NCBI GenBank assembly: GCA_018607135.1
Contig: JABBCA010000018.1
Coordinates: forward strand, 1 to 64,000
DNA: 64,000 nucleotides
Direction: 5' to 3'
DNA from: Opitutales bacterium
GTDB lineage: Bacteria; Verrucomicrobiota; Verrucomicrobiia; Opitutales; Coraliomargaritaceae
The notes below the pieces were generated by a model. It ran no database searches, was not told the origin of the DNA, and worked only from the letters and a program-made list of their open reading frames with translations. Each line of letters starts with the position of its first letter. Positions within the stretch are counted from its first letter, which is position 1. Positions 1 to 64,000 of this stretch are shown piece by piece. The translations under genes were made by a program, and so were the position numbers.

Positions 1-226
1 GCAAACGCCTGAAAACTGCCCTTATTGCCAGTAAAAGTTAAGCGGTGGTATAAGATTGTTGTAGCGAAATTGGTTCCCACTCCCGCTACTGTGAAATTTA
101 ACGATTGGTGCAGGTCGTGCATAGTCGCGCTGACTGAAAATTCTTTCACTCAGTGCCATTCGGGTCACGGCTAAGACGCCTCTTTGAATTAATTGATCTG
201 GTAAGGAAAAAAGAAACTGTATCCAA

Positions 227-2506
227 TCATTTTTTCAGTGCTGCGTCGAACCAGTTGCTACCGAAGTCGTCGTTTCTTTGGTGCTTTTGTGGCTCTCTGT
301 TACCGCCAGGACGTGGGCCATTGCTTCGACTTTTTGGAGTGCCGGTGCGCTCTTTTTTACCGCCAACCTCTGGTTGCTTTTTCATGGAGAGGGCGATGCG
401 GTTACGCTGCAGGTCGACTTCGGTGACGGTGACTTGGACCTTGTCGCCGACCTTCACCACTTTGTTGGGATCGTCGACGAATTTATCGGCTAACTGACTG
501 ATGTGGACGAGGCCGTCTTGGTGGACACCGATATCGACAAAGGCCCCGAAGGCGGTGACGTTGGTGACGATTCCAGGAAGTTTCATTCCTAGAGTGAGGT
601 CGTTTGGCTTGTCGACTCCTTCGGCGAAGGCAAAGGCCTCAAATTGTTTACGAGGGTCGCGCCCAGGCTTGGCCAACTCGTCCATGATGTCGCGTAGGGT
701 CGGCAGGCCGACTTCGTCGGAAACGTAGTCTTCTAAATTGATTTTTGAACGTGCTGCGCTGTCTTTGGTGAGGTCTTCCACTTTGCAACCGACGGTGGCT
801 GCCATTTCTTCGACGAGGCTATAGCGCTCGGGGTGCACGCCACTTTGATCGAGCGGGTGTTTGGCATCGCGTATGCGTAGGAAGCCCGCGCATTGCTCAA
901 AGGCCTTTGGTCCTAAGCGGCTGACTTCGGTCAATTCTTTACGTGAAGTAAATGGGCCGTTTTCTTGGCGGTGGGCGACGATGTTTGCGGCAATTGAATC
1001 GTTGAGTCCTGACACGTAAGAGAGTAGCTGCTTACTGGCGGTGTTCACCTCGACGCCGACTTTGTTCACGCTGGAAACGACGGTGTCGTCGAGGGTGCGT
1101 TTGAGCGCATATTGATCGACGTCGTGCTGGTATTGTCCGACACCGATGGATTTGGGGTCGATCTTAACGAGCTCTGCAAGTGGGTCCATGAGGCGACGGC
1201 CAATAGAGACGGCACCACGAACTGTAAGGTCTTCGTTGGGGAATTCTTCGCGAGCGGCTTCGGAAGCTGAGTAGATGGACGCGCCTGATTCGTTGACACT
1301 GACGATCATGATTTTGGCAGACAGTTTGAGGCCGCGAAAGAAGGCTTCGGTTTCGCGCCCAGCGGTGCCGTTGCCGATTGCAATGGCTTCGATGTCATAG
1401 CGTTCTATCAATGCCTTGGCTTCAACGGCCGCGCGTTCGACTTGGCCTGCGCCACCAGTGCAGAAGAGCACGTGGTTGAAGAGGAGCTTACCTTGCGCAT
1501 CGAGAATGACAGTCTTGCAACCAGTGCGGAAACCAGGGTCGACTGCCATCGTGCGCTTTTGGCCAAGAGGGGAAGCCAGCAAGAGTTCACGAGCGTTATC
1601 GGCAAAGACCTGTATGGCTGCGGTGTCTGCCTTTTTCTTTGCTTGTAGGCGCACCTCGGTCTCCATGGATGGACAGAGCAGGCGTTTGTAGGCGTCGGCG
1701 ATGGCCAGTTTGACTTCGTTGGCTGCGGAGCCTCGTCCGTTGAGGAACTGCTTCTCAATCAGTGCGATCGCAGATTCTTCTTCGGGGAGAATACGGTGGA
1801 AGAGGAAGCCTTCTTTTTCTCCGCGGCGGATGGCTAGGATGCGGTGTGATGGGGCGTTTTTAATGGGCTCTTTCCATTCGAAATAGTCGCTGTATTTGGC
1901 GCCTTCGGTTTCTTTACCGGGGAAAGCTTCAGATACCAGTGTGCCTTGCTCCCAAAAAAGCTTGCGGAGTGTCTCGCGAATATCCGCGTCGTCACTGATC
2001 CATTCAGAAATGATGTGGCGTGCGCCTTCGAGCGCGGCGTTGGAGTCGGGCACCTCTTTTGCTTCGTCCACGTATTGGAGTGCCTGCTCGGCAGTGTCGG
2101 AAGCGTCTTGGTTTTTAAAAAGATGTATCGCGAGTGGTTCGAGGCCACGCTCGCGCGCAATCATTGCTTTGGTGCGACGTTTTGGGCGGAAGGGGAGATA
2201 GATATCCTCGAGCTTGGACATCGATTGTGCGCCGTCGATTTTTCCTTCGAGTTCGCTATTGAGTAGGTTGCGCTCTTGGAGTGATTTCTTGATGGATTCG
2301 CGACGAGCGGCTAAGTCTGCGAGCTGCTGGAGGCGGTCGCGAATAGTGGTGATTTGAACTTCATCGAGTTCGCCTGTTTGCTCTTTGCGGTAGCGAGCGA
2401 TGAAGGGCACGGTGCCACCTTCTGAAATGAGAGTCGCTGTTGCGGTTACTTGAGTCGCCTTGAGGCTGAGTTCCTCGGCGATTTGGTCGATAAATGGGTT
2501 CTGCAT
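227..2506 (-). CDS. tex: Tex-family S1 RNA-binding transcription accessory protein
   Basis: Tex-type nucleic-acid-binding protein of about 759 residues, the usual family length. It is cytoplasmic and is thought to act on transcription or RNA metabolism. Visible in order: helical N-terminal Tex region, a YqgF/RNase H-like domain beginning at TMAVDPGFRTGCK, a helix-hairpin-helix block around NTASKQLLSYVSGL, and a C-terminal S1 domain (GIVTNVTAFGAFVDIGVHQD) followed by a charged Gly/Arg-rich tail. The ORF track begins 27 codons upstream, but those residues are not Tex-like. MQNPFIDQIAEEL at 2506 is the natural start. It stands alone, divergent from the small membrane-anchored gene that follows. 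Confidence 0.93.
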   Translation of the reverse strand: MQNPFIDQIAEELSLKATQVTATATLISEGGTVPFIARYRKEQTGELDEVQITTIRDRLQQLADLAARRESIKKSLQERNLLNSELEGKIDGAQSMSKLEDIYLPFRPKRRTKAMIARERGLEPLAIHLFKNQDASDTAEQALQYVDEAKEVPDSNAALEGARHIISEWISDDADIRETLRKLFWEQGTLVSEAFPGKETEGAKYSDYFEWKEPIKNAPSHRILAIRRGEKEGFLFHRILPEEESAIALIEKQFLNGRGSAANEVKLAIADAYKRLLCPSMETEVRLQAKKKADTAAIQVFADNARELLLASPLGQKRTMAVDPGFRTGCKTVILDAQGKLLFNHVLFCTGGAGQVERAAVEAKALIERYDIEAIAIGNGTAGRETEAFFRGLKLSAKIMIVSVNESGASIYSASEAAREEFPNEDLTVRGAVSIGRRLMDPLAELVKIDPKSIGVGQYQHDVDQYALKRTLDDTVVSSVNKVGVEVNTASKQLLSYVSGLNDSIAANIVAHRQENGPFTSRKELTEVSRLGPKAFEQCAGFLRIRDAKHPLDQSGVHPERYSLVEEMAATVGCKVEDLTKDSAARSKINLEDYVSDEVGLPTLRDIMDELAKPGRDPRKQFEAFAFAEGVDKPNDLTLGMKLPGIVTNVTAFGAFVDIGVHQDGLVHISQLADKFVDDPNKVVKVGDKVQVTVTEVDLQRNRIALSMKKQPEVGGKKERTGTPKSRSNGPRPGGNREPQKHQRNDDFGSNWFDAALKK

Positions 2507-2664
2507 GTGGTAGAAAAGCGGGCGTCTTTTTAGAGGCTGAAAGTGAAAGCGGATGAAGCTAGCGAACATCATCTTGAGGGAAAGCAAAACCCTACAAAGT
2601 TAGATCTTTTTTTGCTCAGTTGGCGATTTGACAGCGTTCTTTTCGCCAGCTATCACAGTCACCA

Positions 2665-3213
2665 TTGAAGTGGATATATAGAGCGTGCTTTTTAGCGATA
2701 CTGTTGGCGGCCATTTGGCATTCTCGGGTTCGTTGGTATGTGTTTCCAGCTCCAGAACTGATTGTGGATCATTATACGGTGCGCTATATGGAGCCCTTTA
2801 ATTTAAACGCGCGGGTGATCGTCACTAATAGGCATACGACCGACCAAATGTCTGATTTTAGCCCGATTGATGTCGGTGTCGCTTGGGGACCTTTAGGCGA
2901 AGAAGGGAAATTGGATCTCTCGAAGTTTTATCAAAAGGAACGTTTCCTTTACTGGAAGGGGCAGAAAATCGACGATGTTCCTTATTGGGATGTCCGTAAG
3001 CACATTGGGCATTTGCATGTGATCCCTGCAGACGATTATGTGCTTCAAGAACTCTATGCGCTACAACCTAATGACTTGATCTCTTTTAGGGGGCATCTAG
3101 TTCGCGTTGATAACAACGAAGGGCGCGGCATCTGGGTGAGTTCTCGCTCACGAACTGACACTGGCGCACAAGCTTGTGAGATTGTATATATTACCGACTT
3201 ATTTCGTTATTAA
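2665..3213 (+). CDS. Hypothetical protein with N-terminal membrane anchor
   Basis: A 182-residue protein that I do not recognise. Residues about 5-19 (YRACFLAILLAAIWH) form one hydrophobic segment followed by basic residues, so an inner-membrane anchor or uncleaved signal is likely, with the rest outside. The soluble part is rich in aromatic and acidic residues and contains an HIGHLHVIPADDYV stretch with several histidines. No catalytic motif is evident. It is divergent from tex and converges on the glycosylase-like gene with only 6 bp between stops, so it is probably transcribed alone. It reads as a genuine gene because its whole length is open and its composition protein-like. Confidence 0.7.
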   Translation: MKWIYRACFLAILLAAIWHSRVRWYVFPAPELIVDHYTVRYMEPFNLNARVIVTNRHTTDQMSDFSPIDVGVAWGPLGEEGKLDLSKFYQKERFLYWKGQKIDDVPYWDVRKHIGHLHVIPADDYVLQELYALQPNDLISFRGHLVRVDNNEGRGIWVSSRSRTDTGAQACEIVYITDLFRY

Positions 3214-3219
3214 GTCGTC

Positions 3220-4095
3220 CTATTCGCTTTGAAGCAGGCTCTCTAGCTTTTCGATGAGTTGATCTCTCAGTTTTTTGGACCGTTTAGCCAATTGTGCCTG
3301 CTCGATCTCGTATTCGGCACGGCCTTCTGACGTTTCAATCTGAATCGGTGTGTAGCCCAGTTGGCTGCAGTCGTAGGGACTGGCACGCATGTCGACTTCG
3401 CGGCAGCTGATAGCGTAGTTGAAAGTATCCCATAGTAGTTCAGTGCCGACCCAAGGCATGCACTTGGCAGTCCATTTATAAAGATCCATGTTTGTGTGGA
3501 GGCACCCGGGTTGCTCGTTGAGCATGCGTCCTTCTTGGTTGGGCTGAAAGCGATTCATTGGTATAGCGGTGTCAGTGAAGAAACGAAACGCATCGAAGTG
3601 GCTGCAACAGATCGGACGACTTTCAACGACGGTATCGATTTCGGACTGAGTTAAGCGTAGTGGTAGTGTGCCTTCGTGGCGTGCTCTGCCTTCGGGGCCG
3701 CCTTGATAGACCATTGCCCATTCGTGCATACCAAAACATGCAAATTGCGCAGGGCGGCTTCGAACCGATTTGCATAAATCCAGACTCCATTGCAAACGCT
3801 TACGGACCTTTGCATCGAGCTTTACCGTGTCTAAATAAATGCGATCTTTGTCTAATGAATATGATTTCTGATTATATCCGGGGAGCCATTCTTCAGTTTC
3901 GAGAGCTACGCCAATGCCTGGGTGCCAGTATTCAAGTTGCGCTGGCGCGAAGCGGTAATAGATAAATAAGAAATCAAAGACTGGGTGCATCTTGCTTTGA
4001 GCACGCCTAGAGCGATACGGGATCGTCCACTCCTCGGCCTTGGTGCGGTGTGTCTGCGCAATCGGCTGCCATTGCTCTGCTTTTAAAAGATTCAT
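3220..4095 (-). CDS. 3-methyladenine DNA glycosylase-like protein
   Basis: The 291-residue product matches a bacterial family commonly annotated as 3-methyladenine DNA glycosylase; the HPVFDFLFIYYRFAPAQLEYWHPG block near residue 38 is its hallmark. The annotation implies excision of alkylated bases, but the family is not obviously related to AlkA or Tag in sequence and I know of no firm biochemistry, so the function is inferred from the name only. Conserved-looking stretches include ACFGMHEWAMVYQ and a His/Asp-containing CSHFDAFRFFT. It lies 6 bp downstream of the DUF983 gene and is probably the last gene of the DegT/ABC operon. Confidence 0.65.
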   Translation of the reverse strand: MNLLKAEQWQPIAQTHRTKAEEWTIPYRSRRAQSKMHPVFDFLFIYYRFAPAQLEYWHPGIGVALETEEWLPGYNQKSYSLDKDRIYLDTVKLDAKVRKRLQWSLDLCKSVRSRPAQFACFGMHEWAMVYQGGPEGRARHEGTLPLRLTQSEIDTVVESRPICCSHFDAFRFFTDTAIPMNRFQPNQEGRMLNEQPGCLHTNMDLYKWTAKCMPWVGTELLWDTFNYAISCREVDMRASPYDCSQLGYTPIQIETSEGRAEYEIEQAQLAKRSKKLRDQLIEKLESLLQSE

Positions 4096-4101
4096 GTCAG
4101 A

Positions 4102-4488
4102 CTACGTCGGATCTTCTTGGGCATTTTTGGGTAGCTCTAGAGGGCACACTGCAAAGTAAGTCATAATCACCCAGCAGAGCATGAAAGGGTAAAGGAGCAC
4201 ACAGAGGATCACTGAGCCGATAATGCCGACACTGATTCCAGTCCACATTCCAAGAAGCCCCTTGACTACTAAAATACAGACAGGGATGATGATAAAGAGG
4301 ATGGCTAGCACGTAGCCAATTGAGGTAGTGCCAAAGTAGAATCCAGATTCCTCTTTTTCGAGCTGCATCTCGCAATGCGTGCAGTGTTTGTGTAGGCGAA
4401 ACCAAGTTTTGAACATACCAAACTCGCCGCAATTTGGGCAGCGTCCAGTCAGGCTGCGAATTACGATTTCACCACGCTCGATTTTCAT
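4102..4488 (-). CDS. DUF983 family membrane protein (first copy)
   Basis: A 128-residue DUF983 protein. The N-terminus carries a zinc-ribbon-like pair of CxxC motifs (CPNCGEFGMF and CTHCEMQLE), then GFYFG, then two hydrophobic hairpins (YVLAILFIIIPVCILVV and GIIGSVILCVLLYPFML). This is the standard DUF983 architecture: a cytoplasmic metal-binding knuckle followed by two or more membrane spans. The biochemical role is unknown. It sits 19 bp behind the small lipoprotein and 6 bp before the glycosylase-like gene on the same strand. A second DUF983 gene of different sequence lies at 14157-14600. Confidence 0.85.
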   Translation of the reverse strand: MKIERGEIVIRSLTGRCPNCGEFGMFKTWFRLHKHCTHCEMQLEKEESGFYFGTTSIGYVLAILFIIIPVCILVVKGLLGMWTGISVGIIGSVILCVLLYPFMLCWVIMTYFAVCPLELPKNAQEDPT

Positions 4489-4507
4489 ATAATTGCGCTG
4501 TGGCTAC

Positions 4508-4642
4508 TTACCAGAATTTTAAGCTTTTGCCGTTATCAATAGTCACTCCATTCTCGGTGCGCGTTGAGGAACAGCCGCTGAAGACTGTCGCGAGTAGAAG
4601 GGTAGCAATAAGTATGGGGAGGGCTTTTTTGATTTTGTTCAT
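4508..4642 (-). CDS. Tiny lipoprotein (44 aa), absent from the ORF track
   Basis: A 44-residue reading frame too short for the supplied track. It starts MNKIKKALPILIATLLLATV and runs into the lipobox FSGC, followed by a short polar tail ending in KSLKFW. The charged N-region, hydrophobic core and lipobox Cys at position 24 are those of a lipoprotein signal peptide, which leaves a mature peptide of only about 21 residues. It begins 6 bp after the ABC exporter stop and ends 19 bp before the DUF983 start, so it fits tightly in the operon. No Shine-Dalgarno is seen, as is usual in this window. It may be a small envelope peptide; no family recognised. Confidence 0.72.
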   Translation of the reverse strand: MNKIKKALPILIATLLLATVFSGCSSTRTENGVTIDNGKSLKFW

Positions 4643-4648
4643 AGAAGT

Positions 4649-6418
4649 TTAATCGCTTGAGTCTTGAGTTTCGTGGACGGTTTTAGCCTGTTTGTCGTAT
4701 AGGCTTTGATAGAGATCATTGGTGGGGTAGAGCTCTTTATGACTGCCTGTTGCGACAATTTCACCATCGTCAAATACGAAGATTCGATCTGCGTGTTGAA
4801 TGGTGCTGAATCGGTGTGCAATGATTAAGACGGTGCGGCCTTTGGAGAGCTCTTCGAGTGCGGTTTGTATATTATGTTCGCTTTCAGAATCAAGTGCTGA
4901 AGTGGCTTCATCAAGTATGATGATTGGTGCGTTTTTCAAGAATGCTCTCGCAATTGAAATACGTTGCCGTTGTCCACCTGAAAGAAGAGAACCTCGTTCA
5001 CCGACTTGAGTTTCATAGCCCTGATCTAGGGCTTCGATAAAGTCGTGAGCAAAGGCCATCCGAGCGGCAGTCTGAACCTCTTCTACAGTGGCATCGGGAC
5101 GAGCCACTCGTATGTTGTTCGCGATCGTATCGCTAAATAATACCGACTCTTGTGAGACGAGTGCCATGTGTGCACGTAAATCTGCTTTAGTGACATTACG
5201 CACGTCGATGCCATCGACGAGCACATGGCCCTCGATCACATCGTAAAATCTAAGCACTAAATTAGCGAAGGTTGACTTACCTGCGCCACTGGGACCGACC
5301 AGGGCAATCGCTTCGCCAGCTTTAATTTCAGCGCTCACATTTCTTAATACCGTGCCATCGTCTTGAGTATATCTAAACGAGACCTTATCGAAGCGGATGT
5401 TACCTGCGATATTTCCAAGTGGGGTCGGATTGATGGCCTCTGGGACAGTGTCTTCCGCATCGAGAATGTATTCTAAACGATCAAGCGAGGCTTCCGCTTT
5501 CTTAACTGTATTAGAGACGCCACCAAGCTTTTTGACTGGCTGGTAGCACATGTAGAGTGCAGCTAGAATGGAAGCCAATGCCCCTTCATCGATATTACGT
5601 TGGACCGCCATATAAAGGGCTAAGACGATCGCGAGGGATGTGACGAGCTCAATTAATGGCGTGAGCATTTTGTCATATTTCACTACCTTCAACGACTTTA
5701 ATAAAAAGTCACGGCAAGCTTCGCTGAAGCGGTTGACTTCGCGAGTTTCCAAATTGTAGGAGCGGATCTCGCGTGTGGCTGATAAGCTTTCGTTGAGCAC
5801 ATGATTCAGTTGCCCCGCTTGCTTTTGCGCTTGGCTTGCCTTTTTGACGATACGTGTGCCGATTGCTTTGATCGGCAACACACAAGCTGGCACCGACGCC
5901 AGTGCGATCAAAATAAAGGTGACATCATTTTCTTGAGTCGAAAGGTATACCAAATACGCACCCGCACTGATCAAGGTAGCAGGTTCCTTGATCAAACTGT
6001 CCACCACTTTAACAATCGCAGTTTGTAGTTGTGCGGTGTCCCCTTGCACGCGGCTCATCAGATCGCCGATATTGTTACTATGAAAGAAGGCAATCGGTAG
6101 TTCTTGGATTCGTGCAAAGACGCTGATACGCAATTGCTCTAAGACATGCATACCCGTATAAGCAATGTAGTATGAATTGATAAAACTTCCTATTGCTCTA
6201 AGGAAGAACACTGCAGGGATCGATATGAGTATACCTGCAAGCAACCAGCCTGTGGGCTTGTCGTCTTGTGTGACTAGAGGCACTAGGTATTTGATGACCA
6301 GAGGTAATCCAAAGCCTGAGGATGCCGCGTAAACTAGGCCCGCAATCAAACCTATCGAGAACTGAACTCGAACCGGTTTTAGGTATTTGAAGTAAGCTCC
6401 GAAACGTTTTAAGATCAT
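4649..6418 (-). CDS. MsbA-like ABC exporter (fused permease and ATPase)
   Basis: A type IV ABC half-transporter of 589 residues: an N-terminal six-helix ABC membrane domain and a C-terminal nucleotide-binding domain. Walker A is GPSGAGKST, the signature is LLSGGQRQR, Walker B is [12 protein letters not shown], and the H-loop follows in IIAHRFSTI. The product probably flips a lipid or lipid-linked sugar, or exports a hydrophobic compound, as MsbA-type exporters do; the substrate cannot be read from sequence. The track start overlaps the upstream DegT gene, so I use [13 protein letters not shown] at 6418, which leaves a 25-bp gap. Cotranscription with a sugar aminotransferase favours an envelope-glycolipid substrate. 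Confidence 0.9.
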
Positions 6419-6443
6419 AACAGTGAACGCACTCGTTCTTGGA

Positions 6444-7604
6444 TTAGGCCTTGAAGCTGGTAATGACTTCAACGACGCGCTCGATCATTTCATCGGTGAG
6501 GTCCGGAAAGATCGGTAGGGCGAGGCTCATAGCGGCGGCGCGCTCAGAATTTGGAAAGTCACCCTTTTTGTAGCCCAGTAGGCGGAAGCATTCCTGCTCG
6601 TGTAAGGACAACGGGTAGTAGATTTCGCAACCGACATTGTTTGCCTTCATGTGTTCCATGAGCGCATCCCGATGCTCACTGTAAATCACAAATTGGTTGT
6701 AAATGTGGTAGTTGCCCTCTTTCTCAATGGGAAGCACCACGCCACCATTGAGTCCTGTCTCCAGTTCGTCTGCAGTGCGTGTGATACCCGCTAGGTCGAA
6801 GCACTTTCGATATAGCGCGGCGTTCTCGCGACGTTGCTCGTGCCATGTATTGAGGTGCGGTAGTTTCACATTGAGCACGGCAGCTTGAAGTGCATCGAGG
6901 CGGAAATTACCGCCCACACGTGGGTGGTAATATTTCGGCTCCATACCGTGATTGCGCAGCTGCTTTAGAATGGATGCGTAGTCAGCGTCGTCGGTGACGA
7001 CCATACCACCATCACCAAATCCGCCAAGGTTTTTGGTAGGGAAGAAGGATAGGCAGCCCATATGGCCAAAGGAGCAGGCAGGACGACCGTTTTGCTTGGA
7101 GCCAATTGCTTGGGCGGCATCTTCGATGATCAACAGGTCATGCTCGCGGGCGATATCTTTGATGGCTCGCATGTCGGCCATTTGCCCAAAGAGGTGCACG
7201 GGTGCAATCGCGCGAGTTCGCTCGGTGATGGCCGCTGCTATTTTGGACGCATCAATATTAAAAGTATCGGGCTCGATATCAACCATGACTGGTGTTGCGC
7301 CGACTCGCACAATAGATCCAATCGTGCCAAAGAAGGTGTAGGGTGTGGTGATCACTTCATCGCCTTCCCCGATTCCAAGAGCCATCATTGCTACGATTAA
7401 GGCGTCCGTGCCCGAGGAGACGCCGATACCGTGATCGACGTTGCAATAGTCGGCGACGCGCTCTTCAAAGCTGGCCACTTCAGGCCCTAAGATGAAGTAT
7501 TGGGACTGCGCGACCGATAGCATTGCTTGGTCTAGCTCATCGGCAAGCGCAGCATATTGTGGTTTTAAATCCAGTAGCGGAACAGCAATTGGTGATTCAC
7601 TCAT
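6444..7604 (-). CDS. DegT/DnrJ/EryC1/StrS family sugar aminotransferase
   Basis: A PLP-dependent sugar aminotransferase of 386 residues, full length for the family. The Schiff-base lysine lies in [14 protein letters not shown], the cofactor-binding acid in [11 protein letters not shown], and the N-terminal [13 protein letters not shown] is typical. Such enzymes convert a nucleotide-linked keto sugar to an amino sugar for LPS, capsule or glycoprotein glycans; the exact substrate is not predictable. First gene of a probable operon with the ABC exporter, the tiny lipoprotein, DUF983 and the glycosylase-like gene. The trxA terminator lies just upstream, so it should have its own promoter in the roughly 90 bp between. 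Confidence 0.93.
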
Positions 7605-7690
7605 GTGTGTCTATGTTTTCTGGATTTTACTGCGCTGTCTAGCCTGCTTTCTGGTTAATCACGGCTCACAGTTTAGATGGGTGTGTGGGC

Positions 7691-7722
7691 ACAAAAAAAC
7701 ACCCGCAGTTCTACGGGTGTTT
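7691..7722 (-). terminator. Rho-independent terminator of the lptD-trxA run
   Basis: Read on the minus strand, a stem AAACACCCG/CGGGTGTTT with an 8-base loop runs directly into seven T residues. It lies about 20 bp beyond the trxA stop and cleanly separates that operon from the DegT operon. Confidence 0.9.
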
Positions 7723-7744
7723 GCACTTAAAAACGTGAATGCAC

Positions 7745-8062
7745 TTAAGAGATCTTTGCCTTAAGATCGTCCTTAGATGTGAGACCAACGACGGTTTCGG
7801 ACACTGCGCCATCTTTGAAGATGAGGATAGTTGGGATGGCACGGATGGAGTATTTGCCTGCGATCTCGCTATTGTTATCGACGTTGACCTTGCAGATTTT
7901 GACTGCATCTCCCAATTCTTCGGCAAGTTCTTCAAGGATCGGTGCAATTGCTTTACATGGGCCACACCATGGTGCCCAGAAGTCTACTACCACAGGCGTG
8001 GAGCCGGCGCTGATGGCGGATTCAAAATTACTGCTATCGAGTTCTGCGATTTTGTCGGACAT
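7745..8062 (-). CDS. trxA: Thioredoxin
   Basis: A 105-residue thioredoxin with the active-site WCGPC in FWAPWCGPCKAI and the cis-proline region RAIPTILIF. It reduces protein disulfides in the cytoplasm with electrons from thioredoxin reductase. Length and spacing match canonical TrxA, with no signal peptide. It is the last gene before a strong minus-strand terminator and lies 20 bp behind the Pro/Ala-rich gene, so it probably shares transcription with scpA and lptD. Confidence 0.97.
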   Translation of the reverse strand: MSDKIAELDSSNFESAISAGSTPVVVDFWAPWCGPCKAIAPILEELAEELGDAVKICKVNVDNNSEIAGKYSIRAIPTILIFKDGAVSETVVGLTSKDDLKAKIS

Positions 8063-8082
8063 GATTCGTTTGATTTACTAGT

Positions 8083-8427
8083 TTATGATAGAAAAGGAAG
8101 CACTTCGTTAATTAGAAGAGCGGTAAAAGCAATGGCTACTGCGGCTGCGATGGCGTCTATTGCGACTCCTAGCATCGAGCTTGAACTCTCCTCCTCGCCA
8201 TCAGCGAGGTCTTCAAAGCGGGGAGCTGCTGTCGTGGGCGCAGGTTTGGCTTGAGCAGTTGGTTTAGCTGGGGCAGCTGGAATCGGCGCTGCTGGCGAGC
8301 TGGCTACAGGAGACGCTGGTCTCGCTGGTGCAGCAGGAATTGCTGGTTTGGCTGGTTTGGCTGGTGTAGCTGGAGCTGCAGGTGCGGGTGGAACTTCAGA
8401 TTCGGGGGTATTGGGTGTGTCGCTCAT
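8083..8427 (-). CDS. Pro/Ala-rich protein with C-terminal membrane segment
   Basis: A 114-residue low-complexity protein. Residues about 10-70 are almost entirely Pro, Ala, Lys and Thr in PAxPAKPAxP-type repeats, then comes an acidic/serine patch (DLADGEEESSSS) and a single hydrophobic C-terminal segment (AIAAAVAIAFTALLI). This suggests a tail-anchored or inner-membrane protein with an extended proline-rich arm, possibly a spacer or scaffold; no family recognised. It sits between an 80-residue ORF and trxA on the same strand. The repetitive coding DNA may be variable between strains. Confidence 0.7.
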   Translation of the reverse strand: MSDTPNTPESEVPPAPAAPATPAKPAKPAIPAAPARPASPVASSPAAPIPAAPAKPTAQAKPAPTTAAPRFEDLADGEEESSSSMLGVAIDAIAAAVAIAFTALLINEVLPFLS

Positions 8428-8474
8428 GTATTGATGAATAAGTGAGTGTTGGGAGGGCTGTCAAGCGAGCCAGC

Positions 8475-8717
8475 TTATACTGGGGTGCTTTCTTTGATAA
8501 TATCTGATAATTCGGACTTCTCGACGTTTTCGAGTGTCTTGCCGCGGCGATCGAGCGTTTCGAAGGTTTTCATGACAGTCTCTGTCATACGACCATGGGT
8601 CTCCTCGGAACCGCCGACAATTGCGAAACGTTCTGATCGGGTGATCCGCTTGTGGCCGTCTGCGTTGTCGAGTCCTACACCGAATAGGTGCGCGTTTGTT
8701 TTGGAAGGTCGTTGCAT
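8475..8717 (-). CDS. Small conserved-looking hypothetical protein
   Basis: An 80-residue soluble, charged protein beginning MQRPSKTNAHLFGVGLDN. It has an HKRITRSERFAIVGGSEETH core and a C-terminal amphipathic stretch (TLENVEKSELSDIIKE). I recognise no family. It lies 6 bp downstream of scpA on the same strand and in phase with the operon, which supports it being real; its place next to scpA suggests cotranscription with chromosome-segregation and envelope genes but says nothing certain about function. Confidence 0.65.
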   Translation of the reverse strand: MQRPSKTNAHLFGVGLDNADGHKRITRSERFAIVGGSEETHGRMTETVMKTFETLDRRGKTLENVEKSELSDIIKESTPV

Positions 8718-8723
8718 GATGAT

Positions 8724-9470
8724 TTACTCTGGGCGACTGCAGCGGATATCGGCAAAGGCGGTATCTTGCTTAATGAGGATCATATTTTGGCGGGTTAATT
8801 CGAGAACTGCAAGAAAGGTGGCCACAATGGTAGTTATGGTGGTGCTGGCTTCGAAAAGTTCGGAAAAGAGGAAGTTTTTTTCGTGTTTTAGGCGTAGTAG
8901 CACGAGTTCCATACGATCGGAGACCGTGACTTGCTCGGCATTGATTTCGCCTTCGGTAATCCGCTCGGCCAAGCGGCGAAGGACTTGATTGAAAGTGTTC
9001 CAGAGCTCGATGCGTTCGACTGGCTTGAGCGGGCGCTCAACGGCTTCCAAGGCTTCTTTCGGGCCGATGCGTGCAATCAGGTCGTTACTGCTCAGGATGA
9101 GTTTTTGAATGTCGTCTGCGGCCTCTTTGAATTTGCGGTATTCGAGCAGTTGTTGGACGAGTTCCCAGCGTGGGTCAATGTCTGGGTCTTCGACGTCTTC
9201 GTTGGTGCCTTGGTCCTTTTTGGGTAGGAGCATGCGGCTTTTGATATACATCAAGGTTGCTGCCATGACGAAGAACTCACCTGCGATTTCGAGGTCCAAC
9301 TTATCCATCGAGCCTAAGATCTCAATGTATTGTTGGGTGACGTGCTCGATCGGGATGTCGTAAATGTCGACTTCGCTACGGCGTATCAAGTAGAGCAGCA
9401 AGTCCAGCGGACCTTCAAATGCAGGAAGGCGTATCGCATAGTCGTTGTTGGGAACCAGTGCTTCTTCCAT
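8724..9470 (-). CDS. scpA: Segregation and condensation protein A
   Basis: The kleisin subunit ScpA (248 residues), which joins Smc and ScpB in the bacterial condensin complex. The N-terminal signature YAIRLPAFEGPLDLLLYLIR and the following IEHVTQQYIEIL are diagnostic, and the C-terminal winged-helix part includes ERITEGEINAEQVTVSDRME. It starts 4 bp after the lptD stop, so translation is probably coupled. scpB is not visible in this window, although scpA and scpB are neighbours in many bacteria. Confidence 0.93.
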   Translation of the reverse strand: MEEALVPNNDYAIRLPAFEGPLDLLLYLIRRSEVDIYDIPIEHVTQQYIEILGSMDKLDLEIAGEFFVMAATLMYIKSRMLLPKKDQGTNEDVEDPDIDPRWELVQQLLEYRKFKEAADDIQKLILSSNDLIARIGPKEALEAVERPLKPVERIELWNTFNQVLRRLAERITEGEINAEQVTVSDRMELVLLRLKHEKNFLFSELFEASTTITTIVATFLAVLELTRQNMILIKQDTAFADIRCSRPE

Positions 9471-9474
9471 AGTC

Positions 9475-11613
9475 TTATGGCTGAGCGAGTCTTACGCTGA
9501 TGTTGAATTCCACGTCGCTTTCGCGTCGCGCGTCTTCTCGGAAAGTGAGTGCGTAGAGGATTTCCCAGGTGCTGCCGATACGGGTGCGCATGCCAATGGA
9601 AAACTTAGTGAAGTCACCTGTGTCTGCATCAAAGCGTGTGTTGAGCAGCAGCGCGTAGCGCTCGTTGAGTCGGTAGATGAAATCGAGGCGGTATTGATCG
9701 ATTTGCCGATTGAGCAGGTCGGTAGAGAGGCCGATCTCCCAGATTTCACCACTGATGAGGCTGGTGCGTGTGCGAAGTTCCTCGAGTGTGAAGCTCTCCG
9801 TCTTAAAGCGGCTGGCGAGGTCAAATTTGAGCCAAGGAGCTGGGCTGATGATGAGTTCTACCCAGGTGGCATTAAAGGTATCTTGCTCGTCGCCATCGTA
9901 ACGGGTATTTTTTTCAAAGAGAACATCTTGGTAGAAATTCAATGCCGCCAGTGTCCGCGAGCCGTAGCCTTTGGCGCGTGTTTGATACAGGTTTTCAACT
10001 CCAAGGCGCACTAGGTGAGCCTCAGCAAGGCTATCGACATTGCGTAAGTCGCTTAAGTTGAGCAAGGGGCGGTTCAAGTCGAACGACTGGCGATTGATCG
10101 CGGCAATTTCGTTCACGCTGTCTGGGTCCGAGTAGTAGCGGTAGCGAACCACTGGCCGCACTAAATGGCGGAGGCCGTCGATACCCCAGGTCTCATTAAA
10201 TGTGGGATAGCTCGCGTAGGCTCTGGCTTCAAGATCGAAACCTAGTTCGTAAATGTCACGGCTGTAGGAGTCGTCGATTAGAGTGGCTCCTAGGGTATCT
10301 ACGTCCAACTCTTGGTTGTCGTATTGAGTGAAGCGGGCTCCTGCAATCGGTGTAAAGGTCAACCAATCGGTTAGCAGGAACGGGCGCTCAATCCGGTAAA
10401 CCAAGTCGAAGCGGTCGGCTTCGGTCACTTCGTCCAGTGTCGGAAAGAAATCGCTAAAGTCTTCGCGTAGGCGAGTGTAACTGGCTGAACCACGTTGGTA
10501 GATACCAGTGTTGAAGACGGGGATAGGAAGTAAATCGAAGCGAATTTCGGGTAGGCGCTCTTGAACGAGCTGAAATTCATTCGGGCGGAATCGGCCAAAT
10601 GCAGAGATGAAGTAGTTGTCTCCTGCATAGACACCTTCGATGAAGCTGTCTGGGTTTTGATTGTCATCGTAGTAATCGTCGCGAAAATCGCGAGTGACCT
10701 CAGAGTCGGACCAGTAAGAAGCTTGTGCTGTGGCAGTGAAGCGTTCGCCAATGTAGTGTTTGTGACGCCATTCGGCGAAAATACGCTCGGATTCAATGGT
10801 GCGGTCTAGCAGGTCTAAGTCGCGTTCGCCTGAGTCGTCGATGAATCCAGTGCTGAGTGCACCTACAATACGTTGTGTCGAACTATTGTAGACATACTGA
10901 GCAGTTGGGCCCACCAATGGGCCTCGTTTACTGTAGTAGTCGACATTTGCTCCAAGCCGTAACCATGGAGTCACTGGGAAGAGCGTTGTGGTTTGAATGT
11001 AGGTTCCGAGCTCGCCATCGGTTCCTCCATTTAAATCTAGGTGGTAGGGGGAGGTGCCGAGATAGTAGGTGTAGCTTGGCAAATAAAAGAATGGAATGGT
11101 GCCGAGACGTAGGGTCGCTCCATGCATTTTGATGCGACGATCTTCTTCGTTGATGAACTCGACTTTGTCGGACGAGGCATTGAGCGTGAAGCGCCCGGGG
11201 TTGCCGTAATAAACGGTCGCTCCGTTGATTTCCATCTGATCAGTGTCGCCACCTGCGCTGACGCCAGAGAGATAAAAGGGCCATTGGCCAGTGCGTAATA
11301 TATCGACGGAAAACGCGCTGTTTTCGGTGTCAAAGCTCATGCGGTCGGCGATCAGGCGTCCGCCATCGCGAGAGACCGCAACATTACCCAGCGCATCTGC
11401 TAGGCCATATTCTTGGTAGTAGGTAATGCTGTCTGCACGAACACGAGTGTTCTCTACGTCTAGGCGCGCATCACCGCGAGCTACCAGCTTTTGCGCACCT
11501 TCGTCGAACACTAGCGGCTCAATCGAGCTCAGTTCAGGCAGGGCAGCAAAAATTTGCGACGATAGGGTCGCATATAAAAAAGAGAAAGAGAGAATCCGAG
11601 CTATTCTGGGCAC
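9475..11613 (-). CDS. lptD: LptD-like LPS assembly outer-membrane protein
   Basis: A 712-residue outer-membrane protein with a signal peptide (ILSFSFLYATLSSQIFA), an N-terminal OstA/LptA-like jellyroll (GDARLDVENTRVRADSITYY and ADALGNVAVSRDGGRLIADR), then a long beta-barrel rich in alternating aromatic and charged strands ending in FNISVRLAQP. LptD with LptE inserts LPS in the outer leaflet. The sequence is divergent from the proteobacterial protein but the jellyroll-barrel order and the FFYLPSYTYYLG segment are characteristic. First gene of a minus-strand operon with scpA. It implies an LPS-like outer membrane. Confidence 0.85.
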   Translation of the reverse strand: MPRIARILSFSFLYATLSSQIFAALPELSSIEPLVFDEGAQKLVARGDARLDVENTRVRADSITYYQEYGLADALGNVAVSRDGGRLIADRMSFDTENSAFSVDILRTGQWPFYLSGVSAGGDTDQMEINGATVYYGNPGRFTLNASSDKVEFINEEDRRIKMHGATLRLGTIPFFYLPSYTYYLGTSPYHLDLNGGTDGELGTYIQTTTLFPVTPWLRLGANVDYYSKRGPLVGPTAQYVYNSSTQRIVGALSTGFIDDSGERDLDLLDRTIESERIFAEWRHKHYIGERFTATAQASYWSDSEVTRDFRDDYYDDNQNPDSFIEGVYAGDNYFISAFGRFRPNEFQLVQERLPEIRFDLLPIPVFNTGIYQRGSASYTRLREDFSDFFPTLDEVTEADRFDLVYRIERPFLLTDWLTFTPIAGARFTQYDNQELDVDTLGATLIDDSYSRDIYELGFDLEARAYASYPTFNETWGIDGLRHLVRPVVRYRYYSDPDSVNEIAAINRQSFDLNRPLLNLSDLRNVDSLAEAHLVRLGVENLYQTRAKGYGSRTLAALNFYQDVLFEKNTRYDGDEQDTFNATWVELIISPAPWLKFDLASRFKTESFTLEELRTRTSLISGEIWEIGLSTDLLNRQIDQYRLDFIYRLNERYALLLNTRFDADTGDFTKFSIGMRTRIGSTWEILYALTFREDARRESDVEFNISVRLAQP

Positions 11614-11737
11614 GGAACGGGACTATGCCACCCGCGATAAGGTGGACAAGTCTTTTTACTCACCTATTTAGAGATGAATATTCTTTCGGCTGCTTACATT
11701 CTTGCCAGAGACATGAGTTTCAATTTTTCTTATCGCC

Positions 11738-13951
11738 GTGATAGTAACAAAAAAAGACTTCGTCTCGGTAACCAGTGTAAAGTGCGCCCAGCCTCATGGC
11801 ATCTTGGGTATGCATCCGCATAAAAAAGGAAACAAATCAGGACTTTTAGTCCGCGCTTACGTAGATGATGCTAAAAGCTGCGAAGTGGTAGACGTTAATG
11901 ACGATACGAAGCGTTATTCGTTGAAACGTCTTAGCGATGACGGCTTTTTCGAGGGTATTATCGAAGGACGTAAGGAGTTGTTCCAATATCGCCTACGTAT
12001 TGAGCGTTACAACGGAGAAATTCGCCAGTTCTACGATCCCTATAGCTTTTTACCGACACTTTCGGACGACGATACGTATCTATTTAGTGAGGGCAATGAC
12101 CACCAAGTGCATAATAAGCACGGCGCTCATATTCGCACTATTGACGGTGTGCCAGGTGTCTCATTTGTCGTTTGGGCGCCGAATGCAGAACGAGTCTCAG
12201 TGGTCGGGGACTTTAATCATTGGGATGGTCGCTATCACCCAATGCGCAGCCTAGGTGCTTCGGGTATTTGGGAGCTCTTTATTCCTGGAGTGGAAGAGGG
12301 CAATAAGTATAAGTATGAGATCGGCACGCGCCACGGATATGCGGCACTGAAAACCGATCCGTATGGCACACGCTTCGAATCTCCGCCAAATAATGCATCC
12401 ATCGTATGTAAAACGGACACTTACCAGTGGAAGGACGCGGATTGGATTGAAAGACGTAAACGCACCGACTGGGTGAATTCGCCGGTTTCGATATATGAAA
12501 TGCACCTTGGCTCTTGGAAGAAAGTTGTCGAAGACGCCAATCGCTCCCTTAGTTATCGTGAACTGGCTGTCGAGCTGGTTGATTATTTAAAGGACATGAA
12601 CTACACGCATGTGGAGTTCTTGCCGCTCTCCGAGCATCCATTTGATGGTTCATGGGGGTATCAGGTCACCGGTTTTTTTGCACCCACTTACCGTTTTGGC
12701 ACACCTGAGGACTTTATGTTCCTTGTGGATACACTGCACCAAAATGGTCTCGGTGTGATTATGGACTGGGTGCCCGCGCACTTTCCAACAGACAGTTTTG
12801 CCTTGGCGCAATTTGACGGCACCGCTCTCTACGAGCACGCCGATCCACGCCAAGGGTTCCACCAAGATTGGGGCACCTTGATCTTTAATTATGGTCGCAA
12901 CGAAGTGCGTAACTTCCTTGTCGCGAGCGCACTCGCATGGTGTGAGCGTTATCATATCGACGGCCTCCGTGTGGATGCGGTTGCGTCCATGCTTTACCTC
13001 GATTACTCGCGTGAAGAAGGACAATGGATTCCGAATCAATACGGTGGTCGTGAGAATCTGGAGGCGATTGAATTCCTCAAACAGACCAATAGCTTAGTTC
13101 ACGATTACTACCCCGGCACTTTGATGATTGCTGAGGAGTCAACTGCGTTTCCAGGAGTGAGTAAGCCAGTTTCTGAAGGTGGTCTTGGCTTCGATATGAA
13201 GTGGAATATGGGCTGGATGCATGACACTCTCGAATATTTTCAAAAAGATCCTGTGTATCGTAAATACGAGCATCATCAGCTCTCCTTTGGTATGCTCTAT
13301 CAATATTCGGAAAACTTCACTCAAGTGTTCTCACATGATGAAGTGGTTCATGGTAAAAAATCCATGCTATTGAAGATGCCAGGAGAGCCGATTTCTAATA
13401 AGGCACACCAGCTTCGCCTCCTTTATGGGCTCATGTGGATGTGGCCAGGGAAGAAGACCCTTTTCATGGGTTGTGACTTTGGTCAGTCTCAAGAGTGGCA
13501 GTGCAGCGGTAGTCTCGATTGGCATTTATTACAATATACTGACCATGAAGGTATTCAGCGTTGTGTGCGTGATTTAAATAAGCTTTACCAAGACGTTCCA
13601 GGATTTGCGGCGGGTGATGTAAATCCCGAAGCATTTGAGTGGATCAACTGCTCGGATGCGGATAACAGCATCCTTACATTCTTACGTAAGGGTAATGAGA
13701 AAACGGATACACTTGCGGCAGTGGGTAATTTTACTCCGGTCTTGCGTGAGGCGTTTCGTGTCGGCGTGCCATTCCCTGGTTTCTGGAAAGAGATCCTCAA
13801 CACGGATGCCAAGGAATATGGTGGCCTAGGTTATGGTAACAGTGGAGGCGTCGAGGCAGATGAAGTGGAGTGGGACGGTCGTCCATACTCAATTAAGCTG
13901 ACCATGCCGCCGCAGTCCATGAGTGTATTCCGATATCAAGGAAACGCCTAA
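11738..13951 (+). CDS. glgB: 1,4-alpha-glucan branching enzyme (GH13)
   Basis: A 737-residue glycogen branching enzyme that forms alpha-1,6 branches. After an N-terminal domain comes a CBM48 region (GVSFVVWAPNAERVSVVGDF), then the GH13 barrel with region I VIMDWVPAHFP, nucleophile Asp in GLRVDAVASMLY, acid Glu in IAEESTAFPG and region IV SHDEVVHG. The reading frame opens with GTG at 11738 and no ATG lies upstream in frame; the next Met is too far in. It stands alone on the plus strand, divergent from lptD, with its own terminator. No other glycogen gene is in the window. Confidence 0.95.
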   Translation: MIVTKKDFVSVTSVKCAQPHGILGMHPHKKGNKSGLLVRAYVDDAKSCEVVDVNDDTKRYSLKRLSDDGFFEGIIEGRKELFQYRLRIERYNGEIRQFYDPYSFLPTLSDDDTYLFSEGNDHQVHNKHGAHIRTIDGVPGVSFVVWAPNAERVSVVGDFNHWDGRYHPMRSLGASGIWELFIPGVEEGNKYKYEIGTRHGYAALKTDPYGTRFESPPNNASIVCKTDTYQWKDADWIERRKRTDWVNSPVSIYEMHLGSWKKVVEDANRSLSYRELAVELVDYLKDMNYTHVEFLPLSEHPFDGSWGYQVTGFFAPTYRFGTPEDFMFLVDTLHQNGLGVIMDWVPAHFPTDSFALAQFDGTALYEHADPRQGFHQDWGTLIFNYGRNEVRNFLVASALAWCERYHIDGLRVDAVASMLYLDYSREEGQWIPNQYGGRENLEAIEFLKQTNSLVHDYYPGTLMIAEESTAFPGVSKPVSEGGLGFDMKWNMGWMHDTLEYFQKDPVYRKYEHHQLSFGMLYQYSENFTQVFSHDEVVHGKKSMLLKMPGEPISNKAHQLRLLYGLMWMWPGKKTLFMGCDFGQSQEWQCSGSLDWHLLQYTDHEGIQRCVRDLNKLYQDVPGFAAGDVNPEAFEWINCSDADNSILTFLRKGNEKTDTLAAVGNFTPVLREAFRVGVPFPGFWKEILNTDAKEYGGLGYGNSGGVEADEVEWDGRPYSIKLTMPPQSMSVFRYQGNA

Positions 13952-13978
13952 CTTTCCCTTATAAATAACTGTTATTCA

Positions 13979-14015
13979 AAGCCCTTCGCTGATGCGAGGG
14001 GCTTCTTTTATTTTT
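13979..14015 (+). terminator. Terminator of glgB
   Basis: Stem AAGCCCTTCGC paired with GCGAGGGGCTT (one G-T pair) around a TGAT loop, followed by CTTTTATTTTT. It lies about 30 bp beyond the glgB stop. Confidence 0.88.
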
Positions 14016-14156
14016 CTGGCTAATTGGCTGAAGTCTATCGATCATCTATTGGAAACAGCTTGCGTGATTACTAATAATTTGCTTCTTCGAACTCTAAAGG
14101 TTTTCGGCTGCCATACACCTCGAACTGATTACTATCAGATGTATTCTTCTCTGTAG

Positions 14157-14600
14157 TCAGCTCCGTTTTTCTTCCTCAAAAGAGAGGTCATCGCTATCTT
14201 CTGGATGATTCGCGTGTAGCTCATCAGGTAGGCAAATGTAATAGGTCATTAGCCAGAGGCTCCACGTCGTTCGATAGAGTGCTAGTGGTAGGGTGAATGC
14301 GCCAATCAACGCGATGATAAGGGCGACCTTGAAGGCCAAGAAATCAGCCATTAAGCCAGTAAGCAACACAGGTGCAACGAAACCAATTGCGACCATGCCA
14401 TAGTTGATGCAGAGAGGGCCCAGGTAGTAGCCATCGCCTCGCTCGAGTGGCATCCCACATGCAGGGCAGCGTGGATGGATACGTAAGGGGCTTCTAAATA
14501 ATTCGGATTGGCCACAATTGGGGCATTGTTGACGCAGCCCTCTCTGAATTAATTGGCGGGTGCCCACTTTAGGTAGCGGCTCTAGCTCAGAAATAGTCAC
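14157..14600 (-). CDS. DUF983 family membrane protein (second copy)
   Basis: A 147-residue DUF983 protein: two CxxC pairs (CPNCGQSELF and CPACGMPLE), a GYYLGP motif, then hydrophobic segments MVAIGFVAPVLLTGLMA and VALIIALIGAFTLPLAL, and an acidic C-terminal tail. It shares architecture but only modest sequence with the copy at 4102-4488, so they are paralogues rather than a recent duplication. It starts 3 bp after the TatD-family stop and is probably the last gene of the SufE-TatD run. Function unknown. Confidence 0.85.
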   Translation of the reverse strand: MTISELEPLPKVGTRQLIQRGLRQQCPNCGQSELFRSPLRIHPRCPACGMPLERGDGYYLGPLCINYGMVAIGFVAPVLLTGLMADFLAFKVALIIALIGAFTLPLALYRTTWSLWLMTYYICLPDELHANHPEDSDDLSFEEEKRS

Positions 14601-14603
14601 AAC

Positions 14604-15395
14604 TTAACTATGGAAATAGCGTCTAAAGTTTTTTTCAACTTGAATGCAAAAGCGTTCAAACGTTTCACCGCGGAGTGTGGCGAGCGCATGATAAGCGGCT
14701 CGTAAATTTGCTGGGTGATTGAGCGATGGGTCGCTGAGCGCGAAGGAGCGATGGTCAGTTGTAGGTAAACAGTCGGGCGAGTCGGTTTCGACCAAGATCT
14801 GGTCCGATGGAATCGCTCGTATCAACTCGTAGATGTGCGTTGCGTTGGGTTTTAACTGACCCGTATTGAAAGAGAAATAGCTCCCTTGATCGATGAGTTT
14901 TCGAGCCGCTTCAACGGGCACGTTCAGTGCATGGACGTGAACGCCGCGCTGAGGGAGCGGGGTAGAGTTTAGTGCCTTCATCAGCGGGTCTATTGCTCTT
15001 AAGCAATGAATGGAGACGGGTAGGTTGCGCTCAGCTGCTTGTTTCAGTTGCCATTGGAAAGCCGCTTGTTGCTTGTGAATGTCGTGCCCCTCGACCCATT
15101 GATCGAGACCGATCTCTCCGATACTTCGCACGCCTTTGTCGAGTGCATGTAGAAACGCTTGCTGCCAATTTCCGGGGGCAGTAGTCACCTGCCAAGGGTG
15201 TAGCCCAATTGCGGGGAGTGCTCTTGGGTTGTCTTGGCAATAGTCGAGCACCTGTTGCCAGTCCCTAGGCGATGTGCCGTTGACGATAGAGCCCTGGCAA
15301 TGAATTGAATCGAGCGCCGATTCGATCGACTGTATCTCCTGAGCAAGCCTTGCATCCGCTAAATGGCAGTGTGCGTCATACAGCGGCTCATGCAT
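14604..15395 (-). CDS. TatD-family metal-dependent hydrolase
   Basis: A 263-residue TIM-barrel metallohydrolase of the TatD family. Metal ligands appear in DAHCHLADARL at the N-terminus, Glu in GEIGLDQW, His in SIHCLRA and VHVHALN, and Asp in ETDSPDC. Family members act as 3'-5' exonucleases or D-aminoacyl-tRNA deacylase-like enzymes; which applies here is not clear. It lies between sufE (20 bp upstream) and DUF983 (3 bp downstream) on one strand. Confidence 0.88.
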   Translation of the reverse strand: MHEPLYDAHCHLADARLAQEIQSIESALDSIHCQGSIVNGTSPRDWQQVLDYCQDNPRALPAIGLHPWQVTTAPGNWQQAFLHALDKGVRSIGEIGLDQWVEGHDIHKQQAAFQWQLKQAAERNLPVSIHCLRAIDPLMKALNSTPLPQRGVHVHALNVPVEAARKLIDQGSYFSFNTGQLKPNATHIYELIRAIPSDQILVETDSPDCLPTTDHRSFALSDPSLNHPANLRAAYHALATLRGETFERFCIQVEKNFRRYFHS

Positions 15396-15415
15396 GGTGT
15401 TGTGTGCCGCTTTTC

Positions 15416-15832
15416 CTAGCTAGCAAGGCAGGACTTAGCAAAGCGCTGAATGGATTCTACGATACGGCTAAGACCATTGCGGCGGTTGGGCGAGAGGTGT
15501 TGTGTGATGCCGACTTCGGCAAGGAACTCGGCATCAGTAGCAGCGATTTCTTCTGGCTTTTGTTCGCTGTAAAAGGTGCAGAGGAGTTCCGCGATACCCT
15601 TAACGATTGCGGAGTCGGACTCTGAGCGATAGTAGCAGAGGCCGTCTTTAAACTCTGGCACCACCCATAACTGAGACATGCAGCCTTCGATTTTAAAGGT
15701 GTCGATACGCAGATCTTCAGATAAACCTTCAGCTTTCTTTCCGCGTTCGACGATGTAGCCGAGGCGCTCGTAGGCATCCGGGATCAGTGTAATTTCCTCA
15801 ACGAGGGCGTCTTTTTTATCCTGTAGGTTCAT
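15416..15832 (-). CDS. sufE: SufE-family cysteine desulfuration protein
   Basis: A 138-residue SufE-like sulfur acceptor with the active-site cysteine in KIEGCMSQLWVVPE and the family ending SPNRRNGLSRIVESI. It accepts persulfide sulfur from a SufS-type desulfurase and passes it to the Fe-S scaffold. The size is canonical for stand-alone SufE. SufS and SufBCD are not next to it, so the rest of the pathway must be elsewhere. First gene of the SufE-TatD-DUF983 run. Confidence 0.92.
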   Translation of the reverse strand: MNLQDKKDALVEEITLIPDAYERLGYIVERGKKAEGLSEDLRIDTFKIEGCMSQLWVVPEFKDGLCYYRSESDSAIVKGIAELLCTFYSEQKPEEIAATDAEFLAEVGITQHLSPNRRNGLSRIVESIQRFAKSCLAS

Positions 15833-15891
15833 GATCGTTAAAGGCAGCGGAACTTAGGCAGGCTACAGTTTAAGTCAAGCCGTGGCGAGTT

Positions 15892-16746
15892 CTAAGAACA
15901 CTGCACTGCCGTAGGATGCATCTGTTTATTCGGCTTGAAGCGGTTATTCACAAAGACAAGATTTTGATATGCAAAGAGTTCGTTGCGGCGAGGCTTCTTT
16001 CTTAGAGGCAGGACGCCTTTCGGTAGGAGTCGATAGGGAGTATAATTCTGGAGTGTTTGCGCGAAATCTCTGTAGAAGACGCGGCTGATTACATTCATCT
16101 CATTGAACTCGATGTGTATGAGATCGATCTGGTCGTTTCGTAGGAGCTTTTGGGCTCCTTTGAGCACTTCAAGTTCGTGGCCTTCAGTGTCGATTTTTAG
16201 CAACTGTATTGAATCAATACCAGTTTCGCTAGCATAGGAATCCAGAGTCGTTATCTCGACTTCTATCTCAATGGATTCAGCCTGATGTATATCTTCGATC
16301 ACATCTTTATACAGGGATCCAAATGCGGATGAACCATTTAGGTCCTTTCTATCGTAGAACGTTAACTTCGCATCGTTCGCTCCTAAGCCCTTGTTGATTG
16401 CAGTGATTGTGTTTGATGCAAGTCGCGGTGTCAGCTTTTCAAAGGTTTTAGGGTTCGGCTCGAATGACCAAATTGTTGCCTGTGGGTGATTTTTAAAAAG
16501 TAAGTTGCTGTAGAGCCCGACGTTGGCTCCGACATCTACAAATACGGGGTCTGTCCCGTCGATGTATTTGGGCAGTAACTTATCGATGAAATATCGCTCA
16601 CCACTGAGTTCCTGTGTCTGATAATTGAGAATCCCCAATCCTCTCAATGCATGATCTAAAAGTGCTTCGTTAACTTTTCGAAAGACTGGTCTGGCCATAA
16701 TGAATCGCCAGCATCTGCGTAGTAATCTGCGTTTTCTCTTCTTCAT
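15892..16746 (-). CDS. FkbM family methyltransferase
   Basis: A 284-residue SAM-dependent methyltransferase of the FkbM type. Motif I is FVDVGANVGLYSN, the acidic SAM-binding strand follows in IWSFEPNP, and the family signature LLKIDTEGHELEVLKGA is intact. Such enzymes O-methylate sugars or natural products and often belong to surface-glycan synthesis, although no glycan cluster surrounds it here. The N-terminus is very basic (MKKRKRRLLRRCWRF). The last residues, KQMHPTAVQCS, look foreign to the family and may derive from an inserted intergenic repeat that replaced the original end. Confidence 0.88.
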   Translation of the reverse strand: MKKRKRRLLRRCWRFIMARPVFRKVNEALLDHALRGLGILNYQTQELSGERYFIDKLLPKYIDGTDPVFVDVGANVGLYSNLLFKNHPQATIWSFEPNPKTFEKLTPRLASNTITAINKGLGANDAKLTFYDRKDLNGSSAFGSLYKDVIEDIHQAESIEIEVEITTLDSYASETGIDSIQLLKIDTEGHELEVLKGAQKLLRNDQIDLIHIEFNEMNVISRVFYRDFAQTLQNYTPYRLLPKGVLPLRKKPRRNELFAYQNLVFVNNRFKPNKQMHPTAVQCS

Positions 16747-16787
16747 CGTTTAGCTTCGTTACTTTCATTAGATGTGCGCTAGAAGAC

Positions 16788-16816
16788 AAAAAAGCCTCAT
16801 CCTAGGATGAGGCTTA
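16788..16816 (-). terminator. Terminator downstream of tRNA-Leu
   Basis: Near-perfect palindrome AAGCCTCATCC/GGATGAGGCTT with a minimal TA loop; on the minus strand it is followed by TTTTTTGTC. It sits 4 bp from the tRNA 3' end. Confidence 0.9.
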
Positions 16817-16819
16817 AAA

Positions 16820-16901
<82 letters not shown>

Positions 16902-17009
16902 GCATGAGCTGGTGTTATGAGGCTGTTTTTGTAGGATGCAAGCCCTTGTTCGTGGAAATCTTTAATCCTATTGTCATGTGGGTGCTATCGAGAGCTCTGA
17001 GTCTTCAGT

Positions 17010-17846
17010 TTATTGACCAACACTGTCCGTGGGCTGTTCTCTCTGCTTGGGCACCGCCTCTAAATAGCTGCGTAGGATCGCTTGCTCGACTTTGAGCTTG
17101 GACTCCGCGCTGGCAAGATAGCGTAGCGTGATGGACAGCGTGTCTTTATCCTCAACTTTGAGTAGGGTGCGCGGCTCTATGCTCGGGAGATCGATCCCGC
17201 CTCGCTTCATTCGCTGGATCGTTTTTTCGACTGTTTCCTTATCCTTTGCACAATGTTCGGCCGCAGCTGATAGTAGGGCCTTTTCATGTGCGTCCCAATC
17301 TTCCGTTCGTGGTAATTTGACCGTCAGTATACCGTAAACTGCGCTGCCATGATCGTGTGTGCTATTTCGAATGACCTGATTTAGAAAGAGTGAATTTGGC
17401 ATGGATACGAGCCGGCCACTGTATTGACCGTCAATCACCTCCTGCAGTTGAGTCGATAGCAGATTCTGGTCGATTACATCGCCCTCGACATCTGCGATGC
17501 GAATACGATCACCTAAAGCAAACGCGTTACTGCCTGCCTTAATGATACTGCCTAGAAAGCACATAATCAGTTCTTTCGTTCCAATCACAAGGGCTGCCAT
17601 GATGGCGACCGCTGAGAGAGCTGCAGTGCGTAATTCGGTGCCCCAAATGAGCACTAAAGCAATGACAAGGATGATGAGCCGTAAGTTCCGTAAACCTGCG
17701 AGCCAACGACGTTTGTAAGTATTGCTGTAGAATTGGCGGTTGTTGATCCATCGTGTTCCAATGATTTGGAATGCGAGAAACAAGATGACACATATGACGG
17801 TTACGAATAGCTTAGTCATGGTTGGATCTAATAGTGTAATGCTCAT
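17010..17846 (-). CDS. MscS-family mechanosensitive channel
   Basis: A 278-residue small-conductance mechanosensitive channel. Three or so membrane spans are visible (LFVTVICVILFLAFQIIG, LRLIILVIALVLIW, TAALSAVAIMAALVIG), the last leading to the pore-lining and beta-domain start (GSNAFALGDRIRIADVEGDV). The C-terminal cytoplasmic part is predicted to form the vestibule. It should release solutes on hypo-osmotic shock. It stands alone on the minus strand between the tRNA and a divergent ACT-domain gene. Confidence 0.88.
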   Translation of the reverse strand: MSITLLDPTMTKLFVTVICVILFLAFQIIGTRWINNRQFYSNTYKRRWLAGLRNLRLIILVIALVLIWGTELRTAALSAVAIMAALVIGTKELIMCFLGSIIKAGSNAFALGDRIRIADVEGDVIDQNLLSTQLQEVIDGQYSGRLVSMPNSLFLNQVIRNSTHDHGSAVYGILTVKLPRTEDWDAHEKALLSAAAEHCAKDKETVEKTIQRMKRGGIDLPSIEPRTLLKVEDKDTLSITLRYLASAESKLKVEQAILRSYLEAVPKQREQPTDSVGQ

Positions 17847-17933
17847 TATAACGTTCGGTTGTTAACAGTTTCTTAGTAAATCACCAGTCGAAACACACTT
17901 GCTGTTTTGCAGTCAGTTACTTAAACAAGGTTT

Positions 17934-18443
17934 ATGGAATCCGTATTGGTTTTAACGATTAGCGGCGAAGATCGCGCCGGTCTAGTGGAGCAACTCGCTG
18001 AAGTAATTGCTTCGCATAGTGGTAACTGGGAGCATTGCCGCATGGCTCATTTGGCTGGGCGCTTTGTGGGCTTACTGGAAGTCAGTGTTCCAGGTGATCA
18101 GCAGCAGGAACTTGAGGTCGCCTTGCGCACGATCAAAGATTTAGACGTGCTGATCGCCGCTGGAGAGCTCGAAGCGCGAGAAGAATTACGACAATTTGAC
18201 CTCCAGGTCGTCGGCACCGATCATTCAGGCATCGTTCGTGATGTGTTTAAGGCATTGGCGTGTGCCGGGGTAAACGTAGAAGAGTTGAGCACTTCAACGG
18301 TGAGTGCTCCGGATTCTGGAGTGATGTTGTTTGAAGCCAAAGCGCGCTTGGGTTGTGGCCCAGATGTTGCTATCGGAGAAATTCGAACACAACTTGAGGC
18401 CATTGCTCAAGATATCATGGTGGATGTAAATTTATTGGATTAA
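17934..18443 (+). CDS. Tandem ACT-domain regulator (GcvR-like)
   Basis: A 169-residue protein made of two ACT domains: residues about 1-75 ([22 protein letters not shown]) and about 88-165 ([20 protein letters not shown]). The arrangement is that of GcvR, the accessory repressor of glycine cleavage in enterobacteria, though in other phyla related proteins have unknown ligands. The ACT fold suggests amino-acid binding. It lies 11 bp before the SHD1-like gene on the same strand. Confidence 0.8.
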
Positions 18444-18454
18444 TTTTCTTACTG

Positions 18455-19225
18455 ATGATTTCTCAAAAAAGTTTAAAGGTCAGTGTATTGTGCGCAGCGT
18501 TACTGATGAGCGCGTTGACTACCATTGCACAAGAAGCGTATCGCGAGTTTACCAGTTCCGATGGAGCTACGATTGAAGCGACCGTGGTAGATGCCAGCGC
18601 GATTGCAGTGACGATTCGTAGAAAAGATGGTTCTGAGTTTAAGGATGTTCCGCTCAGCCGGTTCTCTGCTCAAGACCGCAAGTATGTTCGCGGCTGGAGA
18701 GATGCTCGTAAGCAAGCGGTAGAGGATGCAGACTTAACTCACGATTCACGGATTCGCATCACTGTCAAAAAAGGTAAAGACGATGACATGAACAATTACG
18801 GCGATATCGATGATCGTGTAATCGTTTTTGAGCCAGGCATCGTCGCCGACAATGAAGAAAAGGAACTGACGTTTCGAAATGTTCAAGGGACTTTGGTGAT
18901 CATTGGTAGCGGGGTGATCGAGAAGGACTCTTACGTAGTTCTCAGTAAACAAGATTTCGTTATTGATTTAATTCCTCGTGAGCAGACACGCTGGGAAGGC
19001 GATCTTTTTCAATGTCGTTATGACCCTGACTATGGCGGCTTTGACTATGCGGGCTATTTGTTGGTATTAAAAAATAAAGCGGGCCATAATGTTGTGGTGA
19101 AAGCGTCTAAGTCCGCTTGGGAGAAGCATCCCGAAGCCATTTTGAAAGCGAAGCAACTGACAGGTTATGATCGGAATTTCCGTAAAGAGTTTCAGCTGTT
19201 TTCTACCTTTGGATTACCACGCTAA
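18455..19225 (+). CDS. Secreted SHD1-like domain protein
   Basis: A 256-residue protein with a signal peptide (VLCAALLMSALTTIAQ) followed by an SHD1-like segment, YREFTSSDGATIEATVVDAS through VPLSRFSAQDRKYVRGW. That module is common in secreted proteins of planctomycetes and verrucomicrobia. The remainder (about 95-256) is an unrecognised beta-rich domain ending in FQLFSTFGLPR. It probably works in the periplasm or at the surface. It follows the ACT gene by 11 bp. Confidence 0.72.
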   Translation: MISQKSLKVSVLCAALLMSALTTIAQEAYREFTSSDGATIEATVVDASAIAVTIRRKDGSEFKDVPLSRFSAQDRKYVRGWRDARKQAVEDADLTHDSRIRITVKKGKDDDMNNYGDIDDRVIVFEPGIVADNEEKELTFRNVQGTLVIIGSGVIEKDSYVVLSKQDFVIDLIPREQTRWEGDLFQCRYDPDYGGFDYAGYLLVLKNKAGHNVVVKASKSAWEKHPEAILKAKQLTGYDRNFRKEFQLFSTFGLPR

Positions 19226-19239
19226 TTTGTGCTTTCGAA

Positions 19240-19274
19240 TATAAAACAGGCGTCGTATAAGCACGACGCCTGTT
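19240..19274 (-). terminator. Terminator of the pflBA-transporter unit
   Basis: Stem AACAGGCGTCGT/ACGACGCCTGTT with a short loop. Reading minus, it is followed by TTTATATT, so it serves the OFA transporter gene; it may also help stop the SHD1-like gene from the other side, though without a plus-strand T tract. Confidence 0.8.
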
Positions 19275-19296
19275 GGGTGAAAACGGTGAGGATCAC

Positions 19297-20829
19297 TTAT
19301 GCAGTCGCTTCTTCGCCGCTCACTGGCAATGGTGCCGCATCATGGACCTTGATCGCGGCTTGGCCCTCGCGGCTCTTTAGGCGCTTCATTTCAAGCTTCA
19401 TGAGCAGTGAAATGATCAGTGCGACTACGAAGGCGCCGCCAAAGACATACAAGCTGTGCTGGTAGCTATGAGTCCTTTCATAGACATAGGCATTCAGCAT
19501 CGGGCCGACGATACCTGCAAGGGACCATGCAGTGAGAATAAAGCCGTGAATCGTGGGCATTTCTTTCAAGCCAAAGAGGTCGCTAATGTAGGCAGGGATA
19601 CTTGCGAAGCCACCACCGTAGCAACTTAGGATCAAGAAGGTGACTGCCATAAAGGCAACCGGGGCGCCAGTTAAGTTCGCAAGTAACGGAAAGGCTATAA
19701 TTTGAATCGCAAAGAAAGCGATGTAAGTGTTTGCGCGTCCGATAAAGTCGGAGAAGGATGCCCAAATAATACGCCCGAGGCCATTGAACAGGGAAATACC
19801 CATCACGAGTAAGCTGGCCATTTCAACCGGCAGACGCACCATTTCATAGCCCATTTTCTTTGCGGTGGAAATCACTGCGATACCACAAGCAACGTTGATG
19901 AAAAGCATGAGCCAGAGACCATAGAATGCGGGCGTGCGAATTGCTTGCATCGCGGTCATCTCGGTGGTGACTTGTGTTCCGCTGCCAGTCATTTTTGCGG
20001 CGGCAAATTGCTCTGCATAACCTTCAGGTGGAGGTGCGATGTAGAGTGCGCTTGGCACCATGATACAGAAATAGATCACACCCAAGAATAAGAAAGCGAG
20101 GGCGATCGACTGCTTGTCGTAGATCAGTGTAGTGCGATAGCCCTCGGTCGCTGCTTTCAGAGCGGCGTATTTGGCCGTCTCGGTTTGGTTTTTTCGGAAG
20201 AGTTCGGCTGCTTCGTTGCTGTTCTGTTTAAAGACTTTAAGTGCAGGTGCGGTGGCAATCATGGCTGCTGCAGTCTCTGGGGCGCTTTGTAAGAGCTGTG
20301 AGTATTCATAGCTGGAGACACTCTGACTCAAGACCACTTCGGCTTGTGCGGGCACAAACTGATCGATGAGTTTGGCACAGATGAGTCCACCAAAACCAAA
20401 GCCCATAATAGCAAGGCCCGTGGCAAGACCGCGACGGTCTGGGAACCACTTGACCAGTGTCGAGACGGGAGAAATATATCCCACTCCAAGACCGATGCCG
20501 GCAACCACACCGAAGCATAGGTAGAAGAGTGGGAGGCTTTCTAGCCAGCAGGCTGCGGCCGAGCCGATCAAACCTGCAGAGAAAAAGAATGCGGAGAGAA
20601 GGCCCCCTTTAGAAGCACCTTTCTTCTCGATAAAACGACCGAGGAATGCGGCGGAGACACCTAAGAAGAAAATGGCGATACTGAATGCCATCGACGTTTT
20701 GGTGGAGGACCAGCCAAATGTGTTTTCTAGCGGCATCTTCCACGCACTGTATGCGTAGATCGATCCGATAGAGGCGTGAATGCCGACGGCGGATGCGGCA
20801 ATGAGCCAGCGATTTTTTGTCTTATTCAT
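19297..20829 (-). CDS. OFA-family MFS transporter, probable formate/organic-acid carrier
   Basis: A 510-residue 12-span major facilitator of the oxalate/formate antiporter family. The start [21 protein letters not shown] and [20 protein letters not shown] are family signatures, and a long extra loop follows TM6. The real start is MNKTKNRW at 20829; the track adds 16 residues of intergenic repeat. Its position just downstream of pflA and pflB on the same strand suggests export or exchange of formate or pyruvate. No focA-type channel is seen, so this may replace it. Confidence 0.88.
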
Positions 20830-20851
20830 TTTGGTGAAGATTCTTGAACTA

Positions 20852-20875
20852 GGAGGGACAGCCTCCGGCCTGTCC
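20852..20875. repeat. REP-like palindrome, GCCTCCG family
   Basis: GGGACAG and CTGTCC arms surround a CCTCCGGC core. A related element with the same GGAG...GCCTCCG layout is at 30399-30422. It lies in the pflA-transporter gap. Confidence 0.55.
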
Positions 20876-20928
20876 ACAATCGTGCGGTCAAGCGAGGACG
20901 TTGACCCTCCAGTTGGTTGAAAAGTTAT

Positions 20929-21723
20929 TTATGAGATCGCTTCAATTCCGTGGCGCGCGAAGATAGCCTTTGCATTATCGACTTGTGCGGCGGTTGGTGT
21001 GGGCGTGCTTCCTAATTTGTAAGGGATGCCAGAGCGTGCGTATTTATCTTCGCCCATCTTGTGGAAGGGGAGAATTTCGACGCGATCGACATTGCCGAGT
21101 GTGGCGACGAACTCAGCGAGGCCATTGATGTTGCTTTCAGCATCAGTAAGGCCTGGCACGAGCACGAAGCGAATCCATACTTTGTTACCACGGGCATCGA
21201 GGCGCTTGGCAAACTTGAGTGTTTGATCGACGCACACGCCAGTCACGTATTTGTAGGTCATCGCACTGAAGCTCTTGATGTCGAGTAGCACAAGGTCGGT
21301 GTTGTCGAGCAGCTCGTCGCTGGCCTTATGGCCTACGAATCCAGAAGTGTCTAAAGTCGTGTGGATGCCTGCTGCTTTTGCCTTTTTGAACATTGCTTCT
21401 ACGAAGTCGGGCTGCAGCAATGGCTCGCCACCGCTGATGGTGAGCCCACCTTTGCGGATGAAGCTCTTGTATTTGAGCACGTCTGTAAAAGCGTCGTCTG
21501 CGCTGGTCTCGTTACCGCAAGGTCTGCCTTGGGCATCGGGATTGTGGCAATACTGACAACGCAGCGGGCAGCCATTGAGAAAGAGCACGTAGCGGATACC
21601 TGGGCCGTCCACGGTGCCGCAGGTTTCTACGGAGTGGATGAAGCCGTTGGTTGTTGGCTTTTCGAGCTGGTTGGCGTCTGGACCTGCGGTGCAGGTCGCG
21701 GGAGCGTCTAAATTTGCGATCAT
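20929..21723 (-). CDS. pflA: Pyruvate formate-lyase activating enzyme
   Basis: A 264-residue radical SAM enzyme that installs the glycyl radical on PflB. The CxxxCxxC cluster motif is in NGCPLRCQYCHNPDAQG, and the SAM-binding ISGGEPLLQ follows. The ending KMGEDKYARSGIPYKL is typical of PflA. It lies downstream of pflB on the same strand, separated by a palindromic repeat. It should be active only without oxygen. Confidence 0.95.
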   Translation of the reverse strand: MIANLDAPATCTAGPDANQLEKPTTNGFIHSVETCGTVDGPGIRYVLFLNGCPLRCQYCHNPDAQGRPCGNETSADDAFTDVLKYKSFIRKGGLTISGGEPLLQPDFVEAMFKKAKAAGIHTTLDTSGFVGHKASDELLDNTDLVLLDIKSFSAMTYKYVTGVCVDQTLKFAKRLDARGNKVWIRFVLVPGLTDAESNINGLAEFVATLGNVDRVEILPFHKMGEDKYARSGIPYKLGSTPTPTAAQVDNAKAIFARHGIEAIS

Positions 21724-21745
21724 TGGTAAAGAAGTTAGAAGGAGG

Positions 21746-21849
21746 TGAACGTCGAACGTCCAACTTCCAACGTTGAATGTTGAATTATAGATTCAGCGCG
21801 CTGCGCTTCATTCATCATTCGATGTTGGACGTTCAGTGTTCGATGTTCT
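21746..21849. repeat. GAACGTCCAACGTT-type inverted repeat between pflB and pflA
   Basis: Left arm with GAACGTCGAACGTCCAAC and a right arm whose reverse complement carries GAACACTGAACGTCCAAC, about 45 bp apart. The perfect version of this family is at 30205-30299 and fragments occur near 27562 and 40080. It can form a long hairpin in the pflBA transcript and might set the ratio of the two products. Confidence 0.8.
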
Positions 21850-24132
21850 CTATATACTGTCGTGGAAGGTCCGAGTGATGACGTCGAGCTGTTGCTCCTT
21901 GGTCAATTTGACGAAGTTCACCGCATATCCGGAAACACGGACAGTTAGCTGTGGATACTTCTCTGGGTGTTCCATTGCATCCATGAGGGTTTCTTTTTCG
22001 AAGACGTTCACATTGATGTGGTGTCCGTCTTCGGCGAAGTATCCATCGAGGATGTTACTCAAGTTGGCCACACGGTCTGCCTCAGTCTTGCCGAGTGCTT
22101 TGGGAACAATAGAGAAGGTGTAGGAGATGCCGTCTTGCGAGTGCTCGTATGGGAGCTTTGCAACAGAGGCCATTGAGGCGACGGCACCTTTCTTATCACG
22201 TCCGTGCATGGGGTTTGCGCCCGGAGCAAAAGGTTCACCTGCTTTACGTCCGTCTGGTGTGTTTCCTGTCTTTTTACCGTAAACCACATTCGATGTGATC
22301 GTAAGGATCGATTGTGTTGGAATTGAGTTACGATAAGTCGGTTGCTTGCGGACTTTGTCCATGAAGCGTTCGACTAAATCGGTGGCGAGCGTATCGACGC
22401 GGTCGTCATTGTTGCCGAAGGCTGGGTAGTCGCCGATCACTTCGTAATCAACTGCGAGTCCGTCTTCGTTGCGGATGACCCTGACCTTCGCATGTTTGAC
22501 TGCAGAGAGGGCGTCGGCGCTTACAGAGAGACCTGCGATACCCGTTGCCATGGTGCGGAGCACGACTTTGTCGTGGAGCGCCATCATGATGTTTTCAGGG
22601 CTATACTTATCATGCATGTAGTGGATGATATTGAGGGCCTTCACATAGGTTTCGGCGAGCCAGTCCATGGTCTTGTCGAAACGAGCTAAGAGATCATCGA
22701 ACTCTAAGAAATCGCCAGTGAAGGGATCACTCGCAGGTGCGACTTGCACGCCGCTCTTTTCGTCGACTCCGCCATTGATCGCATAAAGCATTGCTTTGGC
22801 GAGATTAGCTCGGGCTCCGAAGAACTGCATTTGCTTACCGATACGCATTGCGGATACACAGCAAGCGATGCCGTAGTCGTCGCCCCAATACTTGCGCATG
22901 AGGTCGTCGTTTTCGTATTGGATCGAGCTGGTCTCGATGGAGACCTTTGCGCAGAAGTCTTTGAAGCCTTGTGGCAATGCTTCTGACCAGAGGACAGTGA
23001 GATTTGGCTCAGGAGCGGGTCCGAGATTGTAGAGTGTTTGAAGGACACGGAAGCTGGATTTTGTAACCAGTGTGCGACCGTCTTCACCCATACCACCAAT
23101 GCTTTCGGTGACCCATGTTGGGTCGCCAGAGAAGAGTTCGTCATAGTCGGTGGTGCGGATGAAACGCACGATACGCATCTTCATGACGAGGTGGTCGATG
23201 ATCTCTTGGATCTCTTCTTCATTGATGGTGCCTTCCGCGACATCGCGCTCGAAGTATGCATCGAAGAAGGTCGCAGTGCGCCCGAAAGACATCGCCGCAC
23301 CATTTTGATCCTTTACCGCACCGAGGTATCCGAAGTAAGTCCATTGCACGGCTTCACGCCCATTTTGTGCTGGAAGTGAGATGTCGATACCATATGCCGC
23401 GGCCATGGTCTTGAGATCTACCAGCGCTTTGATTTGCTCCTGCACTTCTTCGCGGTCACGCACCCAATCTTCATTGAAGGCTTCGTTGGCGGTGTCTTTG
23501 ATTTGTTGCTTTTTATCGGCGATGAGCTGGTCGACACCATAGAGTGCCACACGACGATAGTCACCGATGATGCGACCGCGGCCGTAACCGTCTGGAAGTC
23601 CAGTCACGATGCCAGCGCTACGTGCTTTACGAATGTCATCTGTGTAACACGCAAAGACGCCGTCGTTGTGAGTTTTACGATGGTCCTTAAAGATATTGAG
23701 TGTATCTGGGTCCATGTCGCGACCGTGTGCTTGCAGGGCCTTTTGAGCGATGCGATAGCCGCCGTAGGGAAGCATTGCGCGCTTGAGTGGTTTGTCGGTT
23801 TGCACCCCAACGATCGTTTCTAGGTCCTTGTTGATGTAACCGGCACCGTGAGAGGCGACTTTACCGACGACCTTGGTGTCTGCGTCGAGCACGCCACCCG
23901 CTGCAAGTTCTTGCGCGAGGAGCACTTTAAGTTCGTCCCAGAGTTGGTGGGTCTTGGCGCTTGGGCCTTTTAAAAATGCGTAGTCACCCGTATATGGAGT
24001 GTAATTACTTTGGATAAAATCGCGGACGTCGATGGTGTTTTGCCATACGCCTTTCGCGAAGTTACGCCATGCATTTTGAGGTGCAGGATTTGCATCGGTT
24101 ACTGATGTGGTAGTTGTGTGTGTGGTTGCCAT
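21850..24132 (-). CDS. pflB: Pyruvate formate-lyase (formate C-acetyltransferase)
   Basis: A 760-residue glycyl radical enzyme converting pyruvate and CoA to acetyl-CoA and formate. The catalytic cysteine pair is in [13 protein letters not shown] and the radical glycine in [13 protein letters not shown] near the C-terminus; both are intact. Length is normal for PflB. It heads a pflB-pflA-transporter unit and shows that the organism can ferment. About 240 bp upstream are free for a promoter shared with the divergent CDF gene; I could not identify an FNR site there. Confidence 0.97.
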
Positions 24133-24370
24133 AATGGTATTTATTTTCTGCTTTAGTTCAAAGAGGTGAGTCCTATTTGTGTGTATGAAAGTGTTAAATC
24201 ACTAAAAGATCAACTAATCCAGATGTAACATGAGTTTAGCATTACTAATAAGAAAGGAGGGTCTTCTGATTAGATTTACTTATATATGCTTAACGAACTA
24301 TAAGCTAATTATTTTTAACTTGTAGAGAAATAACGCGACAAACCTAGGCTTTCACTTTAGCGATACAGAC

Positions 24371-25297
24371 ATGGCATTGCATACGGACGGCACACGAATC
24401 ACTTGGATCGGACTCTCGATCAATTTGTTGCTGGGTGTGGTTAAGACCTTTAGCGGCTGGTCGCTTGGATCGAAGGCCCTGATTGCGGATGGAATGCACA
24501 GCCTGTTGGATTTATTGACCGACATCGCAGTGCTGCTTGGGCTATCCATGGCGCGTGTGCCCGAAGACGAGGGGCATCATTTTGGGCATCACAAATTTGC
24601 AAGTCTTGCCAAGTTCTTTGTGGGGGCGTTTTTGTTGGTCTTTGCTGGGGGATTGGTGGTTTCGGCGATCTTCGATTTTCACGCTGGCGTGGATGCACCC
24701 GATGCAGGCTGGGCTGCGGTTGTGGCCGTGGTTTCGCTGATTATTAAAGAAGCCCTGTTTTGGTGGACGCGAAGTGTTGCGAAGCAACTGAACTCTGATC
24801 TCTTGATGGCGAACGCCTGGCATCACCGCACAGATAGTATTTCATCGCTTGGAGTGGCTATGGCACTGATCGGTGTCTGGTTGGGAGGGGAGACTTGGGC
24901 CTTTCTAGATGCGGCGGTGACCTTAGTGCTCGGTTGTTATTTGTTTTTTGAGGCCTTCAAGATTTTTCGCCGTGCCTGTGCCGATTTACTCGATGCAGCT
25001 CCCGAACAAGAGATCGTCGAAGACTTTAGGGAGCATATTTTAGCGACTCCTGGTGCAATTGCGTATCACGATTTTCGGGTGCGCCGAGTGGGGGATGTAT
25101 TTGAAGTGGATTTACATTTGCAGGTCGACCCAGAGTTGACGGTTGAGAAAGGTCACGAGATCGCCAGAGACGTGAAACTCTGCCTACAGCAGATTCATCC
25201 TGAGGTGGCAAAGGTGCTTGTGCATGTGGAACCTGCGAACAAAGAGCATATTATAGAACGAGGGATATCCGACTTGGAAATTAATAGCGAACCATAG
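24371..25297 (+). CDS. Cation diffusion facilitator family metal transporter
   Basis: A 308-residue CDF exporter with six predicted spans. The metal sites are visible as ALIADGMHSLLDLLTD in TM2 (HxxxD) and NAWHHRTDSISS in TM5, which suggests Zn2+ or Fe2+/Mn2+ transport driven by protons. A His-rich loop GHHFGHHK follows TM2. The C-terminal cytoplasmic domain (about 210-300) has the usual fold and includes YHDFRVRRVGDVFEVDLHLQ. Divergent from pflB. Confidence 0.9.
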   Translation: MALHTDGTRITWIGLSINLLLGVVKTFSGWSLGSKALIADGMHSLLDLLTDIAVLLGLSMARVPEDEGHHFGHHKFASLAKFFVGAFLLVFAGGLVVSAIFDFHAGVDAPDAGWAAVVAVVSLIIKEALFWWTRSVAKQLNSDLLMANAWHHRTDSISSLGVAMALIGVWLGGETWAFLDAAVTLVLGCYLFFEAFKIFRRACADLLDAAPEQEIVEDFREHILATPGAIAYHDFRVRRVGDVFEVDLHLQVDPELTVEKGHEIARDVKLCLQQIHPEVAKVLVHVEPANKEHIIERGISDLEINSEP

Positions 25298-25411
25298 CGT
25301 AGCGATGGAAGCTCTAAACAGCTGTGTGATTTTAGATAAGTGCAATAATTTTGTAAGTTTGCATCGCCACGGCGTAAAAAAGCCTTTTACCCTGCGGCTG
25401 TCTTTTCACCT

Positions 25412-27325
<1,914 letters not shown>

Positions 27326-27338
27326 AGTGGCTAGCTTT

Positions 27339-27411
27339 GTAGGGGCGCGACTTGACGCGCCCGCATTTGAAGGCCTAACCACTTGACGGGCGCGTCGAGT
27401 CGCGCCCCTAC
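27339..27411. repeat. Large intergenic inverted repeat in copy A
   Basis: Arms GTAGGGGCGCGAC...GCGCCCG (27339-27363) and its near-perfect complement (27387-27411) with a 23-bp spacer, directly after the purF stop. Likely a REP/MITE-type hairpin that also acts as a bidirectional transcript end. Confidence 0.85.
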
Positions 27412-27619
27412 ATTGAATATCGAGGGCGCGTCTTCGTCGCTTTTTGGTTTTTAATTATCGGCAATGGTTCAGTGGTTGCGACGGTATGTCCACCGAAGCT
27501 TTTGCGGAGGTGGAAGCGCAAGCCTCCAGGGTTTATTTTATGCCCATTCATCATTCGACCTTGGACGTTCACCTGTTCCAAGGGCATTTCGCGAGCATGA
27601 GCCCCATGCCGCAGGTATC

Positions 27620-27994
27620 TATCCAATACCTGGTGGATTCTCTACCCTGAATCAAGCGTTCATCAATTATTACGAGAATAAAGACGGCCGAGCTTATTAA
27701 AGTGGCTAGCTTTGTAGGGGCGCGACTTGACGCGCCCGCATTTGAAGGCCTAACCACTTGACGGGCGCGTCGAGTCGCGCCCCTACATTGAATATCGAGG
27801 GCGCGTCTTCGTCGCTTTTTGGTTTTTAATTATCGGCAATGGTTCAGTGGTTGCGACGGTATGTCCACCGAAGCTTTTGCGGAGGTGGAAGCGCAAGCCT
27901 CCAGGGTTTATTTTATGCCCATTCATCATTCGACCTTGGACGTTCACCTGTTCCAAGGGCATTTCGCGAGTATGAGCCTCATGCCGCAGGTATC
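27620..27994. repeat. Tandem duplication, copy B (375 bp)
   Basis: Repeats copy A head to tail at exactly 375 bp offset. It carries a ghost of the purF C-terminus (NQAFINYYENKDGRAY) and supplies the true end of the intact rhodanese gene. The hairpin is repeated at 27714-27786. Confidence 0.93.
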
Positions 27995-28459
27995 GGTTAC
28001 ACCGGCAAATACCAATCCAGCGCCGACGAATGCAGGGAGGCCAAAGAAGCCGCTGTGGACGTAGAGGCCAAGTAAGGTGCCGATGAAAACCAGTGATCCT
28101 GCCGCAATACGGACTTGGCGTTCAATTGAGATGGCGCCTTGGCCACGCGTAACCGGCACATTGACTTCGATTGCCGCCACCGTGCCACCGTCGACCACGT
28201 AGGTGGCACGGTGGCCGGCTGCGACGAGCTTGTGTGCCGCCATACTGGCGCGTTTGCCACTCTGACAAAGAATGTAAACAGGCTTGTCACTGCCATTTTC
28301 TTGGCAAAATGACTCCGCATCGAAGCTGTCGAGCGGATGGAGCTCTGCGCCGTTGACATGCACCGATTTAAACTCGGCTGGTGTGCGGACGTCGATCAGG
28401 TGTGCGCCTTCATCGAGTAGCTTTGGCAGTTTACTGGGAGTGATGGTTTCGTAGCTCAT
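27944..28459 (-). CDS. Rhodanese-like protein with C-terminal membrane hairpin (YgaP type)
   Basis: A 171-residue protein with a rhodanese domain (about 1-110) whose active loop is LCQSGKRASM with catalytic Cys, followed by a DUF2892-like two-span membrane region (LVFIGTLLGLYVHSGFFGLPAFVGAGLVF) ending in the family DTCGM...LAKCPWNR. It probably handles sulfane sulfur at the inner membrane. The last 17 codons lie in copy B of the tandem duplication. Its upstream leader is a heptamer microsatellite in place of a normal ribosome site. Confidence 0.9.
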   Translation of the reverse strand: MSYETITPSKLPKLLDEGAHLIDVRTPAEFKSVHVNGAELHPLDSFDAESFCQENGSDKPVYILCQSGKRASMAAHKLVAAGHRATYVVDGGTVAAIEVNVPVTRGQGAISIERQVRIAAGSLVFIGTLLGLYVHSGFFGLPAFVGAGLVFAGVTDTCGMRLILAKCPWNR

Positions 28460-28460
28460 G

Positions 28461-28500
28461 GTGAGAGGTGAGAGGTGAGAGGTGAAAGGTGAGAGGTGAG
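28461..28500. repeat. Heptamer microsatellite GTGAGAG before the rhodanese gene
   Basis: Five full 7-bp units plus a partial one, with one unit altered to GTGAAAG. It begins 1 bp from the rhodanese start codon, so it occupies the whole ribosome-binding region. Confidence 0.9.
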
Positions 28501-28652
28501 GTGGCTTTCGAGTATAGCCTGTATTCTGAATCCTAATTTCTCCTTAAAGCTATTTCAGTTGAAAAAGAATTCAAGACTTGGCGCGCATTCATCAGCCGCT
28601 TTAATGCTGCACTTCACTTTCTCGAATTTCTAACTTCTCGCTTCTATAAATT

Positions 28653-30203
28653 ATGCAAAGAACCGCACTGCTCTCCGTCAGCGACAAATCAGGCCTCGTG
28701 CCATTTGCCAAGGCGCTCGTTGAAAACTATGATTATCGTCTCCTTTCTACAGGCGGCACTGCTAAGCTTTTAGAAAAAGAGGGCATTCCTGTCACTGAAG
28801 TGAGCGACTACACTGGGTTTCCTGAAATGATGGAAGGCCGTGTGAAGACCTTGCACCCAAAAATCCACGGCGGTCTGTTGGCACGCCGCGACAAAGCGGA
28901 CCACATGGCAGCAGCTTCTGAGCACGGTATCGATATGATCGACCTCGTTGTGGTGAATCTTTACCCATTCGAGGAAACCGTGGCCAAGCCTGACGTGACC
29001 TTTGAGCTGGCGATTGAAAATATCGATATCGGCGGCCCTTCCATGCTCCGTTCTGCGGCAAAGAATCATGCGTCCGTTTCCGTTGTCGTCGATGCCGCTG
29101 ATTACGATCGTGTGCTCGCTGCGATGGACGACGAGGCCGCACTGACAAAGCTACGCCGTGAGCTCGCGCTCAAAGTATTTCAGCGCACCTCTGCATACGA
29201 TGGTGCGATCTCTAAATACCTAGAAGGTCAACTCAGTGATGAGCCAGACCTAGGCGAACTTTCTGGTATCCCATCTAAGTTGGAGATTCAACTTCCACAA
29301 GTGCAGAGCCTTCGCTACGGTGAGAATCCACACCAAAAGGCCGCGCTCTATGGCAGCTTTTTTGAGTGCTTCAATCAACTCCAAGGTAAGGAGCTTAGCT
29401 TCAACAATATCATCGATATCACTGCGGCCACTTATTTGATCGGTGAGTTTCAGAAGCCAACCGTTGCGATCCTCAAGCACACCAACCCTTGCGGTGTGGC
29501 GTCTGCTGAGACTCTTGTCGAAGCCTGGGAGCAAGCATTTGAAACCGACAAGCAAGCACCGTTCGGTGGCATCATCGTGGTCAATCAAACCATGGATGCC
29601 GACCTTGCCGCAATCATCAGTAAGATTTTCTGCGAAGTGATCATTGCACCCGACTTCACTGCAGCGGCGCGTGAGATCTTTGCGAAGAAAAAAAATCTCC
29701 GCTTGATGACAGTGAAGGGCACACTTCCAGCCGATTCCCTCCAAGAAATTCGCTCTGTTGTGGGTGGTGTTTTGATGCAAGACCGCGACACCATGCCAGA
29801 CCGCCCAAGCGACTGGAAGATCGTCTCCAAGCGTCAGCCAACCGCTGAAGAAATGCGTGCCATGATCTTCGGATGGAATGTGGTGAAACACGTGAAGTCC
29901 AATGCGATCGTTTACGCAGGTTGCGAACGCACACTCGGTGTCGGTGCAGGGCAAATGTCGCGTGTCGATAGCTCCAAGATTGCGGTTTGGAAAGCAGGCG
30001 AAGCAGGTCTTGGTCTTGAAGGCTCGGTAGTCGCTTCCGATGCATTCTTTCCATTTGCAGACGGTCTCATTGCCGCCGCTGAAGCCGGTGCCAAAGCCGC
30101 GATTCAGCCCGGTGGTTCCGTCCGCGACGATGAAGTCATCGCTGCAGCCGACGAGCGCGACATGGTCATGGTCTTTACTGGCAAGCGCCACTTCAAGCAC
30201 TAG
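28653..30203 (+). CDS. purH: Bifunctional AICAR transformylase/IMP cyclohydrolase
   Basis: A 516-residue enzyme for the last two steps of IMP synthesis. The N-terminal cyclohydrolase part has [22 protein letters not shown] and [17 protein letters not shown]; the transformylase part has [27 protein letters not shown] and a C-terminal [25 protein letters not shown]. Full length. It is followed by a perfect long hairpin and then a terminator. Not contiguous with purF but the two probably reflect an old purine grouping. Confidence 0.96.
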
Positions 30204-30204
30204 A

Positions 30205-30299
30205 GAACTTCGAACGTCCAACGTCGAACGTCCAACGTTGAACTTAGAATAAGTTTATTGATTCAAAATTGGACGTTCGACGTTGGACGTTCGAAGTTC
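30205..30299. repeat. Perfect 31-bp inverted repeat after purH
   Basis: Arms 30205-30235 (starting GAACTTCGAACGTCCAACGT) and 30269-30299 are exact reverse complements, with a 33-bp loop. Same family as 21746-21849. It lies 1 bp after the purH stop and before the true terminator. Confidence 0.93.
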
Positions 30300-30311
30300 C
30301 CATATTTATCA

Positions 30312-30342
30312 AAAGGCTGAGCAGTAATGCTCGGCCTTTTTT
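30312..30342 (+). terminator. Terminator of purH
   Basis: Stem AAGGCTGAGCA/TGCTCGGCCTT with a GTAA loop followed by six T residues in total. Confidence 0.9.
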
Positions 30343-30398
30343 GTAAGTCAGCTCCTGTCTGACTGTTGCGCCGTAGACTATGCTAAGAATTCTAAAAT

Positions 30399-30422
30399 GG
30401 GAGCGTCGGCCTCCGTGCCGAC
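30399..30422. repeat. REP-like palindrome, GCCTCCG family (second copy)
   Basis: GTCGGC and GCCGAC arms around CTCCGT, preceded by GGGAGC as in the copy at 20852. Confidence 0.55.
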
Positions 30423-30563
30423 ATCGTTACGGGCGGTGCATTCTCTACCTCGCAATTAGGAAATGAATTTAAATAGGAACGCAAGAAGACAGGAATGAAT
30501 GCTCTCCAACTCTGGATACATGCCTTGATGTAGCAATGGCGCTCTGCCGCCGTATCTGTTTAG

Positions 30564-30596
30564 ACAAAAGAAAAGCCCCACCGAGGTGGGGCTTTA
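30564..30596 (-). terminator. Orphan minus-strand terminator
   Basis: Stem AAAGCCCCACC/GGTGGGGCTTT with a two-base loop; on the minus strand it runs into TTTCTTTTG. The nearest upstream gene on that strand is the coiled-coil protein ending at 30951, which would give a 350-nt 3' region. Confidence 0.8.
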
Positions 30597-30698
30597 ATAA
30601 AACGCTTTCTTACGCCGACGTGTCTGCATGGCAGGCAGTGGTCTGAGGCTCGCGTTACTAACTTTGTTTCGTATGAAGCAATTATTGCTACCCGCGTA

Positions 30699-30731
30699 GT
30701 TTCAATCCGCGCGCGCCGTGAAGGGGCAAAT
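30699..30731. repeat. Solitary type I-C-like CRISPR repeat, degenerate
   Basis: The stretch begins GTTTCAATCCGCGCGCG and continues CCGTGAAGGGGC, which resembles type I-C repeats (GTTTCAATCC...GTGAAGG...). Only one unit is present, with no second clear repeat 60-70 bp to either side and no cas gene in the window. Probably a relic or a chance match. Confidence 0.3.
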
Positions 30732-30950
30732 GTTACTTTGAGATTTAATTTAGTAGAGCTAATTGGAGGTTTAACCAATATTAACTGTGGTTAGTGGTCT
30801 GGTGATGAAATCGCCAATCTGCCTGTCCAAGAATTCGGCGGTATGCGGTGGAGATGGTGAAGCAATTTAGGCACAGCTAAGCGCCTGGGCGCGAGGCGAG
30901 CTCGCACACTACCCGCGCGATTCTGAGCGCTCTGATGAATTCACGGAGTG

Positions 30951-32369
30951 CTACTCGGTGGTTTTAGCGGCTTGCAGGTCCAGCGCTGCAATCTCTTCTC
31001 TGGTAAGTTGCAAATAGAGATCGGAGGCTTCGACCACATATTCGTAGCTGCGCTTGATGGAATATTTGTAGACCTCTGTCATGGTGGTGTTGATTTTAGT
31101 GAGGTCTTTACTTGCTTGATCTAGCTGTGCTTGAAGTTGCTGGATGACGGCTTCGTCTTTTTCAGATTCGAGGGCTTGTCTCAATTGAACGAGTTGAGCG
31201 CGTAGATACTCCATGAGTTGAGCGTCATTTTGAAAGGCTAGATTTGCATCGACGTCGTTGATGCTGAGGAGTTCTACAAATCCATTTTCGGGGACAAGGT
31301 AGTTCGGATCCTTTTCCTTTTGTTGGTTGATCTCGTCTTCTGTGAGCTTGATGTAGAGTCGCGCCTTGGTGACGATTTGTTTGTAGTTGCGATCAAGTGA
31401 ATACTTGTAGGCATCAATCATCTTAATTGAATTGGCGTTGATGGTCTCATTGAGTTTTGCGAGCGCCTCCCTGAGTTCGGCTTCTTTGGCCGTATCTTTT
31501 TCGGTCAAGATCGCGCGTGTTAAACGTTTCGCTTCTTCGCGAGCATTCTCCATCGCGTTCACATTTCGTTCAAATTCGAGGTTGGCTTCGATGCTCTCAA
31601 GCGCACCAATCAAGACATAGTCGTTGGGCACACTGGGGGTGTTATTTAGCTTCGGTAGCGGTGCTTGTGAATAAATATCGAGCACTGAATTTTGTGTCTT
31701 AGAAGGGCGTTTAAAGGTGTAGCCATAACTATCGAAGAGTTTGGCATTACTGACTTCAAAGAGCGCTCGTATCTGTTCGAAGCTGGCTTTGAGCTTGGCT
31801 TTTTCAGCTTCATCGTCGACTCGTGGTAAGGTTTGCTGGATTTGTTCCGCTCGTTGACCGAGCTGCGCGATCAGGCTTCGATCACGTTGAAATTGTTTGA
31901 TTTCTTCTGAAGTTTTCAGCTCACCAGTGAGCGCGAATTCGCCTGCATCTTCCATTTGCACTAGAACGTTTGCACGTTGCGCTAGAAATAAGTATTCTAA
32001 AGGACTGTCGAGATTGATGCCGTAGGTGGTGATCAGGGTGATGTTTTGACTTTGATAGTCGGTGTCCACGCGCTCGAGCTCCTCTTGCAGTGAGCGTAAG
32101 GTGTCTGCATCGCTTGTTGCGTCTATTTGAGAGCGGAGTTCAGTTTTTTTTGCCTTCAGTTCATAGGCATCATTGATGCGTTGTGTGAGTATCTCGATTT
32201 GGTCGACGTCGTTCAAGGACATCACTAATGAGGGTAGATACTTCGAAGTCTCAGTCGGCTTCGTCGTCGTTGCTGAAGAATCGTGAGTAAACGTTCGCTC
32301 ATTCGTAGAGCTTGCGCTCAGAGGTAGTGCGAGGGTCAAAAGGAGTCCGTAAATCAAAGGAAATTTCAT
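30951..32369 (-). CDS. Secreted coiled-coil protein with four internal repeats
   Basis: A 472-residue protein with a signal peptide (PLIYGLLLTLALPLSA). The mature part has about four repeats of 100-110 residues. Each has a heptad-rich stretch (L...E.D.A....L...L..L...L..IN) followed by a Tyr-rich ending such as AYKYSLDRNYKQIVTKARLY or VYKYSIKRSYEYVVEASDLY and LxLTxEEI. The layout predicts a long alpha-helical periplasmic rod or filament. No enzyme motif and no family recognised. It stands alone, divergent from the rhomboid gene. Confidence 0.8.
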   Translation of the reverse strand: MKFPLIYGLLLTLALPLSASSTNERTFTHDSSATTTKPTETSKYLPSLVMSLNDVDQIEILTQRINDAYELKAKKTELRSQIDATSDADTLRSLQEELERVDTDYQSQNITLITTYGINLDSPLEYLFLAQRANVLVQMEDAGEFALTGELKTSEEIKQFQRDRSLIAQLGQRAEQIQQTLPRVDDEAEKAKLKASFEQIRALFEVSNAKLFDSYGYTFKRPSKTQNSVLDIYSQAPLPKLNNTPSVPNDYVLIGALESIEANLEFERNVNAMENAREEAKRLTRAILTEKDTAKEAELREALAKLNETINANSIKMIDAYKYSLDRNYKQIVTKARLYIKLTEDEINQQKEKDPNYLVPENGFVELLSINDVDANLAFQNDAQLMEYLRAQLVQLRQALESEKDEAVIQQLQAQLDQASKDLTKINTTMTEVYKYSIKRSYEYVVEASDLYLQLTREEIAALDLQAAKTTE

Positions 32370-32641
32370 GCCGATGGTTCATGGCAGGTTGGTCGAGATA
32401 ATCAAGTTTTGTGCAAGAATCTGTTTAATTTCTATCGGTTCCTATTCTTGAATTGATGGCATATCGTTGCAAAGAAGAGGCGATATGTGGTTGCTTCTCT
32501 ACAGAATCTATCCTGTTCTCAAAATTATCCTTCGAGCCGTTCGAGGGTTCATTCATCGCTCTTTGGAGCCTTCATTCTAACTTCTAGTTTATAACGACTC
32601 ACTTCATCTCATCCGTTGCTTGTGGCGGTGTAGTTTAATCC

Positions 32642-34036
32642 ATGCCTGATTGTCCGAAATGCCGCGCTGCTTTAGCTCGTCGAAGAAATGACTTCGGTGT
32701 TTATTGGCATTGCAACGATTGCGATGGCTCTGCGGTGACGATGTCGTTGCTGCGTAAGATGATTCCGACGGAGGCAATGAACGGCTTGTGGCAGAGGGCG
32801 CGAGCGGGCTCGTATCCGCGCAAGCATCGTTGCCCAGGGTGTAAGCGTAAGATGGAGGAGATCTCGGTGGAGGCCGAGGGGCTTGAGCGGGCGATTGATG
32901 TCTGCACCTCTTGCCAATTTGTCTGGCTCGACGAGGGGGAGTGGGCGGATCTAGCCTTTTTTGCGGTCGACCAAGCCACGCCAGAAGCAATGCGCGAGGC
33001 GGTGCGCAAGCGTATCGCTCAGAAGCGCAAAGATCGCAATGCGCCGCCGATTAGCGAAGTGGTGGCGCCACCATTACCGACCGCGCAGTCCATTTCGAAA
33101 GCTGAGCCCGTTCGATCGATTGCGACGATGAAGGTTGAAAGCAGACGCACAGAACCTGCAAAACGAGTAGAGCAAGCGGCACCGCCTCTGCTGCGTCGTA
33201 AGTCAGTCGAAAGGCAAAGGCTTACACGAAGGGATTCTGGTCCTGTGGGACGACGCGAACAACGCGATCGCTTGGAAGCTAGGCAACGCCGCAAAGAATA
33301 TGACATTCCAAAGCGCAAAAGCGGTTGGGGAGAGGGCCCGAATGCGTTTTGGCAGTGGATACCCGCGCTCTTGGGAATGCCGATTGAGGATGCGCAACCG
33401 CGTGGCCCGCGACAGCATGATGACAAGCCGTGGTTTACATGGATTCTAGCGGGTGGAATCGTTTTGATCAGTTTATTGGCGATGCTTGACCTGCGGTCTG
33501 TGATCGATGCCTATGGGCTGGTGCCTGCGGAGTTTGGACGCAAAGGAGGGCTGACCTGGTTGACGGCTTTTTTCTTACATGCGGGCCTGCTGCATTTGGT
33601 GGGCAACGTGTATTTCCTCATCGTGTTTGGTGATAATGTGGAAAAGTGTCTCGGGACTTTAGAGTTTTTTCTCCTGTTGTGCTTAGCTACCTTGAGTGGG
33701 CATTTTTTCCATATTGTATTCGACCCGAATTCAACCATTCCCTGTGTGGGGGCGAGTGGGGGTATTTCAGGAGTGATGGCGTTTTACGCGCTTCGTTTTC
33801 GTCAGAATCAGTTGGCTGTGATGTTCTGGTTTTTCTTCAAGACCTATTGGTTGCGCTTGAGCGCCTTGTGGATGTTTGGCATCTGGGTGGTTTTGCAGAT
33901 GGTCATTGCTGGGCAGCAGATCGCTGGAATTAGTAAAGTCTCAGGCGCGGCGCACCTTGGAGGAGCACTTGCGGGTTGCTTTGTTTGGTTCGTTTGGCGG
34001 ATTAACCACGGGCAGCGTTATGTTCGGGATGCTTGA
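32642..34036 (+). CDS. Zinc-ribbon/rhomboid intramembrane serine protease fusion
   Basis: A 464-residue fusion. Residues 1-105 carry two TFIIB-type zinc ribbons (CPKCRAALARR...CNDCDG and CPGCKRKMEE...CTSCQFVWLDEGE). A basic, Arg/Gln-rich linker (about 130-240) follows. The C-terminal rhomboid (about 265-460) has the serine in GASGGISGVMAF, the catalytic His in AAHLGGALAG and the HAGLLHLVGNVYFL motif. It should cleave single-span proteins in the membrane, and the ribbons suggest binding of nucleic acid or a partner on the cytoplasmic side. The start MPDCPKC is unambiguous. Confidence 0.9.
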   Translation: MPDCPKCRAALARRRNDFGVYWHCNDCDGSAVTMSLLRKMIPTEAMNGLWQRARAGSYPRKHRCPGCKRKMEEISVEAEGLERAIDVCTSCQFVWLDEGEWADLAFFAVDQATPEAMREAVRKRIAQKRKDRNAPPISEVVAPPLPTAQSISKAEPVRSIATMKVESRRTEPAKRVEQAAPPLLRRKSVERQRLTRRDSGPVGRREQRDRLEARQRRKEYDIPKRKSGWGEGPNAFWQWIPALLGMPIEDAQPRGPRQHDDKPWFTWILAGGIVLISLLAMLDLRSVIDAYGLVPAEFGRKGGLTWLTAFFLHAGLLHLVGNVYFLIVFGDNVEKCLGTLEFFLLLCLATLSGHFFHIVFDPNSTIPCVGASGGISGVMAFYALRFRQNQLAVMFWFFFKTYWLRLSALWMFGIWVVLQMVIAGQQIAGISKVSGAAHLGGALAGCFVWFVWRINHGQRYVRDA

Positions 34037-34040
34037 AGGG

Positions 34041-34075
34041 GGATGCTGGATGCTGGATGGGGGATGAGTGATGGG
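34041..34075. repeat. Heptamer microsatellite GGATGCT after the rhomboid gene
   Basis: Five 7-bp units that drift from GGATGCT to GGATGGG, GGATGAG and TGATGGG, between the rhomboid stop and the RimK-like gene. Confidence 0.75.
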
Positions 34076-34200
34076 GGGGCTCCGAATTAGAGTGACTTTT
34101 TGCGAAAGCCTATCATACAGCGTTTCACCATTTTGGGCGGTTTTCGTGTGCGTATCGGTTAGTGCGCTGCGTTCTATTGCTCGTCCCTTTGGTGCATCCA

Positions 34201-35658
34201 ATGTATAAGACTATTGTTGTTACTGATCAGGCGAAGACACCTTCGTTGGATCTCAACGTGATTACTTTTGATCAATACCTTTCGGACTACCCTAAGCTAG
34301 GGGAACCGCGCACGCGTATTATCAATCTATGTGATACGGAGTATTATTTGAGCCGTGGATATTATTGCTCGCTGTTGGCGGAATCGCGTCAGCATCGGGT
34401 ATTGCCTAGTGTGAATACGATCAATGACCTGCGCTATCAAGATGATGCGGATGAGCGTTTGCAACCGCTCCGTCCGTTGTTGCCAAAAATTGTAGGTAAT
34501 TTGGATGAGCCAGTGGTGTTGACGATATACTTTGGTTGGGTGCCTGAAGAGGAGTGGAAGAAAGTGGCGCGGGCAATTTTTGAGCGCTACCCATCACCCA
34601 TTTTATGCGCGACACTCTCACGCGGTGAGAATGGAGTAGAGCTTCAAGTCGAGCGTGGCAATTTGTCTGCCATGAGCTCGGTAGAGCAGGCTGCATTTTA
34701 TGAGCGGTTACGTGTCTTTACCAAGCAGGTTTGGCGTAGCCCAAGCCGCCGCCAGCATCGTTGGGATATGGCGATTTTGTATAATCCTGAGGAGACAAAT
34801 GGGCCGAGCGATGCGGAGGCCATCAAGCGATTCGTCAAGGCTGCATCCAAGGTAGGGATCGAAGCGGAAGTGTTACGCTCAGATGAGCTGAAGTATGTTT
34901 CCAAATACGATGCTTTGTTTATACGCGAAACCACGAGTATCGATCATCCGACTTATCGACTGTCACGCAAAGCGGAAATGGAAGGCCTAGTGGTCATAGA
35001 TGATGCGACTTCGATCATGCGATGCTGTAATAAGATTTTTTTGCACGATGCCTTTAGTTATAATGAAGTGCAGGCGCCCGGAACTCTAGTCGTTGCGAGT
35101 AATAAAGCGCAGGAGCTAGATCGTATCGAAGCAAAGTTTAACTATCCGGTCGTGCTGAAAATGCCCGAGAGTTCATTTTCTATTGGTGTTTATAAGGTAG
35201 CGAATCGTGAGGAACTTAAGGACAAGCTAGGTATCATGCTCAAAGAGTCAGCCTTGGCGTTGGTGCAGGAGTATCTCTATACCGATTATGATTGGCGTAT
35301 TGGTGTGCTCAATGGTCGTGCGATCTATGCGTGTAAGTATTTCATGGCAAGCGATCACTGGCAGATTTATAACCATGCTTCGAATGAGGTCTCGGACGTG
35401 TCTGGAGACTCAGAGACCCTGCCTACGTTTGAGGCGCCTCGTGCGGTAATCGATGCTGCGCTGAAGGCCAGTGCTATCATTGGTAACGGCTTATACGGTG
35501 TGGACTTGAAGCAAAAAGGGGATCAAGTCTATGTGATCGAGGTCAATGACAATCCGAGTATCGATTCTACGATTGAGGATGCCTATCTTGGTGATGAGCT
35601 GTATTTGATGATTATGCAGGAATTTGTGAATCGCCTTGAGCAGCGTGGTCGTGACTAG
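34201..35658 (+). CDS. RimK-like ATP-grasp ligase with RLAN-type N-terminal domain
   Basis: A 485-residue ATP-grasp enzyme. The N-terminal ~190 residues (TIVVTDQAKTPSLDLNVITF, NLCDTEYYLSRGYYCSLLAE) form the extra domain of the so-called RLAN subfamily. The C-terminal RimK-like part has VVLKMPESSFSIGVYKV, the substrate/ATP strand VQEYLYTDYDWRIGVLNGR, and the metal-binding YVIEVNDNPSIDS. It should form an amide bond between a carboxylate and an amine, perhaps an amino acid added to a peptide; the substrate is unknown. The track start is 13 codons too early; MYKTIVVTD at 34201 is chosen. A GNAT-C39 fusion follows at once. Confidence 0.88.
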   Translation: MYKTIVVTDQAKTPSLDLNVITFDQYLSDYPKLGEPRTRIINLCDTEYYLSRGYYCSLLAESRQHRVLPSVNTINDLRYQDDADERLQPLRPLLPKIVGNLDEPVVLTIYFGWVPEEEWKKVARAIFERYPSPILCATLSRGENGVELQVERGNLSAMSSVEQAAFYERLRVFTKQVWRSPSRRQHRWDMAILYNPEETNGPSDAEAIKRFVKAASKVGIEAEVLRSDELKYVSKYDALFIRETTSIDHPTYRLSRKAEMEGLVVIDDATSIMRCCNKIFLHDAFSYNEVQAPGTLVVASNKAQELDRIEAKFNYPVVLKMPESSFSIGVYKVANREELKDKLGIMLKESALALVQEYLYTDYDWRIGVLNGRAIYACKYFMASDHWQIYNHASNEVSDVSGDSETLPTFEAPRAVIDAALKASAIIGNGLYGVDLKQKGDQVYVIEVNDNPSIDSTIEDAYLGDELYLMIMQEFVNRLEQRGRD

Positions 35659-35668
35659 TGTGTTTGGA

Positions 35669-36781
35669 ATGATGACTCTACTGAACCACAAGCTACGCGA
35701 AGTGCGCGCGGAGGATTTGGAGCCTTTGCTGTTGCTCGAATCGGTGTGCTTTGAAAGTGACCGTTTGAGTCGGCGCTCTTTTGTGCGATGGATAAAGGGC
35801 GAGAATCGAGTCTTCTTGGTGCTCGAATGTGAGGGGCAGCTGATGGGGTATGGCTTAGTGCTGCTGCATAAAGGCACACGGCTTGCGCGCTTGTATTCGA
35901 TTGCGCTCGATCCGAAAACAAGGGGGCAGGGGCTCGGTCAAAAACTAATACAGGCACTTGAGGCGGCTGCAGTGGAAGAAGACCGATTGTTCATGCGCTT
36001 GGAAGTTTCAAAGCCCAATCGTGCGGCGATTCAGTTGTATGAGCGTATGGGCTATAGTGTGTTTGGAGAGCTTCCCGATTATTATGATGACCACACCGAT
36101 GCCTTGCGTATGCAAAAACGGATTCGTTTTCCAGAGCGAGTGCGAGCGGAAGCTCAAGTGCCCTGGTATCGGCAGACGACAACATTTACTTGTGGGCCCG
36201 CATCGTTGATGATGGCGATGGCAGGACTACAGCCGACGCTGGAGCTGGACCAAAATCTAGAGCTCGATCTCTGGCGTGAAGCGACTACCATCTTCATGAC
36301 CTCTGGGCATGGTGGTTGCCATCCATTGGGCTTGGCATTGGCAGCCAATCAGCGCGGGTTTCAGGTAGAAGTTTCACTGAGTCGCACCACGACGCCGTTT
36401 TTAGAAGGGGTGCGTGCTGCGCATAAAAAAAATATTTTGGCGGTGGTGCATCATCAGTTTTTAGAGCGCACACGTGCTGAGGTGATTCCGATTCACCAAG
36501 GCTCGGTGACTGTGGCTAAAGTGGACCGTTGGTTGGAAGAAGGCTACGCCGTGCTGGTGATGATTAGCAGCTACCGAATGAATGGTGATAAAGCACCCCA
36601 TTGGGTGGTGGTCACTGCAAGTGATGAGCTTTGTTTTTATTTGCATGATCCAGACGCGGAAAAGGTGACGAACAGTGAGCTGGACTGTCAGCACATCCCA
36701 GTTGCGAAAGTCGATTTTGCGAAGATGACGAACTATGGCAGCAGCCGTTACAGCGCAGCGCTGTTGCTAAAGGCGCGATGA
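35669..36781 (+). CDS. GNAT acetyltransferase fused to a C39-like peptidase
   Basis: A fusion of about 370 residues. The N-terminal GNAT domain (about 10-145) has the acetyl-CoA loop PKTRGQGLGQKLI. The C-terminal papain-like C39 domain has the catalytic Cys in TTFTCGPASLMMAM, His in KAPHWVVVTA and Asp in YLHDPDAE. The track start is a TTG inside the ligase gene; the first ATG, at 35669, is 10 bp after the ligase stop, so translation is probably coupled. Fusion and ligase neighbour suggest a modifying and processing pair for a peptide or peptide-like metabolite. Confidence 0.88.
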   Translation: MMTLLNHKLREVRAEDLEPLLLLESVCFESDRLSRRSFVRWIKGENRVFLVLECEGQLMGYGLVLLHKGTRLARLYSIALDPKTRGQGLGQKLIQALEAAAVEEDRLFMRLEVSKPNRAAIQLYERMGYSVFGELPDYYDDHTDALRMQKRIRFPERVRAEAQVPWYRQTTTFTCGPASLMMAMAGLQPTLELDQNLELDLWREATTIFMTSGHGGCHPLGLALAANQRGFQVEVSLSRTTTPFLEGVRAAHKKNILAVVHHQFLERTRAEVIPIHQGSVTVAKVDRWLEEGYAVLVMISSYRMNGDKAPHWVVVTASDELCFYLHDPDAEKVTNSELDCQHIPVAKVDFAKMTNYGSSRYSAALLLKAR

Positions 36782-36932
36782 ATTCAGTTGAGAACGAGCG
36801 CGCGGAGGTGGAAGCCGTTCGTATTCAATTCTGAATGCTCTCCTGACTACTATAAGAATTATAGAAAACGACGGTGAATTGACCAATCGAATGGGCCCAA
36901 AGCGCACGCTATCGGTTACAGAGCTTAGGGGT

Positions 36933-36967
36933 GTAGCCGCTCTGAGGCGACGCCGACAACCCTCATC
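36933..36967. repeat. Dispersed 35-bp intergenic repeat, copy 1
   Basis: Carries GAGGCGACGCCGA and ACCCTCATC at the same spacing as an inverted copy at 40170-40204; five or so mismatches. Confidence 0.75.
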
Positions 36968-37060
36968 GGTAGGGATTGGGGCATTTTTGAGAGACTCTCC
37001 TTGCGGAAAACTTTTGAACATGGTTTGTTTTGGACTGTCACATTGTATTATCTGTATATC

Positions 37061-37843
37061 ATGAAATTTAAGTTCCTCTTGTTGCCGTTAACACTTCTCG
37101 TGCTCGTCTTTTTATCAGGTTGCCACACGGTGCCTCAAACTGGGCGCTCTGCTTTGCACCTGGTGCCTAACGATCAGCTCGCGTCGATGTCGGCCGCGCA
37201 GTTTGGTCAACTCAAGCAAGAGACTCCGATTTCGCGCGATCCGACCTACAATGCGATGGTGCGCCGAGTGGGTGAGCGAATCGCCTATGTTGCGGCGCCA
37301 GATATGCCCAATGCACAATGGGAGTTCGTGGTCTTTGAGGACGATAGCCAGATCAACGCTTTTGCGATGCCAGGTGGCAAGGTCGCAGTCTATACGGGTA
37401 TTTTTAAAGTCGCCAAGACCGAAGACGATTTAGCGATTGTGATGGGGCACGAGGTTGCGCACGTCGCGGCGGGTCATGGTAATGAACGCGTTTCGCAGCA
37501 ATTGCTGGCTGCGGGTGGTGCACTTGCCCTTCAATTCGGGACCAGCGATATGGATAGCGGTGATCGGCAATTGCTGATGGCTGCTTATGGTGCGGGCACG
37601 ACCGTCGGCGTGATTCTTCCTTATAGTCGCTATCATGAAAGTGAAGCCGATGAGATCGGATTACTCTATGCTGCCAAAGCGGGCTATGACCCGCGGGCTG
37701 CAATCGGTTTCTGGGAACGTATGGCGCAACAAAGCCAAGGAGCGCCGCCCGAGTTTTTATCGACCCACCCAGCGGGCGCGACTCGTGCGCGCAAGCTCAA
37801 CGAAATCATGCCCAAGGCGATGGAAGCGTATCGGAATCGGTAG
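37061..37843 (+). CDS. M48-family metallopeptidase lipoprotein
   Basis: A zinc metallopeptidase of about 260 residues. A signal peptide with lipobox (LLPLTLLVLVFLSGC) sends it to the envelope as a lipoprotein. The active site is HEVAH in VMGHEVAHVAAGHG and the third ligand Glu in YHESEADEIGLLY. It resembles the LoiP/BepA type that degrades or chaperones outer-membrane proteins. The track start is 20 codons upstream; MKFKFLLL at 37061 gives the correct signal. A heptamer repeat follows its stop. Confidence 0.92.
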   Translation: MKFKFLLLPLTLLVLVFLSGCHTVPQTGRSALHLVPNDQLASMSAAQFGQLKQETPISRDPTYNAMVRRVGERIAYVAAPDMPNAQWEFVVFEDDSQINAFAMPGGKVAVYTGIFKVAKTEDDLAIVMGHEVAHVAAGHGNERVSQQLLAAGGALALQFGTSDMDSGDRQLLMAAYGAGTTVGVILPYSRYHESEADEIGLLYAAKAGYDPRAAIGFWERMAQQSQGAPPEFLSTHPAGATRARKLNEIMPKAMEAYRNR

Positions 37844-37853
37844 GGATGCTTAA

Positions 37854-37902
37854 ATGGCTGATGGCTGATGGCTGATGGCTGATTAATGATGGCTGATTAA
37901 TG
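37854..37902. repeat. Heptamer microsatellite ATGGCTG leading into a start codon
   Basis: Seven 7-bp units, ATGGCTG with two ATTAATG variants. The last unit contains the ATG of the frameshifted membrane gene. Because 7 is not a multiple of 3, successive units place ATG in all three frames. Confidence 0.9.
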
Positions 37903-38363
37903 ATGTTAAAGAAACGAAACCCAATCACGCTCTGGCTAGTGATGCTATTCACGGGTGGAATTTTTGGTATAATCTGGATCTATTTATTAGCACGGGATTC
38001 GAAGCTTTTGGCGGGAGAAGAGAGAATCAAAATAAAAAAGAATGTGCTTATCACGATTGGCCTATTCGTTGTCTATGCGGCCTTGTTTGCGTTGAATTTG
38101 CAACAATTCGAAAAGAATTTCGAAATCGCACAAGCGGGGGGCAACCAGAGATGTCTGGGCTTGTTTTCTTTATGAATTTTTTGATCGGTCTTGCTATGAT
38201 GGGGCACCTCATTTCAGTGCTTTTGCGAAGCGCAAATATTGCGCGATCTAAAGTGGATATTCCTAGCTCAATCAACCTTGGGGTATTCATGATGATATAT
38301 ATGATTAGTCTGCCTATATTGCAGAGTAAGTTTAATAAAATAGGCCAGAAGCAGTCGCCTTAA
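37900..38363 (+). pseudogene. Frameshifted small membrane protein (DUF4234-like)
   Basis: Two overlapping frames make one protein. The first (37900-38175) begins KRNPITLWLVMLFTGGIFGIIWIYLLARDSKLL, like DUF4234 proteins, and has a second span (VLITIGLFVVYAALFAL). It runs out of frame at a GGGGGG run near 38135-38140. The second frame (to 38363) continues with SGLVFFMNFLIGLAMMGHLI, more spans and a normal stop. Adding one G restores an uninterrupted membrane protein of about 150 residues. It is a broken gene, a sequencing slip or a phase-variable gene. Confidence 0.8.
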
Positions 38364-38450
38364 GTTGGAAGTTGATTGTTGGTGTGAGTTGCTTCTGATT
38401 CTTTTTATACACAATTTGCAACTTCACTATGATCCGCCACTCACATTCTT

Positions 38451-39824
38451 ATGATAGAACCACTCGAAGCTCTTAAAGACTATATTCGCTTTTCGTCTGT
38501 ATCTACTGATCCTGCTTATGCGGATAGTATGGTCGCAGCGCGTAACTATGCGCAGGGCTTGCTGGAAGGTTTGGGCTTTCAGGTCGAAGTCGTTGATACT
38601 GAGCTGCACCCGATTCTTTATGCAGAGCGATTTGGTGACCCAGCGTGGCCACATATTGTAATCTATGGCCACTATGATGTGCAACCAGCCGATCCATTTG
38701 AGTTATGGACTTCAGCACCCTTTGAGCCCGAGGTGCGTGAGGGGCGGATTTATGGTCGTGGCGCTGCCGATAACAAAGGTCCGACGATTGTGCACATGAC
38801 TGCGTTGTCACGTGTGCTTGCGGAGCATCCAGATTTACCCTTGAACATCACTTACGTCATCGAAGGTGAAGAAGAGATCGGCAGTGAGAGTATGCCTGCA
38901 TTTTTTGATCACTATGCAGAGCGTCTGGCAAAGGCAGATTTCATCTTGGTGTCAGATACCGGCAGTCCAAATACCGAGCAAATTGTGATCACCACTGCCT
39001 TGCGTGGCTTGGTGGATTTTGAAGTGAAACTTCGAGGAGCGAAGTCGGATTTACACTCGGGTATCCATGGAGGAGCGGTGTATAATCCTATACTGGCATT
39101 AACCGAGATTTGTGCGTCTTTGCACACACCAGATGGCCGCGTGAATGTGCCAGGCTTTTATGACGATGTGTTGCCTGTGCTTGAATGGGAACGTGAAGAG
39201 TTGGCGCGTTATCCCGAAACGGAAGAGAGTTACAAGCAGATGCTCGATGTGGAGGCATTTTATCCAGCCAATGGTTTGTCGCCCTTAGAAGCGGTGCGAT
39301 TTGGTCCTACATTGGAGTTTAACGGTATCGGAGGTGGCTACCAGGGGGTAGGGTCCAAAACCGTGATCCCCAGTGAGGCTTTTGTTAAAATTACCTGTCG
39401 ATTGGTGGCGAATCAAGACCCGGTAAAAATACAAAAGCAATTGTTTGAAACCATACGCGAGCGTTGCCCCGAGGGGATTCGTTTGACCTTTCGTGATGGC
39501 GGCATCGCACCCGCGTATCTAGCCATTCCCCCAGAACGTCCGAACACTCCCGTGGATCAGCCCGAGTCCTTGGCACGAGCCTTTAAGTCGGCAGACAAGG
39601 CGATTGAATCCTCTTTCGGAACGGCACCGATTTATTTGCGAGAAGGTGGCAGTATTCCTGTGATTGCAGATTTTAACAAGCGAGCAGGCTTGGAGGCGTT
39701 GATGATCGGTTTATTTACACCTGTGGATAATTTACACGCGCCTGATGAAAGTTTCGATTTAACATTAATGGACAAGGCGATCGTCGCATTTGAGCAGATT
39801 TTTAAAGATATCGCTGGTGTATAA
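38451..39824 (+). CDS. M20-family dipeptidase/aminoacylase
   Basis: A 457-residue M20 metallopeptidase. Zinc ligands lie in VIYGHYDVQPADP, in GRGAADNKGP, in the Glu pair of VIEGEEEIGSES, and in SDTGSP. The dimerisation domain begins with LRGAKSDLHSGIHGGAVYNP. This subgroup usually cleaves dipeptides or N-acylated amino acids in the cytoplasm; no signal peptide is present. It ends exactly where the VF530-type gene begins. Confidence 0.93.
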   Translation: MIEPLEALKDYIRFSSVSTDPAYADSMVAARNYAQGLLEGLGFQVEVVDTELHPILYAERFGDPAWPHIVIYGHYDVQPADPFELWTSAPFEPEVREGRIYGRGAADNKGPTIVHMTALSRVLAEHPDLPLNITYVIEGEEEIGSESMPAFFDHYAERLAKADFILVSDTGSPNTEQIVITTALRGLVDFEVKLRGAKSDLHSGIHGGAVYNPILALTEICASLHTPDGRVNVPGFYDDVLPVLEWEREELARYPETEESYKQMLDVEAFYPANGLSPLEAVRFGPTLEFNGIGGGYQGVGSKTVIPSEAFVKITCRLVANQDPVKIQKQLFETIRERCPEGIRLTFRDGGIAPAYLAIPPERPNTPVDQPESLARAFKSADKAIESSFGTAPIYLREGGSIPVIADFNKRAGLEALMIGLFTPVDNLHAPDESFDLTLMDKAIVAFEQIFKDIAGV

Positions 39825-40073
39825 ATGACGGCTCAAGATCAACCGAACAATCCGCTGCATGGGTATACCTTGGAGCAAATTGTGATCAGTCTGTCGGATT
39901 ATTATGGATGGGACGAACTGGCGGAGCGTATCCCAGTTCGCTGCTTCATGTTTGATCCTACGGTTAAATCGAGTCTCAAGTTTTTACGTCGCACTCCATG
40001 GGCGCGTAAGAAGATCGAAGATCTGTTTGTGTATACTTTAGAGAAATACGGCGTCGAGGACGACGAGGAGTAG
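39825..40073 (+). CDS. VF530-family (DUF2132) small protein
   Basis: An 82-residue protein with all marks of the VF530 family: [52 protein letters not shown]. The fold is known from Vibrio fischeri and is thought to bind DNA, but the function is not established. It starts directly after the M20 stop and is thus translated with it. Confidence 0.9.
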
Positions 40074-40169
40074 TCGGGAACAGCGAACGTTGAACCTCCG
40101 ACTTTGAATGGGTGAATGTAAGTGATGTGCGAGCCTAGAAATTGTCTCAAAGTTGACCGAATCGTTGCT

Positions 40170-40204
40170 GATGAGGGTATTCGGCGTCGCCTCGGGTCGG
40201 CTAC
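40170..40204. repeat. Dispersed 35-bp intergenic repeat, copy 2 (inverted)
   Basis: Reverse complement of the element at 36933-36967, again in a non-coding gap. A fragment with CCTCATCGGTAGG also occurs near 45373. Confidence 0.75.
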
Positions 40205-40334
40205 TGGCCTAAGATTTGTAGCCGATGGCGTAGGCTTTTAGTCAGTTTTAATGCTCAATGAACTTTAGTTTTATTTTTTAGATAGTTTCCTTGCTTGGCC
40301 ACCATCGCATATGAGCGATAGTGCAGCACTTGTA

Positions 40335-43055
40335 TTATTGAGTGGTAACTCGCACAAAGGCTTCTTGGCCCTGAATGTAATCACTGATTCTTACCGATAC
40401 GGAGTCATTTGCGCTGCCATACACATTGAGTGGTGTTACGCTAGACCAGTCCTTTAAGTCGTTTGAAAATTCGAGAGAGTAGTCTACATCGGCGGAGTCA
40501 CGCCCTAGTGTAAACTCTATATGTAAGTCACTACCCGTAGAATTGAGTTGTGGTGCTTTTTGTGCCGCGTCGTTGGCGATTGGATTTCCGCCATAGGAGA
40601 ATTCTTCGAAGTTAAGCAGTCCATCATTATCTGGATTGTCAGTTCTGGCGGTCAGCGTTTCACCTTGCCAGTCAAAGCCACTTGCCCACGTGCTGTAAGT
40701 CACTGATGCACCGGCTGTAGTGTTAAATTCCAGCGCACGGTTTGATAGCTTTACGTCGTCGACCGTCGCATCGATTATGCCTATGGTGAGACCGTCTATA
40801 TCTTGAACGGTGCTGGGTAATTCCTCACTTGGGTAGAGCTGTGTTGCTTCTAGGGTTCCGTCTAGAAATAAACTCGCTCGATTGGTTTCGGTGTTCCATG
40901 TGAATGCGACTGTGTGCCAGTCTGAATCGGCGATGGTAGTCGTTCCCGTCAATAGGCTTTGTCCGTTCAATTTTGCAGCTAGTTGTCCATTTTGGAGTGC
41001 TAAGTAGATGCCGCTGCTCGTCGCATTGTTGAACATTCTAAAGAAGCGCTGCTGGCCGCTGATCGTGCTCATCTTAATTTTCATTTCTACGGATAAGCTG
41101 CGGTCGTTACCAAAACTAAATCCGGTCACTTGTGCCCGTCCGATGAGCCCTTCGGATTCCTTGCCGTTGAAGGTGATCTCGCCGTCAAAGATAAGATCTG
41201 CTTCGTCGACACCGTCCTCGGTGACACGGTTCTCCGCGTTGTTACCATTGGTATTGAAATTGAAATCCCAGTGAGCGGTCGCACCTGTTGGAAAAACGTG
41301 CGGTTTTAAGATCCGATACACATCATCCGCAAACATTTCAGCGCCAGCTACACCCATATGCACCGGATCTGTTGAGGGGGTGACGCCATCGGCTTGAAAG
41401 ATTAAATAGCTGTCATCGGTGAAGGTTTCAGAGCGTATCAGGTAGAGCTTTTGATCACCCGCATGGATACGTGCATTCACCACACCAGCGATCGCATCTC
41501 TGGCTTGGTCGATGGTCACCCCAGACTCGGCATCTACGGAATTACGTGAGTAGATTAATGTGTTGCAGAATACTTTGGCATTCGGTTGATGCGTGCGGAT
41601 CGTCGTTAGTAAACTTTCGTATTCCGCGGTAATTGTAGGGATGTCATGACTGGCGCCTTGCCAGTTGTTATAGCCGACAAGAATCCAGATGATATCGACC
41701 TCGCCAAAGTGCTGTAGCAGGTCGGCGGCGGGGGGAGATATTTTGGCTCCACCGACTGCCATGTTGAATATTTGAGCATTTAGCTTTTCACCAGCGATGA
41801 ACGGGTAGGTTTTATATCCAGCAGAGCCTTGCCCCGTTCCGTGTGAGATCGAGTCGCCTAAGAAGACGATTCGCTTGGGGCGAATCGGATCGGCTGCGAT
41901 GAGTGTTTCGCCAGTTTCGATGTCTACTTGGGTGAGGATCGGGTTGGACCAGGAAGGGAGTGCGATGTCGTGACGAATGACTTCAAGTGGGTCACTTAAG
42001 TTTTCTATCGTTATGATCGTCGATGCTTGTGTTCTGGAGACATAGAATTCGCGTGTGAATTCACCGTTCTGGTAGAGCGCAAACTGTGAGTCGCGGTTTT
42101 CATCACTAGGATCATAGTCAAAATGTAAGCGAATCGTAGGAGAGCTGGTGTAAAGTGTCAGCTTTGCGCCACTCGTCGTCTTCGCATTGCTTGGGCTCAT
42201 TTTCGCCACGGAGCCGTTGCTGTCGTAGATCGTATTGTTAAAGCGTAAGAAATGCATTCCTGCAGCATCGATCGTTTTAAACTGTGCCCCTTGCACATAC
42301 AGCATTGATGATGTGAGCGGGACTGTGTCGTAAGCAATAGGTGTAGGAGCCCCTGAGCCGATGCGTAGGTAGTCAATCTCAACACTGTCGGTAGCACCCC
42401 AATCTGTTGAGTTGGCATTCGAAACATAGCGTAACCGATCCCAAGTGGTTCCAGTCGCACTCAGGGCAACGGTCCCTGCAGAGCTTTCCGGTAGAGTATC
42501 GATGCTGTAGAAGACCTCTGCCTGGTCACTGTCGAGGTCGATACTGCAGCGCACGGTGAGATTGCTGAGTGTGGTGACATTGGCACCGAAATCGACGAGG
42601 TTCGAACTTACGTTATCGATACGTGTGGAGAGATAAAGCCGACCACCTTGTTTTTGTAAGCGAATGAGAAAGATATCTTGAGCCGCGACCGAATCTCGAA
42701 AGCCAAATCCTATATTTGCACCTGAGATATCGCCCGAGGATAAATCGGCAGAAGCTATCTTGAATTCAAGTTGATAGGTTCCAGTGTTGGTCGATCCAGT
42801 GGGAACCGAAAGGTTGGCAGCATCACGAAAAAAATTACTTGTATCTTGACTCGCGACTAGCAGACCCGCGCCGTTGGTGGCTGTATTTGTGGACTGGGTA
42901 AAGCTTGCCGTGCCAATGCTATTCGAAGCGGACGCGAGGTCGGTAGCTGCTGCATCATTAAACTCCCATGCTTCGAGCGGAGTGATGGCGCAGTCAGCAA
43001 AATGTGTGAATAGATGTAGGCCGCAGAGCAATAGGGTGGGTAATAACGTTTTCAT
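40335..43055 (-). CDS. Large secreted SGNH/GDSL esterase with LamG-like domain
   Basis: A secreted protein of about 906 residues. After the signal peptide (LLPTLLLCGLHLFTHFADC) come the shared WEF module (about 25-225), a beta-rich linker, and an SGNH hydrolase domain (about 380-590) with block I VFLGDSISHGTGQG, GGAK, the GYNN block and the DPVHMG catalytic Asp/His. A LamG-like domain follows (AHWDFNFNTNGNN to SNRAL), then a Ca-binding-like DNPDNDGLLNFEEFSYG and YSLEFSNDLKDW tail. Probably a carbohydrate esterase removing acyl groups from a polysaccharide. MKTLLPTL at 43055 replaces the longer track start. Confidence 0.85.
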   Translation of the reverse strand: MKTLLPTLLLCGLHLFTHFADCAITPLEAWEFNDAAATDLASASNSIGTASFTQSTNTATNGAGLLVASQDTSNFFRDAANLSVPTGSTNTGTYQLEFKIASADLSSGDISGANIGFGFRDSVAAQDIFLIRLQKQGGRLYLSTRIDNVSSNLVDFGANVTTLSNLTVRCSIDLDSDQAEVFYSIDTLPESSAGTVALSATGTTWDRLRYVSNANSTDWGATDSVEIDYLRIGSGAPTPIAYDTVPLTSSMLYVQGAQFKTIDAAGMHFLRFNNTIYDSNGSVAKMSPSNAKTTSGAKLTLYTSSPTIRLHFDYDPSDENRDSQFALYQNGEFTREFYVSRTQASTIITIENLSDPLEVIRHDIALPSWSNPILTQVDIETGETLIAADPIRPKRIVFLGDSISHGTGQGSAGYKTYPFIAGEKLNAQIFNMAVGGAKISPPAADLLQHFGEVDIIWILVGYNNWQGASHDIPTITAEYESLLTTIRTHQPNAKVFCNTLIYSRNSVDAESGVTIDQARDAIAGVVNARIHAGDQKLYLIRSETFTDDSYLIFQADGVTPSTDPVHMGVAGAEMFADDVYRILKPHVFPTGATAHWDFNFNTNGNNAENRVTEDGVDEADLIFDGEITFNGKESEGLIGRAQVTGFSFGNDRSLSVEMKIKMSTISGQQRFFRMFNNATSSGIYLALQNGQLAAKLNGQSLLTGTTTIADSDWHTVAFTWNTETNRASLFLDGTLEATQLYPSEELPSTVQDIDGLTIGIIDATVDDVKLSNRALEFNTTAGASVTYSTWASGFDWQGETLTARTDNPDNDGLLNFEEFSYGGNPIANDAAQKAPQLNSTGSDLHIEFTLGRDSADVDYSLEFSNDLKDWSSVTPLNVYGSANDSVSVRISDYIQGQEAFVRVTTQ

Positions 43056-43070
43056 ATAATTTAGGATAAT

Positions 43071-43238
43071 ATGATCATTACCGTAAATCATGCGCGTGCG
43101 AAATCGAGCCGCTTACTCATTGAATACTTTAGCGGTAAGGATGGGGTTTTGCACTCTTGGGGCGACAAGCCGTCCGACGCGTATTTCCACGTATTCGATA
43201 CTTTTCAAGGTCGATTTGTGAGCGACATCGTAAAATGA
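43071..43238 (+). CDS. Possible 55-aa ORF between divergent genes
   Basis: A short reading frame beginning MIITVNHARAKSSRLLIEYF and ending FQGRFVSDIVK. It is too short for the track but has protein-like composition, with many aromatic and charged residues. It starts 16 bp from the divergent SGNH start, so it would overlap that gene's promoter. It may be a small protein, a gene fragment or chance. Confidence 0.3.
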   Translation: MIITVNHARAKSSRLLIEYFSGKDGVLHSWGDKPSDAYFHVFDTFQGRFVSDIVK

Positions 43239-43391
43239 GGAGACTTTAGAATACTCAATGCTAAATTTTAAGATGTGCACTTATACATGCTTTTTTTGGA
43301 TTTTATAAGTGAGCAAGCCTCTTGTGTTTGTTTATTCTGCGAGCCATTTTATGAGCATCCGCAATTAATCTAACTCCAAATAAAAATACAC

Positions 43392-44150
43392 ATGAAAATG
43401 AAACCCTATATATTTAGCGCCCTTACATGCGCCATGGCAGCGTCACTGTCTGCTCAAGCTCTCGATTACTGGGATTTTGCCACCGCGACTGACGGTGACG
43501 GTCTTCAAGATGTCGCTAATACTGGTTCCCTCGGAACTGCCTGGAATTTTAACACGACTGCGCAGGGAGACGTTGTTACCAGTGGGGTTTTCAACGTGTC
43601 TGGCGACGAAACGATTACGCGCAAGGCAACACTTGCTTCCGCGACAGCCTTGAACACATTGGGCAGTTCTTTTCGTTATGAGTTGGATGTGGCATCATGG
43701 GATTTAACTAATGCAGATGTAGGGACTAGCGTTGCTTTTCGAGTGGCCGACAGCGCTGCTCAAAATTTCGCTCAAATAATCCTAGAGAAAGACACGGCAA
43801 CAACTGCACGTTTCCGCTGGTCGACCGAATTGTCGGACGGTTCTTCTTTCTTCCGCCAAGAGGCGGTTACCTTAACGGGTGGACCTGCAGTCTATGCCAT
43901 TGAGTTCGAATTAGGTGGACTCGTCAATTACCTCAGTGGTGCGACGGTCGTAAACACCTCGACATTGAATTTTGGTAGCTCTGATATAGCGGAATCATTG
44001 TTTGTTAAAAACAATATCACGACTGGAACAGCAGATGCTATTCTTTCTGTGAACAGCTTCGGTTTATCCGCAGTGCCTGAGCCAAGCACGTATGCGCTCA
44101 TTGGTGGCCTGCTAGCGCTTAGCTACGTGATGACACGCCGTCGCAAATAA
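43392..44150 (+). CDS. PEP-CTERM-sorted protein built of the WEF module
   Basis: A 252-residue protein: signal peptide (IFSALTCAMAASLSAQA), then a single ~200-residue module beginning YWDFATATDGDG, and a C-terminal PEP-CTERM sorting tail (VPEPSTYALIGGLLALSYVM followed by TRRRK). The tail is cleaved by an exosortase, and the protein is then released or attached at the surface. The module is shared with three neighbouring proteins. It is followed by a strong terminator. Confidence 0.9.
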   Translation: MKMKPYIFSALTCAMAASLSAQALDYWDFATATDGDGLQDVANTGSLGTAWNFNTTAQGDVVTSGVFNVSGDETITRKATLASATALNTLGSSFRYELDVASWDLTNADVGTSVAFRVADSAAQNFAQIILEKDTATTARFRWSTELSDGSSFFRQEAVTLTGGPAVYAIEFELGGLVNYLSGATVVNTSTLNFGSSDIAESLFVKNNITTGTADAILSVNSFGLSAVPEPSTYALIGGLLALSYVMTRRRK

Positions 44151-44186
44151 TCTTTGGGTTATATTCAAGCGTAGTTAATTATGTGG

Positions 44187-44214
44187 AAGCCCCTAGTTCG
44201 CTAGGGGCTTTTTT
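44187..44214 (+). terminator. Terminator of the PEP-CTERM gene
   Basis: AAGCCCCTAG/CTAGGGGCTT with a TTCG tetraloop and six T residues. Confidence 0.95.
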
Positions 44215-44237
44215 GTAAATTCGAATCCATACATATC

Positions 44238-44762
44238 ATGAAAAAGCATACTTATACATCCTGGTTGTTCATTCCTATATTTTGCTTCGTTCTTGGATGC
44301 CAGACCGCGAGTGAACATTCTGGCCCAACAAGTAAGGCGACTGCCATGGAAGTCGCGACTGCAACGCATACACAAGCTGTGGCAGCTCGACAGGAGCCCA
44401 TTCCTGCGGTTGCGGTCGAACCCGTCGCTATCCCGGCTCAGGAATCCACGTCACTGGCTTCGTCCGTCGAGGTGAAAAGTGCCCCTATTGAAGTCACGCG
44501 GGTGGAGACTGCTCTTGAAGGGCCCGCACTAAAAATGTTGAAAGAGACGGATGAACTACTTTCTTTGAGTGATACGCAATACAACGAATTGGTGGCGCTG
44601 ATGGAAGCGCGCCAAGTCGAGTGGAAAGCGTTGATGGCGAAGCAGAAAGTGTTAACGGATACTGAATTCAATGGACGTAAGAAAGCCCTCTTTGGTGGCT
44701 ATTCTAAACGAATGATGGCCTTGTTTACTCCAGAGCAATTGAAGCTGTGGAGAAACCGATAG
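44238..44762 (+). CDS. Lipoprotein of unknown function
   Basis: A 174-residue lipoprotein: signal and lipobox in LFIPIFCFVLGCQT, an Ala/Val/Pro-rich linker to about residue 100, then a helical domain (LSLSDTQYNELVALMEARQV to LFTPEQLKLWRNR). The helical part resembles heavy-metal or folding-stress sensors with LTxxQ-like motifs, but the match is too weak for a name. It follows the PEP-CTERM terminator by 24 bp, so it needs its own promoter. Confidence 0.7.
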   Translation: MKKHTYTSWLFIPIFCFVLGCQTASEHSGPTSKATAMEVATATHTQAVAARQEPIPAVAVEPVAIPAQESTSLASSVEVKSAPIEVTRVETALEGPALKMLKETDELLSLSDTQYNELVALMEARQVEWKALMAKQKVLTDTEFNGRKKALFGGYSKRMMALFTPEQLKLWRNR

Positions 44763-45512
<750 letters not shown>

Positions 45513-48500
45513 ATGCTATCCCAAAAGTTATCCCTATTAATTACTTTTTCGGCCTTTACTGGATCGATTTCTCATGCACTGATTAACGCACCGTCAGAGG
45601 TGACAGCGACTGCTGCTGGACCGGCCACGATTGCGATCAGCTGGACTGATAATGCTTCTGATGAAGACAACTATATCGTGCAACGTAATGACGGTTCATG
45701 GACCACCATTGCAACGCTGGATGCAAATTCAACGTATTATTATGATCGCGGATTGAGCCTTGGTTTAACACACGAATACCGTATACAAGCGACGAATACA
45801 TCGGAGGTTTCTGCTGCAGTCGAATCGGGTAGTGCGAGCACTCTGAGTTACCAGCCAAACATTATCTTCTTTCTAGCCGATGATATGGGCTACAAAGACA
45901 TCGTAGCACTCCGAGATGAGGCGATTGATGGCCCGACCATTTATGAAACACCAGCGCTCGATAGTTTTATCGGTAGTTATGCATTGAACGTGAATAATGC
46001 GTATTGCTCGGGCCCAAAGTGCGTGGTGGCGCGTCGTTCGATTCAAACGGGTAAATACGACTGGCGGCCTGAGGCGGTTCCCAACAATGATTATTATGTA
46101 GATCATAACGGTGCGCCAATCGGAGGTGGGCTTTGGGCCGGCGGAACTACGGTCGCAGGATCTGAGTCGGGTGCGGGTGTTGTGATTCCATCCGACAATG
46201 AAACTTACGGTGAAGCTTTAAAAGCAGCAGGCTATCGCACTTGTTTTATTGGTAAGTATCACTTGGGTGAATCTTCGACTGCGGACACGCCAACAGGCTA
46301 CTCTTTTGGCGATCAGCCAGGTCGTGGTCCCATTCACCAAGGATATGATGTGAGTATTGCCGCAGGTCATGCGGGTGCGCCGCCAGCATCTTATTTTGCA
46401 GTCGAGAATTTGAACGATGCGGGTAACTACACGTTCGAGCTGCCTGATCTAGATGGAGCCACGTATGGAGCCTCGGCGCCCGTAGCTGGTGAGTATATCA
46501 ATGATCGTATGACGGTTAAAGCATTGGGATTTATTGACGATGCGATTACCAATTATAGCTCGCAGCCATTTCACATGACGTTTGCGCACTATGCGGTGCA
46601 CACACCGGCAGAGGCGCAAAGCAATGCAAGTGCTCCCGATGGAAAGGGCTATGAATACTTCCAAGCCAAGAAGGCCGCGATGGCGTCTGACTTTGCAAAT
46701 CACCCCGCAGGTCCTGCGGGCCTAGTTACGGATTCAGGCTCGATGAATCGCACGCACCAAAGCAATGCAGTCTATGCAGCGATGATGAAAAGCTATGATG
46801 CGAGTTTCGAAGCACTTTGGAATTATCTTCAGGCGACAGATGACCCTCGTAATCCTGGTAAAAAACTTTCGGAAACTACAGTCATTGTCATATCTTCAGA
46901 TCATGGCGGTAAGTCGACGACGTCGATCGACAACAACAAATCGCTTGAGGATGATTCCGTTGACGAGGTGAATCCAGCACCGGTTCCGTTGACGACAAAT
47001 TATCGCAGTTCTTTTGGTAACACTTACTCCTTTTATCCCACTTCCAACTATCCTTATCGCCAAGGCAAAACGTGGAGCTATGAAGGCGGCCTGAAGGTGC
47101 CACTAGTCATTTACATTCCAGGGATCACTACTGGTAACACAGAAACCGATGCCTTTGTGCATCATGCAGATCTATTTTCTACTTTCGTTGATATGGCAGG
47201 AGGCACGCAATCCAGTGAGAGCACTGATTCTGTAAGCTTCATGCTTTCAGCCGCACAACCTGAGGTCACTGCACGTGATGAGATGCACCATTTCTTTACC
47301 AACGCAAATGAAGGCACAGCAAATCCAGCGATAGGTGCCTATCGTAAAGGCGATTACAAGATGCTCTATTTTATGATACAACGTCGGGTGGAGCTGTATA
47401 ATTTAGTCGCAGATCCGTATGAGCGAGACGATCTCTCGACGAGCCGACCTGAGTTAGCCGCTGAGATGTTGCATGAGTTGTATCAACAAGTGCTTTCTAC
47501 TGGGAATAGTATGCCGAAGCCTGGCTCGAATTCATGGAATCAAGAACAAGCAGTCTTTTTGAATAACGGTTTGATTGGATCGCTACCAGCGATTCCCGAC
47601 GCCAATCCTACGTGGGTGGGTGTGGGTGCAACTCAGACCTCTACCACCACCATTGAGCTCAATTGGCAAGTCAATGCGAGCAACGCCACGCATTCGGTCG
47701 TCCACCGTCGGTCGGACCCAGATGGTGAGACTAATTTCCGAGAAGTGGCATATTTGCCAGCAGGAGTTACGACCTATGTGGATCGCGATTTAGTAGCAGG
47801 GGGAACCTATCGCTACCGTATTGAGTCTGAAAATTTTGGTGGATGGGCAACTGGTAACACTGGCAATAAAACACTCACGCTATCGAATCCTGGCCCTGGC
47901 AATTTGGCGATCGATGCTGTGGATGATGGTGTGACTACTGTGCCAGGCGAGCTTCGCTGCTTCAATCCTTTGTTGAATGATGCAGGAGAGGGCGCATTGC
48001 TGATCACAGCGATCACGCAGCCTACACAAGGAACTGCAAGTATTGATGGTCAGTGGATTCGCTATCAAGCACCCGAAGGTTTCTCAGGTAGCGCCACGAT
48101 GACCTACACAATCGAAGATGCAGCCAGTCAGTCGGATACGGCTACGGTGACGTTTAGTTTACCCGTGTCTCCATCCAGTGAAAGTGCGCTCGAAGCGTGG
48201 GAGTTTGACGACACCGTTGGCACGGACCTTAATGATTTGAACAATTCAGGATCGTTGAATAGTCTTTGGCGTTTTAACACCACTGCTGCTACGGATGGCA
48301 GTGGCAATTTTGTAGTCCCCGGAGATGCTGGAACAACCACACGTAGACTACCAGAGCGCGGCACTGCCAATGCGCTCGCTGGGGATGATTTCTACGCGAC
48401 CCCCTTTACTTCAGGTAAGTATCGTTTTGAAGTGAAGTTTGCTTCATGGGATGTCGACGCTGCGAGTGCGGGGGATAGTTTAACGTTTCAGGTAAATGAT

Positions 48501-49178
48501 GTATCGAGCGCTACGATCGCGCGAATCGACTTTGAGCTCAACGCAGCGGATGTCGACATTCGGTTCAGTGGTTTTGATGGTAACTTTCGAGTGACAGATC
48601 CTTTGAACTTAGTTGAGGCCAGCGCGACCACTGCGGCCATCGAATTTGATTTCGATAATGACACGATTGATTATCTACTTAATGGCAGTGTCATTTATTC
48701 GTTCGCGTTTACTGGATCCAATATTGGACGAATGTCCTATGTGCAAACGGGTATCTGGAGCACTGCAGCGACGAGTATTTCGCTCGATCATTTGAAACTG
48801 ATCGAGTTTATTCCTGGTGGCACGCTATACGATGCTTATGCCTCCACTTATCCATGGATGGGTATTCTGAATCGTGGGGTGGATGAGGATCCAGATTTTG
48901 ATGGGATGAACAATTTCCTAGAGTTCGCTCTTGGCATGAACCCCACTCAAGCAGAGCCGAGTCCTGTGGTTCTTGATAACAGTGGTGTGACACCAAAGCT
49001 GCAATTCACACCCGTGCGGGACACTTCTTTGGTCGATTATACCGTTCAGTTTTCGAATGACTTAAACGATTGGTCAACGATTCCAGAAGTGGTGGTCACT
49101 TCAGACGCAGGTGTCTTGGTCGAAGAAACTCTACCCGTAGGGGGGCTCGGTTTTGGTCGTGTCTCTGTGAGTGAATAA
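45513..49178 (+). CDS. Giant multidomain secreted sulfatase with atypical active-site motif
   Basis: About 1,221 residues. Signal peptide; a fibronectin III domain (INAPSEVTATAAG to GSASTL); a sulfatase core starting NIIFFLADDMGY, with HADLF and a C-terminal RVELYNLVADPYERDDL; a second Fn3; an Ig/cadherin-like domain (TTVPGELRCFNPLLNDAGEG); the WEF module (about 910-1115); and a tail with DPDFDGMNNFLEFALGMNP. The site that is normally CxPxR reads CVVAR in GPKCVVARRSIQTGKY, so the conserved Pro is missing. It should remove sulfate from a polysaccharide if formylglycine can form. Start at MLSQKLSLL. Confidence 0.85.
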   Translation: MLSQKLSLLITFSAFTGSISHALINAPSEVTATAAGPATIAISWTDNASDEDNYIVQRNDGSWTTIATLDANSTYYYDRGLSLGLTHEYRIQATNTSEVSAAVESGSASTLSYQPNIIFFLADDMGYKDIVALRDEAIDGPTIYETPALDSFIGSYALNVNNAYCSGPKCVVARRSIQTGKYDWRPEAVPNNDYYVDHNGAPIGGGLWAGGTTVAGSESGAGVVIPSDNETYGEALKAAGYRTCFIGKYHLGESSTADTPTGYSFGDQPGRGPIHQGYDVSIAAGHAGAPPASYFAVENLNDAGNYTFELPDLDGATYGASAPVAGEYINDRMTVKALGFIDDAITNYSSQPFHMTFAHYAVHTPAEAQSNASAPDGKGYEYFQAKKAAMASDFANHPAGPAGLVTDSGSMNRTHQSNAVYAAMMKSYDASFEALWNYLQATDDPRNPGKKLSETTVIVISSDHGGKSTTSIDNNKSLEDDSVDEVNPAPVPLTTNYRSSFGNTYSFYPTSNYPYRQGKTWSYEGGLKVPLVIYIPGITTGNTETDAFVHHADLFSTFVDMAGGTQSSESTDSVSFMLSAAQPEVTARDEMHHFFTNANEGTANPAIGAYRKGDYKMLYFMIQRRVELYNLVADPYERDDLSTSRPELAAEMLHELYQQVLSTGNSMPKPGSNSWNQEQAVFLNNGLIGSLPAIPDANPTWVGVGATQTSTTTIELNWQVNASNATHSVVHRRSDPDGETNFREVAYLPAGVTTYVDRDLVAGGTYRYRIESENFGGWATGNTGNKTLTLSNPGPGNLAIDAVDDGVTTVPGELRCFNPLLNDAGEGALLITAITQPTQGTASIDGQWIRYQAPEGFSGSATMTYTIEDAASQSDTATVTFSLPVSPSSESALEAWEFDDTVGTDLNDLNNSGSLNSLWRFNTTAATDGSGNFVVPGDAGTTTRRLPERGTANALAGDDFYATPFTSGKYRFEVKFASWDVDAASAGDSLTFQVNDVSSATIARIDFELNAADVDIRFSGFDGNFRVTDPLNLVEASATTAAIEFDFDNDTIDYLLNGSVIYSFAFTGSNIGRMSYVQTGIWSTAATSISLDHLKLIEFIPGGTLYDAYASTYPWMGILNRGVDEDPDFDGMNNFLEFALGMNPTQAEPSPVVLDNSGVTPKLQFTPVRDTSLVDYTVQFSNDLNDWSTIPEVVVTSDAGVLVEETLPVGGLGFGRVSVSE

Positions 49179-49518
49179 GGCTTCGTTCGCAAGGCCATTG
49201 CCTGGAGACTGTTTCAAAAAGAAACAGACCTCTCGTGATCCCTACGTATTTGTTTCTGAATCCTATCCAGATGCTATCAGTCTTTAGCTTCCACTGACTC
49301 AATTAGGATTAAGATTACAACAATGATTACGACAGCGACCATCGCAGTATGAATTCACCAGATTTCGGTATGGTATCACATAGAGCACTACTTGTGCGCA
49401 TATTCATCATTAAATGATAATTTTTGATTGTATAAGTGTCTCGTTAACTGCGCACGGCTTTGCATGATGAAATCCTCAACCAACCCTTTTTAGTATCTTT
49501 AACTCCAACTTACCTTTT
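49179..49518. promoter_or_regulatory. Promoter region of the GH94 operon
   Basis: 340 bp free of genes. It includes a small dyad ATCATT-A-AATGAT at 49406-49418 and GTGCGCA/TGCGCAC half-sites about 50 bp apart, possible operator elements for the operon that starts at 49519. No transcription start can be fixed. Confidence 0.4.
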
Positions 49519-51984
49519 ATGAAATACGGTTATTTTGACGACGCAAATCGCGAATATGTGATCACTGATCCACGCACCCCTGCAAAATGGATCAACTACG
49601 TGGGCACCTTAGCTTTTGGTGGTATCGTAGACCACACTGGTGGTTCTTTGATTTGTAAACAAGACCCTGCGCTGAATCGTATGTTGAAATACGTGCCTCA
49701 GATGCCGGACTCCGATTTTAAAGGTGAGACACTTTTCATCCGCATCAAACGTGCGGATGGATCCTACAAAGTGTTCTCGCCTTTTTATGTGCCGACACTC
49801 GATGCAATGGATTTATATGAATGTCGTGTGGGTCTGTCTTATCAGAAGATTACCTCAGTAGTGTATGGTGTGCGCACTGAGGTGACGATTTTTGTGCCAC
49901 CCGGTAAGGATGTAGTGGTGCGCGATATTCGTGTGACGAATGTCAGCCAGAAAGCCCAAGAGATCGACGTGATTCCTGTTATTGAGTTCAGTCACTTCGA
50001 CGCGTTGAAGCAATTGATCAATGCAGACTGGGTGCCGCAGACGATGCAAGTCGATGCGGAGCACCAGGAGGGTGGACGAGTCATTCTGAAGCAAGCGGCG
50101 TTCATGAAGAAGGAGCGTCAGATTAACTTTTTTACATCGAACCATGCCGTGGACTCGTTTCAGACCGATCGCGAAAAGCTTCTCGGTAATATGGGCTACG
50201 GTAGTTGGCGTTGGCCAGCAGAGTTGCAGAATGAGCAACTCTCGAACTATGAAGCGCGACGCGGTAACAATATCGCTGCCTTACTTCATAAATTAAACAC
50301 TTTGCAGCCCGACGACACTCGTCGGATCATTACTCAACTCGGACAGGGGGTGCCATCTTCAATTGGGGAATTGGTGGTGCAGTTTAGGGACGAGTCAGAG
50401 GTTGATACGGCATTCGTCGAGCTGCAATCCTTTTGGACTCACTATTTAGACGCGTATCAATGTGAAACACCCGATGCCGCGTTTAATTCAATGATCAATG
50501 TGCACAACCCGCGCCAGTGTCACACGACATTAAACTGGTCGCGCTACTTGTCGCTCTATCAGCTCGGCTATGGAGCACGCGGCATAGGCTTCCGTGATTC
50601 GACTCAAGATGTCATGGGTGTGCTCGCAAGTGCTCCCAAGGAAGCAAAAGACTTGCTTCGCAAACTCTTGAGTGTGCAAAACCCAGATGGCAGTGCGATG
50701 CACCAGTTCTTCCCATTGACTATGGAAGCCAATGAGGGGGACTCGCGCGAAGAGGGTAACAAGCGTGTTTACGGAGACGATCACTTGTGGGGTGTGCTTG
50801 CAGTGTGTGCCTATGTAAAAGAAACGGGTGACTACGACTTTCTACAGGAATCGATTACCTTCTACGACAAGCGGCTACCGTTACCAGAGCGCGAAGATGC
50901 ACCCGTATTTGAGCACTTGAAGCGTGCAATGGCTTACACTAAAGCAAATGTCGGTCGGCATGGACTGCCACTACTGGGGTTTGCGGACTGGAATGATACG
51001 GTGAATCTCCCAGGCGAAGCAGAAAGTCTCTTCAATGCGAATCTCTATGGCACCGCATTACGTGAACTGATTGATCTGTCTACTTATTTAGAAGATCCTG
51101 CAACCGCTACAGCACTTGAAGCGGACTGGGAGTCGATGCGTGAGTCTGTAAACACGCATGCGTGGGACGGTGAGTGGTATACTCGTTACTTTAAGGAGGA
51201 CGGCGAGCCGATTGGTTCACGTCACAACGACGAAGGGCGTATTTTTACCAACGGTCAATCATGGCCGGTGATCTCTGGCTTTGCGACGGAAGATCGAGCT
51301 AAGACCGCTCTCGACTCTGTGTATACACATTTGAATACAGTGAATGGTATCAAATTGAGTGGCCCTGGCTACACACGCTTTGATCCTGAAAAGGGTGGGG
51401 TGAGCACTTATCCGCCGGGTGCTAAAGAAAATGGCGGTATCTTCTTGCACTCCAATCCATGGGTAATGATTGCGGAGACCAAACTAGGCAATGGTGACCG
51501 TGCCTTTGAATATTATAGCCAGATCAATCCAGCAGGTAAGAACGATCAGATCGAAACCTACGAAGTTGAGCCTTACTGCTATGCGCAGAACATCCTCGGT
51601 GATGAGCATCCACAATTTGGTCTAGGTCGTAACAGCTGGTTATCAGGCACTGCCTCTTGGACCTATCAAGCGGCGACGCAATATATTTTGGGCATACGCC
51701 CCTCTCACCATGGGTTGATTGTCGATCCATGTATCCCGAAGTCTTGGAACGTTTACAATGTGGTTCGCCAGTATCGCGGTGCCACCTACGAGTTTCAGGT
51801 TAAGAACCCGGAAAACATTAACAAGGGCGTCACGTCGATTCTTCTCGATGGCCAACCGTTGGAGACTGCATGTATCCCGCAGCAGCCAACTGGTAGCCGC
51901 TGTAAAGTCGAAGTGATCATGGGCTCTTTAAGTCCATTGTCAGTCGAAGAGCCCGCACCCAGTATAGCTACCACACCTCTATAA
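49519..51984 (+). CDS. GH94 family glycoside phosphorylase
   Basis: An 821-residue inverting phosphorylase of GH94 (cellobiose/chitobiose phosphorylase type). MKYGYFDDANREYVI is the family opening, the catalytic Asp is in LGFADWNDTVNLPGEAES, and the phosphate-site region includes GISG-like NGQSWPVISGFA and YPPGAKENGGIF. No signal peptide, so it is cytoplasmic and splits an imported disaccharide with phosphate to save ATP. The sugar is not certain. First gene of a run with the 247-aa module protein (4 bp), a TonB receptor and a sulfatase. Confidence 0.92.
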   Translation: MKYGYFDDANREYVITDPRTPAKWINYVGTLAFGGIVDHTGGSLICKQDPALNRMLKYVPQMPDSDFKGETLFIRIKRADGSYKVFSPFYVPTLDAMDLYECRVGLSYQKITSVVYGVRTEVTIFVPPGKDVVVRDIRVTNVSQKAQEIDVIPVIEFSHFDALKQLINADWVPQTMQVDAEHQEGGRVILKQAAFMKKERQINFFTSNHAVDSFQTDREKLLGNMGYGSWRWPAELQNEQLSNYEARRGNNIAALLHKLNTLQPDDTRRIITQLGQGVPSSIGELVVQFRDESEVDTAFVELQSFWTHYLDAYQCETPDAAFNSMINVHNPRQCHTTLNWSRYLSLYQLGYGARGIGFRDSTQDVMGVLASAPKEAKDLLRKLLSVQNPDGSAMHQFFPLTMEANEGDSREEGNKRVYGDDHLWGVLAVCAYVKETGDYDFLQESITFYDKRLPLPEREDAPVFEHLKRAMAYTKANVGRHGLPLLGFADWNDTVNLPGEAESLFNANLYGTALRELIDLSTYLEDPATATALEADWESMRESVNTHAWDGEWYTRYFKEDGEPIGSRHNDEGRIFTNGQSWPVISGFATEDRAKTALDSVYTHLNTVNGIKLSGPGYTRFDPEKGGVSTYPPGAKENGGIFLHSNPWVMIAETKLGNGDRAFEYYSQINPAGKNDQIETYEVEPYCYAQNILGDEHPQFGLGRNSWLSGTASWTYQAATQYILGIRPSHHGLIVDPCIPKSWNVYNVVRQYRGATYEFQVKNPENINKGVTSILLDGQPLETACIPQQPTGSRCKVEVIMGSLSPLSVEEPAPSIATTPL

Positions 51985-51988
51985 TAGT

Positions 51989-52732
51989 ATGAAAACACCA
52001 TTGTTCTACCTTTTTTTAGCGCTCACCACAACACTGTTTGCCGATGTCGAAGTTATTGAGAAGTGGGAATTTTCAGAACCTGACGGCACACAATTCAGTG
52101 GTATGTTCAGCAACAGTGGCACCCATCTAGCGAATGTGGATCGGGCCTCGGCAAGTGTCTCTGACGGCAAGTTAACGTTTACCAATGCTGGCGATGAAGA
52201 TTCTATTTTCTTAATCAATGCGTTCGCTGCGCGCGGCTTAGCAAGTGGCGTTTATGAGGCAAGTTGGACTTACACAGATGCTGATTTTTCTGCCACGCAT
52301 GAGGCGGGAGCTCGTGCAAGCATAGGGTTTGATCTTCGTGATAACAACGGCACCGCTTATAAGGGCTACGACGACCTGCTAATAGGAGGCGTGCGTCTGA
52401 ACTATGAAAAGCAATGGATCGAACTGCAATACCAAGACAGTGTTGCTGAGAATTATATAAGAATCGCAAAGATCGAGCGCAGCATATTGCCCGCTCCCTT
52501 ACACGTGCGCATGAGAATAGACCTAGACAAGTCAGGCGAGCCTGGATCCTTTCAGGTCTTTCTCAAGCTAGGTGATGAGGATGAAATCAACCCGTTGACT
52601 GATGGTGTGATCTCTGCCGGCGCTAAACTGTCGAGCTACCGCATTCTACAACAAATCACCAACGGCAATACCAATTGGAAAAAAGGCGACTCTGTTTCGA
52701 TTGATAACTTCACCTTATCTCGCGCGTTCTAG
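51989..52732 (+). CDS. Secreted single-module protein (WEF type)
   Basis: A 247-residue protein with a signal peptide (LFYLFLALTTTLFA) and one copy of the shared module from EKWEFSEPDGTQ to DSVSIDNFTLSRAF. There is no sorting tail, so it is probably periplasmic or secreted. It begins 4 bp after the GH94 stop. A role in binding the same glycan that the sulfatases attack is likely but unproven. Confidence 0.78.
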   Translation: MKTPLFYLFLALTTTLFADVEVIEKWEFSEPDGTQFSGMFSNSGTHLANVDRASASVSDGKLTFTNAGDEDSIFLINAFAARGLASGVYEASWTYTDADFSATHEAGARASIGFDLRDNNGTAYKGYDDLLIGGVRLNYEKQWIELQYQDSVAENYIRIAKIERSILPAPLHVRMRIDLDKSGEPGSFQVFLKLGDEDEINPLTDGVISAGAKLSSYRILQQITNGNTNWKKGDSVSIDNFTLSRAF

Positions 52733-52800
52733 GCCAGTTCTCACTTGTTGCCCATTTACATGACTACTATTCTTTATATCTTCCTAATAAACCTAAGTAT

Positions 52801-55656
52801 ATGAACTATCCCTATAAAAAATACTGGCTATTGAGCGTCGCTGCGATGCTTAGCGCCTCGTGCCTTGCAGTTGCCCAAGACGAGGCACCTATTATTATTT
52901 TACCAACCAACGATGAGGACGTCGTCGACTCAGCTGAAGCTACCGAGGCGACTGCTACGACGTCTGAGGATGCGAACGATGAGGTCTTTATGGTGATGCC
53001 CGACTTCGTGGTGACTGCCGAGCAAGACCGAGGTTACTATTCTGCCAACTCACTTGCAGGGACACGCACGAACGCATTGATCAAGAATACACCGATGACG
53101 ATTTCGGTGGTGAATCAGGATCTGATTCAAGACTTAAACCTCTATGGCTTAGATGATCTTGCGAATGTTGTTCCCAGTGTTGAGGCCGAGGGAGAGAGTT
53201 TCAGTAACCGCCTGCTTCGTTTTCGTGGATTATTAACTCGCTTCCAATTGTATGAATTCATGCCCCGTCAGTTGGCTCAAAATGGCTACAATGTTGAGCG
53301 TGTCGAAATCGTTCGTGGTGCAAATAGTTTGATTTATGGGCAAGCGGCTCCTGGAGGTAAGGCAAACTTTTTGGCAAAGCGTGCGGATCTATCTAAGAAT
53401 GCGACTTCAATAGATGCAAACATCGGTAGTAACAATTTGTTTCGGAGTTCTTTTGATACGAACTATGTGATCAATGATAAGCTCGCAATACGGGTGATGG
53501 GGGTTCATCAGGAGCAAGAATATGATCAGGAAAACAAGAGGCAGCAGTTTACTGGTGGAACGATTGCTGTGACCTATCGACCTACTGATAAAACTCAGGT
53601 TCAGTTACACTTTGAAGGTGTGGACGCTTATCGAAATTCTCCGCCATCTATTTATCAAGACAAGACGAGTCAGTATGGTTACACTGGTGTGCTTGCCGAC
53701 TTGCCAGCGTCATCAGAAATCGTCGATTTACTTGATCGCTCTGCCTTGAACTATATCATTAATTACAATGATGGTTTTGCTACGGCTCCACGAAGCAATA
53801 ACAATGGGCAAAATAATAATCGTATTCCAGATTTCTTCACTTCGAAAAGTGACTTAGAAGATTTCTACGAAAGAGGAATTCTAATACCTAACCCTGAGGA
53901 TGTCGACCCTCTGGACCCTTATCGCGTTGGCTATGGTGGTCGCCACTCTGGGACGGATTCCGACAAAGGAGGCACGTTGTCGCAAAATGAACGTGATACT
54001 GAAGGCTTCTTTGCTCTTGCCGATGTGACGCATTCTTTCACGGATGACCTTCAAGTTAAGGTCGCAGTGTCTCGCGAGGAACAATATAATGATGTTCTTA
54101 ATCGTGGTGATCCACGTAACCTTTATTTGACCCAACGCGCTAATGGTGGTCGAGCCGTGCAAAGAAAGGATGGCACTGGGGCCCGTGCGTATGCGGATGG
54201 TTTTTTCGTTTCACCATTTTGGCAGAAAACGGAGAATTCTGACATCACCACTGCGCTACGTGGAACGGTATCGTGGAATTTTGACTATCGTGATACGAAA
54301 CATCAACTCCTCTTCGGTCTAGATTTAGACCGGAGAGATAGCTCCGATGAGCAGGAGTCATTACTCGCAGTGGCACCTGCTGGTGGCAATGGATTTCCCT
54401 TTGCAGGTAATACGGCAGCAGAGGACTATTTTCAAATAAGTAATGGTTATCCTGCCTCAGGTGTCGGTTTTGATACAAATGGAGATGTCACTGTTGGAGG
54501 GAATATTACATCCGATTCACAGTTTACTCAGCGTTCGGGGCGTAATGGTCTAGGATGGTTCGAGAAGCAAAGCCGTGATGCTATCGTAGATGGTCAAGCT
54601 ATTTGGCTGGCAGCTCAAAGTAAGTTTTTTAACGGCCGTTTAAACACACTTGCAGGAATTCGTTTCGACAAGATTAATGTGAAGGCTGAAGTGAATGATT
54701 ATCAATCTGGTCTATTAAATCAGGAAATCGATGAGGACTTCAACCATGTCAGCCCGTCGTTCGGAGGGTTGTTCTGGATTAATGAAAACTTAGGTTTTTT
54801 TGCTAATTATGCGAAGTCGATTGAATCTCCAAACGGTTGGGCTTTAGATCCGCTTGGTAATTCAGTTCCTGCGGAGACAGGCACTGGTTACGAGGCTGGT
54901 ATCAAGTTCGAATACCTTGAAGGTAAGTTGAATGGTCAGTTGATTGTTTTTCATATCACCAAAGAGAACGAACGGAAATCTACTTTTAGTAATCAAATAT
55001 TGGAGGTTTTATATCCGTTTTCAGCGTATCCATCCTTGTATCCAGATGCTACAGGTCCAGACGACACAGGAGGTATCGATCCTCTGGGACGTAATGTTGC
55101 GGGTTCTACAGTAGTTAGTAAAGGCGTAGAGTTGGATCTCTATTATAATCCAACACCAAGCTTATCGATATTCTTAGGTTACGCTTATGTTGAATCTGAA
55201 TTTAAAGAGACGATTAATGGCATCTTAGATGGGCAAACACTGCCAGGGACCGCGAATCATAGCGCGAACCTAACTGTGCGTTATAATTTCAAAGATGGAT
55301 TGCTCAAAGGCTGGTATGTTGGAGCGAATGAGAAGTATCGTTCCCGAGGCTTATATGACACACTTTATGAAGACGTCGATTTTGACGGTCGTGAAGATGT
55401 TCTAGGGGCGGATACTACAAATGATGGTCTTTATGATGTGGCTCCGAAGGAACATGAAATTTGGCTAGACTATCAACTTGAGACGGCAGTCTTTGTGGGT
55501 TGGCGTGGAAAGTTTGCTGAAGGTAAAAAAGCACCCGTATGGAATATTCAATTCACAGTGAGTAATGTCTTTGATGACGTCCGCCTGATCAGCACTGGCC
55601 AAGCTCGTTTCACCGAGGGGCGCACCTTTAACTTCAAGGCTGGCGTGAAGTTCTAG
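52801..55656 (+). CDS. TonB-dependent outer-membrane receptor
   Basis: A 951-residue receptor: signal peptide ending SCLAVAQ, an acidic Glu/Thr-rich linker, a TonB box-like MVMPDFVVTAEQ, the plug (NTPMTISVVNQDLIQDLNLY to GQAAPGGKANFLAKR) and a 22-strand barrel with the usual C-terminal FNFKAGVKF. By class it could import iron chelates, but its place between a GH94 phosphorylase and a sulfatase points to an oligosaccharide. No SusD partner is present, as usual outside Bacteroidetes. Confidence 0.92.
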   Translation: MNYPYKKYWLLSVAAMLSASCLAVAQDEAPIIILPTNDEDVVDSAEATEATATTSEDANDEVFMVMPDFVVTAEQDRGYYSANSLAGTRTNALIKNTPMTISVVNQDLIQDLNLYGLDDLANVVPSVEAEGESFSNRLLRFRGLLTRFQLYEFMPRQLAQNGYNVERVEIVRGANSLIYGQAAPGGKANFLAKRADLSKNATSIDANIGSNNLFRSSFDTNYVINDKLAIRVMGVHQEQEYDQENKRQQFTGGTIAVTYRPTDKTQVQLHFEGVDAYRNSPPSIYQDKTSQYGYTGVLADLPASSEIVDLLDRSALNYIINYNDGFATAPRSNNNGQNNNRIPDFFTSKSDLEDFYERGILIPNPEDVDPLDPYRVGYGGRHSGTDSDKGGTLSQNERDTEGFFALADVTHSFTDDLQVKVAVSREEQYNDVLNRGDPRNLYLTQRANGGRAVQRKDGTGARAYADGFFVSPFWQKTENSDITTALRGTVSWNFDYRDTKHQLLFGLDLDRRDSSDEQESLLAVAPAGGNGFPFAGNTAAEDYFQISNGYPASGVGFDTNGDVTVGGNITSDSQFTQRSGRNGLGWFEKQSRDAIVDGQAIWLAAQSKFFNGRLNTLAGIRFDKINVKAEVNDYQSGLLNQEIDEDFNHVSPSFGGLFWINENLGFFANYAKSIESPNGWALDPLGNSVPAETGTGYEAGIKFEYLEGKLNGQLIVFHITKENERKSTFSNQILEVLYPFSAYPSLYPDATGPDDTGGIDPLGRNVAGSTVVSKGVELDLYYNPTPSLSIFLGYAYVESEFKETINGILDGQTLPGTANHSANLTVRYNFKDGLLKGWYVGANEKYRSRGLYDTLYEDVDFDGREDVLGADTTNDGLYDVAPKEHEIWLDYQLETAVFVGWRGKFAEGKKAPVWNIQFTVSNVFDDVRLISTGQARFTEGRTFNFKAGVKF

Positions 55657-55697
55657 TTTTAGAGCCCGCGCGATTCACTACTCAAACCCTACTTACT

Positions 55698-58289
55698 ATG
55701 CGTGCCTTATCAACAGCACTCCTTGCGATAGTTGTCTCTGCATCGAATGCATCGGCAGCGGATCAACTGAACGTTCTCTTTATAGCGATTGATGACTTGG
55801 TTCCGACCCTTGGTGTTTATGGTGATTCCATAGCTCAAACTAGCGAGATCGATACGATCGCCTCACTAGGCACGACCTTCTTAAATCACCATGTGCAGTG
55901 GTCGGTTTGTGGGCCCTCACGCGCGTCGATGTCGACTAGTTTGATGCCCGAAGAAACCGGTGTGACAGGGTTTAAACCGATTCGTGATCTCTTGCCCGAT
56001 GTGGTGACTTTGCCCGAGCATTTTAAAAACAACGGCTATGAGACCGCGTGTGCGGGTAAGTTTCACGACAATCGGACGGTAGGCACTTTCGACCTTAACG
56101 GTGATCTAAATGCAGATGGCAAAACCGTCGATGATCCAGCATCATGGTCGATTGGTTACAACTCGGCGGGAGGCTCTGGCTTCAGTCCGACGGGCAAGCC
56201 CGCAATCGACTACACCGATCAAGCGGATAGCGCATATGTCGATCACGATATTTTGACTACAGGTTTGGCGCATATCGATACGATAGCCGCTGGCAGTAAG
56301 CCTTTCTTCTTAGCAGTTGGTTTTAAAAAGCCACACCTTGGTTTCTATGCACCCAAGCAGTATTGGGATATGTATGATACCAATAATGACGACGATTACA
56401 CCAATGACATGCCATTGGCTTCGTTTACATCCGACCCAGCAAATGCCAGTGCCAACGTGGTTGACATGCTTGATTTCAATAATGAGCTCTTAGGCTATGA
56501 CGAATATATCGGTGCAGATAACACTGTCGGCACTGCCGACGATGTGCTGCCTACCGATGCGCAAGCACGCGAGTTGAAGCATGGCTACTACGCATGTGTG
56601 TCCTTTATCGATGCGTTGGTGGGGCAGTTGGTGGATAAGCTCGAAGTCACTGCCGACCCAGTCCAAGCCGGTAAGATGATGAGTGAGACCACAATAATTG
56701 TTGTATGGGGCGATCATGGGTTTTATCTAGGACAGCATAACAAGTGGGCGAAGCACACAAACCTAGAACCTGCGACCAGTGCGCCGTTGATTATCTACGA
56801 CCCACGCACACCGACCACAGGAGCAAAGTCTGAGAGCCCTGTAAACTCGCTAGATATTTATCCGACTCTTTGTGAGTTGGCAGGATTGCCCATACCAGAG
56901 CAACCTATCAGTGATGTCGTCACTACAGGGCGTCCGCTACGAGGCCGAAGCCTCGTGCCGATTCTTGAAGATGCCGATGCGATGGTTCATTTTGGTGCGG
57001 TCAGTCAATTCAATAAAGGGGAGTGGGGCTATGCATATCGCACCAAGCGCTTTCGTTATATCGAATGGATCAATGGTTCGAATACGATCACTGCGCAGGA
57101 TCTCTACGATTATGTGGCAGATCCAGAGGAGACCGAGAATCTAGCCGCAGATCCTGCTTATGCCTCGATCGTGTATCAGTTGTCGAAAGCACTTAGAGCA
57201 GAGCCAGCGGCGCTCGGCATGAGTCGTTTGCAAGCAACGCCTCCGATCTCACCGCCGAGCGAGTTAGAAGTGCCTTTCTTAGGTGTGAACGGCGTGGTCG
57301 CAGGGGATTTAGTTTTAGAGTGGCCTGGAGCTGCAGGGGTGACCTATCGCGTCTTATCGACGATTGATTTAGCGACAAGTTTCGCGCCGCATAGCTCAGT
57401 GCCAAGTGGCGACTCTATAGCCATTCTAATCGACGAAGCGCAGGAGTTTTTCGTCGTCGAAATCGATGACAACACACCCCCCATGTTTTCGGAGGACCCT
57501 ATTTTGGGCACGCTTGCAAGGGTCGATTCTGCATACAGTGCTACGCTCCTCGGCACCGCGACCGATTCAGATATCGGTGCAACGCTTTCGTATGCAAAAT
57601 TAGCAGGTGCTCCATGGCTACAAGTCGCACCGAATGGACTCTTAACAGGAACGCCTCAAAGTGCAGATCTAGGCGCGCAGTATTTCACCGTGTCTGCCAC
57701 AGATAACGAAGGGGCAGTGGTCCAGGCGAAGTTGCAGATTACGGTTGAGTCCGCTCTGCCCGCTGGGACAGAGGTTTCATTTGAGCCAGTAGCCGACACC
57801 TATCTACATCAAGCGAATGACACGATCAATTACGGCACGCGAGCTTACTATGAGCTGCGCCAAGAATTCGGACACGCAAATAACTTTGGGCGAATTGCAT
57901 TGTTACGCTTCGATCTTACTGGGATTGCTGGCACGGTGCAAAGTGCGACGCTGTATCTCACTCCGGATACAAGCACTGGCGCCACACCCACTCCTGAAAC
58001 AGACAACATTGCGGTCTATGATCTGAACAACGACTCATGGGATGAGACCACAGTCACTTGGAGTAATGCGCAATCACCTGGCTTGTTCGACGATATCGCG
58101 GCCTCCGCAACGGCGACACTCAATAACACCGGAACGGGTGAGCAGTCTGTAGATATTACCAGTTTGATCACAGGTGATGGCACTTACAGCATTGTTCTAG
58201 ATGAGCAGGCCAATAGCCTTGGGCGACTTTACAGCCGAGACGAGACCGATAGCGCGAAGCGACCTCGTTTAGTGGTTGTTTACGAATAG
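55698..58289 (+). CDS. Secreted sulfatase (iduronate-2-sulfatase-like) with DNRLRE tail
   Basis: An 863-residue sulfatase. Signal peptide (ALLAIVVSASNASA), metal Asp pair in LFIAIDDLVPTLG, and a canonical formylglycine motif CGPSR at residue 71. IVVWGDHGFYLGQHNKW is the iduronate-2-sulfatase-type second metal site. After the core (to ~500) come an Ig-like region (PPMFSEDPILGTLARVDS) and a DNRLRE-type domain (ADTYLHQANDTINYGTRAYY to RPRLVVVYE). It removes 2-O-type sulfates from a polysaccharide; the exact target is unknown. 41 bp after the TonB receptor. Confidence 0.92.
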   Translation: MRALSTALLAIVVSASNASAADQLNVLFIAIDDLVPTLGVYGDSIAQTSEIDTIASLGTTFLNHHVQWSVCGPSRASMSTSLMPEETGVTGFKPIRDLLPDVVTLPEHFKNNGYETACAGKFHDNRTVGTFDLNGDLNADGKTVDDPASWSIGYNSAGGSGFSPTGKPAIDYTDQADSAYVDHDILTTGLAHIDTIAAGSKPFFLAVGFKKPHLGFYAPKQYWDMYDTNNDDDYTNDMPLASFTSDPANASANVVDMLDFNNELLGYDEYIGADNTVGTADDVLPTDAQARELKHGYYACVSFIDALVGQLVDKLEVTADPVQAGKMMSETTIIVVWGDHGFYLGQHNKWAKHTNLEPATSAPLIIYDPRTPTTGAKSESPVNSLDIYPTLCELAGLPIPEQPISDVVTTGRPLRGRSLVPILEDADAMVHFGAVSQFNKGEWGYAYRTKRFRYIEWINGSNTITAQDLYDYVADPEETENLAADPAYASIVYQLSKALRAEPAALGMSRLQATPPISPPSELEVPFLGVNGVVAGDLVLEWPGAAGVTYRVLSTIDLATSFAPHSSVPSGDSIAILIDEAQEFFVVEIDDNTPPMFSEDPILGTLARVDSAYSATLLGTATDSDIGATLSYAKLAGAPWLQVAPNGLLTGTPQSADLGAQYFTVSATDNEGAVVQAKLQITVESALPAGTEVSFEPVADTYLHQANDTINYGTRAYYELRQEFGHANNFGRIALLRFDLTGIAGTVQSATLYLTPDTSTGATPTPETDNIAVYDLNNDSWDETTVTWSNAQSPGLFDDIAASATATLNNTGTGEQSVDITSLITGDGTYSIVLDEQANSLGRLYSRDETDSAKRPRLVVVYE

Positions 58290-58369
58290 TTCGTTGTTTC
58301 ATCTTAAATGTTGAATTTATCATAGAATAGTGCACTTGATTAAGCAGAGCTGATCGCTATCTTAAGATC

Positions 58370-59023
58370 ATGAACTACCCCATAGCGAATCGCTCAAAAT
58401 TGTCCGCTTTCACCCTTATCGAGTTACTCACCGTCATCGCGATCATTGGTATTCTAGCAGGTCTCTTGCTTCCATCAATTAGCAAGGTGCGCACACGTGC
58501 CATGGAAACGAAAAAGATGGCCGCGTATCGTCAGTATTTCGCTGCGAATGCGCTGTATGCAAACGACAATCAAGGCAACACTTGCCCAGCAAAAGACGCA
58601 CGTGGCGAAGACATGCTCTGGCAAGAGTTACTCAGCCCTTATCTTTCAAACGACTCCAAATATAGCAATAAGACCGAGATCTATATCGATCCATTTTACG
58701 AGGCATACAATCCCCAACGTGCATTTCTGACAGGTGCTGGGATTAACGTGAAAGTGAAGCTACCAGAGTCGAACCAAGATAACGTCTTTTGGAATAAAGA
58801 AAGGGTCTCAGAAGGGCGCACCTTTAAGTTATCCCAGATATCTGAGTCCGGTAAGCGCATTTTTCTGGGGGATTCAACGAATTGGTTCATCAATGCGCAG
58901 AAGGTCGATACCACTCGCCACGAAGGAGGGACGACTGGGATGTTTGTCCGCTTTGATGGAAGCGTTACGTATTTGACGCAAGAAGAGGCGGTCTTGGCCG
59001 TGTCAGATCCTGCAAAACTGTAA
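58370..59023 (+). CDS. Type II secretion pseudopilin-like protein
   Basis: A 217-residue protein with a type IV prepilin signal: short leader, cleavage before FTLIELLTVIAIIGILAGLL, and the Glu at +5. The C-terminal globular part contains the H-x-GG-x-DGSV pattern (RHEGGTTGMFVRFDGSVTYL) seen in the expanded pseudopilin families of planctomycetes and verrucomicrobia. Such proteins may form pseudopili or anchor enzymes. It follows the sulfatase by 80 bp on the same strand. Confidence 0.88.
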   Translation: MNYPIANRSKLSAFTLIELLTVIAIIGILAGLLLPSISKVRTRAMETKKMAAYRQYFAANALYANDNQGNTCPAKDARGEDMLWQELLSPYLSNDSKYSNKTEIYIDPFYEAYNPQRAFLTGAGINVKVKLPESNQDNVFWNKERVSEGRTFKLSQISESGKRIFLGDSTNWFINAQKVDTTRHEGGTTGMFVRFDGSVTYLTQEEAVLAVSDPAKL

Positions 59024-59212
59024 GCACTTCGAGTTGCACAAGCCTAAAGCGGCGTCTGCACGTGTAAATTTGTCACCATAGGAATTAGGGGCACATCGGA
59101 AAACGTAAACAAAATTAAGCACTTTCAACTTGCTCAGACCCATTTACAGACGAAATTTTGCGCGGCCGCATATGTGCGAAAGTAATTGGTTATATTCTAG
59201 GGCATCCCATTG

Positions 59213-60029
59213 ATGAATACATACAGATCAATCATCATTTGTTTGATCTGTTCGGTGACTGCTTCGCAGGCCGCAGACATCTATGTCGGCCCTGCTGGCT
59301 CTGACCTCAACCGTGGGGGAGCCGGTGAACCACTTGCCTGACTCAGCGCAGCACAACAAAAGGCGAAGTCATTCGCAGGCAAAGAGGCCGTGACGGTGCA
59401 TGTCGCCGATGGCGTTTATTATCTTCCATCGACCGTGGTTTTCACACCCGAAGATTCTGGCACAGCGCAGCATCCAGTTCTCTACAAAGCCGATAACGAT
59501 TAGAATACTCAATGCGCCGTGCGTCATGATGGAAAGCGTTGACTCGGAAGGAGAGTTTTCAACATTTGCGCGCCCGGTCGTATCAAAGCGAATTGTGCGT
59601 GCTAGCCCGAAAACAAGTAACAACTCTGTCGCCACGCTAATTGATGGGAAATTAGTTACCGACTATGGCCCTGTTTTTAAAAATCGCATACCCGTAGGCA
59701 TGTATAAAATGGATTTGGGTGCGAGTCAGCCTGTCTATGCAATTACGAGCTGGTCCTACCATCTGAATGGCACGCGTGGACCGCAGCTTGTGACCGTCTA
59801 TGGCTCAAGCTCTGATCGAGATCCGGGCTGGGGTTTGCAGGATGCTCAGAAGTTCGAACCGCTTGGGACGATTGATCTCCGCACGATCCGACTCTCTAAG
59901 TATACCGCAGTTTCACTGGTTGCCGCAAAGGGCTTAGCGCTCGGAGACTACAGATGGATCGTATGGGAAACCGCTCCAGTGACGAAGAACGGGGAGCACA
60001 CAGCGTTTCAAGAGCTTAGCGTTCTGTAA
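59213..60029 (+). pseudogene. Decayed beta-helix polysaccharidase-like gene
   Basis: The 5' part (59213-59503) encodes a signal peptide and YVGPAGSDLNRGGAGEPLA, then an in-frame TGA at 59339, then VTVHVADGVYYLPSTVVFTP, the typical start of a right-handed beta-helix protein, and stops. The 3' part (about 59525-60029, another frame) encodes an F5/8-type C domain (VATLIDGKLVTDYGPVF and VTVYGSSSDRDPGWG) with a proper stop. The middle is deleted. It was probably a polysaccharide lyase or glycosidase of this locus. Confidence 0.85.
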
Positions 60030-60392
60030 GGCAGATACATTGAGATGAACCTCTTTTCAGGCACTCGTTGCTACAGCTGGTTAAAAGTTGGCCACACCAC
60101 AGAGTTTTGGGGCCACATAGCGGTGTCCGCTCTCAGAAATAGACGGTGCGCTCACGATCCGTAGAAACGTATTAACGCACAAGAAGTTCTACACGATGAC
60201 CTTACAGAAAATAAAGAACGTGTTTCCAGAGGGAGAGAAAGCCTAGCTCGAGTAGTTTGCTTTCACCTCCGCCTAGGCTGTTTTCATGAAAATTATAGAT
60301 TTTGATTGCATCCGAACCCTGAATGTAAATATTTACATTCAGGGTTCGGCAATCCCTATACTCGACTCGTTAACCTCAACCCCATATTAAGT
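60030..60392. promoter_or_regulatory. Non-coding leader before the GH144-like gene
   Basis: 360 bp with no gene. The main landmark is the 38-bp palindrome at 60312-60349. The rest has no recognisable element. Confidence 0.5.
60312..60349. promoter_or_regulatory. 38-bp perfect palindrome, probable operator or terminator
   Basis: Two exact 19-bp arms, CCGAACCCTGAATGTAAAT and its complement, with no spacer. It ends 43 bp before the ATG at 60393. The symmetric TGTAAAT/ATTTACA core is what a dimeric regulator would bind; a cruciform or RNA hairpin is the alternative. Confidence 0.7.
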
Positions 60393-61700
60393 ATGTTTGT
60401 CTATAAGAAAATTAAGTGCGCTGCTGTTGCGCTATTCGCTGCCTGTTCGGTCACGGTATCCGATGCGGCGATGTCGAAAGGTGAATTGTTTGAAAACTCA
60501 TATTACGCAATCGACGCGATGCGGACTCCTGAAGGAATGTATCGAGATAAATGGAATTTCTACACACCTCAAGATAACCGAGGTTCGATTGCCAACGTCG
60601 GCGTCGGAATCATGGCACTCTGTATTGCCGATTCGATGGGCTGGGAGAACAATGCCCAGGCCAAAGTGATCCAGACACTGGAGACGGTAACCAATGGAGC
60701 GCCGACTGCAACTGGCTATATCTGGATCGACCGCAATGAGACCGGATACTACCGACACTTCTTTGACACCACAACGGGGGCGAATGTCGGTAACTCTGAA
60801 TACAGCACGATCGACACCGCGATCCTAGCCAGTGCCGCGCTCTTTGCGAAAAACTATTTTCAAAACGGTGCCGTGTCCTATTGGGCCGAACGCGTCTACC
60901 GTGGTGTTGACTGGAGCCGTGCCATCGCCGATCCGAATGCAGGAACGATTTTCCTTGAGATGCAGGCCAATGGTTTCGGCGTTCCCGGGCAAACAACCAG
61001 CACTTTTAATGAATACATGATTGTCGCCTATCTCGCCATGCTAGCAAACAATGGCAACGGGGGAGCAGCGACCAGCTTATGGAATAACTATTACGGAACT
61101 ATCCCAAATCTTCCGACCAGTGGCTATTGGCAGTATTCCCTGCTGACCGATGCTCCCGGCACCTTTATTTCTGGTTTCATTCCGCAGTTCAATTATTTCT
61201 ACTGCAACGCGTTTTCTTCGAATACTCAGTATGTTGACTATTTGCGAAACGCAGCGGATGCCGATGCGCTCTGGTTCACACATTCTGGCTACGGCTGGGC
61301 TCCTTACTGCTGGGGTGTGGGTGCAGGCGCTTCCCCAGTCGCAGGCGGATACAACGCGGACAAAATTGCGAACAACCCTTGGATGGTCGTTTCTCCGCAC
61401 ATCATCGGCGGTTACTCAGTCGGGAATGTCTATTCGGGGCCCAATGCAGTCGATTACTCAAACGACTTGGCTCCCCTCGAAGACAACTTCGGCGCATCCC
61501 ACTATTACATCAACGGACGTAAAATTATCTGGAGATTCAGTCTGAGTGATCCTAATTGGAAAGCACAAGATCTCCAAGGTATTGATTACTCATCGATGCT
61601 ATTCGGTCTAGCCAGCCTGTATGGGCATTGCGGCCCCAACTTCTTCAACCAGCACAATAACTATGCGGGAACGACGCATTGGTTTCACAAATACTGGTAG
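60393..61700 (+). CDS. Secreted glucoamylase-like/GH144-type protein
   Basis: About 435 residues with a signal peptide (CAAVALFAACSVTVSDA). The helical-barrel pattern, with GSIANVGVGIMALCIADSMGW, WIDRNETGYYRHFFD and STIDTAILASAALFA, resembles the glucoamylase-like (pfam10091/GH144) family, whose known members cut beta-1,2-glucans. The match is by pattern only. Near the C-terminus NFGASHYYINGRKIIW is conserved-looking. The track start runs into the palindrome; MFVYKKIKC at 60393 gives a proper signal peptide. Followed by a strong terminator. Confidence 0.65.
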   Translation: MFVYKKIKCAAVALFAACSVTVSDAAMSKGELFENSYYAIDAMRTPEGMYRDKWNFYTPQDNRGSIANVGVGIMALCIADSMGWENNAQAKVIQTLETVTNGAPTATGYIWIDRNETGYYRHFFDTTTGANVGNSEYSTIDTAILASAALFAKNYFQNGAVSYWAERVYRGVDWSRAIADPNAGTIFLEMQANGFGVPGQTTSTFNEYMIVAYLAMLANNGNGGAATSLWNNYYGTIPNLPTSGYWQYSLLTDAPGTFISGFIPQFNYFYCNAFSSNTQYVDYLRNAADADALWFTHSGYGWAPYCWGVGAGASPVAGGYNADKIANNPWMVVSPHIIGGYSVGNVYSGPNAVDYSNDLAPLEDNFGASHYYINGRKIIWRFSLSDPNWKAQDLQGIDYSSMLFGLASLYGHCGPNFFNQHNNYAGTTHWFHKYW

Positions 61701-61774
61701 GATCTGTTTTGTCTATGGCATCATCGGAATGTTAGATATCGCGAGTTAAAACTCGTTGAGAGACTTTACTTCCC

Positions 61775-61806
61775 AAAGCCCGCTCGAGAGAGCGGGCTTT
61801 TTTTTG
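61775..61806 (+). terminator. Terminator of the GH144-like gene
   Basis: AAAGCCCGCTC/GAGCGGGCTTT with a GAGA tetraloop and a run of eight T residues. Confidence 0.95.
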
Positions 61807-62143
61807 ATCCTAGCTCGCGTCGTTGAGAGCCCGCATCCCAAGAACCAGAGTGTGTCGAGACTTGCGGGCAGATGGTTGGGATCAAGAGCGCAAGGCTAGG
61901 GGGATTCTATCTTCTACGTTTGAACCCTTTTATGACCCCCAAGGAATGTAATGAGTAATTTGTTCATAGTTGTTATGACAACTTTGGAATGTAGGCGCTT
62001 TTTAGTTGTATAAGGTTGTGCATGACAAGGAAATAAAAATTGAGCTAAAAACCGGGTCAGGGGCTGTAAAGGGTGCAGGGTGGCTGTTAAGGGGGCATCT
62101 TTTTGCCGACCCCTTTTTGCCCCTGCTGTATCTTTTGCGAAGA
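61807..62143. other. Gap with hairpin-forming G/C-rich sequence
   Basis: No gene. CAGGGGC near 62063 and GCCCCTG near 62120 are inverted around AAGGGGGCATCTTTTTG-type tracts and could form a REP-like structure next to the transposase unit. Confidence 0.45.
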
Positions 62144-62335
62144 CTACCTAAAATCGACGGGTGTGATTGTATGATTCTCTATTGAATCGTCCGTTAGCGT
62201 GGTTTTCCCATCATCAAAACCAATGTCTTTCCCTGTGTAGACGATACGGACATTATCTTTAAACTGGATTGCCTCATTTGCTTGCCTCGCAAGATCTGCA
62301 GGGGATCCTGAGTATCCTTGAAAAGGGGAGGATAC
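62144..62335 (-). pseudogene. 3' remnant of an unknown gene
   Basis: An open stretch without a start codon. Read on the minus strand it gives ARQANEAIQFKDNVRIVYTG, then GFDDGKTTLTDDSIENHTIT, and ends VDFR-stop. The composition is protein-like. It is cut off upstream where the tandem repeats of the transposase unit begin, so the 5' part was probably lost on insertion. Confidence 0.4.
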
Positions 62336-62380
62336 TCATCGCCAGTATAACCAACTGAAATGAAGCCTACTATGACATAC

Positions 62381-62432
62381 TATGAAAATGGGGTCATTAT
62401 GAAAATGGGGTCACATTATGAAAATGGGGTCA
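62381..62432. repeat. Tandem TATGAAAATGGGGTCA repeats, left of transposase
   Basis: Three copies of the 16-bp unit at 62381, 62398 and 62417, spaced by 1-3 bp. The last one overlaps the transposase stop codon. Confidence 0.9.
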
Positions 62433-63494
62433 TGTCGTTACCTTTGCAATGAGTTCTTTAAATGCCTCTTCCGTGTCCTGTTTATTAGCCTTAAAAGTGC
62501 CAACGTAGCGACTGACTGCGTGGGGGACGCCCATGTTTAGGTTGTTTGCGATCCAACCATTTGTGGCGCTGGTTCGTGACTTGAGGACTGCCGCAATTAA
62601 TATCTTCCAATCCGCTGATTTGATATCCAGACTGCAGTCAACCTCAGTTTTCTGAAGCAACTGCATGCACGCATCGAGCATCAGCTCCCACCTAAGCTCA
62701 TTCGCTTCTTGCAGAGTGGCGCCATCGTAGCGAGGGACTTTTGAGGTGGGCTCATCTCCTTCCTCGTTGTCATCTTCGACTTCTGCTATCAGCGCCTTCT
62801 TGAATGCTTTGGTGCCCAATGCCCAACCTCGGCACATTTTATCAAATGCCATTTTATCCTGCGCGCCTTTGTCATTCGTGAGCCAATTCAGATAGTCTGC
62901 ATACTTGCAGCGACCATAACTCGTATCGGCTAATCCGCCAGCGGCGAGGAGCGCTCCAGAGCAATCCATGAAAGCAGGACGCTTTGCGGGATGGTTCAAA
63001 TACCAATAGCTTGACCATCGGTAATCACGCAGCCCCTTTACGTCGGTCATGCCTGCTCGCACGGGATTCAGATGCGTGTAATGGAGTAGGGCGCCCAGAT
63101 AGCCGTCCTCTTCAACGATCAAGCTCTTGTAGCGACCTTGGAATAGTTTTCCATGCACTTTGCGAAACTTGTGGTAGCGATTCGCGAAGGTCGATTGCAG
63201 CCACTTCATCCCATAAATCAAATTTCCCTTCGGAGTGCGCACGACTAAGTGGAAGTGATTCGTCATCACGCAAAACCCTTCGAGGATCCACCCGCACTTC
63301 TCGCAGGTTTCAAATAGACATTTTTCAAAGGATTGGTGCGCACCTTCGTTGATGAACACATCCTGGCGGTAGTTCCCGCGGTTGATGATGTGATACACAC
63401 CATTTTCTTTTTCAATGCGTAGACTTCGTGGCATGAATAAAGAGGGTGCTCACAATGTAATTTATGTCAAATTGCAAACATAACGACATGACCC
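62427..63494. mobile_element. REP/Y1 transposase unit with short inverted ends
   Basis: GGGTCATGTCGTTA at 62427-62440 is matched by TAACGACATGACCC at 63481-63494, enclosing the transposase gene. Extra copies of the right end follow in tandem. The layout is that of a RAYT gene with its REP sequences. Confidence 0.75.
62430..63434 (-). CDS. REP-associated tyrosine (Y1) transposase
   Basis: A 334-residue Y1_Tnp protein. The opening MPRSLRIEKENGVYHIINRGN, the HUH motif in VMTNHFHLVVRTPKG and the nucleophile Tyr region LLHYTHLNPVRAG are all intact. A C-terminal extension (about 200-334) includes a helix-turn-helix-like KSRTSATNGWIANNLNMGVPHAV. Such enzymes cut and join single-stranded REP hairpins. 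Its stop lies inside the left repeat block. It looks functional. Confidence 0.93.
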   Translation of the reverse strand: MPRSLRIEKENGVYHIINRGNYRQDVFINEGAHQSFEKCLFETCEKCGWILEGFCVMTNHFHLVVRTPKGNLIYGMKWLQSTFANRYHKFRKVHGKLFQGRYKSLIVEEDGYLGALLHYTHLNPVRAGMTDVKGLRDYRWSSYWYLNHPAKRPAFMDCSGALLAAGGLADTSYGRCKYADYLNWLTNDKGAQDKMAFDKMCRGWALGTKAFKKALIAEVEDDNEEGDEPTSKVPRYDGATLQEANELRWELMLDACMQLLQKTEVDCSLDIKSADWKILIAAVLKSRTSATNGWIANNLNMGVPHAVSRYVGTFKANKQDTEEAFKELIAKVTT

Positions 63495-63597
63495 TTTTCT
63501 TGTGACTAAATTGCAAACATAACGACATGACCCTTTTCTTGTGACTTGACCCTTTTCTTGTGACTCAAACATAACGACATGACCCTTTTCTTGTGAC
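63469..63597. repeat. Tandem 39-bp repeats, right of transposase
   Basis: Two exact 39-bp units beginning AAATTGCAAACATAACGACA (63469 and 63508), then a shortened TGACCCTTTTCTTGTGACT and a third partial unit. Each full unit holds one copy of the transposase end. Confidence 0.92.
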
Positions 63598-63630
63598 CCT
63601 TTTCTTGACCTGCCTTTTCCTAGACCCCCT

Positions 63631-64000
63631 CTAAGCTGCTGTAGCTAAACTACCTAAATATTTAACTGCCAATTCTGTCTTTATTATTAAGTGTTTTAGG
63701 CTCTTGGGCTTGTAGTCATCGGTTAGCAATGACTGCATCATAAAGGCGAACATGTCGTCTTCATGAGATTTCTTCTGGTTGAAGACCTTTAGGACCATTT
63801 CTTTTACTAACAAAAATGTGAACTTCCCCTTTAAGTCATGCTTAGTTGCCGGGATTTTTACTTTCCATTCGTCGAAAGCGTAAGCATCAATTTTTTTCTT
63901 AAATCTAGAAATTGCCTGCTGTATTTTCACGTCAGATAGACCGTTGCTATCAAATAAATCTAGACCCGAACCAGAGAATGGGCCTGGCAAACCAGTGCTC
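63631..64000 (-). CDS. Partial hypothetical protein at the right edge
   Basis: A minus-strand frame open to the end of the window; the track start at 63990 is only a TTG and the frame continues upstream (STGL before PGPFSGSG), so the true start is probably outside. The visible 119+ residues are helical and Lys-rich (YAFDEWKVKIPATKHDLKGK, FLLVKEMVLKVFNQKK) and end KYLGSLATAA. No family recognised. A/T-rich codon use differs from the neighbouring genes, which may mean recent transfer with the mobile unit. Confidence 0.55.
   Translation of the reverse strand, partial: STGLPGPFSGSGLDLFDSNGLSDVKIQQAISRFKKKIDAYAFDEWKVKIPATKHDLKGKFTFLLVKEMVLKVFNQKKSHEDDMFAFMMQSLLTDDYKPKSLKHLIIKTELAVKYLGSLATAA

Follow-up and report, generated by a model that had tools for sequence, protein, structure and literature searches.

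A recurrent pairing of RLAN ATP-grasp ligases with GNAT–C39-like fusion proteins, and its possible role in making N-acylated peptides or amino-acid amides

Two neighbouring genes of an Opitutales bacterium (assembly GCA_018607135.1, contig JABBCA010000018.1) raise the question of whether an RLAN-containing ATP-grasp ligase and a GNAT–C39-like fusion protein work together and, if they do, what they make. The window analysed here is the whole stretch of 64,000 nucleotides that carries them. A preliminary description of this DNA placed the genes 10 bp apart, and both open reading frames were confirmed on the + strand at that spacing when the second gene is read from its ATG; an in-frame GTG at 35651 is a possible alternative start and would overlap the ligase stop. 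The pair comprises the following genes and domains.

34201–35658 (stop included), + strand: RLAN plus RimK-type ATP-grasp ligase, 485 aa (ORF with ATG start; Pfam)
34270–34701, + strand: RLAN N-terminal domain (PF14401; E = 7e-36 in the genome search)
35062–35568, + strand: RimK-like ATP-grasp catalytic domain (PF08443; Pfam and invariant residues)
35669–36781, + strand: GNAT–DUF3335 (C39-like) fusion protein, 370 aa (ORF with ATG start; Pfam)
35693–36118, + strand: GNAT domain with a fold nearest to RimI/Ard1 N-alpha-acetyltransferases (Pfam; fold search)
36158–36769, + strand: DUF3335 papain-fold (C39-like) domain (E = 7e-87; conserved Q169, C175, H311 and D327)

The ligase matches the Pfam RLAN domain (E = 4e-35, amino acids 24–167) and the RimK / D-Ala ligase ATP-grasp domains (E of about 1e-9). 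An extra N-terminal domain of about 190 residues had been proposed, and an additional N-terminal part is present, but it measures about 180 amino acids, of which the RLAN Pfam domain takes up about 145. Nine residues (K278, K320, Q356, R366, D435, K437, E447, N449 and N451) show no variation in an alignment of 63 ligases, and the AlphaFold2 model is good (mean pLDDT 87.8, pTM 0.63), with LysX, ArgX, RimK and Ddl as its best matches in a fold search. The window ligase shares the ATP-grasp fold and the E-x-N-x-N-P active-site region with RimK, LysX and ArgX, but differs from them by its RLAN domain, by scores far below the family cut-offs (for example, 78.5 bits against 143.4 for NCBIfam rimK_fam, TIGR00768, which leaves it outside that family) and by the lack of a LysW partner. 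A separate canonical RimK with a much stronger match is also encoded in the genome, which rules out that this ligase is the ordinary RimK. The enzyme probably joins amino acids.

The fusion protein matches GNAT (E = 8e-17) and DUF3335, annotated 'Peptidase_C39 like' (E = 2e-86), and its AlphaFold2 model is confident (mean pLDDT 91.7). The top fold matches of the GNAT part are RimI (5isv) and Ard1 (4pv6), a likeness in fold only, as its score of 69.9 bits against the rimI profile (TIGR01575) is below the cut-off of 86.4. In the peptidase part, Q169, C175 (codon 36191–36193) and H311 (36599–36601) are invariant across 34 aligned fusion proteins, and position 327 (36647–36649) is D in 32 and E in two. 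These conserved catalytic residues indicate that the ligase and the GNAT–C39 enzymes are intact by sequence, as the preliminary description had held for the fusion protein.

Its label of C39 peptidase requires more care. The window domain shares the papain-type catalytic set Q, C, H and D with C39 double-glycine peptidases, but it is a DUF3335 domain that falls outside that family, with a marginal match to PF13529, no Pfam match to PF03412 (classical C39) and neither transporter nor precursor. Thus, a C39-like Cys-His-Asp domain is present, but not a classical leader-cutting C39 enzyme. A sequence search returned no solved relative of DUF3335, and in a fold search with the whole protein, the GNAT matches masked this domain. 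Cleavage and transpeptidation may fit its sequence equally, and the fusion partner as a whole probably acts on the ligase product by acetylating it and either cutting or transferring it.

Around the pair, a rhomboid protease gene ends upstream of the ligase at 34036, and genes for an M48 peptidase (37064–37843) and an M20 peptidase (38451–39824) follow downstream. Among the closest relatives of the window locus, L002 has both of these peptidase genes and L003 has M48; neither gene was seen in the other neighbourhoods listed, and they were not taken as parts of the module. The region 38451–40073 holds the M20 gene and a VF530-family gene and is probably unrelated, given that the closest relative is the only other locus where M20 adjoins the pair. 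Further downstream, on the − strand (40335–43091), lies a gene for a 918-aa protein with GDSL lipase and laminin-G-like domains. A promoter and terminator scan yielded no useful signal.

The pairing of RLAN and DUF3335 is real, widespread and no accident. Among 289 Verrucomicrobiota genomes, RLAN occurs in 38, full-length DUF3335 in 10 and both in nine; among 276 gammaproteobacterial genomes, the corresponding counts are 63, 44 and 43 (Fisher tests give 4e-8 and 1e-33, respectively, and serve as guides only because the genomes are not independent). Taking the two groups together, DUF3335 is accompanied by RLAN in 52 of 54 carrier genomes, which bears out the coupling that had been proposed from the window. 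The dependence is one-sided, in that DUF3335 nearly always comes with RLAN and not vice versa: 29 of the 38 verrucomicrobial and 20 of the 63 gammaproteobacterial RLAN genomes, about half overall, lack full-length DUF3335. Most of these have RLAN with a GNAT instead, in one case fused to it, or with a stand-alone C39-like protein and GCS2, often joined by an N-formylglutamate amidohydrolase. The control genome of Methanosarcina acetivorans, which has DUF3335 and no RLAN, is an exception. Two outcomes had been named beforehand as speaking against the coupling, homologues found apart as often as together and loss of active-site residues across the family, and neither occurred.

The two genes are also usually neighbours. 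Gammaproteobacterial pairs are adjacent in 41 of 43 cases, with GNAT–C39 upstream on the same strand in 33, downstream in one and on the opposite strand in seven, and the order seen in the window, GNAT–C39 downstream of the ligase, is the rarer one there. By coordinates, seven of the nine verrucomicrobial pairs are adjacent. The genes of a pair touch or overlap (median gap −4). Haliea has a lone ligase with DUF3335 elsewhere in the genome (four of four genomes tested). Furthermore, the trees of the ligase and the fusion protein agree (r = 0.69, whereas permutations reach at most 0.25); they have 14 of 33 splits in common, and the two well-supported conflicts both concern the placing of L067/L070.

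In the ligase tree, the clade of the window copy (Opitutales, Puniceicoccaceae, Coraliomargarita and Kiritimatiellota) joins Haliea, Neptunomonas and Aestuariicella with an SH-aLRT of 100. It lies inside a larger set of mostly gammaproteobacterial ligases and away from most verrucomicrobial RLAN ligases. This grouping with gammaproteobacterial copies makes a horizontal acquisition, together with the partner gene, probable for the window copy, and gammaproteobacteria are the simplest source.

We read 105 neighbourhoods, a selected set that gives no estimate of prevalence, and distinguished three kinds of locus. In 41, GNAT–DUF3335 accompanies RLAN (kind I), sometimes with DUF2817 and DUF155. 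In 27, a stand-alone C39-like protein (PF13529/PF03412) and a GCS2 carboxylate-amine ligase accompany RLAN (kind II), often with an N-formylglutamate amidohydrolase. In 21, a lone GNAT accompanies RLAN (kind III), counting L003 and L007, in which the C39 part is lost. The verrucomicrobial ligases from which the window copy stands apart are of kinds II and III. The remaining 16 show none of these arrangements as separate neighbours; one of them, L096, has GNAT, RLAN and ATP-grasp naturally fused in a single 653-aa protein. The C39-like types of kinds I and II are homologous across their catalytic residues (hhalign probability 95.8, E = 8e-9). As all three kinds share the RLAN ligase, this enzyme is the constant part, and its usual company consists of N-acyl-forming and amide-cleaving enzymes.

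The C39 domain appears, from sequence, to be dispensable in some lineages, two near relatives of the window locus among them. In L003 (9952–10150), it is a short remnant with in-frame stops beside a ligase that is 80% identical to that of the window, and in L007 (3000–3200) it breaks off at its start, directly after an intact GNAT. Ligase and GNAT are both full length despite the loss. An assembly error is possible in single MAGs, yet the loss is seen twice, and kind III represents the same state more widely.

Linkage, co-occurrence, congruent trees, the L096 fusion, the exchange of GNAT for GCS2 together with a C39-like enzyme, and the predicted folds all support a joint module. Our preferred reading, to which we assign a probability of roughly 45%, is that the product of this module is a short N-acylated peptide or amino-acid amide, formed by an Ngg-like way of working. 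The RLAN ligase, whose fold and residues are those described above, would convert a carboxylate to an acyl phosphate with ATP and then join it to an amine. The RimI/Ard1-like GNAT would acetylate the product, or the amino acid itself, at its alpha-amine, and the C39-like Cys-His-Asp domain would cleave or transfer an amide bond of the precursor or product, in processing, salvage or proofreading. At sister loci, a GCS2 ligase would seemingly cap the N terminus in place of the GNAT, alongside a stand-alone C39-like enzyme and an amidohydrolase; judged from gene position, the exchange seems to swap the N-capping step. The building and capping that had been proposed for the pair fit both the lone-GNAT pairing and the L096 fusion, but trimming is the weaker part, as the C39 domain can be dispensed with.

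Ngg, the closest worked-out precedent, acetylates one glutamine and ligates a second in the synthesis of N-acetylglutaminylglutamine (NAGGN) (PMC8070244). This GNAT–ATP-grasp fusion, which goes with AsnO (TIGR03103), resembles the window pair in the peptidase gene of its operon and in a GNAT and an ATP-grasp acting together. The window pair lies outside the Ngg family, with a TIGR03103 score of 24 bits over 60 GNAT residues (cut-off 569); that the likeness is limited to the GNAT part counts against the small-peptide reading. To our knowledge, Ngg contains neither an RLAN nor a C39-like domain. No AsnO homologue was seen adjoining the pair.

A second point against the small-peptide reading is that proteins are the targets of the RimK, LysX and RimI relatives, and a protein target is therefore kept as a real rival, if a rather doubtful one. 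In it, the ligase would extend a ribosomal or some other protein by amino acids, the GNAT would acetylate an N terminus and the C39-like domain would remove the tail, giving a reversible mark. This would suit the closest ligase relatives, which include RimK, LysX and ArgX, and the closest GNATs (RimI and Ard1), all of which act on proteins or carrier proteins. In addition, no other protein of the genome matches the rimI profile better than this GNAT, although its 72.7 bits fall short of the cut-off of 86.4. However, the genome has its separate, much stronger RimK, the clusters examined show no recurrent ribosomal gene next to the pair, and the GCS2 ligase and N-formylglutamate amidohydrolase of the sister loci are small-molecule enzymes.

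Graspetide loci, which hold both ATP-grasp ligases and C39 peptidases (PMC8939145), provide a model for a RiPP pathway in which a ribosomal precursor would receive amide links from the ligase and have its leader cut by the C39-like domain. The preliminary description reported no precursor gene within 1 kb, which was confirmed and extended: no conserved small ORF was found within ±3 kb of the ligase across about 100 loci, the widest small-ORF cluster comprising three related loci. The survey of neighbourhoods that it proposed, for a conserved short precursor or a transporter, found that neither recurs beside the pair, C39-ABC transporters included, which leaves leader or double-glycine processing unsupported. 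Given also that the C39 domain can be lost, we consider a RiPP pathway very improbable. The best structural matches of the ligase, LysX and ArgX, would instead suggest intermediates built on a small carrier protein of the LysW type, but a search of the genome gave no LysW match where control genomes did score, and the same dearth of conserved small ORFs near the ligase applies; we regard this as exceedingly unlikely.

It is unlikely, too, that the module salvages or detoxifies unusual peptides or amino acids through C39-like hydrolysis, GNAT acetylation and recycling by the ligase. Extra hydrolases do cluster with it, namely DUF2817, with weak AstE/AspA similarity, and FGase, but these vary, whereas the constant part is an ATP-using ligase. 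Turning back to the small-peptide reading, a bolder form of it, which we think a good deal less probable, would make the RLAN ligase the fixed core of an unrecognised family of N-capped peptide metabolites with an exchangeable cap, an acetyl group where a GNAT is present and gamma-glutamyl or the like where GCS2 takes its place. The papain-fold domain would then be a transpeptidase, lengthening or exchanging the capped peptide. Phytochelatin synthase, which carries out papain-fold transpeptidation with glutathione, offers a comparison.

The Pfam entry for RLAN describes the RLAN/GNAT–papain-like neighbourhood, including GCS2 and M20 peptidases. This neighbourhood was reportedly described in 2009 by Iyer, Abhiman, Burroughs and Aravind (Mol Biosyst 5:1636). 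Its domains (PF14401, PF11814) are those of the window pair, which belongs to the RLAN-ligase/GNAT–DUF3335 system by its RLAN domain fused to a RimK-like ATP-grasp, its adjacent GNAT–DUF3335 gene and its intact catalytic residues. A 2023 paper, which cites Iyer et al. 2009, notes frequent fusions of DUF3335 to GNAT domains and suggests that the latter may serve as peptide ligases or in acetylation (PMC10318531). The pairing is thus not new and had already been predicted, and the literature searched yielded no paper on the biochemistry of the pair. The counted one-sided co-occurrence, the loss of C39 and the probable horizontal origin of the window copy come from the present analysis. RLAN occurs in about one-fifth of the sampled gammaproteobacterial and one-eighth of the sampled Verrucomicrobiota genomes, and the papers searched give no product for it; should its product be a small peptide, this would be a common metabolite as yet without a name. 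From the exchange of GNAT for GCS2 comes a testable clue to the N terminus of the product.

Several other genes lie beside these loci. A DUF155 (RMND1-like) gene adjoins the pair in several gammaproteobacteria (L024:6968–7762, L025, L128, L130 and L144), and a DUF2817 gene, with weak similarity to AstE/AspA deacylases, sits beside or between the two genes in L018–L025, L128 and L143. A 2OG-Fe(II) oxygenase gene follows the ligase in some Haliea loci (L011:9452–10123) and has a homologue in a Bacteriovorax locus (L026:2675–3292). One kind II locus (L031:2173–7878) is found immediately downstream of a gene cluster for Alpha-E, circularly permuted ATP-grasp and transglutaminase proteins, which we take to be a second predicted peptide-synthesis system.
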